Positions 1 through 55,471 of a stretch of 55,471 nt of DNA are shown one piece after another. The notes beneath the pieces were generated by a model that ran no database searches, was not told the DNA's origin, and worked only from the letters and a program-made list of their open reading frames with translations. The number at the start of each line of letters is the position of its first letter. Position 1 is the stretch's first letter. The position numbers were made by a program, and so were the translations under genes. The DNA comes from Bacteroidia bacterium (lineage in GTDB: Bacteria; Bacteroidota; Bacteroidia; B-17B0; Aurantibacillaceae): contig JAOAIP010000050.1 of NCBI GenBank assembly GCA_026414605.1, positions 1 through 55,471 of the forward strand, given 5' to 3'.

Positions 1-287
1 CTCACTGCGTTCATTCGCAATGACGGGTGCTTCACTTCGTTCGCAATGACGATAAGGCGAGGATTGTTCGCCATCTGTTTTTTATATCAAGGTGCTCACG
101 AATGTGCTTAAATTACCATTTAAGCACATTTACCGAAGCGATAGCGAAGCCCGTAGCAGCCCGACCCGAACACAACACAGCCGATTGAAATTTTTAAACG
201 ACATTTTTTGTCGTTTTGAAACAATAGTATATGATTATTTACAATGTTTGAAAATGCTGTGGTGTGTGAGGGGCACGCCCAAATAAA
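1..287 (-). repeat. Interspersed GC-rich repeat, copy A (left end cut by window)
   Basis: Read on the minus strand, 287 down to about 132 matches the copies at 10021 and 51114: a GGGCGTGCCCCTCACAC start, an AT-rich middle with an AACGAC/GTCGTT hairpin, a GCTGTG..TGTGTTCGGG arm and the GGGCTTCGCTATCGCTTCGG tail. Positions 1-60 add two copies of TTCGCAATGACG, a block also present inside the 51114 copy. No believable gene lies in 1-375; the short open frames here are by-products of the repeat. Identification is by eye. Confidence 0.8.
101..130. repeat. Perfect 13-bp inverted repeat with 4-nt loop
   Basis: AATGTGCTTAAAT, loop TACC, then the exact complement ATTTAAGCACATT. It sits between the repeat core (132-287) and the TTCGCAATGACG block (1-60) and is absent from the other two long repeat copies, so it may be a small insertion. 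There is no T-run, so a terminator is unlikely. Confidence 0.7.
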
Positions 288-351
288 AATTAAAAAGAGA
301 TTCAAATTTACGATTCAAGAATAAGGATTATTTTATTTGAGGATTATCAAT

Positions 352-359
352 TAAATTTG
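352..359 (+). promoter_or_regulatory. Candidate -7 element for yebC
   Basis: TAAATTTG matches the Bacteroidota -7 consensus TAnnTTTG and lies 16 nt before the yebC start. No TTG is found at the ideal -33 spacing (nearest gap 12), so only the -7 box is claimed. Confidence 0.4.
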
Positions 360-375
360 CGAAAAAATTAAAAAT

Positions 376-1089
376 ATGGGTAGAATATTTGAAAAGCGTA
401 AAGAAAAAATGTTTAAGCGTTATGCTAAAATGGCAAAGGCATTTACTAAGATTGGACGAGAAATTGCAATTGCTGTAAAATTAGGGGGACCTCATCCTGA
501 ATCTAACCCAAGGTTAAGAATGGTATTGCAAAACGCCAAAGCCGTCAATATGCCCAAAGCCAACATTGAAGCGGCTATTAAAAGAGCCACAGAAAAAAAT
601 GCTGCAAACTACGATGAGGTAATATATGAGGCATACGCACCACACGGCGTTCCATTATTGATAGAAACTACCACAGACAATCCTACTCGTACGGTCGCAA
701 ATATTCGTATGCATTTGAATAGAGGAAATGGTACACTGGGCACATCCGGATCTGTAAGTTTTATGTTTGAACGAAAAGGTATCTTTAAAATTGATGCAAC
801 GGGCTTAAATAAAGATGATTTAGAATTACAACTGATAGATTGGGGCGCAGAAGATATAGAATGGGATGATGAATCAAATGATGTGATAGTAACAACTGCT
901 TTTGTTGATTTTGGTAAAATGCAACAAGCATTGGAAGAAAATAAAATCCCTGTAAAAGAAACTAATAAAGTTTTTGTACCTACTACAACCGTTGAACTTC
1001 CTGAAGAACAACAAAAAGATGTGTTGAGTTTAATAGAACGTTTAGAAGAAGATGATGATGTAGTGGCAGTGTATCATAATATGGCGTAA
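376..1089 (+). CDS. yebC: YebC/PmpR family protein (probable transcriptional or translational regulator)
   Basis: 237 residues, the usual YebC/TACO1 length. Recognisable family stretches are FTKIGREIAIAVKLGG near residue 23, RMVLQNAKAVNMPKANIEAA near 49, YEAYAPHGVPLLIETTTDN near 83 and a GSVSFMF segment near 124, followed by the acidic C-terminal domain. The N-terminus (MGRIFEKRKEKMFKR) is the Bacteroidota form rather than the proteobacterial MAGHSKWAN form. Family members act in the cytoplasm; some bind DNA, and the mitochondrial homologue TACO1 is a translational activator, so the precise role here is open. It is a single gene with a -7 box 16 nt upstream, next to a repeat element. Family assignment is secure. 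Confidence 0.95.
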   Translation: MGRIFEKRKEKMFKRYAKMAKAFTKIGREIAIAVKLGGPHPESNPRLRMVLQNAKAVNMPKANIEAAIKRATEKNAANYDEVIYEAYAPHGVPLLIETTTDNPTRTVANIRMHLNRGNGTLGTSGSVSFMFERKGIFKIDATGLNKDDLELQLIDWGAEDIEWDDESNDVIVTTAFVDFGKMQQALEENKIPVKETNKVFVPTTTVELPEEQQKDVLSLIERLEEDDDVVAVYHNMA

Positions 1090-1217
1090 TAATTTTAGGT
1101 ATAAGAGGAATTATTACAATTATAGTAAAATTTACTACTTTTATTTTTTGTAATCTATTGACCCAATAATACCCTTAATCAACAATCAAAGTTTTTTGTT
1201 TTTAATACAATCATTAT

Positions 1218-2402
1218 ATGCATTTTTCTCATAGAGAAATTTTTCTTAAACACATTGCACAAACTTCTCCTTCACCACTTAATATAGAAGTTGAAAAGGC
1301 AGAAGGCGTTTATATTTATGACAAAAAAGGACGTGTATATCTTGATTTTATTAGTGGAATAGCCGTTAGCAGTGTAGGTCATCAACATCCTGAAATAAAG
1401 AAAGCCATCATTGAACAATTGAACAAGTACGCTCACATAATGGTGTATGGCGAAACCATTCAAGAACCACAAACTGCGTATGCTCAATTGATTACACAAC
1501 ATCTACCCTCTACATTGAATTGTATTTACTTTGTCAATTCGGGTGCCGAAGCCATAGAAGGTTCAATGAAATTAGCCAAAGGATTTACTCAAAGACCTGA
1601 AATCATATCTTTTGAAAATGCCTACCACGGCAGCACACAAGGGGCATTAAGCATAATGGGAAATGAGTTTTTCAAAACCAAATACAGACCTTTATTACCT
1701 GCAACAAAAATAATCAAGTGGAATGACTACAATGCTCTGAATACTATCACCAAAGATACCGCTGCAGTATTTGTAGAACCAATAAGGGCAGAAGCAGGCG
1801 TATTAATTCCCTCCAAAGAATATATGCAAGCCCTTCGGCAAAAGTGTACAGAAACAGGAACATTATTGGTAATGGATGAAATTCAAACGGGCTTTGGAAG
1901 AACAGGAAAACTCTTTGCTTTTGAACATTTTGATATTGTCCCCGACATATTAGTATTAGGGAAAGCAATGGGCGGGGGACTGCCTATTGGGGCTTTTATT
2001 GCTTCCTCCGAAATGATGCAAGTATTTACCAATCAGCCATTAGGGCATCTTACAACCTTTGGCGGAAATGCTATTTGTGTAGCATCGGCTTTGGCTACAT
2101 TAAAAGTCATCTTAAACGAGAATTTAAGTAATAAAGCCAAGTTTATTGAAGATTACCTCCAAAGACATTTAAAACATCCTGCTATTAAAGAATTGCGTAT
2201 TATTGGTGCAATGGGGGCAGTACAATTAAATAGTTCAGAACAAGTAATGAAAGCCATTGATTGGTGTTTAAAAAATGGATTGCTTATAGATTGGTTTTTA
2301 TTTGCACCCGATTGTATTCGTCTTGCTCCTCCTTTGATTATCAAAGAAAATGAACTCAAAGAAGGTATTGTGATACTCATTGAAAGTTTAAATTATGTTT
2401 AG
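1218..2402 (+). CDS. Class III PLP-dependent aminotransferase (acetylornithine/ornithine-like)
   Basis: 394 residues. Class III hallmarks are visible: the NSGAEAIE phosphate-binding segment (107-114), the AYHG histidine (137), DEIQTGFGRTG (220-230) and the PLP lysine in LGKAMGGGLP (K249). PLP forms a Schiff base with this lysine and shuttles an amino group, probably between an omega-amino group and 2-oxoglutarate. The acetylornithine/ornithine/GABA branches cannot be separated by eye. No arginine or polyamine genes lie nearby, so context does not name the substrate. The outer-membrane protein gene follows after about 24 nt on the same strand and may be co-transcribed. Confidence 0.9.
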   Translation: MHFSHREIFLKHIAQTSPSPLNIEVEKAEGVYIYDKKGRVYLDFISGIAVSSVGHQHPEIKKAIIEQLNKYAHIMVYGETIQEPQTAYAQLITQHLPSTLNCIYFVNSGAEAIEGSMKLAKGFTQRPEIISFENAYHGSTQGALSIMGNEFFKTKYRPLLPATKIIKWNDYNALNTITKDTAAVFVEPIRAEAGVLIPSKEYMQALRQKCTETGTLLVMDEIQTGFGRTGKLFAFEHFDIVPDILVLGKAMGGGLPIGAFIASSEMMQVFTNQPLGHLTTFGGNAICVASALATLKVILNENLSNKAKFIEDYLQRHLKHPAIKELRIIGAMGAVQLNSSEQVMKAIDWCLKNGLLIDWFLFAPDCIRLAPPLIIKENELKEGIVILIESLNYV

Positions 2403-2426
2403 TATTTGAAGGATTAAAAGTTGAGA

Positions 2427-4229
2427 ATGAGAAAAATATATTTCATAGTATTTTATTGTTTAGTTTTGATTACACCTAATATCTTATCTCAAACAGCGTA
2501 TATTGTTGACAATCGTTTTTTTGTAAAACCTTCTCCCTATTATTTTCTACAAGACAGCATTTTTCAAAATTATCAATACATTGATACAAATGTTTTGCAT
2601 TTTCAAAATTCATTACCATTTTACTTTAATGGACAAATAGGCACAGCCCAACCTGATTATTTACTTCAACATCAAAGTGCACAAATTGGCAGCAGAGTGT
2701 TATCTATTTATTATCCTGATGTTTTACGAAAAGAAGATATAAACATTTATCGCACCAAAGGTTTTTATGCACAATTAGACGGCATTGCAGGAAGCAAGGA
2801 TGAACAGCATTTTAAAGCATACTTTACATCTCCTATCAAACAAACACATCAAATCAATTTTTATTTCAGAAGAAGCACGAATACGGGCTTTTATCAATTT
2901 CAAAAATCAAATATCACTAATTTAGTAATGGATTATCATTGGTACAACACAAAAAAATTATCAATGGATGGGCGAGTCATTTTTAATAGCATCAAACATC
3001 AAGAAAATGGCGGCATTGTAAATGATACCCTCACAAGTACTGCTTTATTCATTGACAAATCGCTTGTACCCGTATCTCTTTCTTCAGCCAAAAAATCTAT
3101 ACAATCCAATGAAGCAGAATACAATGTTCATTATTTAATCCAAAAAGATAGCATTAAGGCATTGGCTATTTCATTGCAACCATTTATTCAACAAGAGAAA
3201 TATCAATACGTTGATAACAAACCTCTTTCAGGATATTATGATTTTGTGTTTATTGATACATTGCAAACGAATGATAGTTTGCATTCTTTAAAATTAGAGT
3301 TACCTATTTCTACAACTTTTCAGTATAAAAAAAATTATTTTCAACTTTCATACAAATACCAATGGAACAAAATATACTTATACACAGACACTATGATGCA
3401 AAATCATTTTATTGATGGACAATCTCATCATTTCACTAAATGGAAAGGTGTTGAAATAAAACATCATTATGCTTTTAATTATATCTTTTCAGGAACACAA
3501 AAAGAGAACTATAAACTAATAGCCAATGCTCAAATAAAATATCATCAATGGTTATTAGACATTGGAATTAAAGGCATTCAACAATCACCAACTTTTCAAC
3601 AAAATTTTTGGTATAGCAATCATTTTATTTGGTTGAATCATTTTAAGGATGTGCAAAGTGTTCAGTTTTCAAGCGCATTCAATTATTCATCTCATTTACA
3701 ACTATCTTACAACTTTTTTCAACACAAAAATTACATTTATTTTTTAGAACAATATCCTCAACAATATAATAAAGATTTTTTTGTTCATCAGTTCAAAGTT
3801 CAAGTTCATACTTTATTTTGGAAACACCTTGGTATATCAGCCAATTATTACTATCAATACAAAACTGCTGATATTATTGCATTACCTGAACATTTTGTAA
3901 AAGGCGATATTTATTATCAAGGACGATGGTTTCATCAAAATTTACTTGTCTTAACAGGATTTCAGTATATTTCAAGCATCACCGCATTTGATACTTATCA
4001 ATACACACCCGCTACAGGCATTTATAGCGTTTCTTATACACCGATGCAAGCACTCCCCTACCCTCATCTTTCCTTTTATTTTTCAGGACGAATAAAACCT
4101 GTTAATTTTTTTATTAGAATAGATAATATCTTGAATGGCATTATTGAAAAGCCCTATTATTATTTACCTCATTATATGATGCCTGATAGGGCATTTAAAA
4201 TGGGCATCAGTTGGATGTTTTTTGATTGA
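2427..4229 (+). CDS. Putative outer-membrane beta-barrel (porin-like) protein
   Basis: About 600 residues, starting MRKIYFIVFYCLVLI, a Sec signal peptide ending near SQ. The ATG at 2427 is chosen over an in-frame TTG six bases upstream. The rest alternates short aromatic, polar-ended segments typical of transmembrane beta strands and ends in an aromatic residue pattern (SWMFFD) close to the outer-membrane C-terminal signature. It resembles the Bacteroidota putative porin group (Porin_10-like), but that is a family impression without a diagnostic motif. Cargo is unknown. It lies directly downstream of the aminotransferase and is convergent with the BadF-type kinase. Confidence 0.7.
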   Translation: MRKIYFIVFYCLVLITPNILSQTAYIVDNRFFVKPSPYYFLQDSIFQNYQYIDTNVLHFQNSLPFYFNGQIGTAQPDYLLQHQSAQIGSRVLSIYYPDVLRKEDINIYRTKGFYAQLDGIAGSKDEQHFKAYFTSPIKQTHQINFYFRRSTNTGFYQFQKSNITNLVMDYHWYNTKKLSMDGRVIFNSIKHQENGGIVNDTLTSTALFIDKSLVPVSLSSAKKSIQSNEAEYNVHYLIQKDSIKALAISLQPFIQQEKYQYVDNKPLSGYYDFVFIDTLQTNDSLHSLKLELPISTTFQYKKNYFQLSYKYQWNKIYLYTDTMMQNHFIDGQSHHFTKWKGVEIKHHYAFNYIFSGTQKENYKLIANAQIKYHQWLLDIGIKGIQQSPTFQQNFWYSNHFIWLNHFKDVQSVQFSSAFNYSSHLQLSYNFFQHKNYIYFLEQYPQQYNKDFFVHQFKVQVHTLFWKHLGISANYYYQYKTADIIALPEHFVKGDIYYQGRWFHQNLLVLTGFQYISSITAFDTYQYTPATGIYSVSYTPMQALPYPHLSFYFSGRIKPVNFFIRIDNILNGIIEKPYYYLPHYMMPDRAFKMGISWMFFD

Positions 4230-4306
4230 GTGTTTTTGTTTGATTGTATGATTCAAATTTATTGTGTAAATCAATTCAGTTGGCTTTAGCCATTTGCAAC
4301 TAATTC

Positions 4307-5155
4307 CTAATATTTTTGATGATATTCAATCAAACCATCCAAAGGATTTTTTACAATACTTTTTACTTGTAATTGATAATTTTCAGCGATTTTCTTTATG
4401 TCATCTTCTAAAACTTTTGCCACACTTCCTACAAAGTGCATCTCCCATTTTTCATCAATGATTGGCAATACTTGGATTTCAAAATATCTTTTTAAAGACG
4501 AAAAAATTAGTTCTTGAACAAATGGATGATTCTTATGTTTGATAACAAATGGAAATATAGATGCTAAAAAACGAGAAGGCATTGCTTGCTTGTAAACACC
4601 ATTTAAAATTTTTTCTGCATCGTATCCTGCACTTTCAAATGTTTTTTTTAAGTCGGTAGGCAATGTATTATCACAATATGCTTGAACAAAAGATTTTCCA
4701 ATGTTTGCACCACTTCCATAATCTCCAAACAAATAACCATAAGATGGGGCTGTGCGTAAAACACTTAATCCACCATACACACAAGCATTACTACCTGTGC
4801 CTAAAATACCCACAATACCTTTATTTCTTTGGCAAGTAGCACGAGCCGCCCCAAGTATGTCGTGCCAAATATGCACTTCTTCAATGTTCAATATATTCTT
4901 AAAACTATGTTTGAGTTTTAAGTTATTTTCTTTGTTACTACATCCTGCTCCATAAAAATAAACGGCTTGTAGCGTAGAAAGATATTTTTTTAAATATGGC
5001 AAGACCTCCTCATATAACAGATGATCAATTTGTTTTTCATTTAAAAAGTAAGGATTAATACCTTTGGATTCAAATTTTAAAATAACATCTTCTTTGGTAA
5101 TTAAAGCCCAAGATGTCTTGGTAGATCCGCTATCTGCAACTAAAAAATAAGTCAT
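4307..5155 (-). CDS. BadF/BadG/BcrA/BcrD-type ATPase, N-acetylglucosamine-kinase-like
   Basis: 282 residues with the ASKHA sugar-kinase fold signals: phosphate-1 loop ADSGSTKTSW near residue 7, phosphate-2 loop GILGTGSNA near 115, GDYGSGANIGK near 145 and an adenosine-region FVGSVAK near 241. Proteins of this type in Bacteroidota are usually annotated as BadF-type ATPase or N-acetylglucosamine kinase; phosphorylation of an amino sugar, possibly from cell-wall recycling, is inferred only. It is transcribed leftward, with its start 11 nt past the stop of the secreted CHU_C gene, so it may be the last gene of that minus-strand operon. Confidence 0.85.
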   Translation of the reverse strand: MTYFLVADSGSTKTSWALITKEDVILKFESKGINPYFLNEKQIDHLLYEEVLPYLKKYLSTLQAVYFYGAGCSNKENNLKLKHSFKNILNIEEVHIWHDILGAARATCQRNKGIVGILGTGSNACVYGGLSVLRTAPSYGYLFGDYGSGANIGKSFVQAYCDNTLPTDLKKTFESAGYDAEKILNGVYKQAMPSRFLASIFPFVIKHKNHPFVQELIFSSLKRYFEIQVLPIIDEKWEMHFVGSVAKVLEDDIKKIAENYQLQVKSIVKNPLDGLIEYHQKY

Positions 5156-5166
5156 AATGATAAGTT

Positions 5167-6180
5167 TTAACGAATGAGTGCAATTTTCCCTGTGCGAGAA
5201 TTTTTTTTATCAGTATTTTTTTCAATTGTTTCAATTTTGTAAACATACACATCTTCAGGCAAAGGATTGCCTTTGTAACGTCCATCCCACTTGGCATTTG
5301 GATTATTAGTAGAAAACACTACATTGTTCCATTTATCATAAATGGTGAGATTGTAATAAGAATATTCGCAAGATAATACAGGATAAAAGTAATCATTCTT
5401 GCCATCTTCATTGGGCGTAAAACTATTTGGTACAAGAATTTCGCAATTGCAAGGTTTAAACTTTACAACAATTGTGTCTATTTTTGTTCCGCAATATCTA
5501 TCGGAAATTTTTACCCAATAATTATCCTCTCTGTCTACTATAGTTGATTTTTGAGTACTTCCATTGCTCCATAATACACTTGAAATTCCGTTGTGTTTGA
5601 CACTTATTTTTTTATTTTCATCACTTGCACAAAAGGTATATTCTTTGTGTTCAGGTATAGTGGGCTGAATACTTTTTACTTCAAACTGACGAATAACACT
5701 GCAACCTCTATTGTCTATTTTTACTGAATATCTTCCTGCAGTAGGAATGTATAATTGGTAAATGGGCGTTTTTCCTTCGGGTAAATAGAATTTGTAGGTA
5801 GGATGATTGAATTTAAGCAAAATTGGTTTTCCAATACACATCATAGTATCTTGAATGCTGATAGTGGGTTTTTCAGATTTTACAATAAAAAAAGTATCAT
5901 TAATCTCAAATTGTTTTGTCTTTAATTTCAATATGTATTGTCCTTCTTGATTGGTCTTTAATACAGATGAATGAAAGATGATAGAATTGGGTGTTAACCA
6001 CTGAATACTTACAGATTTTGAAAGTATTTCAGAAGGGATAGATAATCTAATAGTATCTTCTTTGCAAGCATAAATAGTATCAGGAAAAAAGCGAATTTTT
6101 TGAGCATTTAATAATAAATGATTGAATAAAAAGAATATCAGCAATAGTAAATAAAGTAAGTTTTTATGAGATACATTCAT
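5167..6180 (-). CDS. Secreted Ig-like protein with gliding-motility-associated (CHU_C) C-terminus
   Basis: About 337 residues from the ATG at 6178-6180. An upstream in-frame ATG adds 12 residues before the signal peptide and would overlap the kinase gene, so the shorter form (MNVSHKNLLYLLLLIFFLF) is preferred. The signal peptide ends at about LNAQ. Several short Ig/PKD-like stretches with paired cysteines follow, then the T9SS type B sorting domain: LVPNSFTPNEDGKNDYF, the YDKWNNVVF segment, WDGRYKG and a final KTGKIALIR-like strand. The protein should cross the outer membrane through the type IX system. It lies 25 nt downstream of a sensor kinase, suggesting the two-component pair and this exported protein are one operon. 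Confidence 0.88.
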   Translation of the reverse strand: MNVSHKNLLYLLLLIFFLFNHLLLNAQKIRFFPDTIYACKEDTIRLSIPSEILSKSVSIQWLTPNSIIFHSSVLKTNQEGQYILKLKTKQFEINDTFFIVKSEKPTISIQDTMMCIGKPILLKFNHPTYKFYLPEGKTPIYQLYIPTAGRYSVKIDNRGCSVIRQFEVKSIQPTIPEHKEYTFCASDENKKISVKHNGISSVLWSNGSTQKSTIVDREDNYWVKISDRYCGTKIDTIVVKFKPCNCEILVPNSFTPNEDGKNDYFYPVLSCEYSYYNLTIYDKWNNVVFSTNNPNAKWDGRYKGNPLPEDVYVYKIETIEKNTDKKNSRTGKIALIR

Positions 6181-6205
6181 AATTATCAAATTTAATTTGT
6201 CAAGA

Positions 6206-9100
6206 TTAAAGTTCAATTAAAATCCTGACAATAGTGCCTGATTGGTCTTTAGATATATTAGATTTATCAATGATTTCTACAGATTGATGTTTTTGATAAA
6301 GTTGCGTATTAATTTGCAGTATTTCTGCAATTGTTTGTGTAGCAAGGGATTTATGATGTTTGGGTTTTCGTTCTTCTCCTTTAATAATTCCAATTCCATC
6401 GTCTTCTATAATAATTTCAACAAACTTACTATCTTTTAATTTAAAACTTAAAGTCAAATGTCCTAAATCATTTTTGGGTAGAATGCCGTGCAAAATAGCA
6501 TTTTCAAGATAGGGTTGAATAATCATATTGGGAATTTCAATATTATCAATATCTAACTGTTCATCCAAAATTATTTCAAATTTAAATTTATCTTGAAAAC
6601 GTTCTTTTTCAAGTTCTAAATAAAATTGCAATCGTTTGATTTCATCTTTTAATAAAATAGTAGGTTGAGATGCTTTTTCAATAATCATTCGGATGAGGCG
6701 AGAAAATTTAGAAAGATAATCACTGGCTTTATCAATATCATTTTTGAGAATATAGTTTTGTATACCTGTCAAAGAATTAAAAATAAAATGCGGACTTAAA
6801 ATAGCATTCATTGCTTGATGTTTGAGTAAATTCATTTGTTGAATAACTTTTAATTTTTCAGTGGATTTTTTTTGTTCAATTTTTCTAATGATATAAACAA
6901 CTAAAAATAAAATAAGCAGAACAAGGGCTATCAAAAACTCCCAAAACCAAGTTCTTTCATACAATTTTAATTCCTTTTTAAAATGAACAACAACAGGTGG
7001 TGTAAAATGTATGTTATCAATGGTAGAACGAATTTTTAATTCATAGTTTCCTCCTGCCAATGATGAAAAATGCAATGGCGAATTTTCAAAATTTATCCAA
7101 TCTGAATTATTCAAAGAATATTGAAATGTAACTTTTGTAAGCGGATTAAAATTAGGCGAAATCAAATGAAAATAAATATCTTGAACATCATTATCAAATA
7201 TCAAAGATTTAAAAGTATGTCCATAAAAAGTATCTGTATTAGTGGATACAAAGGAAACAACTGGTGTATTGATATTCAATGGATGATTTAATAAATAATG
7301 AATAGAAGCATAAGAAAATCCTTTATCAGTAGCCACTAACAATTTATTATTTAATATCAATACATCATTTATCACATTTGAAATCATTCCATCTCTTCTT
7401 CCAAAGTAATTTAAAAGTTGAAAATTCTTATCTAACAAAAGCATTCCTTCTTCTGATGAAACAAAATAATAATCCTGAAAGTGCTCAATATCTGTAAGCG
7501 TTACAACATTAAATTTTTCTGCATCAAAAACTATTTTTTTAGTATAAAAATCATATATTTTATTTTCTGATAAAACATAAAGCGAATAATTGTTGTAAAT
7601 AACTTTTTGAATTTCTGAATTCTCAAAGAGTAAATTATTGTGATATTTATCTTTCATTAATAGCAATCCCTTATTAGTAGATACAAAGAGAGTATCATTC
7701 TTCAAAAACAAATGTCTTACGTTTAATTTAAAATCAGAGGGCTTGTAAATAGTATCAAGTATTTTATTTTTTTGAATATTATAAAGCAAGATATTATTTG
7801 TAATATCTGTTACATACACTAACTCATTGTTTTTTATTGCAAAATATTTAAATGGTAATATTACAACATTAGAAGTGGATAAATTATACTTAACAGGTTT
7901 GAATTCTACGATATTTGAAGCAAAGATGTTACCCTTAAAGTTTTGAATATAAAAAATTTCAGTATTAAAAAAATTATCAGGATTAACTATTGCCTTAATT
8001 TTATTGAGTTGCGAAGTATCTGTATAAAAAAGTCCATTATTTGTAGCAAAAAATAAAAACTTTTGATGATATTCTATTTGTTTAATATCCAGCGTTTTTT
8101 GATTTTCAACAATTCTGTATGATTGCCAATAAGTAGAATTAATTTGATAAACACCATCATTAAATGTAGCAATCCATATATTATTAAAATTATCCAAATA
8201 AATATCATTAATAAGCGTAGGTGGAATGTTCAAAATATCTAAAACATCATATACTTCATTATTATCCCATAAATAGATATTATCATCAGGTTGCGTAGAA
8301 AACCATATTCTATTAAATTTATCTACCACTAATTTGCTGATATTCCTTTCCATTTGAAATAAAAAAAGATTTGTCTTACTGGTTGTAGGCAGCGTAATAG
8401 GAATTGTCTTTTGTAGTTTAAATACACTATCATCTACTATCAAAATTTTTCCTGATGAACCAAGATATAATAAACGTCTATGAATATCATAAAAAATAGA
8501 ATACACAGGATGTTTAGAAATTATCTGTACTTGCCGAAGGTTGTTTTTATCAATTACATACAAGCCCTTTTTTCTACCTATTAAAATTTTATTTTTCAAT
8601 GCTTGAATACAAAATGCTTGATTAGTATTATCTCTTAATAAAACTGAATCATTATAATAGATATTATTTTTATAGTCAAAAAACTCTACTGCAATTTGGT
8701 CAGTATAATTAAAACAAAAATTATCTTGAACAATTATTTTATCACTTGGACGCTTAAAAGGATTTTGATTAAAAAATGCTTTTATTTTATTCTGTTGAAC
8801 ATAAAAAAGCCCATTATCTCTGTGTACTAAAAATGTACAAGTATCATTAAAAAAGATATTACGGATATTTTTGAGAGAAGAATAAGACGATTTTTTTTGA
8901 AAAACTTGACCCGCATATTCATACACACCTCCTTGTGTAACAAAATACAAAACATTAAAAGGATTTTGTTTGATAGATAAAACATTCAAATGAACAAGCC
9001 CATTCTCTGATTCATAATGATAAACAGGATAATATGACTTTTGAGCAAAAAATAAACAAAAATAAAAAAAGGTAAAAAAAATAATAATCACTAATCTCAT
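6206..9100 (-). CDS. Propeller-domain sensor histidine kinase, LytS-type (Y_Y_Y plus His_kinase)
   Basis: 964 residues. Signal peptide (MRLVIIIFFTFFYF); about 580 residues of repeated beta-propeller blades with motifs such as NIWIATFNDGVYQI and RIWFSTQPD; a Y_Y_Y-like Ig domain near 615-715; one membrane helix near 721-738; then a LytS-type kinase with SPHFIFNSL (phospho-acceptor H771), the N-box QPYLENAILHG near 861-871 and an EDDGIGI ATP-lid loop near 899-905. The receptor half is periplasmic and the kinase cytosolic. It has no fused receiver domain and pairs with the LytTR regulator encoded 24 nt upstream. The ligand is unknown; glycan or envelope signals are common for propeller kinases. 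Confidence 0.93.
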   Translation of the reverse strand: MRLVIIIFFTFFYFCLFFAQKSYYPVYHYESENGLVHLNVLSIKQNPFNVLYFVTQGGVYEYAGQVFQKKSSYSSLKNIRNIFFNDTCTFLVHRDNGLFYVQQNKIKAFFNQNPFKRPSDKIIVQDNFCFNYTDQIAVEFFDYKNNIYYNDSVLLRDNTNQAFCIQALKNKILIGRKKGLYVIDKNNLRQVQIISKHPVYSIFYDIHRRLLYLGSSGKILIVDDSVFKLQKTIPITLPTTSKTNLFLFQMERNISKLVVDKFNRIWFSTQPDDNIYLWDNNEVYDVLDILNIPPTLINDIYLDNFNNIWIATFNDGVYQINSTYWQSYRIVENQKTLDIKQIEYHQKFLFFATNNGLFYTDTSQLNKIKAIVNPDNFFNTEIFYIQNFKGNIFASNIVEFKPVKYNLSTSNVVILPFKYFAIKNNELVYVTDITNNILLYNIQKNKILDTIYKPSDFKLNVRHLFLKNDTLFVSTNKGLLLMKDKYHNNLLFENSEIQKVIYNNYSLYVLSENKIYDFYTKKIVFDAEKFNVVTLTDIEHFQDYYFVSSEEGMLLLDKNFQLLNYFGRRDGMISNVINDVLILNNKLLVATDKGFSYASIHYLLNHPLNINTPVVSFVSTNTDTFYGHTFKSLIFDNDVQDIYFHLISPNFNPLTKVTFQYSLNNSDWINFENSPLHFSSLAGGNYELKIRSTIDNIHFTPPVVVHFKKELKLYERTWFWEFLIALVLLILFLVVYIIRKIEQKKSTEKLKVIQQMNLLKHQAMNAILSPHFIFNSLTGIQNYILKNDIDKASDYLSKFSRLIRMIIEKASQPTILLKDEIKRLQFYLELEKERFQDKFKFEIILDEQLDIDNIEIPNMIIQPYLENAILHGILPKNDLGHLTLSFKLKDSKFVEIIIEDDGIGIIKGEERKPKHHKSLATQTIAEILQINTQLYQKHQSVEIIDKSNISKDQSGTIVRILIEL

Positions 9101-9124
9101 AACTATTAACCAAACAACATTAAA

Positions 9125-9892
9125 TTATTTATTAGGATTTATTGTACTATTACGAATGGCTTCATTAAACTCTTGCCATCTTCCTTTAGAAATATGAATT
9201 TGCAGATTTTCAGATAAATAAAGCGTTTCTGTACTACTATTATATTCTTTAATATGATTCAAATTCACAATAGCACTTCTACTCACTCTAAAAAATAATT
9301 TCTTATCTAAAATATCTTCATAATCCTTTAATGTTCTGGAAGCAATAATCTTACGATTATTTGTAAGAAAAAAATCAGTGTAATTACCTGCGGCTTCCAT
9401 CATTATTATTTCATTAAAATCAATTAGAGTAAAGCCCTTACTATGTGCAATCATTAATTTTGAGTTTGTACCCCCTGAATTCACCACATTGTTCTTGGCT
9501 TTTTCACCTTCAATAAATTTTCTTGCTCTATTAACAGCATCTATCAACTCTTCCTTCATCAATGGTTTCACCAAATAATCAATAGCCCCCGCACGAATTG
9601 CGTCAACAGTATAATTACTATACGCCGTCAAAAATATCACATAAAAATTTTTATCTGAATCTGGAATCGTTTGAAGCATTTCAAATCCATTCATTTCAGG
9701 CATACTTACATCCAAAAAAACCAAATCAGGTCGCTTCTCATAAATCAACTCTTTACCTTTAATGCCATTTTCTGCCTCCCCCACTATTTCTACATCTGCA
9801 GAAAAATACTTACTTAACATCAACCTTGTATTATCCCTACTATTTTTCTCATCATCAATAATCACTGTTCTAATTTTATTCATAACCTTCAT
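9125..9892 (-). CDS. LytTR-family response regulator
   Basis: 255 residues. The receiver domain (1-125) shows the IIDDE acidic pair, phospho-acceptor D61 in VFLDVSMPEMNG, the LTAYS threonine switch and the VKPLMKEEL lysine. The LytTR DNA-binding domain (about 145-245) contains EAAGNYTDFFLTN and FRVSRSAIVNLNHI. It is the cytoplasmic output partner of the LytS-type kinase encoded 24 nt downstream. Two in-frame ATGs, nine bases apart (9892 and 9883), both fit; the longer is given. A TATTTTTG box on the minus strand (9911-9904) fits a -7 element with a very short leader. Confidence 0.95.
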   Translation of the reverse strand: MKVMNKIRTVIIDDEKNSRDNTRLMLSKYFSADVEIVGEAENGIKGKELIYEKRPDLVFLDVSMPEMNGFEMLQTIPDSDKNFYVIFLTAYSNYTVDAIRAGAIDYLVKPLMKEELIDAVNRARKFIEGEKAKNNVVNSGGTNSKLMIAHSKGFTLIDFNEIIMMEAAGNYTDFFLTNNRKIIASRTLKDYEDILDKKLFFRVSRSAIVNLNHIKEYNSSTETLYLSENLQIHISKGRWQEFNEAIRNSTINPNK

Positions 9893-10020
9893 TTTTCAAA
9901 AACCAAAAATACAAACAAATTTTCGTATAAACTATTATTTTTTATCAACCAATAAAACATACTATAAAAACAATTAAAAAACCAATCCACCTCAAAAATT
10001 AAATTCTTGAATAATTTTTA

Positions 10021-10372
10021 TTATTTGGGCGTGCCCCTCACACATCACAGCATTTCCGAACTTTGTAAATAATCATATACTATTGTTTCAAAACGACAAA
10101 AAATGTCGTTTAAAAAATTACTTATGGCTGTGGTGTGTTCGGGTCGGGCTGCTACGGGCTTCGCTATCGCTTCGGCAATCCCTTCGCTACGCTCAGGGCA
10201 GTGCTGCGGCTCGCTCCACTCGCCGCACCCTCCGCATCCCTCACGCGAATTTTAGTCAAAAGTTGAAAGTAATTATCCTTAAAAAATTTAAAGCACTCAA
10301 TATTTATCAAAAACAATATTCTTTATCACTTTCTACTTTCCACTTTCTACTAATAAAAGGGGGTGAGTAAAA
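10021..10372 (+). repeat. Interspersed structured repeat, copy B
   Basis: Begins TTATTTGGGCGTGCCCC. The arm CACACATCACAGC (10039-10051) pairs with GCTGTGGTGTGT (10127-10138) with one G-U wobble. Inside lies a hairpin AAACGACA/TGTCGTTT (10091-10111). After CTACGGGCTTCGCTATCGC comes a GC-rich tail with a stem at 10205-10227, then a purine/pyrimidine-skewed stretch (AAGTTGAAAG, CTTTCTACTTTCC) ending AGGGGGTGAGTAAAAA, shared with copy C. It fills most of the 632-nt gap 9893-10524. The rest of that gap is AT-rich, with a weak TATATTTA box at 10496-10503 before the next gene. Confidence 0.85.
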
Positions 10373-10524
10373 ATAAAAAAAGGAACTAAAAAGGGTGTAA
10401 TTTAAAATTCACACAAAATACCTTCCTTCCACTTTAAACTTTCAACCTTAAATTTTCCACTCATTTACTTTTTTCACAAATCTTATATTTTTTCTTATAT
10501 TTAGCCCCAAAAATACATTTCGTT

Positions 10525-13287
10525 ATGAAAAAATTTCTATTCTTTGGATTGTTATTTATTGTTACTCAACTATTCTTAAACGCACAAGTATTTTGGGTGG
10601 AAAATTTTGGAACAGGATGTTCTCAAGGACAACAAGCCAGCGGAACAGTAGCCACACCTACTAATGGTGCATGGTCAGTATCCAGTACAGGTACCAACGA
10701 CCCTTACGCTAACGAATGGTTCATAAGTGCCACAGAAGCAGGTATGGGTGCAGGTAATTGTGGTGACGGCTGCTTAAACAATGCTTCTCTTACCAATAGA
10801 ACTTTGCACATTGGGAATATCGCTATATCAGGATTAGGAATTCCTGCTGATCAAGGAGCGGCTTATGGCGAAGGCGCTTGTGGATTTGGATTTTGTACAA
10901 ATACCAACAAAAGAGCAGAATCCCCAACAATTAATTGTACAGGATATAGTAATATCACTTTGTCATTTAATTATATCCAAGAAGGTACCGCAGGGTCGGA
11001 CTATACCGAACTTATGTATTTTGATGGATCTACTTGGAACTCTTTGGGGAATTTACCTGCTACTAATAATACTGCTTGTAATCCACAAGGATTTTGGACA
11101 AACTTTACTATCGTTTTACCTTCCTCTGCAAATAATAATCCTAATGTCAAAATTGGTTTTAGATGGCAAAATGTAGATGACGGAGTGGCTACAGATCCTT
11201 CTTTCGCAGTCGATGACATTCAACTGAGTGGAACTCTTTCTACAATAAATTTAACTTTAACCGTAAACCCATCTACTGTTTGTGTAGGTGGCGTAGTTAC
11301 TGCTACAGCCAATACAGGTACTACCACAGTAACAGGTTATACTTGGACTTCTAATCCTCCTGGACCTACTTTCTCTCCACCATCTGCTTCAATAACTACA
11401 ATATCTTTTACAAATGCAGGAACATACTCAATTAGTGTTTTGGTATCTGATGGAACGAATACTGCAAGTGCTACACAAACCATTGTAGTTTCTCCAAGTC
11501 CTACTATTACCTTAAGTTCAACTGGAAATACTATTTGCCCTAACGGCAATACTACCTTAACAGCAATAGGTGCAAACAATTACACTTGGGCACCATCTTC
11601 ATCACTTAGTTCTTCTACAGGTTCTGCTGTTATTGCTTCACCAACCATAAACACTACTTATACGGTAACAGGTTCAAATGCTTTTGGTTGTACTGCTAAC
11701 GCTACTATTAATGTAGTCATTGGTCCTCCCTTCACTGCTTCTATTACTCCAAATTCTGCTACAACCTGCGTTGGGGGGGCATCTATTAACTTAACCGCCA
11801 CTGGCAATACCGCTTATGGGGCTATCAACTACAACTGGTCGCCTTCAACAGGATTAAATACCACTATGGGACCATTAGTAGCCGCTTCTCCAACGGCTAC
11901 TACAGTGTATACCGTCATAGCGTCGGCGGGTTCTTGTACTGCTGCTGCTACCACTACTATTACTGTAACACCACCTCCGCCATTTACCGTAACCCCTACT
12001 AACACTGTTCTTTGTCAAGGTTCCTCTATAAGTTACACTGCAACAGGTTTAAATACTTATACTTGGAGTCCTGCTTTCACATTAAGTAGTTCTACAGGTA
12101 GTGTTGTTACTGCAAGCCCAACTGTTACAACTACATATACAGTGATTGGTAAAGATGCAAATGGGTGCTTATCTAATCCACAATTAATAACATTGACTGT
12201 AGTTCCTGTTCCATCTGCTACTGCTATTTTAACTACTCCTTTAGGAAATGATTCTATTTGCGGAGGAACTACGGGTACATTAAGTGTCAATACATCAACG
12301 CCTCCAACTGGTTTTTCATATAACTATACTTGGACTACTACACCTTCTTATACCAATACCTTTCTTGTACCACCTAATTTTCAGCAAATTGCTTTTTTAC
12401 CACCCACCCCTAATCCAACCACTACTATTACCTACTCCGTACAAGTAGCATATTCTACTTTATCTACTTGTGTGAGTCCTCCTTCTGTTGTTACTGTTAC
12501 AGTTATTAACTGCAATCCACCTGTAGCCAGTTTTACTACCATTCCCGCTAATGATACTATTTGTACAGGTCAATGCTTAGTATTTATGAATACTTCTACT
12601 GGTGGACAACCTCAAACCGTACAATGGAGTGTTCCTGGTGCAACGCCCAATACTTTCTCCGGCGATTTTCCACAATTTTGCTTCCCCGTACCAGGAAACT
12701 ATACTGTCTTCATAAAAGTAACCAACAACTGGGGTGCTGATAGTACAATAGTTCCAAACTACATTCACGTAGTAGATACCCCTAATGTTGTAGGAATACG
12801 AGATACGTCTATTAACTTTGGCGATTGTGTAACCCTTTATGGTACTCAAGCATCTTATTATTCTTGGACAGGACCGAATGGATTTTCCTGTTTAGGTTGT
12901 GATACCATAACACCTTGTAATCTTACAGAAACTTCTATTTTTTATGTAACAGGATATAATAGTAAAAATTGTAAAAGCATAGATACAGTAGTTGTAAAAG
13001 TTAATCCAGATTGTGGAGAGATGTTTATACCATCTGCCTTTTCTCCAAACGGAGATGGTGTAAATGATATTCTCTATGTCCGAGGACGATGTTTGAAAAA
13101 CTTTACACTTCAGATATTTAATCGTTGGGGTGAATTAGTATTTGAAACTTCAGACAAAAATATCGGCTGGGATGGAACTCAAAATGGACAAGCACTAAAT
13201 ACAGGTGTATTTGTTTACAAATTAGAAGGAACAACTTATGATAACAAACATTATATTCAAAAAGGTCATATTACTTTATTGAGATAA
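10525..13287 (+). CDS. Large T9SS cargo protein with Ig-like repeats and CHU_C C-terminus
   Basis: 920 residues. Signal peptide MKKFLFFGLLFIVTQLFLNAQ; an N-terminal region (about 22-240) resembling a carbohydrate-binding-like jelly roll with paired cysteines; then several Thr/Ser-rich Ig/PKD-like repeats of 75-90 residues, each with a conserved Cys, a YTWSP-like tryptophan and a TYTV strand; then the type B sorting domain with FIPSAFSPNGDGVNDILYV, IFNRWGELVFET, WDGTQNGQ and a final KGHITLLR. It is probably a surface or released adhesin of the gliding-motility-associated type. The PorP/SprF gene follows 41 nt downstream, the usual pairing for SprB-like cargo. No catalytic motif is seen. Confidence 0.92.
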   Translation: MKKFLFFGLLFIVTQLFLNAQVFWVENFGTGCSQGQQASGTVATPTNGAWSVSSTGTNDPYANEWFISATEAGMGAGNCGDGCLNNASLTNRTLHIGNIAISGLGIPADQGAAYGEGACGFGFCTNTNKRAESPTINCTGYSNITLSFNYIQEGTAGSDYTELMYFDGSTWNSLGNLPATNNTACNPQGFWTNFTIVLPSSANNNPNVKIGFRWQNVDDGVATDPSFAVDDIQLSGTLSTINLTLTVNPSTVCVGGVVTATANTGTTTVTGYTWTSNPPGPTFSPPSASITTISFTNAGTYSISVLVSDGTNTASATQTIVVSPSPTITLSSTGNTICPNGNTTLTAIGANNYTWAPSSSLSSSTGSAVIASPTINTTYTVTGSNAFGCTANATINVVIGPPFTASITPNSATTCVGGASINLTATGNTAYGAINYNWSPSTGLNTTMGPLVAASPTATTVYTVIASAGSCTAAATTTITVTPPPPFTVTPTNTVLCQGSSISYTATGLNTYTWSPAFTLSSSTGSVVTASPTVTTTYTVIGKDANGCLSNPQLITLTVVPVPSATAILTTPLGNDSICGGTTGTLSVNTSTPPTGFSYNYTWTTTPSYTNTFLVPPNFQQIAFLPPTPNPTTTITYSVQVAYSTLSTCVSPPSVVTVTVINCNPPVASFTTIPANDTICTGQCLVFMNTSTGGQPQTVQWSVPGATPNTFSGDFPQFCFPVPGNYTVFIKVTNNWGADSTIVPNYIHVVDTPNVVGIRDTSINFGDCVTLYGTQASYYSWTGPNGFSCLGCDTITPCNLTETSIFYVTGYNSKNCKSIDTVVVKVNPDCGEMFIPSAFSPNGDGVNDILYVRGRCLKNFTLQIFNRWGELVFETSDKNIGWDGTQNGQALNTGVFVYKLEGTTYDNKHYIQKGHITLLR

Positions 13288-13328
13288 AATAGATGAACAT
13301 AAAAATTTAAAAATAAAAATCAGAGAGT

Positions 13329-14369
13329 ATGAAAAAACTTTACATTTTTGTATGGCTTATTGTCTTAAAAAATGTGTACGGACAAGACGTTCATTTTTCA
13401 CAGTACACAGAAGCACCACTTTATTTAAATCCTGCTTTAGCCACAGTATCTTATGATACCCGTGCTATTGCTTATTATCGTTCCCAATGGTCATCCATTG
13501 GAAAGTCCTATTTAACTTATGGCATTAGTGTTGAACAAGCCATTAATCACTTAAAATTAAAAGCCAATCATTTTGGAATTGCACTTAATATATTTTATGA
13601 TAATGCTGGAAATGGTTTAATTAAAAATTTAATGCCCTATCTCGGAATGAATTATGTGATAAAAGTATCTGATAATTCAAAAATTTCTATGGGACTACAA
13701 TTTGGAACATCTATAAAAACAATTAATGGTTCCAATTTTACTTGGGATAATCAATTTGACGGATACAAATATGACCCTAATAGACCCGGTGAAAATGTAC
13801 CTCTTACAAGTATCGCCCGATTTGACTTAGGAGGAGGTTTTAACTATCATTATGCTAAAAGCGAAAGATACATCAGTGCAGAAGATGGTGCAAAACTGGA
13901 TGTTGGTGCTGCTGTTTATCATTTGACCTCTCCAAAATATTCTTTCTTTAATACAGGCGATAAACTTTATATGCGTATAGTAACCTATTTTAATGGTGAC
14001 TTTGGAATAAAATCAGCTAATATAGCCCTTGTACCCAGTTTAACCGCCATTTTACAAGGACCATCCAAAGAAATTACCTCTGGATTTATGGTAAAATATA
14101 TCATTAAAGACCAAAGTGTATACACTGGTGCTAAAAAGGCAATGTCTCTTTCACTGGGCGCCTATTATCGCTTAAAAGACGCCGTTATTCCTTCGCTTTT
14201 GTTTCAATTTGACAAGTGGGGGTTAGGCATTGCCTATGATATTAATTTATCAGATTTAACCCCAGCAACAAATACCAAGGGTGGTCTTGAAGTTGCCCTA
14301 AGATATAATATGAGCCCTGGCTACGGAAGAGCATTAGGCGGTAGTTTCAATAAAAGTTATATGAGATAA
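13329..14369 (+). CDS. PorP/SprF family type IX secretion membrane protein
   Basis: 346 residues with signal peptide MKKLYIFVWLIVLKNVYG, then the family opening QDVHFSQYTEAPLYLNPALA and a WSSIGKSYLTYG stretch, followed by a beta-rich barrel ending RYNMSPGYGRALGG. SprF-type proteins sit in the outer membrane and are needed to export or anchor a specific SprB-like adhesin, normally the product of the adjacent gene. Here that is the 920-residue CHU_C protein 41 nt upstream, so the two are probably co-transcribed and function together; the pairing is inferred from position. Confidence 0.93.
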   Translation: MKKLYIFVWLIVLKNVYGQDVHFSQYTEAPLYLNPALATVSYDTRAIAYYRSQWSSIGKSYLTYGISVEQAINHLKLKANHFGIALNIFYDNAGNGLIKNLMPYLGMNYVIKVSDNSKISMGLQFGTSIKTINGSNFTWDNQFDGYKYDPNRPGENVPLTSIARFDLGGGFNYHYAKSERYISAEDGAKLDVGAAVYHLTSPKYSFFNTGDKLYMRIVTYFNGDFGIKSANIALVPSLTAILQGPSKEITSGFMVKYIIKDQSVYTGAKKAMSLSLGAYYRLKDAVIPSLLFQFDKWGLGIAYDINLSDLTPATNTKGGLEVALRYNMSPGYGRALGGSFNKSYMR

Positions 14370-14388
14370 AAAACAAGAATGAAAAAAA

Positions 14389-14419
14389 TTGCATAAAAAT
14401 AAAAAAGATTGTACATTTG
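14389..14419 (+). promoter_or_regulatory. Promoter of prs (-33 TTG, -7 TACATTTG)
   Basis: TTG at 14389-14391, a 20-nt spacer and TACATTTG at 14412-14419 give a textbook Bacteroidota promoter. The prs ATG follows 14 nt later, so the leader is very short. This argues against the upstream TTG start, which would fall inside the promoter. Confidence 0.7.
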
Positions 14420-14433
14420 CCCCCCTTAAAAAT

Positions 14434-15366
14434 ATGAAAACAGATATTAAGATATTCAGCGGCACAGCATCTTTATCCTTGTCTCATAAGATTGCTGAGG
14501 CATTAGGAAAGCCATTAGGACAAATGAATCATTATAATTTTAGTGATGGCGAAATGCAAGTATCTTATGAGGAAAGTATTCGTGGACAAAATGTGTTTAT
14601 TATTCAATCTACGATTCCACCAGCAGATAATTTAATGGAATTATTATTAATGATTGACGCCGCTAAAAGAGCATCTGCACATTACATAATTGCTGTTATT
14701 CCTTATTTTGGATATGCACGACAAGATAGAAAAGACCAACCAAGAGTGGCAATTGGGGCTAAACTCGTTGCAGATATGATTGCTGCTGCTGGAGCACACC
14801 GAGTGATAACAATGGATCTTCATGCTGACCAAATACAAGGTTTTTTTGATGTGCCTGTTGACCACTTATACGCTTCTACAATTTTTCTCCCTTACATTCA
14901 AAGTTTAAATTTAAGTAATTTGGCCATCGCAGCTCCAGATATGGGAGCGTCAAAGAGAGCCAATGCCTATGCAAAGCATTTAAAAGCCGATTTAATCATT
15001 TGTTACAAACAAAGAACAAAAGCCAATGCTGTAGATCACATCACTGCTATAGGAGATATTGAGGGGAAAAATGTCATTTTAATTGATGATTTAGTAGATA
15101 CTGCTAACACCTTATGCAAAGCAGCAGATATGATGATGGAAAAAGGGGCAAAGTCGGTACGAGCAATGGCAACACACGGAGTGCTTTCTGGTAATGCTTT
15201 TGAAAATATTGAAAAATCTAAACTCGCCGAACTAATTATTACTGATACTATTCCACTAAAAAAATCAATCCCAAAAATAAAAGTTTTGAGCGTGGCAGAA
15301 CTTTTTGCCAAAGTTATAAGCAGCGTGCATAACTATGAATCTATAAGCTCAAACTTCATCATTTAA
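14434..15366 (+). CDS. prs: Ribose-phosphate pyrophosphokinase
   Basis: 310 residues from ATG 14434, the normal length for class I PRPP synthase. It transfers pyrophosphate from ATP to ribose 5-phosphate, making PRPP for purine, pyrimidine, NAD, His and Trp synthesis in the cytosol. Visible motifs: FSDGEMQV (36-43), YFGYARQDRKD (91-101), DLHADQIQGFFD (128-139) and the PRPP-binding loop LIDDLVDTANT (216-226). The loop has ALA-ASN where GLY-GLY or ALA-GLY is common, a mild deviation. rplY follows 26 nt later, the usual prs-L25 order, and both probably end at the terminator near 16038. Confidence 0.97.
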   Translation: MKTDIKIFSGTASLSLSHKIAEALGKPLGQMNHYNFSDGEMQVSYEESIRGQNVFIIQSTIPPADNLMELLLMIDAAKRASAHYIIAVIPYFGYARQDRKDQPRVAIGAKLVADMIAAAGAHRVITMDLHADQIQGFFDVPVDHLYASTIFLPYIQSLNLSNLAIAAPDMGASKRANAYAKHLKADLIICYKQRTKANAVDHITAIGDIEGKNVILIDDLVDTANTLCKAADMMMEKGAKSVRAMATHGVLSGNAFENIEKSKLAELIITDTIPLKKSIPKIKVLSVAELFAKVISSVHNYESISSNFII

Positions 15367-15392
15367 TCCATTAAACAAACAAATTTACATTT

Positions 15393-16010
15393 ATGAAAAC
15401 AACTAGCTTAAAAGCCGAAAAACGAGACACAAAAACAAAAGGAGACCTAAATCAACTTAGAAAAAGTGGATTTGTTCCCGGTAATGTGTATGATGAAAAT
15501 ACACATCTATCTATTAAAATTGATGAAAGAGATTTGAAAAAAATCCTTTATACCCCCGACACTTATGTAATTAATATCGAAGTGGATGGGCAAACTTATC
15601 CTACTATTCTTAAAGAGGCACAATTTCATAAAGTTACAGATCGTCCTATTCACGTAGATTTCCAAATAGTTAATGAAAATAAACCTGTAACTGTTACTTT
15701 GCCTGTTATTACAAAAGGGCAAGCAGAAGGAGTAAAAGCAGGTGGAAAATTGCAAATTTCTATGCGTAGAGTAAAAGTAAAAGGACTTGTAAAAGATATT
15801 CCTGACGCATTAGAAATAGATATTACCAATCTTGGTGTTGGTAAAACTATTGTTTGCGGAGATATTAAAATCAATGGTGTAACTTTATTACATCCTGAAA
15901 ACTTGGCTATTGTTGGCGTAAAAACTACAAGAAATGTTGTTGAATCAACAGAACCTACTGCTCCTGCTGGACAACAACAAGCCGCTGCAAAAGCACCTGC
16001 AAAGAAATAA
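15393..16010 (+). CDS. rplY: 50S ribosomal protein L25/general stress protein Ctc
   Basis: 205 residues, the long Ctc/TL5-type L25 with two beta domains. The N-terminal domain binds 5S rRNA (opening with AEKRDTKTKGDLNQLRKSG and the VPGNVYDE turn, then ILKEAQFHKVTDRPIHVDF near 69-88). The C-terminal domain contains GVKAGGKLQISMRRVKVKGL, and the protein ends in a flexible Ala/Gln/Lys-rich tail. It belongs to the large subunit central protuberance. It sits directly after prs, as in many bacteria, and is followed by a clear intrinsic terminator. Confidence 0.96.
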   Translation: MKTTSLKAEKRDTKTKGDLNQLRKSGFVPGNVYDENTHLSIKIDERDLKKILYTPDTYVINIEVDGQTYPTILKEAQFHKVTDRPIHVDFQIVNENKPVTVTLPVITKGQAEGVKAGGKLQISMRRVKVKGLVKDIPDALEIDITNLGVGKTIVCGDIKINGVTLLHPENLAIVGVKTTRNVVESTEPTAPAGQQQAAAKAPAKK

Positions 16011-16037
16011 TACTTAATTAAATAAAATCAATTAGAT

Positions 16038-16070
16038 AAAACCCTCTTTTAATAAGAGGGTTTTTATTTT
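16038..16070 (+). terminator. Intrinsic terminator after prs-rplY
   Basis: Stem AAACCCTCTT / AAGAGGGTTT around a TTAAT-type loop, followed directly by a T-rich tract (TTTTTATTTT). Confidence 0.9.
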
Positions 16071-16174
16071 ACTAAAATATATTAAAATACTGATATTTGC
16101 ACACAATTTGTAAAAATATTTTGATCACTAAATTAAACCATCGTTCTTAAAACATATCTAAACAAAAAATTAAT

Positions 16175-16849
16175 ATGCAATTAAATACCTTGTTTTTATC
16201 TATTTTACTACTATCATCAACTATCCTCACGGCACAAACAGAGGCAGAAAAAGACCCAAAGGCAAAAGCCATATTAGATAATGTAAGCAAAGCCACTAAA
16301 ACGTATTCTACTATTACTGCTGAATATACTTTGACCATTTTTAATAAAGATAAAAAGAAAGTAGAAGAACAAATTGGAAAAGTTGAATTGAAAGGAGATA
16401 AATTCAAACTGGAAATACCTGGCAACACTATTGTAAGTGATGGAAAAACACTTTGGAATTTTAATAAAGATGCAAAAGAATTAACGATTAAAAATTATAA
16501 CCCTAATGATGAAAAAAATGAAACTATCACACCTAATAATTTTTTTACAATCTATGAAAGTGGCTACAAATATAAATATGACAAAAAAGAAAATGTTGGA
16601 AAAATTAGTTGTGATGTAATTAATTTATATCCTGCTATCAAACCCGAAAAGAAAAAGTTTCATACTATAAAATTGTATATTGATAATTCTAAAAAACAAA
16701 TTGTGCAAGCAAAAGTGCTTATGAAAAATGGAGAATCTTATGTTTATACTGTCAAAAAATTTACACCTAACTTAAACATTCCCGACTCTTATTTTGTATT
16801 TGATACAAAAGGATTAAAAAGCGACCAAATTACTGATGAAAGAGAATAA
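16175..16849 (+). CDS. lolA: LolA-like outer-membrane lipoprotein carrier
   Basis: 224 residues with a Sec signal peptide (MQLNTLFLSILLLSSTILTAQ), then the LolA opening DPKAKAILDNVSKATKTYSTI, a VELKGDKFKLEI strand, IVSDGKTLWNFNKDAKELTI (the classic LolA W/Y-containing stretch) and repeated beta strands to the end. LolA-type periplasmic proteins carry lipoproteins from the LolCDE transporter to the outer membrane. It is long for E. coli LolA but normal for Bacteroidota homologues. It is a single gene, convergent with phaB over a shared terminator. The specific lipoprotein role is inferred from the family. Confidence 0.88.
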   Translation: MQLNTLFLSILLLSSTILTAQTEAEKDPKAKAILDNVSKATKTYSTITAEYTLTIFNKDKKKVEEQIGKVELKGDKFKLEIPGNTIVSDGKTLWNFNKDAKELTIKNYNPNDEKNETITPNNFFTIYESGYKYKYDKKENVGKISCDVINLYPAIKPEKKKFHTIKLYIDNSKKQIVQAKVLMKNGESYVYTVKKFTPNLNIPDSYFVFDTKGLKSDQITDERE

Positions 16850-16933
16850 AAAATTTTCATTTTAAAGAATGAACAACAAAGACAATTCTGAATAATTTAC
16901 AATATTCACATCAACATAAAAAACTCAATAAAA

Positions 16934-16957
16934 AAAGGGGCATTTGCCCCTTTCTTA
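16934..16957. terminator. Bidirectional terminator between lolA and phaB
   Basis: AAAGGGG, loop CATTTG, CCCCTTT with an A-run before and a T-run after, so it can stop transcription from both converging genes. Confidence 0.85.
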
Positions 16958-16979
16958 TTTAAGAATACATTTTCGTTGT

Positions 16980-17717
16980 TTAATACATATGCTGTCCTCC
17001 ATTAATACTATAATTGGCTCCTGTAATAAAACTTGCTTCATCGCTGGCAAGAAAACTTACTAAAAATGCTATTTCGTGCGTACCCCCTAATCTTCCCACA
17101 GGTATTTGTTCAATAATTTTTGCTAAAATATCTTCTCTGACAGCCATTACCATATCAGTGGCTACATAACCTGGCGAAATAGTATTTACAGTAATACCGT
17201 ATTTTGCTACTTCTAATGCCAATGATTTTGTAAAACCGTGCATTCCTGCTTTGGCTGCACTATAATTACATTGACCAATTTGCCCACGCTGCCCATTTAC
17301 AGAAGAGATATTGATAATACGACCAAACTTTCGTTCAATCATTTTTTCAATTACATTTCTTGTGCAATTAAACACACTATAAAGATTTGTTTTAATCACA
17401 GCATCCCATTGTTCATAAGTCATTTTTATTAATCTTGTATCTCTTGTAATGCCCGCATTATTGACCAAAATATCAATAGGACCAACTTCTTTTTCAATTT
17501 GATCAATCATTGCTTTTGCTGAATTAAAATCACTCACATCTCCATAAAAAAGCGGAATATCAAAGCCCTCTGATTTCATTTGTTGCATCCACTTTTCTGC
17601 TTTTTCTTTAGTATGATAGTTTCCTACCACTTTGTATCCATCTTGATACAATTTTTTACACATTGCAGTGCCAAGCCCTCCTGTGGCACCTGTTACTAAT
17701 GCTACTCTTCCTTTCAT
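16980..17717 (-). CDS. phaB: Acetoacetyl-CoA reductase (PhaB-type short-chain dehydrogenase)
   Basis: 245 residues. SDR features: cofactor loop TGATGGLG (9-16), NNAG (about 87-90), catalytic Ser in NISSVNG, YSAAKAG with catalytic Tyr/Lys, and ISPGYVATDMV. The GQIGQCNYSAAKAGMHGF stretch and the C-terminal INGGQHMY are typical of PhaB rather than of housekeeping FabG. PhaB reduces acetoacetyl-CoA to (R)-3-hydroxybutyryl-CoA with NADPH, the monomer for polyhydroxybutyrate. It lies 27 nt downstream of a PhaJ-like hydratase on the minus strand. No phaC or phaA is in the window, so polymer production is inferred; a FabG-like role is the alternative. Confidence 0.88.
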   Translation of the reverse strand: MKGRVALVTGATGGLGTAMCKKLYQDGYKVVGNYHTKEKAEKWMQQMKSEGFDIPLFYGDVSDFNSAKAMIDQIEKEVGPIDILVNNAGITRDTRLIKMTYEQWDAVIKTNLYSVFNCTRNVIEKMIERKFGRIINISSVNGQRGQIGQCNYSAAKAGMHGFTKSLALEVAKYGITVNTISPGYVATDMVMAVREDILAKIIEQIPVGRLGGTHEIAFLVSFLASDEASFITGANYSINGGQHMY

Positions 17718-17744
17718 AGTTGTAAATTTAATGATTTGTGATAA

Positions 17745-18149
17745 TTATTTTATTTTGTCAACATTCATAATAAGTGCTTCGCCAGAAGTACATACATTGC
17801 CCGATGCTTTGTCTTTAATAAGAGTTTCTACAATGGCTCTGTTTTTATCTGGTATCACTTCCTTAACTGTAAATTCAGCAACATAAGGTGTATCCACATA
17901 CATCGGCTTTAAGAAATTCAAAGATTGCTTCAAATAAATTGTGCCCTCACCTGGAAAAAGCGTTCCAAATACTTTACTAAACAATGATGCCCCCAGCATT
18001 CCGTGCATAATAGGACGCTTAAACATTGTTTTTGCTGCATATTCAGGACTTAAATGCACAGGATTATTATCTCCTGTAACTCTTGCAAATTCTTCAACAT
18101 CTTTTTGTGAAAATTGAAATTCATAAACAAATACATCCTCTTTTTTCAT
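17745..18149 (-). CDS. phaJ: MaoC-family (R)-specific enoyl-CoA hydratase, PhaJ-like
   Basis: 134 residues forming a single hot-dog domain. The hydratase-2 active-site segment TGDNNPVHLSPEYA (about 25-38) carries the catalytic Asp and His, followed by KRPIMHGMLGASLFSKV. It hydrates trans-2-enoyl-CoA from fatty-acid degradation to (R)-3-hydroxyacyl-CoA. It is probably the first gene of a phaJ-phaB operon, with a candidate -7 box upstream. Together the genes give two routes to hydroxyacyl-CoA monomers, but the synthase must be elsewhere. Some MaoC proteins serve fatty-acid synthesis instead, so the PHA role is inferred from the neighbour. Confidence 0.87.
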   Translation of the reverse strand: MKKEDVFVYEFQFSQKDVEEFARVTGDNNPVHLSPEYAAKTMFKRPIMHGMLGASLFSKVFGTLFPGEGTIYLKQSLNFLKPMYVDTPYVAEFTVKEVIPDKNRAIVETLIKDKASGNVCTSGEALIMNVDKIK

Positions 18150-18184
18150 ATTAATTAATTTTTATTTTTTACGAAAATTTTGTG

Positions 18185-18192
18185 CAAATGTA
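18185..18192 (-). promoter_or_regulatory. Candidate -7 element for phaJ-phaB
   Basis: TACATTTG on the minus strand, about 35 nt before the phaJ start, matches TAnnTTTG. A TTG lies only 13 nt further upstream, so the -33 box is not assigned. Confidence 0.45.
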
Positions 18193-18321
18193 GTAAATTT
18201 ATAGACAAATCTCTATAATTAACACACTAAATGTTGATTTTTCACAACAATTTAAATCAATGACAATCATAAACTTAAAAAATTTTTATCATAAAGATTT
18301 AAACCTTTGTCAGGAATTCGT

Positions 18322-18329
18322 TATTTTTG
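18322..18329 (+). promoter_or_regulatory. Candidate -7 element for the bufferin-like precursor gene
   Basis: TATTTTTG fits TAnnTTTG, 33 nt before the start codon. The nearest TTTG is only 12 nt upstream, so this may not be a housekeeping promoter. Because an ECF sigma factor is in the operon, the segment AAACC..CGTTA (18301-18323) deserves testing as an ECF promoter, although I do not know that factor's consensus. Confidence 0.3.
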
Positions 18330-18362
18330 TAACTAATTATTAAACTAATAAAATCTACCACT

Positions 18363-18752
18363 ATGGAAAAGAAAAAAAGAAATCTGATTGCCAGTGCCGT
18401 AGCCGCTGCATCAGTAGTTGCATTAAGCAACATCAATGCTTCCAACAACAGCATTACCTTCAACACCCTTGGTTCAGGTTCAGAAGTCCGTTCTGAAATT
18501 TTAAGCAATAACGGGCTTTCTAAACTTATCAATGACTTAAAATGTGGTGAAGATAAAGCATCTACTAACACCGAAAAAGCCAAAGGCAAAGAAGGTAAGT
18601 GCGGTGAAGGTAAATGCGGCGAGAAAAAAGCAAAAGGTAAAGAAGGTAAATGTGGTGAAGGTAAATGTGGCGAAAAAAAAGCCAAAGGTAAAGAAGGTAA
18701 ATGTGGCGAAGGCAAGTGTGGTGAGAAAAAAACAAAAGAACAACCAAAGTAG
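18363..18752 (+). CDS. bufA: Bufferin/Hvf-like RiPP precursor with six EGKCG motifs
   Basis: 129 residues. A Sec signal peptide (KKKRNLIASAVAAASVVALS, ending near NAS), a linker of about 45 residues with C61, then three exact 17-residue units KAKGKEGKCGEGKCGEK (72-122). These give six EGKCG cores (C80, 85, 97, 102, 114, 119) and a short KTKEQPK tail. In the Hvf/bufferin families, EGKCG cysteines are modified by an MNIO enzyme with a DUF2063 partner to heterocyclic or thioamide groups that bind copper. The same partner genes lie downstream, which strongly supports this reading. The product should be a periplasmic or exported metal-sequestering peptide. Copper as the metal is inferred. A strong terminator follows. 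Confidence 0.9.
   Translation: MEKKKRNLIASAVAAASVVALSNINASNNSITFNTLGSGSEVRSEILSNNGLSKLINDLKCGEDKASTNTEKAKGKEGKCGEGKCGEKKAKGKEGKCGEGKCGEKKAKGKEGKCGEGKCGEKKTKEQPK
18576..18728 (+). repeat. 51-bp in-frame tandem repeat, three units, in the RiPP precursor
   Basis: Three 17-codon units encode identical peptides. Units 1 and 2 differ at six codons and units 2 and 3 at six codons, all synonymous third-position changes. That is direct evidence of selection on the core peptide sequence and argues against recent slippage. Confidence 0.93.
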
Positions 18753-18763
18753 TCCTTTTATCA

Positions 18764-18801
18764 TTCAAGTCCCCATCAAAACGATGGGGATTTGAATTTT
18801 T
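18764..18801 (+). terminator. Strong terminator between precursor gene and sigma-factor gene
   Basis: A 14-bp stem (one G-U) from TTCAAGTCCCCATC and GATGGGGATTTGAA around loop AAAAC, followed by TTTTTC. It lies between bufA and the sigma gene 18 nt later, so readthrough would give much precursor mRNA and little maturation mRNA. No other clear promoter was seen for the downstream genes. Confidence 0.9.
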
Positions 18802-18819
18802 CAAAAACTATAATAATTT

Positions 18820-19398
18820 ATGGCTAATCCATCAAATGATATTAAAACACATTTCAAAGATATTATTGAAACAAACTACAAAAAGTTTTACAAACACGCC
18901 TGTATTCAATTAGGATGTCAAGATACGGCAAAAGATATTGTTCAAGAAGCATTCATTACGGCTTATGAAAAACTACATACTTTTCAACAAAAGTCATCAT
19001 TGGAAACGTGGATTTTTGGAATACTCAATAATAAGATATTAGAACATTTCAGAAATAACAAGAAAAGCCCAACTCGTTTTGATACAGAATTTGAAAGTAT
19101 TTTATTCAATAAAAATGGAAGTTGGAAAAAAGAATGGATATCCAACGACTTATTCCCTATTGATCATAAAGAAAATGAAAAAGAAACAAAAAAGATTCGT
19201 CAATTTTTGATGGACTGCTTAAATGCACTTAAAGAAAAACATAAACAAGTTGTCTTATTAAGATATTACTTAAATAAAAAAACGGAAGAAATTTGTGAAG
19301 TATGTCAAATGAGTACAGATAATGTTTGGCAAATCCTTCATAGAAGCAAACTTCAACTAAAAATCTGCTTACAATCCAAACAAAAATCTAATGATTAA
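18820..19398 (+). CDS. ECF-type sigma-70 family RNA polymerase sigma factor
   Basis: 192 residues. Region 2: DTAKDIVQEAFITAYEKL near 33-50 and SSLETWIFGILNNKILEHFR near 58-77. Region 4: LKEKHKQVVLLRYYLNKKTEE near 136-156 and MSTDNVWQILHRSKLQL near 163-179, the helix-turn-helix that reads the -35 box. Region 3 is absent, as in ECF factors. It lies just after the RiPP precursor and overlaps the next small gene by 8 nt. It probably activates this operon in response to metal or envelope stress, as sigma factors do for some bufferin operons; the target is inferred. Confidence 0.9.
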   Translation: MANPSNDIKTHFKDIIETNYKKFYKHACIQLGCQDTAKDIVQEAFITAYEKLHTFQQKSSLETWIFGILNNKILEHFRNNKKSPTRFDTEFESILFNKNGSWKKEWISNDLFPIDHKENEKETKKIRQFLMDCLNALKEKHKQVVLLRYYLNKKTEEICEVCQMSTDNVWQILHRSKLQLKICLQSKQKSND

Positions 19399-19630
19399 TT
19401 GCAGAAAATATACTCGCTACCTTCATAAATCTGAAATTCAGCCCTTGCAGTGGTATGAAAAAATTCTAATGCACTATCATTATACTATTTGCAAATGGTG
19501 TAAAAAATATACTTATGAAAATGAACAATTAAACCATTATATTCATACTACTATTGATGAAATAATGGATTTAAATGATCAGGAAATAGAACATCAAAAA
19601 AACGAATTATTACTAAAATTAAATTTATGA
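19391..19630 (+). CDS. Small zinc-type anti-sigma factor candidate
   Basis: 79 residues, soluble, no signal peptide or membrane helix. It contains H30-x3-C34-x2-C37, the zinc anti-sigma (ZAS) HxxxCxxC signature, plus C4 near the N-terminus, followed by an acidic helical tail. It overlaps the sigma gene stop by 8 nt and the MNIO gene start by 4 nt (ATGA), so translation is likely coupled and the gene is real despite its size. Inference: it binds and restrains the ECF factor, with a cysteine/histidine site that copper or oxidants could disrupt. It lacks the transmembrane helix of many anti-sigma proteins, pointing to a cytosolic signal. Confidence 0.72.
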   Translation: MINCRKYTRYLHKSEIQPLQWYEKILMHYHYTICKWCKKYTYENEQLNHYIHTTIDEIMDLNDQEIEHQKNELLLKLNL

Positions 19631-20460
19631 TTGGCATTGGCTATAGAAAGGACTTTGCAGAAGAATGGTATCATCAACCTGAACTTTTGAATGCTGACTT
19701 CATTGAAGTAGCCCCTGAAAATTGGATGAATGTAGGTGGCTATTGGAAAAAATTGTTGGATGAAAAACTTCGTTACTATCCTTTATTTACGCATGGTTTA
19801 TCATTGTCTATTGGAAGTCCAGACGAACTGGATGTTGAGTTTTTAAAGAAATTGAAACATTTTCTCAATCAAACACAAGCCAAATTTTATTCTGAACATT
19901 TAAGTTTTGCTAAATGTGATAATGCTCATTTGTACGATTTACTTCCCATACCATTTACAGAAGATGCTGTCAAACACGTTTCACAAAAAATCAAACAAAT
20001 ACAAGATTTTTTAGAAAGACCTTTAGTAATAGAAATCGTCAGTTATTATTCACCATTAGCCGCAGAGATGAAAGAAATAGAATTTATCAATGCTGTCTTA
20101 AGTGAAAGCAATTGTTTGTTGTTGTTGGATGTCAATAATGTGTATGTGAATAGTTTTAATCATCGCTATGATGCAAAAGAATTTATTCAACAATTACCCA
20201 AAGAAAAAGTGGCTTACATTCATATGGCAGGACATTTACAAATAGATGATGATTTAATCATTGATACACACGGCGAACCCATTATTGATCCTGTTTATGA
20301 ATTATTTGAATTTACATTGAATTGGCTTCAAAGACCTGTTCCTGTTTTATTAGAAAGGGACTTCAATATCCCCGAATTTCAAGATTTACAAAAAGAAATC
20401 AATCAACTAAAATACATTTTCAATAAAGTGCTACAAAAACAAAAAGAATATGTTGCTTAA
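19627..20460 (+). CDS. bufB: MNIO-family (DUF692) peptide-modifying iron enzyme, BufB/HvfB-like
   Basis: 277 residues, TIM-barrel DUF692/MNIO family. Likely metal ligands and active-site segments: FTHGLSLSIG (H56), YSEHLSF (H91), EIVSYY (E136), LLLDVNNVYVN (D168), YIHMAGH (H199, H203), DTHGEP (D213, H215) and LLERDFNIPEF (E243). MNIO enzymes use two or three iron ions and O2 to remodel cysteine in a precursor peptide; in Hvf/bufferin systems EGKCG cysteines are the substrate. Its neighbours are an EGKCG precursor upstream and a DUF2063 partner overlapping by 11 nt. Oddity: the usual Asn after the conserved Glu (EN..S) appears as Ile137. Confidence 0.93.
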   Translation: MIGIGYRKDFAEEWYHQPELLNADFIEVAPENWMNVGGYWKKLLDEKLRYYPLFTHGLSLSIGSPDELDVEFLKKLKHFLNQTQAKFYSEHLSFAKCDNAHLYDLLPIPFTEDAVKHVSQKIKQIQDFLERPLVIEIVSYYSPLAAEMKEIEFINAVLSESNCLLLLDVNNVYVNSFNHRYDAKEFIQQLPKEKVAYIHMAGHLQIDDDLIIDTHGEPIIDPVYELFEFTLNWLQRPVPVLLERDFNIPEFQDLQKEINQLKYIFNKVLQKQKEYVA

Positions 20461-21202
20461 ATCATCTACCTATCAACAACAATCTTTGTTAGCAGAATTT
20501 ACTCGCACGGGCAACGAAGAAATACTTAAACAACTAAAAGGAATAAATCATAAAGGAATAAAGTATTACAGACACCTGATATTTAATATCATTCAAGATG
20601 GTATTACAAATGCGTATCCTATATTGACAGATTTTTTGGGTGAACAAGAAATGAATAACTTAATACATCGTTTTTTTTCAAATCATCGTTGTCAAACGTA
20701 TCAAGTTTGGCAAATGCCCAAAGAATTCAAAGAATATGTGATAAAGCACGAATCCAATTTAATTGAAACCTATCCTTTTATCCCTGATTTATTGCTTTTT
20801 GAATGGATGGAAATTGAATTGTTTATGATGGAAGATGATGAAATTCCAAAGTATCAACCAACCGGCAATATCTTAAAGGACAAATTGGTATTAAATCCTG
20901 AAATTCAAATTTTATCAATGCAATATCCCGTGCATATTAAACATCCTAAATTGATTAAAAACAATGACAAAGGAATTTATTTTGTAGTACTGCACAGACA
21001 TCCCGAAACCAAAGAAATTATTTTTACCAACATTGATACTTTGTCTTTAAAAATAATTGAATTACTCTATAATGAAGAAAAAAACTTTGATGATTTACTG
21101 AATACTATTTTTGAAAAAACATCATTAAAAAATAAAAATGAACTTAAAAAATTTATACGAAATGCATTGGAAACAAAAATGATACTAGGTTTCAAACATT
21201 AA
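20450..21202 (+). CDS. bufC: DUF2063 (BufC/HvfC-like) RiPP maturation partner
   Basis: 250 residues. The N-terminal helical DUF2063 domain (1-100) shows QQQSLLAEFTRTGNEE, a YRHLIFNIIQDGITNAYPIL stretch and FFSNHRCQTYQVWQMPKEF, followed by FIPDLLLFEWMEIELFM and a C-terminal winged-helix-like region that probably holds the peptide leader. In known systems this protein binds the precursor and delivers it to the MNIO enzyme. It overlaps the MNIO gene by 11 nt and ends the operon. No DoxX-like fourth gene is present, unlike many bufferin operons. Confidence 0.9.
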   Translation: MLLKSSTYQQQSLLAEFTRTGNEEILKQLKGINHKGIKYYRHLIFNIIQDGITNAYPILTDFLGEQEMNNLIHRFFSNHRCQTYQVWQMPKEFKEYVIKHESNLIETYPFIPDLLLFEWMEIELFMMEDDEIPKYQPTGNILKDKLVLNPEIQILSMQYPVHIKHPKLIKNNDKGIYFVVLHRHPETKEIIFTNIDTLSLKIIELLYNEEKNFDDLLNTIFEKTSLKNKNELKKFIRNALETKMILGFKH

Positions 21203-21376
21203 AATTAATCCTTACATTGGTGAAAAATGTAAGTAATTTTTTTAATGCAGGGCAATCATTAGCACTACTATTTTACGATTAGTATTTATTTTACAAATTT
21301 TATGACCTTACTATTACAATATAGGAATATATAAATTCTTTTGTAGAACATAGTTCATCATTGTTTGCTTACATTC

Positions 21377-21829
21377 TTATACCTCAATTTCACTCATCAC
21401 CACCTCTCTAATTTGTTTATCCATATCAAAATGAATGTCTACAACAAGTGTTTTTTCTACTAATGTTTTATCTTGTTTTATGATTTCCACTATAAGTTCT
21501 GGCCATTCTACAAAACAATAATTTTTAAAGTACAAAATATCTTCAATACCAATATCTTTTAATTCTCTTAAATCCCTCACACGATATAAATCCAAATGAT
21601 ACATTAACTGATCAGCAAAATGATATTCATTCATAATTCCAAACGTAGGACTTGTAATATGTTCTACAACACCTACTAACTTTCCAAATGCTTGAACAAA
21701 TGTAGTTTTTCCTGCACCTAAATTACCTTTGAGTAAAAAAATTCTTTTTTCACAATATTGTTTGTAAACATATAATGCTAAATTCTCCCAATCTTCTTTT
21801 TCCTTTATTATGTAAGTAGTGTTTTTCAT
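21377..21829 (-). CDS. tsaE: tRNA threonylcarbamoyladenosine biosynthesis ATPase TsaE
   Basis: 150 residues, normal TsaE length. The Walker A loop GNLGAGKTT (35-43) is followed by FVQAFGK, SPTFGIMNEYHF and LYHLDLYRV (Walker-B-like LDLYR), then VEWPELI near 109, all TsaE hallmarks. TsaE drives the TsaBDE complex that makes N6-threonylcarbamoyl-A37 in ANN-decoding tRNAs. Its start overlaps the porX stop by 4 nt (ATGA), so the two are translationally coupled, an arrangement also seen in other Bacteroidota. Confidence 0.95.
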   Translation of the reverse strand: MKNTTYIIKEKEDWENLALYVYKQYCEKRIFLLKGNLGAGKTTFVQAFGKLVGVVEHITSPTFGIMNEYHFADQLMYHLDLYRVRDLRELKDIGIEDILYFKNYCFVEWPELIVEIIKQDKTLVEKTLVVDIHFDMDKQIREVVMSEIEV

Positions 21830-23385
21830 CTTGGTAATAAACTTACAAAAGGAATGATCATTTCTTCTAAACTAATTCCGCCGTGTTGAAATGTATTTTT
21901 AAATAATTGCACATATTGCCCATAATTATTAGGATATACAAAGAAACCATATTCTTTTGCAAATATGAAGCGAGAACTTGGATGTAACTTAGGCAAGAAA
22001 ATTTCAGATGGATTTTTATATTCTACTACTTCTTTCGGATTATATTCCAATGCTTTTCCTTGTTTGTATCTTAAATTAGTATTCACATTGCGATCACCTA
22101 AAACCTTAATAGGTTCTTTGACGTGCACGGTTCCATGATCGGTAGTAATGACGATGGGGACTTTCTTTTCACTTAATTGCTTAATGATTTCCAGCAATGG
22201 CGAATGAATAAACCAAGAACGAGTAATACTTCTGTATGCTCTTTCATCCTCAGCCAATTCTTTAATAATCTCCATCTCTGTGCGAGCATGACTCAACATA
22301 TCTACAAAATTATAAACAATCACATTAAGCGTATTATTAAACAACTGAGGTAATAATTCAATAAGTTTTTTAGCCGCCTGATGATTTGTGATTTTATTGA
22401 ATGAAAATTTTATTTCTTTTCCTGTTAATCGTTTTAATTGTGCTTGAAAAAATTGTTCTTCATACAAATTTTTTCCTCCTTCATCTTCATCATTACTCCA
22501 CCATTGAGGAAAGGTCTTCTCTATTTCTGAAGGCAATAATCCTGCAAACAGAGCATTACGAGCGTATTGAGTAGTTGTTGGCAAAATACTGTAATAAAGT
22601 TCTTCCGATTCCACTTTATAGTAATCGGCTAAAATGGGTTCAATCACTTTCCACTGATCATAGCGTAAATTATCTATGACAATAAAAAATAAACTATTAT
22701 CAGGATGGATGTGATGAATAAATTTATTTTTGATGAGTGTATGACTTAAAGTAGGAACATCATTTGTTTTTTTATTCAGCCACGCAGAATAATTTTTTTC
22801 AATAAAACGGGCAAACTCTTTATTGGCTTCTTGCTTTTGAGTATACAATACATCCATCATACTTTTATCTTCTGAACGATCCATCTGCATATCCCAAAAC
22901 GCTATTTTTTTATACACATCCATCCAAGTTTGCCAACTATTTGCCGACTGAATGGCATTCATTATTTCCATAAATTCTTGACGATATGCTTGAGAGGTGG
23001 TTTCAGTAATTAGTTTTTTATTTTCTAAAACTTTTTTTAATGATAATACTACTTGATTAGGATTGATGGGTTTAATTAAATAGTCAGCAATTTGACGACC
23101 AATAGCCGTGTCCATAATGTGTTCTTCTTCACTTTTTGTAATCATAATAACAGGTATAGAAGCATTAATTTGTTTGATTTTTTGCAATGTATCCAGTCCA
23201 CTTAATCCTGGCATATTTTCATCCAATAAAACTGCATCAATGGTCTTGTCATTGTAAATAATTTCTAATGCTTCATCACCACTCACAGCCGTTATAACTT
23301 CATAATTCTTATTTTGTAAAAATAAAATATGGGGTTTCAATATCTCAATTTCATCATCTGTCCAAAGAATCTTATACTTTTGCAT
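21826..23385 (-). CDS. porX: PorX: response regulator fused to PglZ phosphodiesterase domain
   Basis: 519 residues. The receiver domain (1-120) has the TDDE acidic pocket, phospho-acceptor D55 in AVLLDENMPG, ITKSEEE and the DYLIKP lysine. A helical bundle (about 130-205) links to a PglZ alkaline-phosphatase-superfamily domain with IVIDNLRYDQW, ILPTTTQYARNALFAG (nucleophile Thr region), YNFVDMLSHART and ITTDHGTVHV (metal ligands). PorX is the regulator of type IX secretion gene expression and hydrolyses cyclic oligonucleotides in studied species. This fits the T9SS cargo genes in the window. The PorY kinase is not nearby. Confidence 0.96.
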   Translation of the reverse strand: MQKYKILWTDDEIEILKPHILFLQNKNYEVITAVSGDEALEIIYNDKTIDAVLLDENMPGLSGLDTLQKIKQINASIPVIMITKSEEEHIMDTAIGRQIADYLIKPINPNQVVLSLKKVLENKKLITETTSQAYRQEFMEIMNAIQSANSWQTWMDVYKKIAFWDMQMDRSEDKSMMDVLYTQKQEANKEFARFIEKNYSAWLNKKTNDVPTLSHTLIKNKFIHHIHPDNSLFFIVIDNLRYDQWKVIEPILADYYKVESEELYYSILPTTTQYARNALFAGLLPSEIEKTFPQWWSNDEDEGGKNLYEEQFFQAQLKRLTGKEIKFSFNKITNHQAAKKLIELLPQLFNNTLNVIVYNFVDMLSHARTEMEIIKELAEDERAYRSITRSWFIHSPLLEIIKQLSEKKVPIVITTDHGTVHVKEPIKVLGDRNVNTNLRYKQGKALEYNPKEVVEYKNPSEIFLPKLHPSSRFIFAKEYGFFVYPNNYGQYVQLFKNTFQHGGISLEEMIIPFVSLLPR

Positions 23386-23401
23386 AAATATATTTTTATG
23401 G

Positions 23402-23429
23402 CAAATTTAATGAATTGTATTGATTACAA
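23402..23429 (-). promoter_or_regulatory. Candidate promoter of porX-tsaE
   Basis: On the minus strand, TTG (23429-23427), a 17-nt spacer and TAAATTTG (23409-23402) sit 17 nt before the porX start. The spacing is slightly short but within the usual range. Confidence 0.5.
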
Positions 23430-23537
23430 GATTATTAAATAAACTTAAATATCCAAAACTTTCTCACATTATTGAAAACAAGGATAAATTTAAAGAATCA
23501 TTAAACTTGTATTAATGAATCAATAAAAAAAACTTCT

Positions 23538-23545
23538 TATATTTG
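23538..23545 (+). promoter_or_regulatory. Candidate -7 element, near-leaderless cargo gene
   Basis: TATATTTG lies 11 nt before the start codon at 23557, so the mRNA would have only a few untranslated bases. No TTG is found at the ideal -33 spacing. Confidence 0.5.
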
Positions 23546-23556
23546 CAGTAAAAAAT

Positions 23557-25899
23557 ATGAAATGGGTTTATAGTTTTATTTGTTTATTAATCATCAATTT
23601 CATTTTGAATGCTCAATGTTTAAGAATAGAATCTATTTTAGTAGACGCTTGTAATGGTAGTACTTCTGCTAATCCTGAGGATTTTAATGAAATGGTTCGT
23701 TTTAGAACTGGTAGCACACCACTTCCTATAAGCCAAATTTCAATTGCAGGGGCAGGTTCTTCGGGCGCATTTCAATTAAATAAATGGCCAAATACCACAA
23801 AATCATGGCACGGTTTAGTTCAAAACGCCAATACTGCTGCATTAGTAGCAGCATTGAATTCTTCTATTCAAGCATGCGGCTATATTAAAGAACCCCCAGG
23901 AGGTATTATTCCACCTAATTCGGAAGTTATTTTAGTAACTTCCCAATATATGAATCCATCATTAAATTCTTTTGCTAACTTAAACGATACCATTTATATG
24001 GTATTTCAAGACACTGTAAATGCTAAGGGACAAGGGCATTTTGCAAATTGGAGTTCAACTCCGTCTTATCGATATTTATGTTTAATTGATAACAGCACTG
24101 GTTGCAAAGATACCGTAAGATACAACGTAGCATTATTACCATTACACACCGATGGCGACGCTATAGAATATGGTCCTGTTGTTCCCAATTACAAACTTCG
24201 TGATACTAACTACGTCAATCGAGGATGTCAAGCCCCCTTTATTCCTTTAAGTATAAACATCAATGGGGCTTCTTCTTACACTATTTGTAAAAATAACTCC
24301 ATCAACTTAAATGCGTCTACAAGTAGTATAGGATATTCATCTATACAATGGAGTTCTGCAAATGGTTCATTTTCTGCACCTAATAGTTTTACAACATCTT
24401 TTACACCTACATCAAATTTTACGGGAAGTACTTGGGTTTATTGCACCATCTTTAAACCTTGTGGAACGGGCTTTAATTCTGCAAAAGATAGTGTTTTGAT
24501 AGTCGTTAGAGACACGGCTCACATCGTTGCATCTATAAATCCTTCATCTACAATTTGCAGTAATCAAACAGCCACTTTGTCTGTCAATATTGCAAATACT
24601 GCCAGTGCTGGTACATACTCTATTCAATGGTTACCTTCCAATTCTACCAATTCATTTATCACTACTAATACACCTGGCACTTACACTGTAAATGTATCCA
24701 ATTTTTGTGGGACAGTAAGTAAAACATTAAACCTTAATGTCATTCCTGTACCTTCTGTTACTATCATAGCACCTACAACTACCACATTTTGCAATGGGAA
24801 TACAGCCACTATCATTGCTAATAGTAATCTAACCAATTACACTTGGAGTACAGGGGCTACAAATACATCAAGTATAACTGTAAACTCATCAGGAAATTAT
24901 AGCGTATCGGTATCTAACTCTTGTGGCACGGCATCAGCGGCTATTTCAATTAACTATATCAACACACCTACTGTAAGCATTACTCAAACGCCTTCTATTG
25001 TTTGTAATGGACAAACATACACTATTACTGCTAATACGAATGCTTCCAACATCAGTTGGAGCAATGGCAGTACAAGCACTTCCTTCACAAACAACACATC
25101 TGCAATGTACATAGTAACTGCGTCTAATGCTTGTGGTAGTGCGACAGCATCTATTCAAGTTCAAGTAAATAATATCCCACCATTACAATTAAGCACATCT
25201 AAAGATACACTTTGTTTAAATGATTCCGCCATAATTAATGTAACAGGCGGAAATGGAGTATATTTATGGAACAACAGCGTTTCATCTAATTCATTAATTA
25301 CTCATTCTACAGGATGGTACATTGTAGGTTCTACCACTACTTGTGGAGTATTGAAAGATAGTATTTACATTTTTGCTGATAATACTAATATCCACACAAG
25401 CATTACCGATACAGCAGGATTTATTGGCACTGAAATAGGTGTAATATGTAATGGTTGCAATTCTAATTCTACAATATGGTCGTTTGGAGATGGAAGCACA
25501 AGTACATTCACATTCATTACTCATTCATATACTCAAGCGGGCTATTACCCCGTGATAGTTAAGACAACAACACCTGCAGGTTGCTTATTGTCAGATACTC
25601 TTTATGTAAGAATTTACGACGAATTTATTTTTGAAGTACCTAATGTCTTTACACCAAATGGTGATAATGTCAATGATTACTTTTTTGTAAAAACAAGATT
25701 TATCAAAGAACTAAACGGTCAGATATTTAATAGATGGGGAAACTTAATGTTTGAGTTTCAATCTGTAAATGACCAATGGGATGGAAAAAACAAAGAAGGA
25801 ATAGAAGCCAGCGATGGTACTTACTATTATATGTTTAAAGCCAAAGACATTACTAATAAAATTCACGAGAAAAAAGGATTTTTACAACTCCTACATTAA
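23557..25899 (+). CDS. T9SS cargo: LTD-like domain, Ig-like repeats, PKD, CHU_C C-terminus
   Basis: 780 residues. Signal peptide MKWVYSFICLLIINFILNAQ; an N-terminal domain (about 21-230) with ILVDACNG..NEMVRFRTG, resembling a lamin-tail-like domain; tandem Ig-like repeats rich in Ser/Thr/Asn with a Cys and WS motif each; a PKD-like SFGDGSTSTFTFITHSYTQ near 640; then the type B sorting domain with VFTPNGDNVNDYFFVK, IFNRWGNLMFEF, WDGKNKEG and KKGFLQLLH. It is an exported surface protein with no catalytic motif. It overlaps the convergent patatin gene by 4 nt at the stop codons, and no separate terminator is seen there. Confidence 0.9.
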   Translation: MKWVYSFICLLIINFILNAQCLRIESILVDACNGSTSANPEDFNEMVRFRTGSTPLPISQISIAGAGSSGAFQLNKWPNTTKSWHGLVQNANTAALVAALNSSIQACGYIKEPPGGIIPPNSEVILVTSQYMNPSLNSFANLNDTIYMVFQDTVNAKGQGHFANWSSTPSYRYLCLIDNSTGCKDTVRYNVALLPLHTDGDAIEYGPVVPNYKLRDTNYVNRGCQAPFIPLSININGASSYTICKNNSINLNASTSSIGYSSIQWSSANGSFSAPNSFTTSFTPTSNFTGSTWVYCTIFKPCGTGFNSAKDSVLIVVRDTAHIVASINPSSTICSNQTATLSVNIANTASAGTYSIQWLPSNSTNSFITTNTPGTYTVNVSNFCGTVSKTLNLNVIPVPSVTIIAPTTTTFCNGNTATIIANSNLTNYTWSTGATNTSSITVNSSGNYSVSVSNSCGTASAAISINYINTPTVSITQTPSIVCNGQTYTITANTNASNISWSNGSTSTSFTNNTSAMYIVTASNACGSATASIQVQVNNIPPLQLSTSKDTLCLNDSAIINVTGGNGVYLWNNSVSSNSLITHSTGWYIVGSTTTCGVLKDSIYIFADNTNIHTSITDTAGFIGTEIGVICNGCNSNSTIWSFGDGSTSTFTFITHSYTQAGYYPVIVKTTTPAGCLLSDTLYVRIYDEFIFEVPNVFTPNGDNVNDYFFVKTRFIKELNGQIFNRWGNLMFEFQSVNDQWDGKNKEGIEASDGTYYYMFKAKDITNKIHEKKGFLQLLH

Positions 25900-26897
25900 A
25901 AAGGAAATTGAATGGTGTCTTCCTTTCCAATTTTATCATAATTATTTTTTAACCACTCATCACAGGCCTTGTAGCCCTTTTCTTTCAGTTTATTCAAAAA
26001 ATTCCAAGAGGTATTAAATTTACTGGAAAGATTGTAATCTTTTAAGTATTCGTCAGCCGAGATATTATGCAAATAAACTTTCTTTATTTTGCCATTTAAG
26101 GTAATGCCTTGATCTAATAATTCGTTTTTGAACTTAATGGCTTTTAATTCGTGCATCAATGCTGAATTAAAACTAATTTCGTTAATACGATCTTTTATTT
26201 CTTCAATACTATTAGGTATTTTTTCAATTTTGAAAGGATTGACTTGAACAATTAAAATATCATCTGTACTTTCTGTATTTTTAATTAAAGGATCTAATGG
26301 TGGATTGCCCATATACCCACCATCCCAATAATACTCACCATTTATTTCAACAGGTTTGAATAAATAAGGCAAACACGCAGATGCAAGAATACTTTTTACT
26401 GTAATTTCTTCAGCATTAAAAATTTTAGGTAATCCTGTTTTTACATTAGTGGCACAAACAAATAATTTTTGAGGTCTTAATTTTTGTAATTCTTCAAAAT
26501 CTACTAATGAACTTAAAATCTTTTCAAGAGGATTGTAATTCAAAGGATTAAATTGTGCAGGAGAAAAATTTTCTGTTATTAACTCAAACACTTTGTAAAA
26601 TGGTGAAAATGTGAGGTTTCCTTCATTTGTAAAAGTATCGGCTAATGTTGGTTGTAACATAAACCATTGACCTGTCATTGATACTTTGTACCAAAACTTA
26701 ACTAATAAATGCTTGGCTAAATTTTTCCCCCCTTTTTGCAATCCATAGGCAGTAATAACACCATTCATAGCCCCTGCACTTGTTCCACAAATACCGTCAA
26801 TCTGAATATTTTCATCATCCAGCAATCTATCAATCACACCCCAAGTAAAAGCACCGTGTGCCCCACCTCCTTGTAATGCTAAGTCAATTTTTTTCAT
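25896..26897 (-). CDS. Patatin-like phospholipase family protein
   Basis: 333 residues. The patatin core is complete: oxyanion loop LQGGGAHGAF (8-17), nucleophile serine in GTSAGAM (about 39-45) and catalytic Asp in DGGYMGNPPL (about 212). It lacks a signal peptide, so the protein is probably cytoplasmic or membrane-peripheral, acting as a serine lipase or acyl hydrolase on phospholipids or stored lipid. Its proximity to phaJ-phaB (8 kb away) does not justify a depolymerase call. It is a single-gene unit convergent with the cargo gene, overlapping by 4 nt. Confidence 0.92.
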   Translation of the reverse strand: MKKIDLALQGGGAHGAFTWGVIDRLLDDENIQIDGICGTSAGAMNGVITAYGLQKGGKNLAKHLLVKFWYKVSMTGQWFMLQPTLADTFTNEGNLTFSPFYKVFELITENFSPAQFNPLNYNPLEKILSSLVDFEELQKLRPQKLFVCATNVKTGLPKIFNAEEITVKSILASACLPYLFKPVEINGEYYWDGGYMGNPPLDPLIKNTESTDDILIVQVNPFKIEKIPNSIEEIKDRINEISFNSALMHELKAIKFKNELLDQGITLNGKIKKVYLHNISADEYLKDYNLSSKFNTSWNFLNKLKEKGYKACDEWLKNNYDKIGKEDTIQFPF

Positions 26898-27122
26898 TGT
26901 ACCTTATTTTTGTATTTTACGATAAAAAATTAGTTAGGTTAGATAGGTTAACTATTCTTTGTTAATGATACTAATATCATAGAAATTCAATCTATTTAAA
27001 ATAAAATAAAAATTCGCTTTAATACGTAAAATCAGTGTTATTAGTATGCTATTAAATAAAAAACTCAATATGAATAAAAACATTTATGACAGAAAAGCAA
27101 ATTTATGAGGGAAAAAATAACC

Positions 27123-28472
27123 TTATGGAATAGGTGTATAATAAAGTTTCAATTTGGGCTTCAAGGCAGAATTTTGATACCCACCAAGGACTACACGAGC
27201 GGCAAAAAAATCTTTTCTTGCGGTTAATGTAGTTTTTGGGTCTGTAGCCACTAAAACCATTCCATAATACCTTATTTTTCCATTCAAAATATGTTGAATG
27301 TAACGAGAGATATTAAAGGTATATGTTCCTGCATTAGAATTATAATTTCCATCATAACTCAAAAAAGAATAGTTAGAATTGTATTGATCAATTGTAAAAA
27401 TCTCTTGTCCTAAACTATCTAATGCCAATAAAGACAAGGCAGGGGGGGGATTGTAAAAGCCATTGGTAGGAATAAAACTTTTATCTACTTTAATGACTAC
27501 TTCTGCCCTATTGATAGAAAAATTACCCAAAGATTTCAAATTTTTTAAGTAAGGAAAATCCACAAAAACTCGTGTTCCATTTAATCCTTTCAAAAAAACA
27601 TTTTGTGATGCAGAAGCATAATTGCCCATCAATTGATTGTATAAATAAATATTTGCACCCGATGAATAGTTGTATATTAAATGATTCATTCTAACAGATC
27701 CGTTGTTATTAAAAGTAAATTGGTATACTTTAGATTCTTTGAGATCAGGAGGATTACCTGTATGATAATAGATATACAATCCTGATACTTCATTGGCTAA
27801 ATCTATTTTCATTAAAGCCCCTTGATTAGTTGTGGGATTTAATGGTGTATTTTTTGTAGTAATATAAAAACCTTTGTACATTGATTGAAGTGTAGTGTTA
27901 TTAACAAGATACTGCGGATTTGAAATAACAGATTGTGCAAAGCCCGTAAAAATTGGTATTTGAATGGTTTTGAACCCTTTGAACTTTATTGGTTTAGTAG
28001 TAATATCAGAAAGGGATGTAGGGATATAATTAAACGTTTTATTGCTATAATAATTTTGTGATGATAGCATATCTTCATTGAGTAAATAGGTTTGGTATCT
28101 CAAAGGAGTAGAGGTATCACCCACAAAACTTTCAGTAAACACTAAAATAATTTTAGCCGAATCTACCACCGCATCGTTTGGGAAAGCAACATTAGTTACA
28201 TTATTTGGTAATGAAAAATGAGTATACAATTCAGCATCTGTTCTACCAAATACAGGATCTTGATTAGAACCTAAAAATTTAAATCCATCGTTGTAAATTC
28301 GAATGCTATCTATTTTTTCAGTTTTAAGATAAATAGAAAATGTATCTGTATAATAGGCATTTAAAATATCCGTATCGGGCAAAGTATTATCAACTAACAC
28401 TTTGTTACTGTTCTTTTTACAAGCAATCAAGATGATAGTAGATAAAATTAGGAGATAAATCAATTGTTTCAT
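27123..28472 (-). CDS. DUF4270 family lipoprotein
   Basis: 449 residues. A lipoprotein signal peptide with lipobox LIAC (Cys18), then the DUF4270 pattern: an acidic NTLPDTDILNAYYTDTFSIYL start, GFKFLGSNQDPVFGRTDAELY (the 'G...DP.FG..' hallmark), a long beta-rich middle and an NISRYIQHILNG segment near 395. DUF4270 proteins occur in Bacteroidota; their function is unknown and they are thought to be periplasmic or outer-membrane lipoproteins. A TACATTTG box lies just upstream on the minus strand. Confidence 0.9.
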   Translation of the reverse strand: MKQLIYLLILSTIILIACKKNSNKVLVDNTLPDTDILNAYYTDTFSIYLKTEKIDSIRIYNDGFKFLGSNQDPVFGRTDAELYTHFSLPNNVTNVAFPNDAVVDSAKIILVFTESFVGDTSTPLRYQTYLLNEDMLSSQNYYSNKTFNYIPTSLSDITTKPIKFKGFKTIQIPIFTGFAQSVISNPQYLVNNTTLQSMYKGFYITTKNTPLNPTTNQGALMKIDLANEVSGLYIYYHTGNPPDLKESKVYQFTFNNNGSVRMNHLIYNYSSGANIYLYNQLMGNYASASQNVFLKGLNGTRVFVDFPYLKNLKSLGNFSINRAEVVIKVDKSFIPTNGFYNPPPALSLLALDSLGQEIFTIDQYNSNYSFLSYDGNYNSNAGTYTFNISRYIQHILNGKIRYYGMVLVATDPKTTLTARKDFFAARVVLGGYQNSALKPKLKLYYTPIP

Positions 28473-28477
28473 AAGGG

Positions 28478-28485
28478 CAAATGTA
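28478..28485 (-). promoter_or_regulatory. Candidate -7 element for the DUF4270 gene
   Basis: TACATTTG on the minus strand only 5 nt from the start codon, so transcription would be leaderless or the true start lies a little further in. Confidence 0.35.
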
Positions 28486-28554
28486 CATTAAAATTTTTAA
28501 TACTATTGAAAAAGAGAAGTGATAAACTTATCAAATTCCTAAACAATTAAATGT

Positions 28555-29655
28555 CTAAATGTCTTCAAAATAAACAGTATCCAAAACTTTTAATTTAATA
28601 GTTTCGGTTTTCTTTATCATATCATTAAAAAACTTATATCTTTCTTTTTCAGAAGTTCCGCTGATAAGCGTGGATTTTTTTATAAGATTATGCACCCACA
28701 TTGATGCTTCTTGGCAAAATATCTCATTGGTAGTTGAAAGAGAATTGAGCGTATTAAAAGAGATGAAAGCAGTATAAGGATGTTTATCTTTTTCAATGAC
28801 AATGCAATTTGTACCAATCATAATATCACAGCGATACAATAAAAAAGGAATATCAGGGCGATTTGGCTTATGAGAAAGTTCCGCCATTTTACGAAGTTCA
28901 TTTATCATTTCAACGTGAGCATCTATAAGTTTTAAGGCATCTTCTTTTTTTTGAAATAACCCTGTTTCCAAACAAAATTCCATTTGCTTTATGAAAGTTA
29001 AAATAGTTTCATTCGTCCATATTTCAGCACTTGGGATTAATTTATACTTTTTATAAATTGTATTAGCAGATTTAAGAAGAGGTTGAGGAATGTCTTCAAA
29101 ATTAAATTTCTTTTGTTGATAATAAGGTACATTCAATATATTTCTCATCCAATAATATAATTTGAATGGAATGAGTGTGTCATTAAAAAGTGTTTCAAAT
29201 AGCGGTATCTCTTCTGCAGCATAAAAAAGCATCACACTATTAGGTTGTATTTCATTGTGCTTTATTATTGTGTCTAAATGATGATTAATAGAATTAAGAT
29301 AACGTTCAAAATTTTGGATATTTTCAGTAATAGATACATACTTAAATGTTGCTGACTCTGTATCTTGTAACAAAACACTGTCAGCAGATATGCCCAAATA
29401 ACGGCATAAAGCATACATTTCATCTATACTCATTTCTGTTTCACAACGAATGCGTCTATATGCCGCATCATTAGAAATATCCAAAACCATAGTCAATAAA
29501 CCCGCTAATGATAAATGAGGAGGTAAAAACTCTTTTATTTTATCAATAAAGTTTTTTTGATTGGGAAGGTTCAGAATTTTGGAGGTCTTATTTTTTGCCT
29601 TTGATTTTGTTTTTAATTGGCGTTTTTTAGGTTTATTCAACTTTTTCTTTTTCAT
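28555..29655 (-). CDS. HTH (BetR-like) putative regulator with basic N-terminal tail
   Basis: 366 residues. The first 32 residues are a Lys-rich tail (KKKKLNKPKKRQLKTKSKAK). An HTH-like region follows: SLAGLLTMVLDISNDAAYRR, then a SIDEMYALCRYLGIS segment (about 48-90), resembling BetR-type helix-turn-helix domains. The remaining 270 residues are mixed alpha/beta without a recognised catalytic motif. It is inferred to be a DNA-binding cytoplasmic regulator with a ligand or partner domain. It is transcribed divergently from the LpoB/CsgG-like barrel gene, so it may control that neighbour. The overall family is known to me only as a hypothetical Bacteroidota protein. Confidence 0.55.
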   Translation of the reverse strand: MKKKKLNKPKKRQLKTKSKAKNKTSKILNLPNQKNFIDKIKEFLPPHLSLAGLLTMVLDISNDAAYRRIRCETEMSIDEMYALCRYLGISADSVLLQDTESATFKYVSITENIQNFERYLNSINHHLDTIIKHNEIQPNSVMLFYAAEEIPLFETLFNDTLIPFKLYYWMRNILNVPYYQQKKFNFEDIPQPLLKSANTIYKKYKLIPSAEIWTNETILTFIKQMEFCLETGLFQKKEDALKLIDAHVEMINELRKMAELSHKPNRPDIPFLLYRCDIMIGTNCIVIEKDKHPYTAFISFNTLNSLSTTNEIFCQEASMWVHNLIKKSTLISGTSEKERYKFFNDMIKKTETIKLKVLDTVYFEDI

Positions 29656-29702
29656 TTTTATTATTTTTTATTAAAATTAAATTTAATTTTTATTATTTAT
29701 CG

Positions 29703-29710
29703 CAAAAATA
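29703..29710 (-). promoter_or_regulatory. Candidate -7 element for the HTH gene
   Basis: TATTTTTG on the minus strand, 47 nt before the start of the gene ending at 29655. Confidence 0.4.
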
Positions 29711-29817
29711 TAAAATTAGTTACTAAAAATCAAAAATTAAATTAAAGATATTTTTACTATATTAAAATTAATATTAAAAATCACAACAATTTAAAAATTA
29801 ACAAGCAAATTTCAATA

Positions 29818-29847
29818 TTGTTATTTTTCTTACTTATCATAACTTTG
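29818..29847 (+). promoter_or_regulatory. Promoter of the LpoB/CsgG-like barrel gene
   Basis: TTG at 29818-29820, a 19-nt spacer and TAACTTTG at 29840-29847, then 18 nt to the ATG: an ideal Bacteroidota promoter layout. Confidence 0.65.
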
Positions 29848-29865
29848 TGACAAAAACTTACGACT

Positions 29866-31023
29866 ATGAAAACAAATGTCTTAAAAGCAGCATCCATCAT
29901 CAGTGCTTCATTAGTAATAACAAGCACTTATACACTACATTCTCAAACTACTTCTTATTTAAAAGATAGTTTGGTAAAAGAGAAAATTTTAATTTTGGAC
30001 TACGAAACCAATGAAAGTAGTTTACAAACAGGCAATATCATTGGGGAAATTGCCAAAATTGAATTGGAAAAAACCAATTTGTACGATGTCATTGACCGAA
30101 ATGATGCTTTGTATTTAGCCCAACAAAAAGGCATTAAATTAGAAAATTGTTATGGTAATCTTTGTTTACTTGATATTGGAAAGATGCTTGGAGTTGATAA
30201 AGTGTTGGGCGGAAGTGTCAAAAACTTTGGTAATGCAATTGTATGTTCTTTTAGATTGATAGATGTCAAAAAAGGAACGAATGTCAAGACACAAGTAATG
30301 GAATTTTTACCAATTAAAGAAGAAATCTCACGAATGATAAGCATTACTATTGCTAAATTATTTAATCAACCTATTGATGAAACACTTGTAGCCCGCCTGC
30401 AAAAAATAGAAGTGATTGATAGTGAAATCAATAATCCGAACACGAATAGATTACGGCTTGATGGACCAAGAATGGGAGGAGTTTATTTTATGGGTGAAAC
30501 AGGAAAAGTATTGAATATGCCCAAAGAAAAAGGCGGTTATGGAATTTATCCACTAATGTATCAGTTTGGGTATCAATTTGAAATACAATATTTCACAGCA
30601 GGAAAATGGCAAGCATTATTTGAAATTGTTCCATTAATCACAGGTTTAGACCAAAGTAGTTTTTTCCCAAGTTTAACTATTATGAATGGTTTAAGACATA
30701 ACATTAATGGATGGGAAATAGGCATTGGACCTACTTTTTCAATTGCAAAATATGCCGAAGGATTTTATGATTCTACTAATGTATGGAGATTATATTCTGA
30801 TTGGCAAGTTCAACATCCTAATCCTAACGAACCATTTCCTTATGAAAAGAAGTGGAGAATGGATAGCCGTGGTGATTTGCGATTAGTAACAGGTGTAGTG
30901 ATTGCCCTTGGAAAAACATTTCGTTCAGGCAAACTTAATATCCCAATCAATTTATTTTTTGTGCCTTCTCCTAATGGACATCGCTTAGGAATTAGTTTTG
31001 GATACAACGCAAAAAATAAATGA
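29866..31023 (+). CDS. Signal-peptide protein with CsgG/LpoB-like domain and C-terminal barrel-like region
   Basis: 385 residues. Signal peptide (MKTNVLKAASIISASLVITS, ending near HSQ), then a domain (about 35-170) with KILILDYETNESS, a TNLYDVIDRND turn, LCLLDIGKMLGVDKVLGGSV and a GNAIVCSFRLIDVKKG strand. This is the order of CsgG/LpoB-type (FlgO/TolB-N-like) domains: biosynthetic acid-binding strand, 'VIDR' loop and cofactor-like G(S/G)V motif. The last 200 residues are beta-rich with aromatic girdle patterns (GYQFEIQYF, NGWEIGIGPTF, LGISFGYN). The product is likely anchored in the outer membrane facing the periplasm. Function unknown; it may be under control of the divergent HTH gene. Confidence 0.65.
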   Translation: MKTNVLKAASIISASLVITSTYTLHSQTTSYLKDSLVKEKILILDYETNESSLQTGNIIGEIAKIELEKTNLYDVIDRNDALYLAQQKGIKLENCYGNLCLLDIGKMLGVDKVLGGSVKNFGNAIVCSFRLIDVKKGTNVKTQVMEFLPIKEEISRMISITIAKLFNQPIDETLVARLQKIEVIDSEINNPNTNRLRLDGPRMGGVYFMGETGKVLNMPKEKGGYGIYPLMYQFGYQFEIQYFTAGKWQALFEIVPLITGLDQSSFFPSLTIMNGLRHNINGWEIGIGPTFSIAKYAEGFYDSTNVWRLYSDWQVQHPNPNEPFPYEKKWRMDSRGDLRLVTGVVIALGKTFRSGKLNIPINLFFVPSPNGHRLGISFGYNAKNK

Positions 31024-31084
31024 TTTCAAAAGATTATTTTAATAATACAACTATATGATAAATATTATAAACATTAAAGCAGTA

Positions 31085-31225
31085 TCATCTCTTTTTATGA
31101 GGACTAAAAGTGGGACAATCGCAACCTGAAGATTTGGAATGTTTTTTTTGAGTACTGCAAGATGATAACGATGATATTATTACAAATATAAGTACAAATG
31201 TAATTTTATTTGAGTTGATTTTCAT
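31085..31225 (-). CDS. Very small lipoprotein (46 residues) with CDCPTFSP motif
   Basis: Read on the minus strand from the ATG at 31225: MKINSNKITFVLIFVIISSL begins a lipoprotein signal peptide; a lipobox LSSC gives Cys23 as lipid-anchored; a mature tail of 24 residues follows with basic and serine-rich STQKKHSKSS, then GCDCPTFSP and HKKR before TGA. The composition, signal plus CxC tail, and the otherwise unexplained 330-nt gap make a real gene likely. I recall similar short lipoproteins ending CDCPxF in related Bacteroidota, but have not verified this. Function unknown; the CxCP pair could bind metal. It is transcribed toward the convergent barrel gene. Confidence 0.7.
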   Translation of the reverse strand: MKINSNKITFVLIFVIISSLSSCSTQKKHSKSSGCDCPTFSPHKKR

Positions 31226-31292
31226 ATTACGATTTTAAAAGACATTTTTTTGAATGAGATGTATATTTTTCTTTACTTAAATGATAAAGCAA

Positions 31293-31324
31293 TTGTTATT
31301 TATCAATAGAATAATGTATTTTTG
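31293..31324 (+). promoter_or_regulatory. Promoter of mlaE-mlaF
   Basis: TTG at 31293-31295, a 21-nt spacer and TATTTTTG at 31317-31324, 27 nt before the mlaE ATG. Confidence 0.6.
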
Positions 31325-31351
31325 CTGCAAAATTAAAAATAATTATTCAAA

Positions 31352-32092
31352 ATGAAGTTGCTGTATCAATTAGGAGAATATGCATTGTTAATGAGCAGAG
31401 TATTTAGTAAACCTGAAAAATGGAGCGTATATAAAAAACAAATTATCAAAGAAATTTATCAAATAGGGATTACATCATTGCCTATTGTAGCCATTATTTC
31501 AGTATTTATGGGTGGTGTCATTACTATTCAAGCCGCCTTTGGGTTTACAAGTCCTTGGGTGCCTTTGTATGCTGTCGGATTTACAACAAGAGAGTCCATT
31601 ATATTAGAGTTTAGTCCAACTATTGTAAGTTTAATTTTAGCAGGAAAAGTAGGTTCTAACATCGCTTCTGAAATAGGAGCAATGCGGATTACAGAACAAA
31701 TAGATGCATTAGAAATTATGGGCGTTAATTCGGCTTGTTACTTGATTTTGCCAAAGATTTTAGCCGCTGTATTTATCAATCCTTTTTTGATTGCTATCAG
31801 TATGTTTTTAGGATTAGTTGGTGGTTATGTTATGGGAATTGCAGCGGGAGCAGTTACTTCTTATGAATACATCTTTGGTATACAATCTTTTTTTGAGACG
31901 TGGAAAATATGGTATGCCTTTACAAAAGTAATTGTATTTGCTTTTATCATTACCTCAATACCTGCATATTATGGCTATTACACAAGAGGTGGAGCATTAG
32001 AAGTAGGAAAATCCAGTACCAGTGCAGTAGTGATGTCCAGTATTATGATTTTAATTTTTAATTTAATTATTACTCAATTATTTTTTACTTAA
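31352..32092 (+). CDS. mlaE: MlaE-family ABC transporter permease
   Basis: 246 residues, five or six hydrophobic segments. MlaE family motifs are visible: FMGGVITIQAAFGFTSPWVP near 53-73, SPTIVSLILAGKVGSNIASEIGAMR near 90-115 (the glutamate-containing coupling region), LEIMGVNSACYLILPKILA near 122-140 and GYYTRGGALEVGKSSTSAVV near 207-227. MlaE is the inner-membrane permease of a phospholipid transporter that maintains outer-membrane asymmetry. It forms a two-gene unit with the ATPase 19 nt downstream. The MCE-domain substrate-binding protein (MlaD) is not in the window, which is common in Bacteroidota. Confidence 0.94.
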   Translation: MKLLYQLGEYALLMSRVFSKPEKWSVYKKQIIKEIYQIGITSLPIVAIISVFMGGVITIQAAFGFTSPWVPLYAVGFTTRESIILEFSPTIVSLILAGKVGSNIASEIGAMRITEQIDALEIMGVNSACYLILPKILAAVFINPFLIAISMFLGLVGGYVMGIAAGAVTSYEYIFGIQSFFETWKIWYAFTKVIVFAFIITSIPAYYGYYTRGGALEVGKSSTSAVVMSSIMILIFNLIITQLFFT

Positions 32093-32111
32093 ATACTAAA
32101 AAACATTTATT

Positions 32112-32864
32112 GTGATAGAAGTAAAAAACATAACCAAAAAATTTGATGGTCGTACCATTATAGAAGACATTAATTTTGTATTTGAAAAAGGAAAAACCAA
32201 TTTAATCATTGGCGAAAGTGGATGTGGAAAGACCACATTATTAAAAGTAATGGTAGGATTACATAAACCAGATAGTGGGGCTGTCTTGTATGAAGGAAAA
32301 GATTTTATCCAAATGAATGCCGAAGAACAACAAAACATTCGCAAAGAACTCGGAATGTTATTTCAAGCAGGTGCATTATTTGATTCATTGACCCTTGAAG
32401 AAAATGTTCAGTTTCCACTGGATATGTTTACAACAATGAGTGAGGAAGAAAAAAAAGAAAGAGTTAATTTTGTTTTGAAAAGAGTAAAATTAGAAGGTAA
32501 AAACAAATTGTATCCTGCAGAATTAAGTGGTGGTATGAAAAAAAGAGCGGGCTTAGCCCGAGCCATTTCAAGTTTTCCAAAATATCTGTTTTGTGATGAG
32601 CCCAATTCAGGATTAGACCCTAAAACAGCCATTGTCATTGACGAATTAATCTATGAACTTACCAAAGAATTTAATATGACAACTATTGTCATTACTCACG
32701 ATATGAACTCTGTGATTGAGATTGGTGAAAAGATATTGTTTATTCATAAAGGGAAGGCGGAATGGACAGGTACAAAAGAAAGTGTTTTGAACAGTGGCAA
32801 TGAAGCATTGGATAGTTTTGTATTCTCATCAGAATTTATGCGTACGGTGTATAAGAAAGGATAA
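32112..32864 (+). CDS. mlaF: MlaF-type ABC transporter ATP-binding protein
   Basis: 250 residues starting at GTG 32112. Walker A GESGCGKTT (34-42), Q-loop FQAGALFDSLTLEENV, signature LSGGMKKRAGLARAI, Walker B YLFCDEPNSGLDP and H-switch VITHDM, a complete ATPase. FQAGALFDSLT is characteristic of MlaF-type proteins. It energises the MlaE permease encoded immediately upstream. Confidence 0.95.
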   Translation: MIEVKNITKKFDGRTIIEDINFVFEKGKTNLIIGESGCGKTTLLKVMVGLHKPDSGAVLYEGKDFIQMNAEEQQNIRKELGMLFQAGALFDSLTLEENVQFPLDMFTTMSEEEKKERVNFVLKRVKLEGKNKLYPAELSGGMKKRAGLARAISSFPKYLFCDEPNSGLDPKTAIVIDELIYELTKEFNMTTIVITHDMNSVIEIGEKILFIHKGKAEWTGTKESVLNSGNEALDSFVFSSEFMRTVYKKG

Positions 32865-32876
32865 TTTGAATTGAAA

Positions 32877-33728
32877 TCACATCCGTTTTAATATCGTTTT
32901 AATTTTATTTTTTATTCTTTGTACAAGTGAAACTTCTTTTCTATGTAAAATAGGATTTTCCCAATTTTTTTGAGAAAAATTTTCCCAAGCATTTTTAAGA
33001 TCTGGTAAATAAATATCAAAGTCAGTATTTAAGCACTTATTCCAATTTCCAAATAATGCAAGGTATTCATAATATTGTTGCTTAATAGAGTCAAAATCAA
33101 ATTTAGAGTCATTTTGAATGAGTCGTCCTGCAGTAATGGATGTAGGAGAAAGTACTCTTAGATACACAGGATGATCTTTTGGGGCAATGACTTTTATTTT
33201 ATCTTTATAATATTCATGCCAAGTTTTGCTATGATCAGAATAAAGTAAATTAATAGCCGATTTATCGGAAATAGAACTGAATGCGTGTTCTTTTTTATGA
33301 ATGCAGGTGCTTGCTATCCAATTTCGTTTTTGTTGAGTAATGATTCCACTTGTTAAATCTACAAAAGTGTGGTATTCATCAAAATATACATCGCCAGTAA
33401 ACTCTTTTAATTTTTCTAAAACATAAGGAGAAATAATATCATCATCGTCCAGTTTGACAATATAATTGGCTTTATTTAGTAATTCTTGAAATCTTGAAGA
33501 AGATAAAATATCTTGAATATTTTGATGAATTTTTGTTTTATCATCAGGTAAATCAAAAAAATGAAATCTATGATCATTCACTTCAAAAGGATCACCCAAT
33601 ATAGCAACATCAAAATTTTTGTAAGTTTGAGAAACGAGAGATTTTATATAAATTTTATTCAAATCATTACGCAAAGTAGTTCTTTTGGCTAATGGTGTGC
33701 TGTGTGTAATAAATAAAAAATGATTCAT
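32877..33728 (-). CDS. GT-A fold glycosyltransferase (GT2-like)
   Basis: 283 residues. The N-terminal nucleotide-sugar region runs from FLFITHSTPL, with LVSQTYKNFDVAILGD (glycosyltransferase-type 'SQTY.N.E' segment) and a KLDDDDIISP acidic cluster near 92-101 as the DxD metal/nucleotide site. It has no signal peptide or membrane helices. The acceptor and sugar are unknown; glycosyltransferases of this kind often decorate lipopolysaccharide or surface proteins. It lies 14 nt downstream of the NeuB-type synthase gene on the minus strand, suggesting both belong to one surface-sugar operon. A sialic-acid-like donor is inferred only. Confidence 0.78.
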   Translation of the reverse strand: MNHFLFITHSTPLAKRTTLRNDLNKIYIKSLVSQTYKNFDVAILGDPFEVNDHRFHFFDLPDDKTKIHQNIQDILSSSRFQELLNKANYIVKLDDDDIISPYVLEKLKEFTGDVYFDEYHTFVDLTSGIITQQKRNWIASTCIHKKEHAFSSISDKSAINLLYSDHSKTWHEYYKDKIKVIAPKDHPVYLRVLSPTSITAGRLIQNDSKFDFDSIKQQYYEYLALFGNWNKCLNTDFDIYLPDLKNAWENFSQKNWENPILHRKEVSLVQRIKNKIKTILKRM

Positions 33729-33742
33729 ATTTTATAAGTTTA

Positions 33743-34798
33743 TTACCATTCAAACATATTCCATTTTAATACAGTATCTTCTTGAATATCTATTAATGCT
33801 TTTTTGCCAATAAGTTCATAATAAAATTTTGCACTAATGCCATGTGCTGGTCTTTTCCAAGTTAAATCTTCTGCAGTGATCATTTTTCCAGCAGGGATAT
33901 CTTTGGCAGCAACTAAACTTCTGCGAGCGTTTTTACGAGCAGGTTCTTCATCTGGCAGTGCCGTTACCTTGAATGAACCTAATAATTCTTCAACAAAATT
34001 CCACTTTTTCCAAAACAACTTTAAGTCCTCTTTGTCCATAGCGTGATAATGATCATTGCCAGGCAATGTCTTATCAAAAGTAAAATGCTTTTCAATAACC
34101 GCCGCCCCCAACAATGTAGCCGCATATACAACTTCCATTTCTTGTGGCAAAGTGTGATCGCTATACCCAATAATATGCTGAGGAAAGTGCTTTTTTAATC
34201 CCTGAATCATCCCAAGATGAGCATTTTTATTAGGCGTAGGATAATTTAAAACACAATGTAACAATACTAAGGAATTGCCATGCTTTTCAACAACTTCTAC
34301 GGCTTCTTGAATTTCCCACAAATATGATGCACCAGTAGATAATATAATGGGCTTATTGAAAGAACACTGATACTCAATAAATTGTAAGTTGGTGATATCA
34401 GAAGAAGAAATCTTAAACGCAGGCATTAGATCGTTCAAAAACCTTGCGGACTCTATATCAAAAGGAGTACTTAAAAATTCAATTCCAACTTTATCACAAT
34501 ACTTTTTTAATTCTTCATATTCTTTTTTCCAAAACTTATCATATTTTTTAAACAACTCATACTGACTGCGAGTGGGCTCTTTGTTGATATCCCAATAATA
34601 AGGACTATCTTTAGAAGCCAATGTCTCTGCCTTATACGATTGAAATTTGATAGCATCCGCCCCCCCTTCTGCGGCCTCATCAATAAGTCGCTTGGCCAAT
34701 TCCATTGACCCTTCGTGATTAACTCCTGCTTCTGCAATCATATAAGGTCTACTAATTATTTCACGATTATAGTTTTGTATAAAATCAAGTATCTTCAT
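33743..34798 (-). CDS. NeuB-family sialic/nonulosonic acid synthase with SAF domain
   Basis: About 351 residues from ATG 34798; an upstream TTG-type start adds 11 unlikely residues. Active-site segments: YMIAEAGVNHEGSMELAKRL, GGADAIKFQSYKAE (catalytic Lys), STPFDIESA, AFKISSSDITN, PIILSTGASYL, LLHCVLNYPTP, IGYSDHT and IEKHFTFDK, then a C-terminal SAF (antifreeze-like) domain with RRSLVAAKDIPAGKMIT. NeuB-type enzymes condense phosphoenolpyruvate with an amino sugar to form a nonulosonic acid. No neuC/neuA partners are nearby, so the exact product (neuraminic, legionaminic or pseudaminic acid) cannot be assigned. It pairs with a glycosyltransferase 14 nt downstream. Confidence 0.9.
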   Translation of the reverse strand: MKILDFIQNYNREIISRPYMIAEAGVNHEGSMELAKRLIDEAAEGGADAIKFQSYKAETLASKDSPYYWDINKEPTRSQYELFKKYDKFWKKEYEELKKYCDKVGIEFLSTPFDIESARFLNDLMPAFKISSSDITNLQFIEYQCSFNKPIILSTGASYLWEIQEAVEVVEKHGNSLVLLHCVLNYPTPNKNAHLGMIQGLKKHFPQHIIGYSDHTLPQEMEVVYAATLLGAAVIEKHFTFDKTLPGNDHYHAMDKEDLKLFWKKWNFVEELLGSFKVTALPDEEPARKNARRSLVAAKDIPAGKMITAEDLTWKRPAHGISAKFYYELIGKKALIDIQEDTVLKWNMFEW

Positions 34799-34944
34799 AT
34801 CTCTATTATTTTTGAAGTGCAAAGATGCCAATTATTTTTCTTTTTTCTAAAAATAGAGTTTAAAATACATCTATCAAATGATTAATGAGAAATCAAGTAT
34901 AAAAACAAACAAAATATAATTTTTGTTAAAAATGCTACTATGTA

Positions 34945-34976
34945 TTGCATAATACTATTTATTGTATGTATATTTG
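34945..34976 (+). promoter_or_regulatory. Promoter of the padR-pspC operon
   Basis: TTG at 34945-34947, a 21-nt spacer and TATATTTG at 34969-34976, 24 nt before the padR ATG. Confidence 0.65.
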
Positions 34977-35000
34977 CATCGCAAAGTAAATGGTTAAACA

Positions 35001-35333
35001 ATGAATGATAAAATTGAAAATACGCAATCGCAAATGCGAAAAGGGATATTAGAGATGTGCATCCTTTCTATATTAGAAAAAGGAGATGCCTATCCAACAG
35101 AAATAATAGAAGAATTAAAAGACGCCAAACTCATAGTTGTTGAAGGAACACTATATCCCTTGCTAAATAGATTAAAAGATGCAGGATATTTAAATTATCA
35201 ATGGAAAGAATCTACACAAGGCCCTCCAAGAAAATATTATAAAATAACTCCTGAAGGAAAAAAATTATTAAAGGAATTAAAAGAAAATTGGGAAGACATA
35301 GTCAAATCAGTTAATAAAATCATCAAAAAATAA
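35001..35333 (+). CDS. PadR family transcriptional regulator
   Basis: 110 residues, a single winged-helix domain. PadR hallmarks: QMRKGILEMCILSILEKGDA near 11-30, YPTEIIEELKD, VVEGTLYPLLNRLKDAGYL near 49-67 (recognition helix region), and QGPPRKYYKITPEGKKLL near 75-92. It probably represses its own operon together with the PspC gene 17 nt downstream, a frequent arrangement in Bacteroidota. The effector is unknown. Confidence 0.95.
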   Translation: MNDKIENTQSQMRKGILEMCILSILEKGDAYPTEIIEELKDAKLIVVEGTLYPLLNRLKDAGYLNYQWKESTQGPPRKYYKITPEGKKLLKELKENWEDIVKSVNKIIKK

Positions 35334-35349
35334 ATCAAACTTTACCACT

Positions 35350-36993
35350 ATGAAAAAAACAACAAACATTCATTTATCAGGGATAATATTTAATATAGAA
35401 GAAGATGCCTATGAAAAATTATCCCACTATCTCAAAAGTATTGAAACCCACTTTAGCAATCATACAGGTAAAAAAGAGATATTAGAAGATATTGAAAATA
35501 GAATCGCAGAGATATTGAGTAGTAAAGTGTCAAATTACAAACAAGTTATAACATTAGAAGATGTGAATGAAGTTATTCAAACTTTAGGCGAAGTGGATCA
35601 GTTTGAAACTGAAAGTGGGCAAAGTGAAAAACAAGAATATTCAACCACCATCAAAAAAAGATTTTATAGAAACCCCGATGATAAAATAATAGGTGGAGTA
35701 TGTGGAGGAATTGCTGCTTATTTTGACATAGACCCTTTATGGATACGATTGGCTTGGGCAATAGCATTCTTTGTATTTGGCACGGGGCTTTTTGTTTACA
35801 TTTTATTATGGATCATCATTCCCGAAGCCCAAACACCTTCTCAAAAGTTAGAAATGCGAGGAGAACAAATTAATTTATCCAATATCAGCAAAGGGATTAC
35901 TGAAGATTTAAACCAACTTAAAAATAAGGCGTCCAATGAATTCTCAAATTTATCATCTAATAAATTTATTGCATTTTTTCAATCCCTGTTTTCTGAAGTT
36001 CTACAATTTATTATTAAAATAATTAAATGGTCTGCAAAAGCATTGGCGATATTTGTTTTCTTTATTTGCTTATTCATATTAGTTGTTTTATTGGCGTCTA
36101 TATTTGGCGAAACCAGTGTCTACATTAGCACTCAAGTATTTAATGCTTCTTTAATGACATCTCAATTTTTTGATACTACTTTTCAATACATAGCATTTAA
36201 AATTGCCGTTTTCTTGATACTTGTTGTACCTATTTTATATTTATTATCCTTACTTATTAAACTTTTGTTTAATATCAAAAAGAACTTCAAATACATTTCA
36301 TTTACTGCTTTAGTTTTATGGATATCGGGTTGGTTTATATTTGTACCAATAATTATACAAATAGTAGATAGATATTCTGAAAAATCTTATAGCAAATCAG
36401 CAATAGCAAAATACATAATTCCTAATAAAACCATTTATATTAAAATGAATGAAACCTATGAGGATGTAAATATGGATGAAAAGAATTTTAAGATTAAACT
36501 TTCAAATGTTTTTTACTATTCATCCGATGCTTCCAGTAAAAATATAGGTTATCCATCCGTAATTTTAAGAAAAAGCAAAGATGATAGTTTGCGAATAAAC
36601 ATTATACATTCTGCTTTAGCAGAAACACCCAAACAAGCCAAAAAATATGCCCAAAACATTCAATATTCTTTTTCTATCAATGACTCTATTATAGAACTAA
36701 ATCCATTTTTTAATATCCCAAAAGAAGATCAATTTCATTTTCAAAGAGTAAAATTAATTATTGAAATTCCATCTAATAGATATGTATATCTCTCTAAAAA
36801 TATGAAACATTTCTTAATAGATACTGAAAACAATTTAAATCTTGATGAAGATGAAATTGTTGGAAACAAATGGTTAATGGGTATAGACCAACTGCAATGT
36901 GTTGAAAATTGTGAGGAATATAAAGCAAAATCTTACCAATCAAAAATCAACAAAATAAAAGACGAAAATGATGAGGAAGAAGATGGTGAGTAA
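35350..36993 (+). CDS. PspC domain-containing membrane protein
   Basis: 547 residues. The cytoplasmic N-terminal region (1-90) has NIHLSGIIFNIEEDAYEKL and a LEDIENRIAEIL segment; the PspC domain (about 105-160) reads RRNPDDK-like then IIGGVCGGIAAYFDIDP and ALGILLYIILWIIIP-like hydrophobic helix (FVYILLWIIIPE here). Two further membrane regions follow near 215-250 and 285-345, then a beta-rich C-terminal half resembling putative auto-transporter adhesin or LiaF-like envelope-sensing domains, with an acidic tail. PspC proteins respond to envelope stress. It is co-transcribed with PadR and likely repressed by it. Confidence 0.92.
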   Translation: MKKTTNIHLSGIIFNIEEDAYEKLSHYLKSIETHFSNHTGKKEILEDIENRIAEILSSKVSNYKQVITLEDVNEVIQTLGEVDQFETESGQSEKQEYSTTIKKRFYRNPDDKIIGGVCGGIAAYFDIDPLWIRLAWAIAFFVFGTGLFVYILLWIIIPEAQTPSQKLEMRGEQINLSNISKGITEDLNQLKNKASNEFSNLSSNKFIAFFQSLFSEVLQFIIKIIKWSAKALAIFVFFICLFILVVLLASIFGETSVYISTQVFNASLMTSQFFDTTFQYIAFKIAVFLILVVPILYLLSLLIKLLFNIKKNFKYISFTALVLWISGWFIFVPIIIQIVDRYSEKSYSKSAIAKYIIPNKTIYIKMNETYEDVNMDEKNFKIKLSNVFYYSSDASSKNIGYPSVILRKSKDDSLRINIIHSALAETPKQAKKYAQNIQYSFSINDSIIELNPFFNIPKEDQFHFQRVKLIIEIPSNRYVYLSKNMKHFLIDTENNLNLDEDEIVGNKWLMGIDQLQCVENCEEYKAKSYQSKINKIKDENDEEEDGE

Positions 36994-37051
36994 AAAAATT
37001 AGTTGAGTTACTCTCAAAAAAACTTATGTTTTACTTCTATACATTCAATAA

Positions 37052-39349
37052 TCATTTCCCTTCTTCTACTCCATCCATTCTATACACAGAAGTAACACCT
37101 TCTACTTTTTTGAGATTTTTTATCAAGCGATTTAGGTGCTTGGTATCATAGACATATACCATAATTTCACCTTCAAACAAACCATCTTCTGTGTCAAACT
37201 TTATTGAACGCATATTGACTTGATGCTCATTAGATATAACTTTTGTGATTTCATTCACCAATCCAAGTTTATCAATTCCTTTGATTTTTATTCCTGCTAA
37301 AAATGACAACAAATGCTCGTTTACCCATTTGGCTTTTACTACTCTATAAGCATAATGAGATAATAAATGCACAGCATTTGGACAATTGACACGATGTATT
37401 TTAATCCCTTCATCTGTAGTAATAAATCCAAACACATCATCACCAGGAATGGGATTGCAACAAGGGGAAAGTTTGTAATCTAATTGTTCCATTTTATCAC
37501 CAATCACTAATAAATCACCCTTACCACGTGTTCGTGTAACTAATGTTTCAATTTTTTCTTCCGTATTTTCAACAGGTTTTGTTTTTTTACTTTCTTTATA
37601 CTTTTTGAATTTCTTCAAATCAGGAATATCAATGTTTCCAACAGCCACACGATAATACAACTCAGTTACACTCGGTAGATTAAAGAATGATACTAATTGA
37701 TTTAATACATCACTTTCGTAAGGCAATTCTACTTTTTGCATTTTCTTTTTTAGTATTTCTTTACCTTCTTCGGCTACTTGTTTTCTTTGCTCTTTGAGTG
37801 CGGCTTTTATTTTTGATTTAGCACGAGCGGTTACAACAAATTTTAACCAATCTTCATTGGGCTTTTGTTTTGTTGATGTAAGAATTTCTACTTGGTCACC
37901 TGTTTGTAAAACATAACTTAAAGGCACTAATTTTTGATTGACCTTTGCACCTATAGCATGTTCTCCTACTTTTGTATGTATTTCAAAGGCAAAGTCCAAT
38001 GCAGTAGCACCCGCAGGAAGTATCTTCATATCGCCTTTGGGTGTAAAAACATATATTTCATCTGAAAACAAATTGAGTTTGAAATCATCAATAAACTCTA
38101 ATGCATCTGGATCAGGGTTTTCAAGCACTTCTCTCACTTTTCGTAGCCATTCTTCTACTTTATTTTCTCTTTCTTGTGATGCTTCTTTGTACTTCCAATG
38201 AGCCGCATATCCTTTTTCTGCTAACTCATCCATTCGTGTGGTACGTATTTGTACTTCGACCCATCTACCTTCAGGACCCATCACTGTGGTATGCAAACTT
38301 TCATAGCCATTACTTTTTGGCGTAGATATCCAATCTCTCAATCTATCAGGAAATGGATGATAAATATCAGTAACTATAGAATACACTTCCCAACAATCGG
38401 ATTTTTCATTTTCAGGTTCAGAATCAATCACAATACGAATAGCAAATATATCATAGATTTCTTCAAAACTAACGTGTTTTTTTACCATTTTGTTGTAAAT
38501 AGAATAGATGGACTTGGGTCTTCCAAAAATTTTGAATTTAAATCCTTTTTCTTCTAATGCTTTTTTGACAGGTTGAATAAATTTTTGAATATACTTTTTT
38601 CTTTCTTCTTCTGTTTCTCTTAATTTTTCTGCAATTTCATTGTATGCTTCTGGATTAGTGTATTTCAATCCCAAATCTTCTAATTCTGTTTTTATTGCAT
38701 TTAGTCCCAATCTATGAGCCAATGGAGCATATAAAAACAAGGTCTCGCTGGCTATTTTTATTTGTTGCTGACGACTCATATGTTCTAACGTTCGCATATT
38801 GTGCAAACGGTCAGCAATTTTAATTAAGATAACCCGCACATCTTCTGCCATTGCCAACAATACCTTTCTAAAATTTTCTGCTTGAATAGATTGATTGTTG
38901 TCTAAAACTGTGGAAATTTTTGTTAGACCATTAATAATAGAAGCGATTTTTTTACCAAATAATTTTTCAATATCTTGTAAGGTTATATCTGTATCTTCTA
39001 CTGTATCGTGCAATAATGCACAAATGATAGATGTATCGCCAAGTCCCATTTCTTCTGCACAGATTTGAGCCACTGCAATAGGATGATAAATATAAGGTTC
39101 TCCTGATTTGCGGCGAACATTAGCATGGGCTTTTACGGCTAAATCAAATGCTTTACGAATGTTTTTTCTCTCTTCAGGTGTAATTTTTCTTTTGATGGAT
39201 TTCAATAACTTGCGGTAACGTCTTAAAATTTCTTTTTTTTCTTCTTCTTCATTTATTTGTATTGTCGGTAATTCGCTTTGATTGGGGGCATCAACAATTG
39301 TATTTAATGTTTGTTCTTTTTCTTTTGTCAGTTCGTTTTTTTTATCCAT
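37052..39349 (-). CDS. rsh: Bifunctional (p)ppGpp synthetase/hydrolase (RelA/SpoT homologue)
   Basis: 765 residues with the complete Rsh layout. The HD hydrolase domain (about 65-220) has YIYHPIAVAQICAEEMG and ALLHDTVEDTDI; the synthetase (about 260-370) has GRPKSIYSIYNKM and YDIFAIRI plus ESLHTTVMGPEGRWVEVQIR; the TGS domain has VFTPKGDMKILPAGATALDF; a zinc-finger-like CCNPIPGDDVFGFIT and a C-terminal ACT domain follow. The HD motif is intact, so it should both make and degrade the alarmone. It controls the stringent response in the cytosol. It is a single gene on the minus strand. Confidence 0.97.
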   Translation of the reverse strand: MDKKNELTKEKEQTLNTIVDAPNQSELPTIQINEEEEKKEILRRYRKLLKSIKRKITPEERKNIRKAFDLAVKAHANVRRKSGEPYIYHPIAVAQICAEEMGLGDTSIICALLHDTVEDTDITLQDIEKLFGKKIASIINGLTKISTVLDNNQSIQAENFRKVLLAMAEDVRVILIKIADRLHNMRTLEHMSRQQQIKIASETLFLYAPLAHRLGLNAIKTELEDLGLKYTNPEAYNEIAEKLRETEEERKKYIQKFIQPVKKALEEKGFKFKIFGRPKSIYSIYNKMVKKHVSFEEIYDIFAIRIVIDSEPENEKSDCWEVYSIVTDIYHPFPDRLRDWISTPKSNGYESLHTTVMGPEGRWVEVQIRTTRMDELAEKGYAAHWKYKEASQERENKVEEWLRKVREVLENPDPDALEFIDDFKLNLFSDEIYVFTPKGDMKILPAGATALDFAFEIHTKVGEHAIGAKVNQKLVPLSYVLQTGDQVEILTSTKQKPNEDWLKFVVTARAKSKIKAALKEQRKQVAEEGKEILKKKMQKVELPYESDVLNQLVSFFNLPSVTELYYRVAVGNIDIPDLKKFKKYKESKKTKPVENTEEKIETLVTRTRGKGDLLVIGDKMEQLDYKLSPCCNPIPGDDVFGFITTDEGIKIHRVNCPNAVHLLSHYAYRVVKAKWVNEHLLSFLAGIKIKGIDKLGLVNEITKVISNEHQVNMRSIKFDTEDGLFEGEIMVYVYDTKHLNRLIKNLKKVEGVTSVYRMDGVEEGK

Positions 39350-39572
39350 AGTTTAATATTATTTTAGTTTAAAATTCCTTTTTATTGATGAAAATATAGA
39401 TTTTTAGCAATATTCAAGTTTAGTAGAAATTATGGTAATGTATTTTTTGCAGAAAATAAAATATCCCTCATTTTTTTATTCAATATAAAAATCTTTATTA
39501 AAAAATCTTTCCGACTGCTAAATTCTATGTTTATTATTTTACGAATAATTTGTACTCAAAGTTAGTAAAAAA

Positions 39573-41522
39573 CTATTGATTGATAACTGTAATTTTTCCT
39601 TCCATTATTTTTTTCCATCTATTCAATAAATACAATTTGAAAATCAATTTCAGTTCATTACTGGATTTGTTTTTTAATGTAAATTCTTTTTTCCATTCAG
39701 AGATATTAATTAGTTCCTGCCAACCCTCTTTAATTTCAGATAAAATCATTTCTTCTTTTAATAACAACCATTCTTTTAATGGGGCTTCAAAACCTTTTTT
39801 ATCCTTTCTTTGATAAATCAATGATGGTAAATCATCTTTAAATGCTTCTCTTAAAACATATTTACTAACCCCATTTTTCAATTTCATTTTTTCAGGAATT
39901 TGAAAAGCCCAATGCAATAAATCATTATCATCGCTAAAAGGCAAACGACTTTCTACACTATGCCACATACTTGCTCTATCTTCACATTTTAAAAATGCTT
40001 TTAATCGTCTGTAAGATAAATCCTTAATCAATTCTTTATTTAAGGAATCACTAATTTTATGTGGATGAGAAAAATTATCTTGCTTTACAATATCTGATGA
40101 CAAATATCTTCTAATAATACTCTTTTGCGGAAAATACCATTGTTTAATAATTGCTTTCAAAAACAAGATATACGCATTAGAAAGATATGCAGATGATTGT
40201 TTGAGATGTTGAAATAATTCTTTTAAATCAAAATGTTTTAATAAAGAAAACCAATACGCTACATAATGATGTTGATATCCTGCAAATAATTCATCACTGC
40301 CTTGTCCGCTCAAAATGACTTTTATACCTGTTGCTTTAACGTGTCGCATCAATAAAAATTGATTGTAAGTACTGGTACTCCATATAGGAATATCTTGTGA
40401 ATACAACAATTCATCAAGGTCATTAAAAAAGCCCTCTATTGTAGGTGTAATCAAATGTTCAACCATTGGTATTTGCTGATTTACCGACCGAACAAATACG
40501 CTTTCATCTATACCGGGCTTATCAGGGAAAACAACAGAAAAACAATGTATTGGACGATTCAAATACCTTGATGCACTTACGGCTACAATAGAACTATCAA
40601 TACCTCCACTTAATGAAACAGCCACCTCTACATCGCTTCTTAAATGCTGATGAATGCTATTGTCTACTAATTTTTTTGTTTGATGAATGATTTTTTGTTC
40701 GTCAAAATGAGTTTTTGAACCATTTAGTAATTCTGACAAGTGAAAATATTTTTCTTTTTTGATACATAGATTAGCAAGATTTACAAAAACATTTTCTCCT
40801 GGCAGTACTTCTTTTATTTCTTGAATTAAACCTTCTTCTGTATCCTCTAAAACATTGTGTATAAGATATTGTGACACTGCACTGATATTGATTGAAAAAG
40901 GAATTAAACCCGATTGATGAAATGCTTTTTGTTCACTGGCAAAAGCAAATACATTTTTGGAATGATAATAATACAATGGTTTTACTCCTATTTTATCACG
41001 AGATAAAAACAATTCGTTACTTCTTTTATCATAAATACAAAATGCCCACATTCCATTCAAATGCTGAACAAAGGTTTTTCCATAATACAAATATGCCTTT
41101 AATACAACCTCTGTATCCGTATTAGAAAAAAAACGAAATCCTTTTTCAATAAGAAATTGTTTTAGTTTTAAATAATTGTAAATCTCTCCATTGTAAGTTA
41201 TCCAAACATTACCAGATTCATCACACATTGGCTGATGTCCATATTCAGATAAATCAATAATAGACAATCGCCGATGTATCAATGCGAGTGGATATTTTTT
41301 TACAGGGATATTTTCAAAAGGTAATAAGGATAGATATTTTAAATGCGAACTTGTAAACTCTATTGAATGTTGAATTTTTGAACAATATACATTATCTTCA
41401 TCAAACAATACAACTCCATCATCATCATTCCCACGATGTTGCAATATCTTGGATACCGATTTTACAACTTGAAGTATATTTGTATTTTCATCATACGATA
41501 CAATACCTGCTATTCCACACAT
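39573..41522 (-). CDS. asnB: Asparagine synthase, glutamine-hydrolysing
   Basis: 649 residues. The N-terminal class II glutaminase starts MCGIAGIV with catalytic Cys2 exposed after Met removal, then LIHRRLSIIDLSEYGHQPM and TYNGEIYNY. The synthetase half has VSLSGGIDSSIVA (ATP pyrophosphatase loop), VILSGQGSDELFAGY and SRLPFSDDNDLLHWA. It makes asparagine from aspartate, glutamine and ATP. It is long for E. coli AsnB (554) but within the range of the Bacteroidota AsnB-like proteins, some of which act in polysaccharide or peptide modification, so a surface-sugar role cannot be excluded. The gene is 10 nt downstream of ffh. Confidence 0.9.
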   Translation of the reverse strand: MCGIAGIVSYDENTNILQVVKSVSKILQHRGNDDDGVVLFDEDNVYCSKIQHSIEFTSSHLKYLSLLPFENIPVKKYPLALIHRRLSIIDLSEYGHQPMCDESGNVWITYNGEIYNYLKLKQFLIEKGFRFFSNTDTEVVLKAYLYYGKTFVQHLNGMWAFCIYDKRSNELFLSRDKIGVKPLYYYHSKNVFAFASEQKAFHQSGLIPFSINISAVSQYLIHNVLEDTEEGLIQEIKEVLPGENVFVNLANLCIKKEKYFHLSELLNGSKTHFDEQKIIHQTKKLVDNSIHQHLRSDVEVAVSLSGGIDSSIVAVSASRYLNRPIHCFSVVFPDKPGIDESVFVRSVNQQIPMVEHLITPTIEGFFNDLDELLYSQDIPIWSTSTYNQFLLMRHVKATGIKVILSGQGSDELFAGYQHHYVAYWFSLLKHFDLKELFQHLKQSSAYLSNAYILFLKAIIKQWYFPQKSIIRRYLSSDIVKQDNFSHPHKISDSLNKELIKDLSYRRLKAFLKCEDRASMWHSVESRLPFSDDNDLLHWAFQIPEKMKLKNGVSKYVLREAFKDDLPSLIYQRKDKKGFEAPLKEWLLLKEEMILSEIKEGWQELINISEWKKEFTLKNKSSNELKLIFKLYLLNRWKKIMEGKITVINQ

Positions 41523-41532
41523 GAAAAATTTT

Positions 41533-42882
41533 TTACATTAACTTTCCAAGTCCTGGAAACATTTTCATTATTTGAGCCATTGCTCCTTTATTAGTCATTA
41601 ATTTTGCTAACTTTTTCATATCCTCATACATTCTAATCACTCTGTTTACTTCTTGAATACTTGTTCCTGACCCTTTGGCTATTCTTAATTTTCGGGCTTG
41701 ATTAATAATTTCGGGCTTTCTTCTTTCTTCAGGTGTCATTGATAAAATAACGGCTTCGGTATGTTTAATTAGTTTTTCTGTTTCTTCTGTATTTAAGTTT
41801 TTAGCGGCACTGGACAATCCGGGCATAAAAGATGCAATGTTTCCTAATCCTCCTAACTTTTTCATCATTCGGATTTGAGTAAGCATATCTTCTAAATCCA
41901 ATTGATTTTTTGCCATTTTTTTGGCAAACTTTCGGGCTTCTGTTTCGTCAATTTCTTGTTGGGCTTTTTCTACTAAAGATATAATGTCGCCCATTCCAAG
42001 AATGCGATCCGCCATTCTATCAGGATAAAAAACATCAATGGCATCTAATTTTTCACCTTGACTAATAAACTTAATTGGTTTTTGAACAACGGACTTGATA
42101 GAAATAGCCGCTCCTCCACGAGTATCTCCGTCCATCTTTGACAATACAACGCCCGTAAGATTTAATCTATCGTTAAATGCTTTGGCTGTGTTCACTGCAT
42201 CTTGCCCTGTCATTGCATCTACTACCAAAAGTATCTCATTCGGTTGTACTTTATTTTTAATCAACGAAATTTCATTCATCATTTCTTCATCAATAGACAA
42301 GCGTCCCGCAGTATCTATAATAACAACATTGTAATGTTTTTCTTTGGCATATTCTATCCCTTTTTCTGCAATTTTTATAGGATTTTTTTCGTCTGGAATT
42401 GAAAATACTTCTACATTAATTTGCTGACCTAATACTTTCAATTGATCTATAGCCGCAGGGCGATACACATCACACGCAATCAACAATGGATGTTTGGATT
42501 TTTTGGTCTTGAGAAAATTTGCCAACTTAGCAGAAAAGGTTGTTTTACCTGAACCTTGCAATCCTGCCATCAATATCACAGAAGGATTCGTGTTCAAATT
42601 TAAATCTGCCTTATCTCCGCCCATCAATTGGACGAGTTCGTCGTGTGTTATCTTAACTAATAATTGACCTGCTGTAATCTTGGATGATTGAACCTTTTGA
42701 CCAAGTGCTTTTTGTTTTACTCTTTCTGTAAAATCACGGGCTACTTGATAATTGACATCGGCTTCCAAAAGGGCTTTACGAATTTCCTTTAATGTTTCGG
42801 CGATATTTAATTCATTGATTTCGTGTTCTCCTTTTACTAATTGAAATGCCTTATTTAATCGTTCTGTCAAACTTTCAAACAT
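41533..42882 (-). CDS. ffh: Signal recognition particle protein Ffh
   Basis: 449 residues. N-domain (MFESLTERLNKAFQLVKG), then G-domain with GLQGSGKTTFSAKLANFL, DVYRPAAIDQLKVLG, DTAGRLSIDEEMM and LSKMDGDTRGGAA, then GEKLDAIDVFYPDRMADRIL, and the methionine-rich M-domain ending AQIMKMFPGLGKLM. Ffh binds signal sequences with 4.5S RNA and targets ribosomes to FtsY at the membrane. It is essential housekeeping, with a -7 box upstream, and is 10 nt upstream of asnB. Confidence 0.98.
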   Translation of the reverse strand: MFESLTERLNKAFQLVKGEHEINELNIAETLKEIRKALLEADVNYQVARDFTERVKQKALGQKVQSSKITAGQLLVKITHDELVQLMGGDKADLNLNTNPSVILMAGLQGSGKTTFSAKLANFLKTKKSKHPLLIACDVYRPAAIDQLKVLGQQINVEVFSIPDEKNPIKIAEKGIEYAKEKHYNVVIIDTAGRLSIDEEMMNEISLIKNKVQPNEILLVVDAMTGQDAVNTAKAFNDRLNLTGVVLSKMDGDTRGGAAISIKSVVQKPIKFISQGEKLDAIDVFYPDRMADRILGMGDIISLVEKAQQEIDETEARKFAKKMAKNQLDLEDMLTQIRMMKKLGGLGNIASFMPGLSSAAKNLNTEETEKLIKHTEAVILSMTPEERRKPEIINQARKLRIAKGSGTSIQEVNRVIRMYEDMKKLAKLMTNKGAMAQIMKMFPGLGKLM

Positions 42883-42899
42883 AAATTATTTTTTTGCTA

Positions 42900-42907
42900 C
42901 AAATATA
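42900..42907 (-). promoter_or_regulatory. Candidate -7 element for ffh
   Basis: TATATTTG on the minus strand, 17 nt before the ffh start. A -33 box was not assigned. Confidence 0.45.
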
Positions 42908-42956
42908 AGGAAATACTGACTACACAACAAACATCCATACAAATTACAAAATCCTT

Positions 42957-43922
42957 TCACTTTAATACTTCTCTAAAATCTTCATCATCTAAAATAGACA
43001 AATAACTTTTGTATCTACTTTGAGTTATTTCTCCATTTTCTAATGCTTGTAAAACCTTGCATCCGGGCTCATTAATATGCAAACAATTATTAAACTTGCA
43101 TTGTCCTAAATATCTTCGCATTTCGGGAAAGTAATGACTCACTTCATACTTATCCATATTAACAAGTCCAAACTCTTTAATTCCTGGCGTATCTATAATA
43201 AATCCTCCGAAATCCAGTGGCAATAATTCTGCATAAGTAGTCGTGTGTTTTCCTTTCAAATGTTTAAAAGAAACCTTACCAACTTTTAAATTCAAATGGG
43301 GCTGAATAGCATTAATAATAGACGATTTCCCCACTCCCGAATGTCCAGATAAAAGTGTGATTTTATTAGTAATCAAAGATTTTAATGATTGTAAACTTTC
43401 AGGATACTTTAAAGAAGTGAGTAACACTTTATATCCAATAGATTTGTAAATATCCGCTAATTCTTGTTGATAAGCCATAGCATCGGGCTGATCTTCTATC
43501 AGGTCAATTTTGTGAAATACAACAGCAGCAGGAATGGAATAGGCCTCGGCAGTAACTAAAAATCGGTCTATAAAACCAGTACTGGTCATTGGCACAGCAA
43601 TACTAGCAATAACACAAGCCAAATCGATATTAGCAGCAATGATATGGGTTTGTTTGCTTTGATTAGTGGCTTTGCGAATAATGTAATTTTTTCGGGGCAA
43701 AATAGCATCAATAGCCCAACCATTTTCAGTTTGAATCAATTCTACTCTATCTCCTACCACTACTGGATTGGTACTTTTAATTTGATCTAATCTTAATTTT
43801 CCCCTTAAAACTGCATCAATGATTTTTGTTTCATCATAATTGGGTAATGCAGAATTTTCTATCTCATCTATCAACATTACTTTATAATGACTTCCTGTGC
43901 TTTTTAATACAAGACCTTTCAT
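42957..43922 (-). CDS. rsgA: Ribosome small-subunit biogenesis GTPase RsgA
   Basis: 321 residues. An N-terminal OB-fold (GLVLKSTGSHYKVML, with VVGDRVELI) precedes a circularly permuted GTPase: G4 FHKID (136-140) comes before G1 GHSGVGKSS (193-201) and G3 DTPGIKEFG (about 243-251). A C-terminal zinc-binding region has CKFNNCLHINEPGC. RsgA releases maturation factors from the 30S subunit and helps 16S rRNA processing. All family signals are intact. Confidence 0.97.
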   Translation of the reverse strand: MKGLVLKSTGSHYKVMLIDEIENSALPNYDETKIIDAVLRGKLRLDQIKSTNPVVVGDRVELIQTENGWAIDAILPRKNYIIRKATNQSKQTHIIAANIDLACVIASIAVPMTSTGFIDRFLVTAEAYSIPAAVVFHKIDLIEDQPDAMAYQQELADIYKSIGYKVLLTSLKYPESLQSLKSLITNKITLLSGHSGVGKSSIINAIQPHLNLKVGKVSFKHLKGKHTTTYAELLPLDFGGFIIDTPGIKEFGLVNMDKYEVSHYFPEMRRYLGQCKFNNCLHINEPGCKVLQALENGEITQSRYKSYLSILDDEDFREVLK

Positions 43923-44031
43923 TTAATTGAATTGAAATAGTTTGTGATGGGGGTAAAAATAGACAAAATAGTATCTTCTTTTGTATGCATTTACAACGCT
44001 AATATATTTTTGGAATAGTAAGTTAAAATAA

Positions 44032-45180
44032 TTATTCCACACTTCTTGGTATAATTACAACAAACTCATTTTCATTAGCGACAAATTCAACATCTTTGTT
44101 TAAATGTTGTTTTACCAACTTTATAATTCTTCTCACACCGCTTCCTAAGTCCGTAACCATTTTCATTTTTAAAAGTAGATTATAAATTGTAGGATTTCTC
44201 AATACGTGAGATCCTCCTATTTTCATACTATCAATGGTTACAGTATTGGGTAATTTTCCAGGACTATGAATTTCTACTCTATTTGCAAAAACTAATATAC
44301 GAATGGGTGCATTAATTGTATAATCTCTGTGAGCAATGGCATTTACTACCGCTTCTCTTAAAGCCGTTAAAGGTATTTCAAATTCCGATTCTGGTAAAAA
44401 ATCTTTTACATTGTGTTTATTTTTCAAGGATAACTTGAAAAAACTATCAACATTTTGTAATATATCAAAAATCTTCCCTGTTAAACTTTTAGTTTCCAAC
44501 ACTGTATCACCTATATCTGTTCCTTCAAAAATAGCACAAACAATTCTTCCTTCACTCACAAATTTTTGTGGTTCAAAAGCAAAGAACAATATCCCCGTAA
44601 GAGTAGGTACTAAAGTTTCTTTTTCTATTAAATGAAAATTTGCAAGATAATGGATAATTTCCTCTTCATTATGAACCTCTATGTCAATATAATTTTTAAG
44701 AAAATACTTAAATGCAGAAATATCTAAATCTTCGTACTGAGCGTTATTGAGTGGCAATTCATCATAAAATAAACTCTTTGAAGATTGAAAAATTCGCAGT
44801 AATTCCTCTCTTGTTGCTTGGCGGCAACGATTAGAAGACCTCACATAATATTGACCTGACTTGGTTTTATATGGTCTTTGATTTCCTTTATCAACACTAA
44901 CAACTACGATATTTTTCCCCTCAATATTGATTGATTCTTGAAAAATACTAATAGGTGGTTCACAACGATTTAATGCAATATCATCTATTCTCAACATTAA
45001 CTTATCAACATCAGAAACACCAATAATTTTGCCCGAATCATCCACTCCAATTAAAATTTTACCTCCATCAGTATTTGCAAAAGATACAATTGTTTTAGCA
45101 AAATCATCATTATTCTCATCTTCACGTTTGAATTCTAAATGATAACCTTCGCCTTGTTGAATTAAATCTGCTATATTCAT
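44032..45180 (-). CDS. AlbA_2 (Schlafen-like) domain protein, putative transcriptional regulator
   Basis: 382 residues. The N-terminal AlbA_2 domain (about 10-125) shows GEGYHLEFKREDENNDDFAK, IVSFANTDGGKILIGVDDSG and QYYVRSSNRCRQATREEL. The C-terminal half (about 265-370) has the ATP-binding-like LREAVVNAIAHRDYTI motif and VEIHSPGKLPNTVTI, then a winged-helix-like tail with DLGSGVRRIIK. Proteins of this build are annotated as ATP-binding or putative transcriptional regulators, and several cluster with defence genes. Here neighbours are housekeeping, so a defence role has no support beyond the fold. Confidence 0.88.
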   Translation of the reverse strand: MNIADLIQQGEGYHLEFKREDENNDDFAKTIVSFANTDGGKILIGVDDSGKIIGVSDVDKLMLRIDDIALNRCEPPISIFQESINIEGKNIVVVSVDKGNQRPYKTKSGQYYVRSSNRCRQATREELLRIFQSSKSLFYDELPLNNAQYEDLDISAFKYFLKNYIDIEVHNEEEIIHYLANFHLIEKETLVPTLTGILFFAFEPQKFVSEGRIVCAIFEGTDIGDTVLETKSLTGKIFDILQNVDSFFKLSLKNKHNVKDFLPESEFEIPLTALREAVVNAIAHRDYTINAPIRILVFANRVEIHSPGKLPNTVTIDSMKIGGSHVLRNPTIYNLLLKMKMVTDLGSGVRRIIKLVKQHLNKDVEFVANENEFVVIIPRSVE

Positions 45181-45477
45181 GATTTAAAGTTAAGGTTTTT
45201 GAAAATCTTTAGATTGTCCGAGTCAAAATTTTAAAAGAAATTTTTCAATAATTTAAAACTTGCAAATAATAGAAAATTGATTTATTGTCTGAGTCATCTG
45301 AAGTAATTAAGTAGTTACTTTTCTTTGTCACTTTTAATTTTCTCCCCTCAATATAAAAATTTTTTACATTAAATGAAAATACTAAAAATCCACACATGTA
45401 AATACTATGAGATTCTAGAAAATAATACTCAAATACATACAACAAATATCAATTAATACTCCTCTTTGTCGTCATCT

Positions 45478-46746
45478 CTACAATCCTAACAACACTTCTT
45501 CAGGTTCTTTGCCATTGAAGATAAGTCGCACAGGATTTTCTATAAGTTCTTTGACTTTGTATAAAAATCCCACGCTTTCACGTCCATCAATGATTCTATG
45601 ATCATAACTCAATGCCACATACATAATGGGGCGAATTTCTACTTTCCCTTTTACAGCCACAGGACGTTCTACTACATTATGCATTCCTAATATCGCACTC
45701 TGCGGCGGATTGATGATGGGTGTAGACAGCATAGAACCAAACACGCCTCCATTCGTAATCGTAAATGTTCCTCCTTCCATCTCTGGAATGGTCAATTTTC
45801 CATCACGGGCTTTGATGGCTAATTCTTTGATTTTAAGTTCTATATCGGCTAAACTCATCGTTTCAGCATTACGAATAATAGGCACCATAAGTCCTTTTGG
45901 GGTACTAACGGCAATTCCTATATCGCAATAATTATGATATACAATTTCATCTCCATCAATCATTGCATTAACAGCAGGAAAATGATACAATGCTTCACAT
46001 ACGGCTTTGGTAAAAAAACTCATAAAGCCCAAATTCACATTGTATTTTTCTTTGAACTTATCTTTGTACTTATTCCGCACTTCATACACTGCACTCATAT
46101 CCACTTCGTTAAAAGTGGTGAGCATCGCCGTTTGATTCTTGACAGACACCAAACGTTTTGAAATGGCTTTGCGCAAAGACGACATCTTTTGTCGCTGTGT
46201 ATCTCTACTTCCTGACCAATAATTTTGAATGCTTTCTTGTGCTTTTGGGAAACCTGCTGCAATGTATTGCAAAACATCTTGTTTTGTAATTCTGCCGTTC
46301 TTGCCTGTTCCTTGAATTTGAGAAGTACTGATAGAATGTTCTGCCATTAATTTGCGAGCCGCAGGACTTGGTTCATTAGATGCAGGTGTAGTAGTCGTTT
46401 CATTGGATTTAGCGGTAGGAACATTCGTCGGAGTAGACGATACAGAAGCGGTTGTTGTAGCATCTGCTTTTTCTGTACTTGGTTTAAGATTTTGTGCAGA
46501 TGGTTTCACAGAAGTATCAATTTTTGCCACTACCGAATTGACAGGTACAGTTTCTCCTTCTTTGACGAGTATTTCTAATTTTCCTGCTTCTTCGGCGTTG
46601 AGTGTAAGGGTGGCTTTATCTGAATCAATTTCTGCTACTACTTCATCTTTTTCAACAATATCACCAGAGTTTTTAAGCCAACGGGCTATTGTTACTTCGG
46701 TTACAGATTCGCCCGGACTTGGTACTTTTAATTCTAAAATAGGCAT
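45478..46746 (-). CDS. sucB: 2-oxoglutarate dehydrogenase E2 (dihydrolipoyl succinyltransferase)
   Basis: 422 residues. One N-terminal lipoyl domain with EIDSDKATLTLNAEEAG (lipoyl-lysine, about K44), a Thr/Ser/Ala linker, the peripheral-subunit-binding domain PSPAARKLMAEHSISTSQIQ (about 128-150), and the catalytic domain ending ALSYDHRIIDGRESVGFL with active His and Asp. It transfers the succinyl group to CoA in the TCA cycle. Its gene is 43 nt downstream of sucA, so the two form one minus-strand operon. The E3 subunit gene is not in the window. Confidence 0.97.
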   Translation of the reverse strand: MPILELKVPSPGESVTEVTIARWLKNSGDIVEKDEVVAEIDSDKATLTLNAEEAGKLEILVKEGETVPVNSVVAKIDTSVKPSAQNLKPSTEKADATTTASVSSTPTNVPTAKSNETTTTPASNEPSPAARKLMAEHSISTSQIQGTGKNGRITKQDVLQYIAAGFPKAQESIQNYWSGSRDTQRQKMSSLRKAISKRLVSVKNQTAMLTTFNEVDMSAVYEVRNKYKDKFKEKYNVNLGFMSFFTKAVCEALYHFPAVNAMIDGDEIVYHNYCDIGIAVSTPKGLMVPIIRNAETMSLADIELKIKELAIKARDGKLTIPEMEGGTFTITNGGVFGSMLSTPIINPPQSAILGMHNVVERPVAVKGKVEIRPIMYVALSYDHRIIDGRESVGFLYKVKELIENPVRLIFNGKEPEEVLLGL

Positions 46747-46789
46747 ACGATTTATTTTTGATAATGTATTAATGATTTAATTTATTAAT

Positions 46790-49546
46790 TTAATAAGTGG
46801 CTTTTTTAGATTTTTCAAAAACAGTTTCCAAAATTCTTTTAGTTTCTTCTTCGTGTTTTTTTGAAAATCCTGTGGCAGGCGATGCAGATGCAGGGCGTCC
46901 TATGTACTTAAGTTTTATTGCTTCATCTTTAAGTTGATAAAATACAAACTGCCAAGCCCCTGCATTTTCGGGCTCTTCTTGAATGAAGTAGAATTCTTTT
47001 GCAGATGGATAACGTTTAAGATATTGGAATAATTGCTTTTTGGGGAATGGATACAATTGTTCAAGACGAATAAACGCAATATCATTGATATTATTTTTAT
47101 CTCTATACTCTACTAAATCATAATAAATTTTTCCTGAACAAATTCCTATTCTCTTAACTTCTAATGTATCTGCTTTTAAGAACGTATCATCTAAAACTTC
47201 ATGGAATTTATCAGAAGTAAAATCTTTTAATTTACTAACGGCTAAGGGATAACGTAATAACTTTTTAGGAGTAAAGCATATCAATGGTTTTCTAAAGTTT
47301 CGTTTAAGTTGTCTACGGAGAGCATGAAATTGTTGAGCAGGTGTGGTAGTATTGATGACTTGTATGTTATTACCTGCACAAAGTTGTAAATATCTTTCTA
47401 TTCGTGCTGATGAGTGCTCAGGTCCTTGTCCTTCGTAGCCGTGTGGCAAAAGCACTACTAAGCCATTCATTCTACGCCATTTATATTCTGCAGAAGAAAT
47501 GTATTGATCAAATACAATTTGAGCCCCATTGGCAAAATCACCAAATTGGGCTTCCCATATTACCAAATCATTTGGAGCCGCATAAGCATAGCCATATTCA
47601 AATCCTAAAACGGCATATTCAGAAAGTAATGAGTTATAGATTCTCAATTCTCCTTTTAATCCTGCATTATTAAGCGGTGTATATTCTTCTTCACTATCTT
47701 CAATTTTTAATACAGCGTGTCTATGCGAAAAAGTACCTCGTTCTACATCTTGACCACTAAAACGAACATTATGTCCTTCATTCATCAAGGTAGCATAAGC
47801 CATCAATTCTCCCATTGCCCAATCATAACTATCCGTTTCAATCATTTTTAATCGTTCTTCAAAAAGTTTAATGGTCTTATTGAAAAACTTCAAATCCCTT
47901 GGCAAAGTGTTGATTTTTTGAGCAATAGAAACAAATGTTTCTTTATCCACTTTTGTAGTATCGGGCGATTCTTCAAAATCTTTGTCAGTAGCCATCGTTA
48001 AGCCCTTCCAATAGCCCTCCAAAAAGGACGTCATCTTAGTAGCCGAAGTTTTTTTGGCTTCTTCTAATTTATTTTCTAATTCTTTTTTGAATTCTACTTC
48101 GTATTGCTTAGCAAATTCAAGTAATTCTGTATTGCCTTCTGCTTCTAATTTTTTCAAATAAAGTTGCTTAACATTAGGATGTTGTGCAATAATTTTGTAT
48201 AAAACAGGTTGAGTAAATCTCGGCTCATCGCCTTCGTTATGTCCATATTTGCGATAACCAAGGATATCAATAAATATATCTCGTTTGAAAGTTTGTCTAA
48301 ATTCCATGGCTATTTGTGCAACAAAACACAATGCTTCTACATCATCTGCATTGACGTGAAACACAGGTGCTAATATCACTTTTGCAACATCGGTACAGTA
48401 AATAGAAGACCTGCCATCTAAATAATTGGTTGTAAATCCTATTTGATTATTGATAACAATATGAATGGTACCACCCACTTTGTATCCATCTAATTGGCTC
48501 ATTTGAACCACTTCATATACTACGCCTTGCCCCGCTATGGCAGCATCTCCGTGCATTAAAATAGGACACGCTTTACTTAAATCTTTTTGATGCAAATTAT
48601 CAATTTTTGCACGAGTAATGCCTTCTACAACAGCATTCACGGCTTCTAAATGCGAAGGATTAGGCACCAAACTGATATGTACTTTTTCTTTTTCTGAAAA
48701 AACAACATCAGAAGAAAAACCCATGTGGTATTTAACATCACCATCATAACTTGGATCTTCTGATGGGCGACCTTCAAACTCAGCAAAAATATCCGAATAC
48801 CCTTTTTGCATGATATTGGCTAACACATTCAAACGTCCTCTGTGAGCCATTCCTAAAACAAAATCTTTTACACCTAACTTAGCCCCTAATTGAATAATAG
48901 TAGATAAGGCGGGAATAAACCCCTCATTACCTTCTAATGAAAATCGCTTTTGTCCTACAAACTTAGTGTGTAAAAATTGTTCAAAATTAACCGCTTGAAT
49001 GAGTTTTTTCAAAATCTCTTTCTTTTCTTCTTGAGAAAAATTGGGGGTACTCTTCGTTCTTTCTAATTTTTCTTGTAACCATTTTACCACCACAGGATCA
49101 CGCATATAGGCGTATTCCACACCTATACTGTTACAATAAGTTTGTTCCAGATGTTCAATAATCTTTCTTAATGGTGCAGCCCCAATTCCTATTTCATTTC
49201 CTGCTTGAAAAACAGTATCCAAATCATTTTTTGATAAGCCAAAATTTTCAATATCCAAATTAGGCGTATAAACTCTTCTATGCCTTACAGGATTGGTTTT
49301 TGTAAATAAATGCCCATGCTTTCTGTAGGCATTTATCAAATTTATAACTTTAAACTCCTTAGAGATATTTTCAGGAATTTCTGACACATCAGAAGGTAAC
49401 TCACTGTACTGAGTTCTTGCAAAATCAAATCCCTTAAAGAAATCGTGCCATGATGGATCTACATCATTAGGATTTTTCAAATACTTCAAATACAATTCTT
49501 CTATAGCATTGATATCTGCATTACTTAAAAAAGAAAATTTATCCAT
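46790..49546 (-). CDS. sucA: 2-oxoglutarate dehydrogenase E1 component
   Basis: 918 residues from ATG 49546; an ATG two codons upstream (49552) is equally possible. N-terminal helix LYLKYLKNPNDVDPSWHDFF, then the thiamine-diphosphate E1 core with VLGMAHRGRLNVLANI, KYHMGFSSDV, LVPNPSHLEAVNAVVEG, HGDAAIAGQGVVYEV, IVINNQIGFTT and DILGYRKYGHNEGDEPRFTQ, and the transketolase-type middle domain with GHNVRFSGQDVERGTFSHRH. It decarboxylates 2-oxoglutarate and passes the succinyl unit to SucB encoded downstream. A complete, ordinary TCA enzyme. Confidence 0.97.
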   Translation of the reverse strand: MDKFSFLSNADINAIEELYLKYLKNPNDVDPSWHDFFKGFDFARTQYSELPSDVSEIPENISKEFKVINLINAYRKHGHLFTKTNPVRHRRVYTPNLDIENFGLSKNDLDTVFQAGNEIGIGAAPLRKIIEHLEQTYCNSIGVEYAYMRDPVVVKWLQEKLERTKSTPNFSQEEKKEILKKLIQAVNFEQFLHTKFVGQKRFSLEGNEGFIPALSTIIQLGAKLGVKDFVLGMAHRGRLNVLANIMQKGYSDIFAEFEGRPSEDPSYDGDVKYHMGFSSDVVFSEKEKVHISLVPNPSHLEAVNAVVEGITRAKIDNLHQKDLSKACPILMHGDAAIAGQGVVYEVVQMSQLDGYKVGGTIHIVINNQIGFTTNYLDGRSSIYCTDVAKVILAPVFHVNADDVEALCFVAQIAMEFRQTFKRDIFIDILGYRKYGHNEGDEPRFTQPVLYKIIAQHPNVKQLYLKKLEAEGNTELLEFAKQYEVEFKKELENKLEEAKKTSATKMTSFLEGYWKGLTMATDKDFEESPDTTKVDKETFVSIAQKINTLPRDLKFFNKTIKLFEERLKMIETDSYDWAMGELMAYATLMNEGHNVRFSGQDVERGTFSHRHAVLKIEDSEEEYTPLNNAGLKGELRIYNSLLSEYAVLGFEYGYAYAAPNDLVIWEAQFGDFANGAQIVFDQYISSAEYKWRRMNGLVVLLPHGYEGQGPEHSSARIERYLQLCAGNNIQVINTTTPAQQFHALRRQLKRNFRKPLICFTPKKLLRYPLAVSKLKDFTSDKFHEVLDDTFLKADTLEVKRIGICSGKIYYDLVEYRDKNNINDIAFIRLEQLYPFPKKQLFQYLKRYPSAKEFYFIQEEPENAGAWQFVFYQLKDEAIKLKYIGRPASASPATGFSKKHEEETKRILETVFEKSKKATY

Positions 49547-49565
49547 GAACATAAAATTTGGCTGA

Positions 49566-49573
49566 CAAAGTTA
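49566..49573 (-). promoter_or_regulatory. Candidate -7 element for sucA-sucB
   Basis: TAACTTTG on the minus strand, 19 nt before the sucA start. The nearest upstream TTG gap is only 12 nt. The intergenic stretch also carries a purine-rich GTAGAAAGTGAAAAG (49601-49615) like the tail of the long repeats. Confidence 0.4.
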
Positions 49574-49731
49574 CGAAATTATTTACAAGTAATGCGAAAA
49601 GTAGAAAGTGAAAAGAAATACCACTTGTTTTTAGCATATTTCTTCGCTTTAATCTTTTTATAAAAAACAAATACATATGATTTAAGAAAAAATAACTTGC
49701 ATATTTTTTAATTACTCCGTAAAATTGTGGT

Positions 49732-50616
49732 GTGAAAGAAAACATTCTGTCCTATATTGATTATCTTAAGTTTCAGAAAAATTTTTCTGAACATACAATT
49801 GTTGCATACCAAAAAGATTTAATAGATTTTGCAGAGTTTTTAAATGACTCTCCTATTACAGAAGTTCAAAAAAAACACATTCGTTCTTATATTAGTTTTT
49901 TATCTCAACAAAATTTAGAAGCCAAAACTATTCGCCGCAAAATTTCTGCTATTCGTTCTTTTTTCAGATATTTAGTCAAAGAAAACATCTGCACTACTAA
50001 TCCATGCATAGGATTAATTCTACCCAAACTTAAAAAAACAGTTCCTGAATTTATTGATGCAGACCCATTGTTGCAGTATTTAGAAAGTAATGAAATTAAT
50101 GCTTCCGATTTTGAAAGTATAAGAAATTTAATCATCATAGATATTTTATTTCAAACAGGTATTCGTAGAAGCGAATTAGCCCAATTAAAATGGCAAGATA
50201 TTGATTTGCACAATTTACAATTAAAAGTATTAGGAAAAAGAAAAAAAGAAAGAATTATTCCATTTTCATTGCAATTAAAAACTAACCTTGAACGCTATTT
50301 TATCGTATTAAAAGAAAATAATTTGATGAACGATTTTGTATTAGTTAATAAAAAAGGCAAGCCACTATCAGGTTTTCAAATTTATTATATTGTCAAAAAT
50401 GAATTATCCAAAATAACCACTAAAATCAACAAATATCCACATATTTTAAGACACAGTTTTGCTACCCTTATGCTTAATAACGGAGCGGATATCAATGCCG
50501 TAAAAGAATTATTAGGTCATTCCAACTTAAAAGCAACAGAAATATATACTCACAGCAATATAGAACAACTCAAAAAAATATACAAACAAGCCCATCCCCG
50601 TTCGGGCGATGCTTAA
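49732..50616 (+). CDS. Tyrosine recombinase, XerC/XerD type
   Basis: 294 residues from GTG 49732. An N-terminal SAM-like core-binding domain (1-90; [20 protein letters not shown]) is followed by the catalytic domain with the full catalytic set: R145 in [13 protein letters not shown], a Lys near 172 in GKRKKER, H237/R240 in HILRHSF, H263 in LLGHSN and nucleophile Y272 in EIYTH. The size and position (start of an xer-hpf pair, typical in Bacteroidota) indicate the chromosome-dimer resolution recombinase rather than a phage integrase. No att sites or mobile genes flank it. It is 37 nt upstream of hpf. Confidence 0.93.
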
Positions 50617-50653
50617 AATAAATCATCTTCATTAACCATTAAAACTTACCATT

Positions 50654-50935
50654 ATGACAACCAAAATTCAATCTGTGCACTTTGATGCCGACAAAAAACT
50701 CATCCAATTCATTGAAGAAAAAGTCAATAAACTCACTCGCTTTCATTCAGGAATTATCCATAGCGATATTGTATTAAAATTAGAAAACGCATCTGATAAT
50801 GCTAACAAAATAGCCGAAATCAAATTACACACTAATAATGGCGATTTATTTGCTAAAAAACAAGATAAATCCTTTGAAGCCGCAGTAGATAGTGCTGTAG
50901 AAGCATTAAGAAGACAAATAGATAAAAACAAATAG
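50654..50935 (+). CDS. hpf: Ribosome hibernation-promoting factor (short HPF/YfiA type)
   Basis: 93 residues, the short form without the dimerising C-terminal domain. Family segments: QSVHFDADKKLIQFIEEKV near 6-24, LTRFHSGIIHSDIVLKLE near 27-44, and AAVDSAVEALRRQIDK near 76-91. It binds the 30S decoding centre in stationary phase. In many Bacteroidota the xer-hpf pair is followed by tRNA genes and tuf; here that position holds a palindrome and a repeat copy instead, so the usual continuation has been lost or moved. Confidence 0.94.
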   Translation: MTTKIQSVHFDADKKLIQFIEEKVNKLTRFHSGIIHSDIVLKLENASDNANKIAEIKLHTNNGDLFAKKQDKSFEAAVDSAVEALRRQIDKNK

Positions 50936-50969
50936 TTTTTTACACCATAATTTTGCAGTGTTATTCAAA

Positions 50970-50991
50970 GAGTTGCAAACGTTTGCAACTC
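50970..50991. promoter_or_regulatory. Perfect 22-bp palindrome with LacI-family operator core
   Basis: GAGTTGCAAAC followed by its exact complement GTTTGCAACTC. The inner GCAAACGTTTGC matches the LacI/PurR-family operator consensus. A T-tract follows 7 nt later, so an hpf terminator is the main alternative. Between here and the repeat copy (50992-51113) nothing else was recognised. Confidence 0.55.
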
Positions 50992-51113
50992 GGTGTATTT
51001 TTTATTGACTTTATTTTTTAAATTAAAAATGTTTGCCGATTTTCATTTCGTGTGTGCAATTTATTAGTTCAATGTGTCCAAATTTTAATATTGTAATCTC
51101 TTTTTGAAATATT

Positions 51114-51612
51114 ATTATTTGGGCGTGCCCCTCACACACCACAGCATTTCCAATCTTTGTAGATGTTTTTATTCCATTGTTTAAAAACGACAAAAAATGT
51201 CGTTCAAAGATTTCATTCGGCTGTGATGTGTTCGGGTCGGGCTGCTACGGGCTTCGCTTTCGCTTCGGCAACCCTCGCCTTATCGTCATTGCGAACGAAG
51301 TGAAGCAATCTCAATAGGATTTGCCAAACAACCAATAAGAGATTGCTTCGGGCTATGCCCTCGCAACGAGGACTAACGAAGGCGAGGCAGTGCCGGCGGC
51401 TCACTTCGTTCGCCGCCGCCCTCCGCATCCCTCACGCAAACTTCAGTTAAAAGTCAAAAGTTGAAAGTAAAAAGTTAAAAGTTTTTTGCCAATAAAGAGT
51501 TTAACCCACTAAATATCACAAGAATATTCTTTACTCTTTTCTCATTCCAATTTCCACTTTCATCTTTTCACTTTATACTTTCCACTTTATACTAAAAGGG
51601 GTGAGTGAAAAC
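51114..51612 (+). repeat. Interspersed structured repeat, copy C (longest)
   Basis: Same plan as copy B: ATTTGGGCGTGCCCC start; arm CACACACCACAGC against GCTGTGATGTGT; inner AACGAC/GTCGTT hairpin near 51186-51204; GGGCTTCG tail. It carries an extra segment with CGTCATTGCGAACGAAGTGA (51288-51307) and a second GC-rich stem (51394-51418), then the same purine/pyrimidine tail and AAAGGGGTGAGTGAAAAC ending. It accounts for most of the gap 50936-51688. The short open frame 51213-51428 on the minus strand is a by-product of this GC-rich repeat, not a gene. Confidence 0.85.
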
Positions 51613-51688
51613 TACTAATTTTTTACTTTCCAATACTCACGCAAGATAATAGCATTAAAACATCACTAAATTCAAAGTTCTCAAATTA

Positions 51689-54277
51689 TTATTTCTTAAT
51701 AATCACTTTGCTTTGATAGACATCCTCTTTGTTAATTACTCTAATTAAATATACACCTTCATCAAGTTCTGCTACATTTATTTTTTCCTCATCATTATTA
51801 GTTGTAACCAACATCACAAGTTTACCAATAGCATCATATAATTCTATCTTACTATCTCTTGCTAATCCTTTGATATTCAGATAACCATTTGTTGGATTTG
51901 GAAATAAACTGATACTATTAGTGCTTGTAATTGATTTAATCGCAGTAATGACTTGACACGCACTTGTGTCTGAACATGCCCCCACTGTAATAATTACTGC
52001 ATAAGAACCATTGCCTGGCACTACATATGATTGACTTGTAGCACCTGGGATATTGGTATTATTATTACAATTATACCATTGATAGGTGGCTCCCGTTTGT
52101 AATGCAGTCAAGGTTCCGCCATTTACACTAACAGAGGTATTTATTGGAGCAGGTTGAGTGATATTCACTGTTGCAGTTTTTACACAATTTTTTGAATCCT
52201 TGATAGTTGCTGTGTAAGTGCCCGCAGCAAGTCCTGAGGCAGTAGCAGCATTACCGCCCGTTGGACTCCATGTGTATGAATATGAGGGCGTTCCACCACT
52301 TACATTCAATGTCGCACTACCATTGCTACCCCCATTGCAGGATACATTCGTTTGACTTACAGTTACTGATATTGCAGGAGGTTGAGTAATATTGACCGTC
52401 TTTGTCGTTGTACAATTGTTCGCATCTTTAATAGTTGCTGTATAAGTGCCCGCAGTAAGTCCTGAGGCAATAGCAGCATTACCGCCCGTTGGACTCCAGG
52501 TGTATGAATATGAGGGCGTTCCACCACTTACATTCAATGTCGCACTACCATTGCTTCCCCCATTGCAGGACACATTTGTTTGACTTACAGTTACTGATAT
52601 TGCAGGAGGTTGAGTAATATTGACCGTCTTTGTCGTTGTACAATTGTTCGCATCTTTGATAGTTGCTGTGTAAGTGCCCGCAGTAAGTCCTGAGGCAGTA
52701 GCAGCATTACCTCCCGTTGGACTCCAAGTGTACGAATAAGAAGGCGTTCCGCCACTTACATTCAATGTTGCACTACCATTGCTGCCTCCATTGCAGGATA
52801 CATTACTTTGAGATGAAGTTACAGATAATTGTGTAATACTGATAGTGTTTGAAGCCGTACCAACGGTACCATTACTTGCAGTAAGGGTAATAGTATAAGT
52901 ACCCCCATTAGCAAAGGTAATAGAAGGATTAGTCGCATTGGCATTAGGATTAAAACTTACTCCTGTTGTAGGTGTTACTACCCAAGTATAAGTAGGTGTA
53001 GGTGAACCTGTTGTGGTATTAGTCATTGTAACAGCAGATCCTGCACAAGCAACAGATGGTGAAGAAAATGAAACATTTAATGTCGGTGAAGATGTGGAAC
53101 ACAAACCATGAGTACCTAAGTATTTTCTGTAAGGAGAATTAGCCATTGCCGTTTGAATACGAGTCGTTTGATCTACAGTAAACATATACATGCAAGGGTC
53201 GTCTGTATAATCCATAAAATTCATAAACATTTCACCATCGGGAGAATTGCCTGAACAAGTTCCAACATGATAGGGATAAGTAGGACAACCATAATTAGAT
53301 GTCTGAGCAGGGGGAGTATCTGTACAATAATCTGTTGCACAGGTTCCATCGCCCCAAATATGTCTTAAACCCAGCCAGTGCCCAATTTCATGAGTACAAG
53401 TTCTTCCTAAGTTATAAGTAGGATCATAAGTTCCAGAAGGATAAATGTTTTGAGATCCAAATGCTTTTGCCCAACACCAAAAACCATCGGTAGTAGAAGT
53501 TCCTGTACTTCCCGCAGGAATACCTGTTAACCCACTGAGATAAGGAAAAGTGGCATACCCTAAAAGCCCCACCGTAGAATATTCATCTGTAACCCAGATA
53601 TTTAAGTATTTGCTGACATTCCAAATGGTATTTTTCTTGATGTAATTATTGATAAAATCTTGGAATTTACTTGGATTATTATAAACAGAAGACGCAGGAT
53701 TTTTGGATGTAAAAGTACCTGTTAATGCAGGGAGTGAGTTATAGTTAATACGATCTACACCTGGCTCAGGAAGAATGTTGCCTGCAGTATCTTTGGTTGC
53801 TAAACAAAATTGTATTCCTGTATTAGCGATTTTCACTCTACCGTTTCCGTCTTTGTTAGCGGCAGGCAAAGATGCCGCATAATTAACAAAAGCATTAGAT
53901 GGATATGTACTGCTATTGTAACCTGTACCGCCAAAATCCTGATTTAAAACTTGAATTTGCGAAGTTAATTGACCATAAGCCAAGTTAGGATAAGTACCCA
54001 CTGTTTGTCCGCCGTGAATGACGTGTATAATTACAGGAATAGTATAATTGGCTTGGATTTGATTAGAGTTAGCACTATTTCGTTGTGTAAAATCATTAAG
54101 AACTTCTGGGTGTTGTTGAACATATTGTTGAATCAATTGTTGGAAGTGATTTTCCCATTCATCAGGAGGAGGAGTAGTTCCACATCCTCTGTTAGGAAAA
54201 GATGGGTGTTGTGCAAAAATACTGATATTAAACAAAGTCAAAGATAAAACCGAAACAAGAATACTTTTGAATTTCAT
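51689..54277 (-). CDS. M43-family (pappalysin-like) secreted metalloprotease with SprB repeats and T9SS signal
   Basis: About 862 residues from ATG 54277; an upstream TTG adding 7 residues is rejected. Signal peptide MKFKSILVSVLSLTLFNIS; catalytic domain with zinc motif HEIGHWLGLRH near 296-306 and Met-turn NFMDYTDDPC near 353-362, plus conserved paired cysteines; a PKD-like domain near 400-480; three nearly identical 76-residue SprB repeats (VSCNGGSNGSATLNVSGGTP..YSYTWSP); and a type A sorting domain ending YLIRVINKEDVYQSKVIIKK. It is exported by T9SS and anchored or released at the surface, likely to degrade host or environmental protein. It has a -7 box just upstream. Confidence 0.93.
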   Translation of the reverse strand: MKFKSILVSVLSLTLFNISIFAQHPSFPNRGCGTTPPPDEWENHFQQLIQQYVQQHPEVLNDFTQRNSANSNQIQANYTIPVIIHVIHGGQTVGTYPNLAYGQLTSQIQVLNQDFGGTGYNSSTYPSNAFVNYAASLPAANKDGNGRVKIANTGIQFCLATKDTAGNILPEPGVDRINYNSLPALTGTFTSKNPASSVYNNPSKFQDFINNYIKKNTIWNVSKYLNIWVTDEYSTVGLLGYATFPYLSGLTGIPAGSTGTSTTDGFWCWAKAFGSQNIYPSGTYDPTYNLGRTCTHEIGHWLGLRHIWGDGTCATDYCTDTPPAQTSNYGCPTYPYHVGTCSGNSPDGEMFMNFMDYTDDPCMYMFTVDQTTRIQTAMANSPYRKYLGTHGLCSTSSPTLNVSFSSPSVACAGSAVTMTNTTTGSPTPTYTWVVTPTTGVSFNPNANATNPSITFANGGTYTITLTASNGTVGTASNTISITQLSVTSSQSNVSCNGGSNGSATLNVSGGTPSYSYTWSPTGGNAATASGLTAGTYTATIKDANNCTTTKTVNITQPPAISVTVSQTNVSCNGGSNGSATLNVSGGTPSYSYTWSPTGGNAAIASGLTAGTYTATIKDANNCTTTKTVNITQPPAISVTVSQTNVSCNGGSNGSATLNVSGGTPSYSYTWSPTGGNAATASGLAAGTYTATIKDSKNCVKTATVNITQPAPINTSVSVNGGTLTALQTGATYQWYNCNNNTNIPGATSQSYVVPGNGSYAVIITVGACSDTSACQVITAIKSITSTNSISLFPNPTNGYLNIKGLARDSKIELYDAIGKLVMLVTTNNDEEKINVAELDEGVYLIRVINKEDVYQSKVIIKK
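52146..52829 (-). repeat. Three 228-bp tandem units encoding SprB repeats
   Basis: Each 76-codon unit repeats with very high identity; for example the segment TGCAGGAGGTTGAGTAATAT starts at both 52373 and 52601, exactly 228 nt apart. The near-identity suggests recent duplication or gene conversion, and the region is prone to assembly collapse or expansion. One outlying unit differs more (IKDSKNC instead of IKDANNC). Confidence 0.9.
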
Positions 54278-54295
54278 ACTTAAAAATTTTGCCTG

Positions 54296-54303
54296 CAAAT
54301 TTA
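54296..54303 (-). promoter_or_regulatory. Candidate -7 element for the M43 protease
   Basis: TAAATTTG on the minus strand, 18 nt before the preferred ATG. It overlaps the discarded upstream TTG start, further supporting the shorter protein. Confidence 0.5.
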
Positions 54304-54474
54304 TATCCTAATTAGATGATAGGACCTATTTTCATATAAAAATACGACCATTCATTGAACAATAACTACCAATTGTAAAAATTAGGGGATGGGGGAGACC
54401 TTCAAAGTAAAATTTTACATTGTACTCTTCATAAATTTCAAAACAAAAAATTTTTTTAATAAAAACTTATTACA

Positions 54475-54482
54475 TACATTTG
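54475..54482 (+). promoter_or_regulatory. Candidate -7 element for cas9
   Basis: TACATTTG matches TAnnTTTG, with no clear TTG upstream at the right spacing. If used, the cas9 mRNA leader would be about 150 nt and would include the complement of the entire tracrRNA candidate. Confidence 0.4.
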
Positions 54483-54502
54483 CAATAGAACTGCAATAGA
54501 AC
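54481..54502 (+). repeat. Tandem 11-bp direct repeat at the candidate cas9 start site
   Basis: TGCAATAGAAC occurs twice back to back, directly overlapping the end of the candidate -7 element. It could be a regulatory site or chance; no function is known. Confidence 0.6.
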
Positions 54503-54528
54503 ACAAATTATACTAAATATACAAAAAT

Positions 54529-54599
54529 AAAAAACCCCACGCAAAGCGCAGGGTTAAGAATCCTTCGGCTTATAGCCTTATTGTGATTCGTCTTACTGG
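54529..54599 (-). ncRNA. tracrRNA candidate upstream of and antisense to cas9
   Basis: Transcribed leftward. Segments in order: an anti-repeat region containing AGTAAGACGAATCACAAT; a nexus-like hairpin GGCT-ATA-AGCC followed by GAAGG; a short linker; then a terminator hairpin CCCTGCGC-TTT-GCGTGGGG followed by six T. The terminator stem pairs fully only on this strand (two G-U pairs that would be C-A mismatches on the plus strand), which fixes the direction. A TATATTTG promoter box lies just upstream (54610-54603). The order anti-repeat, nexus, terminator beside a cas9 start is the type II tracrRNA plan. The matching CRISPR repeat should contain ATTGTGATTCGTC. Confidence 0.8.
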
Positions 54600-54602
54600 G
54601 GG

Positions 54603-54610
54603 CAAATATA
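54603..54610 (-). promoter_or_regulatory. Promoter -7 element of the tracrRNA candidate
   Basis: TATATTTG on the minus strand; transcription would begin about 4-7 nt further on, at the start of the anti-repeat. TTTG and TTG triplets lie upstream at roughly -33. Confidence 0.6.
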
Positions 54611-54639
54611 ATAAGAAAAAAACAACAAAAACAAACTTT

Positions 54640-55471
54640 ATGAAAACATTAGCTATAGACCTTGGTCAATCATCTATTGGATGGGTTATTAGAAACACAG
54701 AAAATGAGAATATAGAACAACTGAATAAATTTGGCGTGGTTACTTTTAACAAAGGAGTTGGGGAAAAAAAAAACAATGAATGTTCCTTAGCTGCAGAACG
54801 AACGAAACATCGTTCAGTCAGAAGATTGTATCAATCTCGTAAGTATAAACTTTGGAACACATTAAAAAAGTTAAAAGCAAAAGATTTTTGTCCTATTCAA
54901 GAACAAGCTTTAACTGAGTGGACCACTTATAACAAAGAATGGGGTTTGAAAAGAAAATACCCGACATGGGACATTCAATTTGAGAACTGGATAAAATTAG
55001 ATTTTAACGGTGACAATAAACCCGATTTCGAAAGTCCTTATCAGCTTAGGAAAATTCTTGTCGAAAACAGATTAGATTTTCAAATACCCGCCAATAGATA
55101 CATGCTGGGTAGAGCACTTTACCACATTGCCCAACACCGCGCTTTTAAAAGCAGCAAAAAAGTGAAATTGGATGAAGAACAGAATGACGCAGCCGATGTT
55201 GGGGCTGAAAGAAAGAAAAAAGCTAATTTGATGAAAGAGTTTGAGAAAATCGGATTGGCATTTGACGAGAACAAAACCATTGGCCAACTATTAGCAGAAG
55301 CTGAATTATTTTTCAAAGAACGTGGATACGGAAGAATACGTAACGAACTACATCCGCACGTAACACGTAAAATGCTTCAACAGGAAGTTGAACAGATTTT
55401 TAAACATCAGTTTGGAGATAATTGGCTTGATAATTTTAAAGAGATTTTTGAAGTAGAAAAAATCTCAAAAT
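54640..55471 (+). CDS. cas9: Cas9, RNA-guided endonuclease, N-terminal part (runs off the window)
   Basis: 277 codons are visible with no stop before the window edge. RuvC-I motif MKTLAIDLGQSSIGW with catalytic D7; arginine-rich bridge helix AAERTKHRSVRRLYQSRKY (51-69); then recognition-lobe segments: SPYQLRKILVENRL near 132-145 and LGRALYHIAQHRAFKSSKK near 156-174, a Cas9 landmark. The HNH and remaining RuvC motifs lie beyond the window, so nuclease completeness cannot be judged. With the tracrRNA candidate on the opposite strand, this is a type II locus; subtype (II-C is commonest in Bacteroidota) is inferred. Cas1/Cas2 and the repeat array should be to the right. Confidence 0.93.
   Translation, partial: MKTLAIDLGQSSIGWVIRNTENENIEQLNKFGVVTFNKGVGEKKNNECSLAAERTKHRSVRRLYQSRKYKLWNTLKKLKAKDFCPIQEQALTEWTTYNKEWGLKRKYPTWDIQFENWIKLDFNGDNKPDFESPYQLRKILVENRLDFQIPANRYMLGRALYHIAQHRAFKSSKKVKLDEEQNDAADVGAERKKKANLMKEFEKIGLAFDENKTIGQLLAEAELFFKERGYGRIRNELHPHVTRKMLQQEVEQIFKHQFGDNWLDNFKEIFEVEKISK

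Follow-up and report, generated by a model that had tools for sequence, protein, structure and literature searches.

The window, a stretch of 55,471 nucleotides, carries what is very likely a RiPP operon of the Hvf/oxazolin type under the control of a sigma-E/MseR-like switch of its own. Five open reading frames encode, in order, an EGKCG precursor, an ECF sigma factor, a 79-residue protein, an MNIO enzyme and a DUF2063 protein (Table 1). Checking the reading frames and their family matches bore out the gene content and coordinates given in a preliminary description of this DNA, including the overlaps of 8, 4 and 11 nt among the last four genes (sigma, ZAS, hvfB, hvfC), which support the tight coupling that it had proposed. 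Its central reading, an Hvf-type RiPP operon with a built-in ECF sigma factor and soluble zinc-type (ZAS) anti-sigma factor, is likewise supported, the former part by the family matches. The genome search that it had suggested for the sigma-ZAS-MNIO-DUF2063 set recovered the same genes in the same order in two further species of the window's genus, so the arrangement is not due to chance.

Table 1. Features of the operon and its control region (positions in the window).
Feature	Position	Strand	Description
Sigma-E-type promoter before hvfA	18308..18335	+	TGTCAGG-N15-TAACTA; spacing kept in both sister species
hvfA precursor	18363..18752	+	129 aa with Sec-type signal peptide; three tandem repeats hold the six EGKCG cores
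Strong hairpin in the hvfA-sigma spacer	18763..18797	+	15-bp stem, -23.2 kcal/mol
ECF sigma factor	18820..19398	+	192 aa; Sigma70_r2 1.6e-13, Sigma70_r4_2 1e-10
Soluble zinc-type (ZAS) anti-sigma factor	19391..19630	+	79 aa; Cys4/His30/Cys34/Cys37; NF052368 2.5e-9
hvfB, MNIO (DUF692) enzyme	19627..20460	+	277 aa; PF05114 8e-97; NF003818 HvfB 381 bits
hvfC, partner protein	20450..21202	+	250 aa; DUF2063 + NGO1945_C

The 79-residue protein carries the full zinc anti-sigma pattern C4-X25-H30-X3-C34-X2-C37, beyond the mere HxxxCxxC. This pattern fits the ZAS form C/H-X23-26-H-X3-C-X2-C, and the gene lies directly 3' of the ECF sigma gene, which it overlaps by 8 nt. Across 20 homologues (11–61% identical to the window protein), the only invariant residues are C, H, C and C; HxxxCxxC, on whose presence in homologues the preliminary description had staked its switch idea, is thus retained, and this check did not refute the idea. 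No metal ligand beyond these four, which are common to every ZAS protein, is conserved in the set. The match to the antisigmaE model NF052368 (36.8 bits; 41.2 in a sister species) lies under the cut-off of 50, and we classify the protein as a predicted ZAS-type factor by its motif and context, outside curated NF052368 membership. Its AF2 model is all-helical (pLDDT 88), with the anti-sigma factors RsiW and RslA as the best, though weak, PDB matches (Z 6.6 and 3.7; Foldseek E 5.6). A sequence search of the PDB with the ZAS profile retrieved RsiW as the only anti-sigma factor, at E 0.086 and amid chance matches.

The site before hvfA is the best in the upstream region with the form seen in the genus, where the two sister species carry TGTCAGG-N15-CATCTA and TGTCAGG-N15-TAACTA at the same spacing. 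Most relatives have TGTAAGG-N15-CGTCTA; the overall form of the promoter is TGTMAGG-N15-CGWCTA. Promoter regions were compared by ungapped scan, as MAFFT alignment misplaced gaps; 39 of the 52 sigma-ZAS hvf loci score at least 10 of 13, against 1.5% of shuffles. The window's own copy, with its -10 weakened to TAACTA in place of CGTCTA, scores lower in the strict scan. Another candidate, TGTAAC-N20-TCTAC, is unique in the genome but off the conserved spacing, and was replaced by TGTCAGG-N15. The site also matches the published Neisseria sigma-E consensus GTMAGBWTT-N12/13-CGTCTAAH, through which Neisseria was compared. The hairpin that follows hvfA is stronger than all 200 shuffles (z -6.1), and the corresponding spacer of the sister species also holds hairpins, though their sequences differ (z -4.0 and -2.8); it is a possible transcript stabiliser or attenuator.

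The sigma-ZAS-hvfABC set is found widely across Bacteroidota, and sigma-ZAS usually leads it. The window's genus is alone in placing hvfA first, in all three species, which puts sigma and anti-sigma under their own target promoter. It forms one clade (support 100/99) nested among sigma-ZAS-first lineages, and its gene order is derived. In most other Bacteroidota, a sigma-dependent promoter within the sigma gene seems to serve the anti-sigma gene separately, i.e. negative feedback: relatives carry a second promoter copy within the helix-turn-helix codons, 70–90 nt before the anti-sigma start (TGT AAG G...NCG TCT A, spacing 15), under strong synonymous constraint. The window's sigma gene has no such copy, which was lost in its genus. 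The hvf promoter and the intragenic copy covary (Fisher p 1.2e-5), with Lys/Gln (AAG/CAG) in sigma following A/C in the external hvfA promoter; the intragenic test covers the sigma-ZAS loci of the genome collections used, with the published consensus standing in for Neisseria. We consider it likely that, in Bacteroidota, the DNA encoding the -35-reading helix-turn-helix of the sigma factor doubles as a promoter used by the same factor and that this signal holds codon choice. In the window's genus, sigma-ZAS would then have come to lie downstream of the hvfA promoter and the internal copy would have disappeared, a change from negative feedback to an autoregulated operon. A genuine intragenic promoter would mean that the DNA-reading domain is written in a stretch serving as protein code and promoter code at once, for which the three sister species that lost the copy are a natural control.

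The class of the operon is set by its precursor and modifying proteins. The precursor exceeds the cut-off of the HvfA family model NF050137 (67.5 vs 19.5 bits, E 5.8e-19) and falls under that of the full-length HvfA equivalog NF050188 (54.6 vs 95 bits). In HvfC, both Pfam domains are over cut-off (PF09836, DUF2063, 7.7e-14; PF22106, NGO1945_C, 5.9e-9), and the NCBIfam equivalog NF050145 is missed (120.7 vs 142 bits, E 8.6e-35). The MNIO enzyme, which matches PDB 3bww (DUF692, 7e-68), decides against the label "bufferin" used in the preliminary description: it passes the HvfB cut-off (381.3 vs 360 bits) and misses that of BufB (269 vs 310 bits). That score and the sigma genes known in Buf1 clusters, many of which carry sigma and NrsF, are what would favor a Buf1 or Buf2 bufferin system in which the sigma factor is incidental. 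However, the operon's proteins include no match to the DUF2282 precursor domain and no NrsF, their anti-sigma factor being the soluble ZAS protein, which makes this reading extremely improbable. By the curated models, the operon is assigned to the Hvf/oxazolin class and not to the bufferins, and its small peptide is probably copper-binding. A DoxX-like HvfX gene after hvfC is absent within the window, as the preliminary description had noted, yet present in both sister genomes that cover that part (G001 and G002). The DoxX-like neighbor cluster occurs at 38/80 loci and is thus frequent, not universal, in Hvf/oxazolin operons.

We regard it as very unlikely that the sigma-ZAS pair is a passenger, having entered the hvf operon while its targets lie elsewhere. 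Such pairs do occur away from hvf (L213, L226, L233, L237 and L249), and gene order is altered in the window's genus, but all three species share that order. Moreover, most of the loci recovered from Bacteroidota and Ignavibacteria have sigma-ZAS next to hvf, and the hvfA promoter keeps the 15-nt spacing and covaries with the intragenic copy. A convincing promoter copy occurs in the window genome at the hvf operon alone, so the sigma factor looks dedicated; the switch apparently drives its own operon and little else. In sister species G002, a 9-kb stretch holds three near-perfect copies: one precedes hvf, one an ArsR-MerTP-lipoprotein-MerA mercury operon and one a thioredoxin-containing operon; a mer operon under the site is seen in this one sister species only. 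Sites inside predicted ORFs (G000:C5, C15, C31 and C58; G002:C2:163232) were not counted as regulon members, and a Flavobacterium psychrophilum start-site map was of no help, its one ECF motif being tied to type IX secretion genes. These distributions, together with reported copper and gold induction of the operon class, could point to a dedicated metal sensor, the idea of the preliminary description, in which Cu(I) or, e.g., Hg(II) displaces the ZAS zinc and frees sigma while oxidants matter little. We judge this possible but rather unlikely: msrA/msrB and a peroxiredoxin-like gene lie behind this class of promoter in other genera of the family, as do AhpC-TSA, thiol-redox and other genes in relatives; the Haemophilus relative responds to HOCl/H2O2; the conserved ligands are just those of every ZAS protein; and the mer operon was seen in just one sister species. 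The regulon in relatives and the Haemophilus homologue make oxidants or thiol damage a more likely signal than copper acting on a dedicated sensor. As the msrA/msrB upstream regions of the window genome hold no site above shuffles, the oxidant link rests on relatives; with a mercury operon under the same promoter in a sister species, thiophilic metals may also act as signal.

For the sigma-E/MseR-like switch, we infer sigma-ZAS binding, promoter use, signal, modification and copper binding as follows. At rest, the small cytosolic zinc protein would hold the ECF sigma factor. Sigma would be released once the zinc-thiol site of this protein is oxidized or takes up a thiophilic metal, and would bring RNA polymerase to the promoter; the transcript would supply the precursor, both modifying proteins and further copies of sigma and anti-sigma. 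HvfB with HvfC would convert core cysteines to copper-binding 5-thiooxazoles, and the exported peptide would bind copper, and perhaps other soft metals, in the periplasm. The weakened -10, the HvfC and HvfA equivalog scores below cut-off and the msrA/msrB genes without a site count against this reading. It joins copper-binding 5-thiooxazole peptides with sigma-E/MseR oxidative-stress regulons, whose "hypothetical" targets are the same operon, and gives the peptides a concrete, testable role in an oxidant or thiophilic-metal response. A 2025 survey found sigma genes in Buf1, not Buf2, clusters, listed none for EGKCG clusters and placed the latter mostly in Pseudomonadota. The parts are known; the arrangement, the shared promoter and the spread over Bacteroidota look undescribed. 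In Bacteroidota and Ignavibacteria, sigma-ZAS-hvf is common, and its shared promoter makes regulons readable from sequence.

Among known systems, Streptomyces SigR-RsrA has the same anti-sigma zinc-ligand spacing (Cys11/His37/Cys41/Cys44), but is a disulfide-stress switch tied to thioredoxin, with no RiPP link. In Corynebacterium SigH-RshA (PMC3489674), the anti-sigma gene has a sigma-dependent promoter with a start inside the sigma gene, 62–66 nt before rshA, as inferred in Bacteroidota relatives and unlike the window; the intragenic layout as such is therefore not new, although promoter consensus and phylum (Actinobacteria) differ and no RiPP is involved. Buf1 bufferins with sigma/NrsF (Caulobacter sigma-F type; PMC12452194) share an MNIO, a DUF2063 protein, a secreted Cys-rich precursor and a nearby ECF sigma, but have the DUF2282 precursor and NrsF that the window lacks. 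The Haemophilus RpoE2/HrsE system with hvfABCX (oxazolin; PMC7907618, PMC13419390) uses a 67-aa cytoplasmic ZAS anti-sigma factor of the window's type, encoded apart from hvf rather than inside the operon. Its precursor-MNIO-DUF2063-DoxX cluster shows RpoE2-dependent expression under HOCl (PMC7907618), and its HvfA has six modified cysteines in AEGKCGEGKCG motifs, with 5-thiooxazole chemistry (PMC13419390). A soluble anti-sigma factor on such an operon is thus not new, contrary to what the preliminary description implied, since the homologous operon is under MseR in Neisseria (2010) and under HrsE in Haemophilus (2021). The Neisseria sigma-E/MseR operon NMB2140-NMB2145 (PMC2893595, PMC3240639) likewise pairs an ECF sigma with a soluble ZAS protein, whose Cys4, His30, Cys34 and Cys37 occupy exactly the positions found in the window; the three Cys matter for anti-sigma activity, and the oxidants tested drew no response from MseR of the meningococcus, which counts against the proposed switch (PMC2893595). 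Gene order is doxX-...-rpoE-mseR, compared with hvfA-sigma-ZAS-hvfB-hvfC here; DoxX is present there but not in the window, and msrAB is a target there but not in the window genome. The remaining Neisseria genes encode hypothetical proteins that correspond, in Haemophilus, to the precursor, MNIO and DUF2063 proteins of hvf. The operon is autoregulated from a sigma-E-type promoter like that of the window, and its expression rises 6- to 36-fold when mseR is mutated.

An ORF check bore out the five gene positions of the preliminary description, together with the overlaps of 8, 4 and 11 nt. Curated models identify the precursor as an HvfA-family metallophore repeat (NF050137) and also name the ECF sigma factor and the DUF2063/NGO1945_C protein; the 79-aa protein is a distant match to the NF052368 anti-sigma model. 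The MNIO enzyme, the only one in the 2.48 Mb draft genome, matches PF05114 (8e-97) and scores above the HvfB cut-off but below that for BufB. This makes the operon Hvf/oxazolin-like, and the bufferin part of its earlier label does not hold. The earlier observation was thus right, and its interpretation right in part only. The nearest named match of the enzyme, from Sediminibacterium (70% identity), places the organism in Bacteroidota.

The HxxxCxxC motif noted earlier in the ZAS (a small soluble zinc-type anti-sigma factor) is present as part of a full zinc pattern, Cys4, His30, Cys34 and Cys37. These are the sole invariant residues among 20 homologues that are 11–61% identical to the window protein. 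The predicted structure (pLDDT 88) comprises four helices and most closely, if weakly, resembles the anti-sigma factors RsiW and RslA.

We identified a recurrent bipartite element 5' of hvfA, TGT(A/C)AGG-N15-CG(T/A)CTA. In a scan permitting spacings of 14–17, nearly all good matches chose 15. A score of at least 10 of 13 was reached in 39 of 52 sigma-ZAS loci versus 1.5% of shuffles, and in 10 of 37 loci without a neighboring pair, several of which are truncated; several misses trace to wrongly chosen start codons. The two sister genomes, from other species of the window's genus, carry TGTCAGG-N15-CATCTA and TGTCAGG-N15-TAACTA. Judged by sequence, the Bacteroidota element is that of the published Neisseria sigma-E consensus (GTMAGBWTT, 12–13 nt, CGTCTAAH), with equal spacing. 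The same element precedes an hvfA ORF at about 4506 in a gammaproteobacterial locus (L098, Thiohalophilus) with no adjacent sigma-ZAS pair.

Coordinates of promoter elements and the hairpin
Feature	Location	Position	Sequence or score
Window promoter candidate	5' of hvfA	18308-18335	TGTCAGG-N15-TAACTA
Hairpin, 15 bp	Between hvfA and sigma	18763-18797	z -6.1
Mercury and thioredoxin-containing operon promoters, sister genome G002	Locus L132 (G002:C2:203000-222000), adjoining hvf, minus strand	11580-11607, 14723-14750	
Intragenic site, example	Locus L060	3916-3943	
Intragenic site, example	Locus L043	699-726	
Intragenic site, sigma-ZAS-hvf locus of another proteobacterium	Locus L106	4217-4244	TGTAAGG-N15-CGTCCA

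The element also lies within 42 of 53 sigma genes, its -10 end mostly 70–90 nt 5' of the ZAS start, where it coincides with the helix-turn-helix codons TGT AAG GAA ... NCG TCT AAY (C-K-E-L-x-I-x-S/P/A/T-S-N). AAG encodes the Lys in 43 of 44 genes that have it, with 13 expected from codon use (other lysines of these genes: 238 AAG vs 670 AAA), and the codon seven places later is NCG in 43 of 49 (9.6 expected), its residue varying among Ser, Pro, Ala and Thr. Across 186 codon columns, synonymous constraint is highest at the NCG and TGT codons (z 12.0 and 8.1), with TCT and AAG ranking fifth and sixth. Sigma genes with CAG (Gln) for AAG (Lys) pair with TGTCAGG for TGTAAGG at the external hvfA promoter (32:0 vs 1:5, p 1.2e-5, a statistic that ignores relatedness). 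These patterns suggest that the site acts as an intragenic promoter. In Corynebacterium, a SigH-dependent promoter inside sigH starts 62–66 nt before rshA; the layout is the same, established by experiment there and deduced from sequence here. A second, smaller constraint cluster (columns 184-205, region 2; z 7.1, 5.9), with Gln codon CAG in 41 of 49, matches no known element.

We compared gene neighborhoods across the window's relatives and 80 loci from named organisms or MAGs. In Bacteroidota and Ignavibacteria the set sigma-ZAS-hvfA-hvfB-hvfC occurs commonly, and sigma-ZAS at the front is the usual order. Only the window and its two sister genomes have hvfA-sigma-ZAS-hvfB-hvfC; because they form a single clade (100/99) nested within sigma-ZAS-first lineages, this order is probably derived. 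The intragenic site is absent from all three species, pointing to its loss: now that the hvfA promoter precedes sigma-ZAS, the anti-sigma gene may be able to do without it. Five sigma-ZAS pairs apart from hvf (L213, L226, L233, L237, L249) also carry the site and have other genes downstream. The sister genomes have hairpins of different sequence at the place equivalent to the window's; the hairpin may protect the hvfA message or reduce read-through, which would yield much precursor and little sigma factor and enzyme. A DoxX-like neighbor occurs at 38 of 80 loci and 3' of hvfC in both sister genomes, and the window has probably lost its copy. One locus titled Beijerinckiaceae (L036, CAJCIQ010000232.1) has an MNIO grouping with Chitinophagaceae, indicating a misbinned contig or transfer.

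A strict form of the promoter gave 66 matches in 87 genomes of the family versus 21 for a reversed control. Read in context, 19 sites lay within sigma genes and 42 elsewhere, 37 of the latter with a downstream ORF start within about 60 nt. MsrA and/or MsrB account for six of ten scanned downstream proteins; the others are two secreted proteins, one Omp28-like and one P460-like, together with a cyclopropane fatty-acid synthase and a protein of the AhpC/TSA type. Some genomes carry two such sigma-ZAS pairs, so individual targets cannot be attributed to one sigma factor. In the window's genome the only convincing site is at hvf, and none was found at msrA or msrB. Across the whole G002 genome, only three sites depart from the genus form at no more than one position; all are intergenic and within 9 kb, preceding hvf, an ArsR-MerTP-lipoprotein-MerA operon (MerTP and MerA above model cut-offs) and a thioredoxin-containing operon. 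The switch thus seems to have been recruited for thiol-redox and soft-metal genes, and we consider oxidant or thiol stress a likelier signal than a soft metal.

Soluble ZAS switches on hvf operons have precedents. In Neisseria, expression of the NMB2140-2145 operon, in which rpoE and mseR accompany hypothetical genes and one that is DoxX-like, rises 6- to 36-fold upon mseR loss; meningococcal MseR shares the four zinc-ligand positions of the window ZAS, and its cysteines are important for activity (PMC2893595). The homologous Haemophilus cluster (DoxX, periplasmic protein, UPF0276, DUF2063 protein), now called hvf, requires RpoE2 for HOCl induction. RpoE2 is restrained by HrsE, a 67-aa cytoplasmic ZAS protein. 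HvfBC turns the six cysteines of Haemophilus HvfA into 5-thiooxazoles (PMC13419390). The MsrA/MsrB targets point to an Msr-plus-hvf regulon that the window's relatives share with Neisseria and Haemophilus. In the window system both the switch and the operon are of known kinds; their arrangement and phylum-wide setting are previously undescribed.
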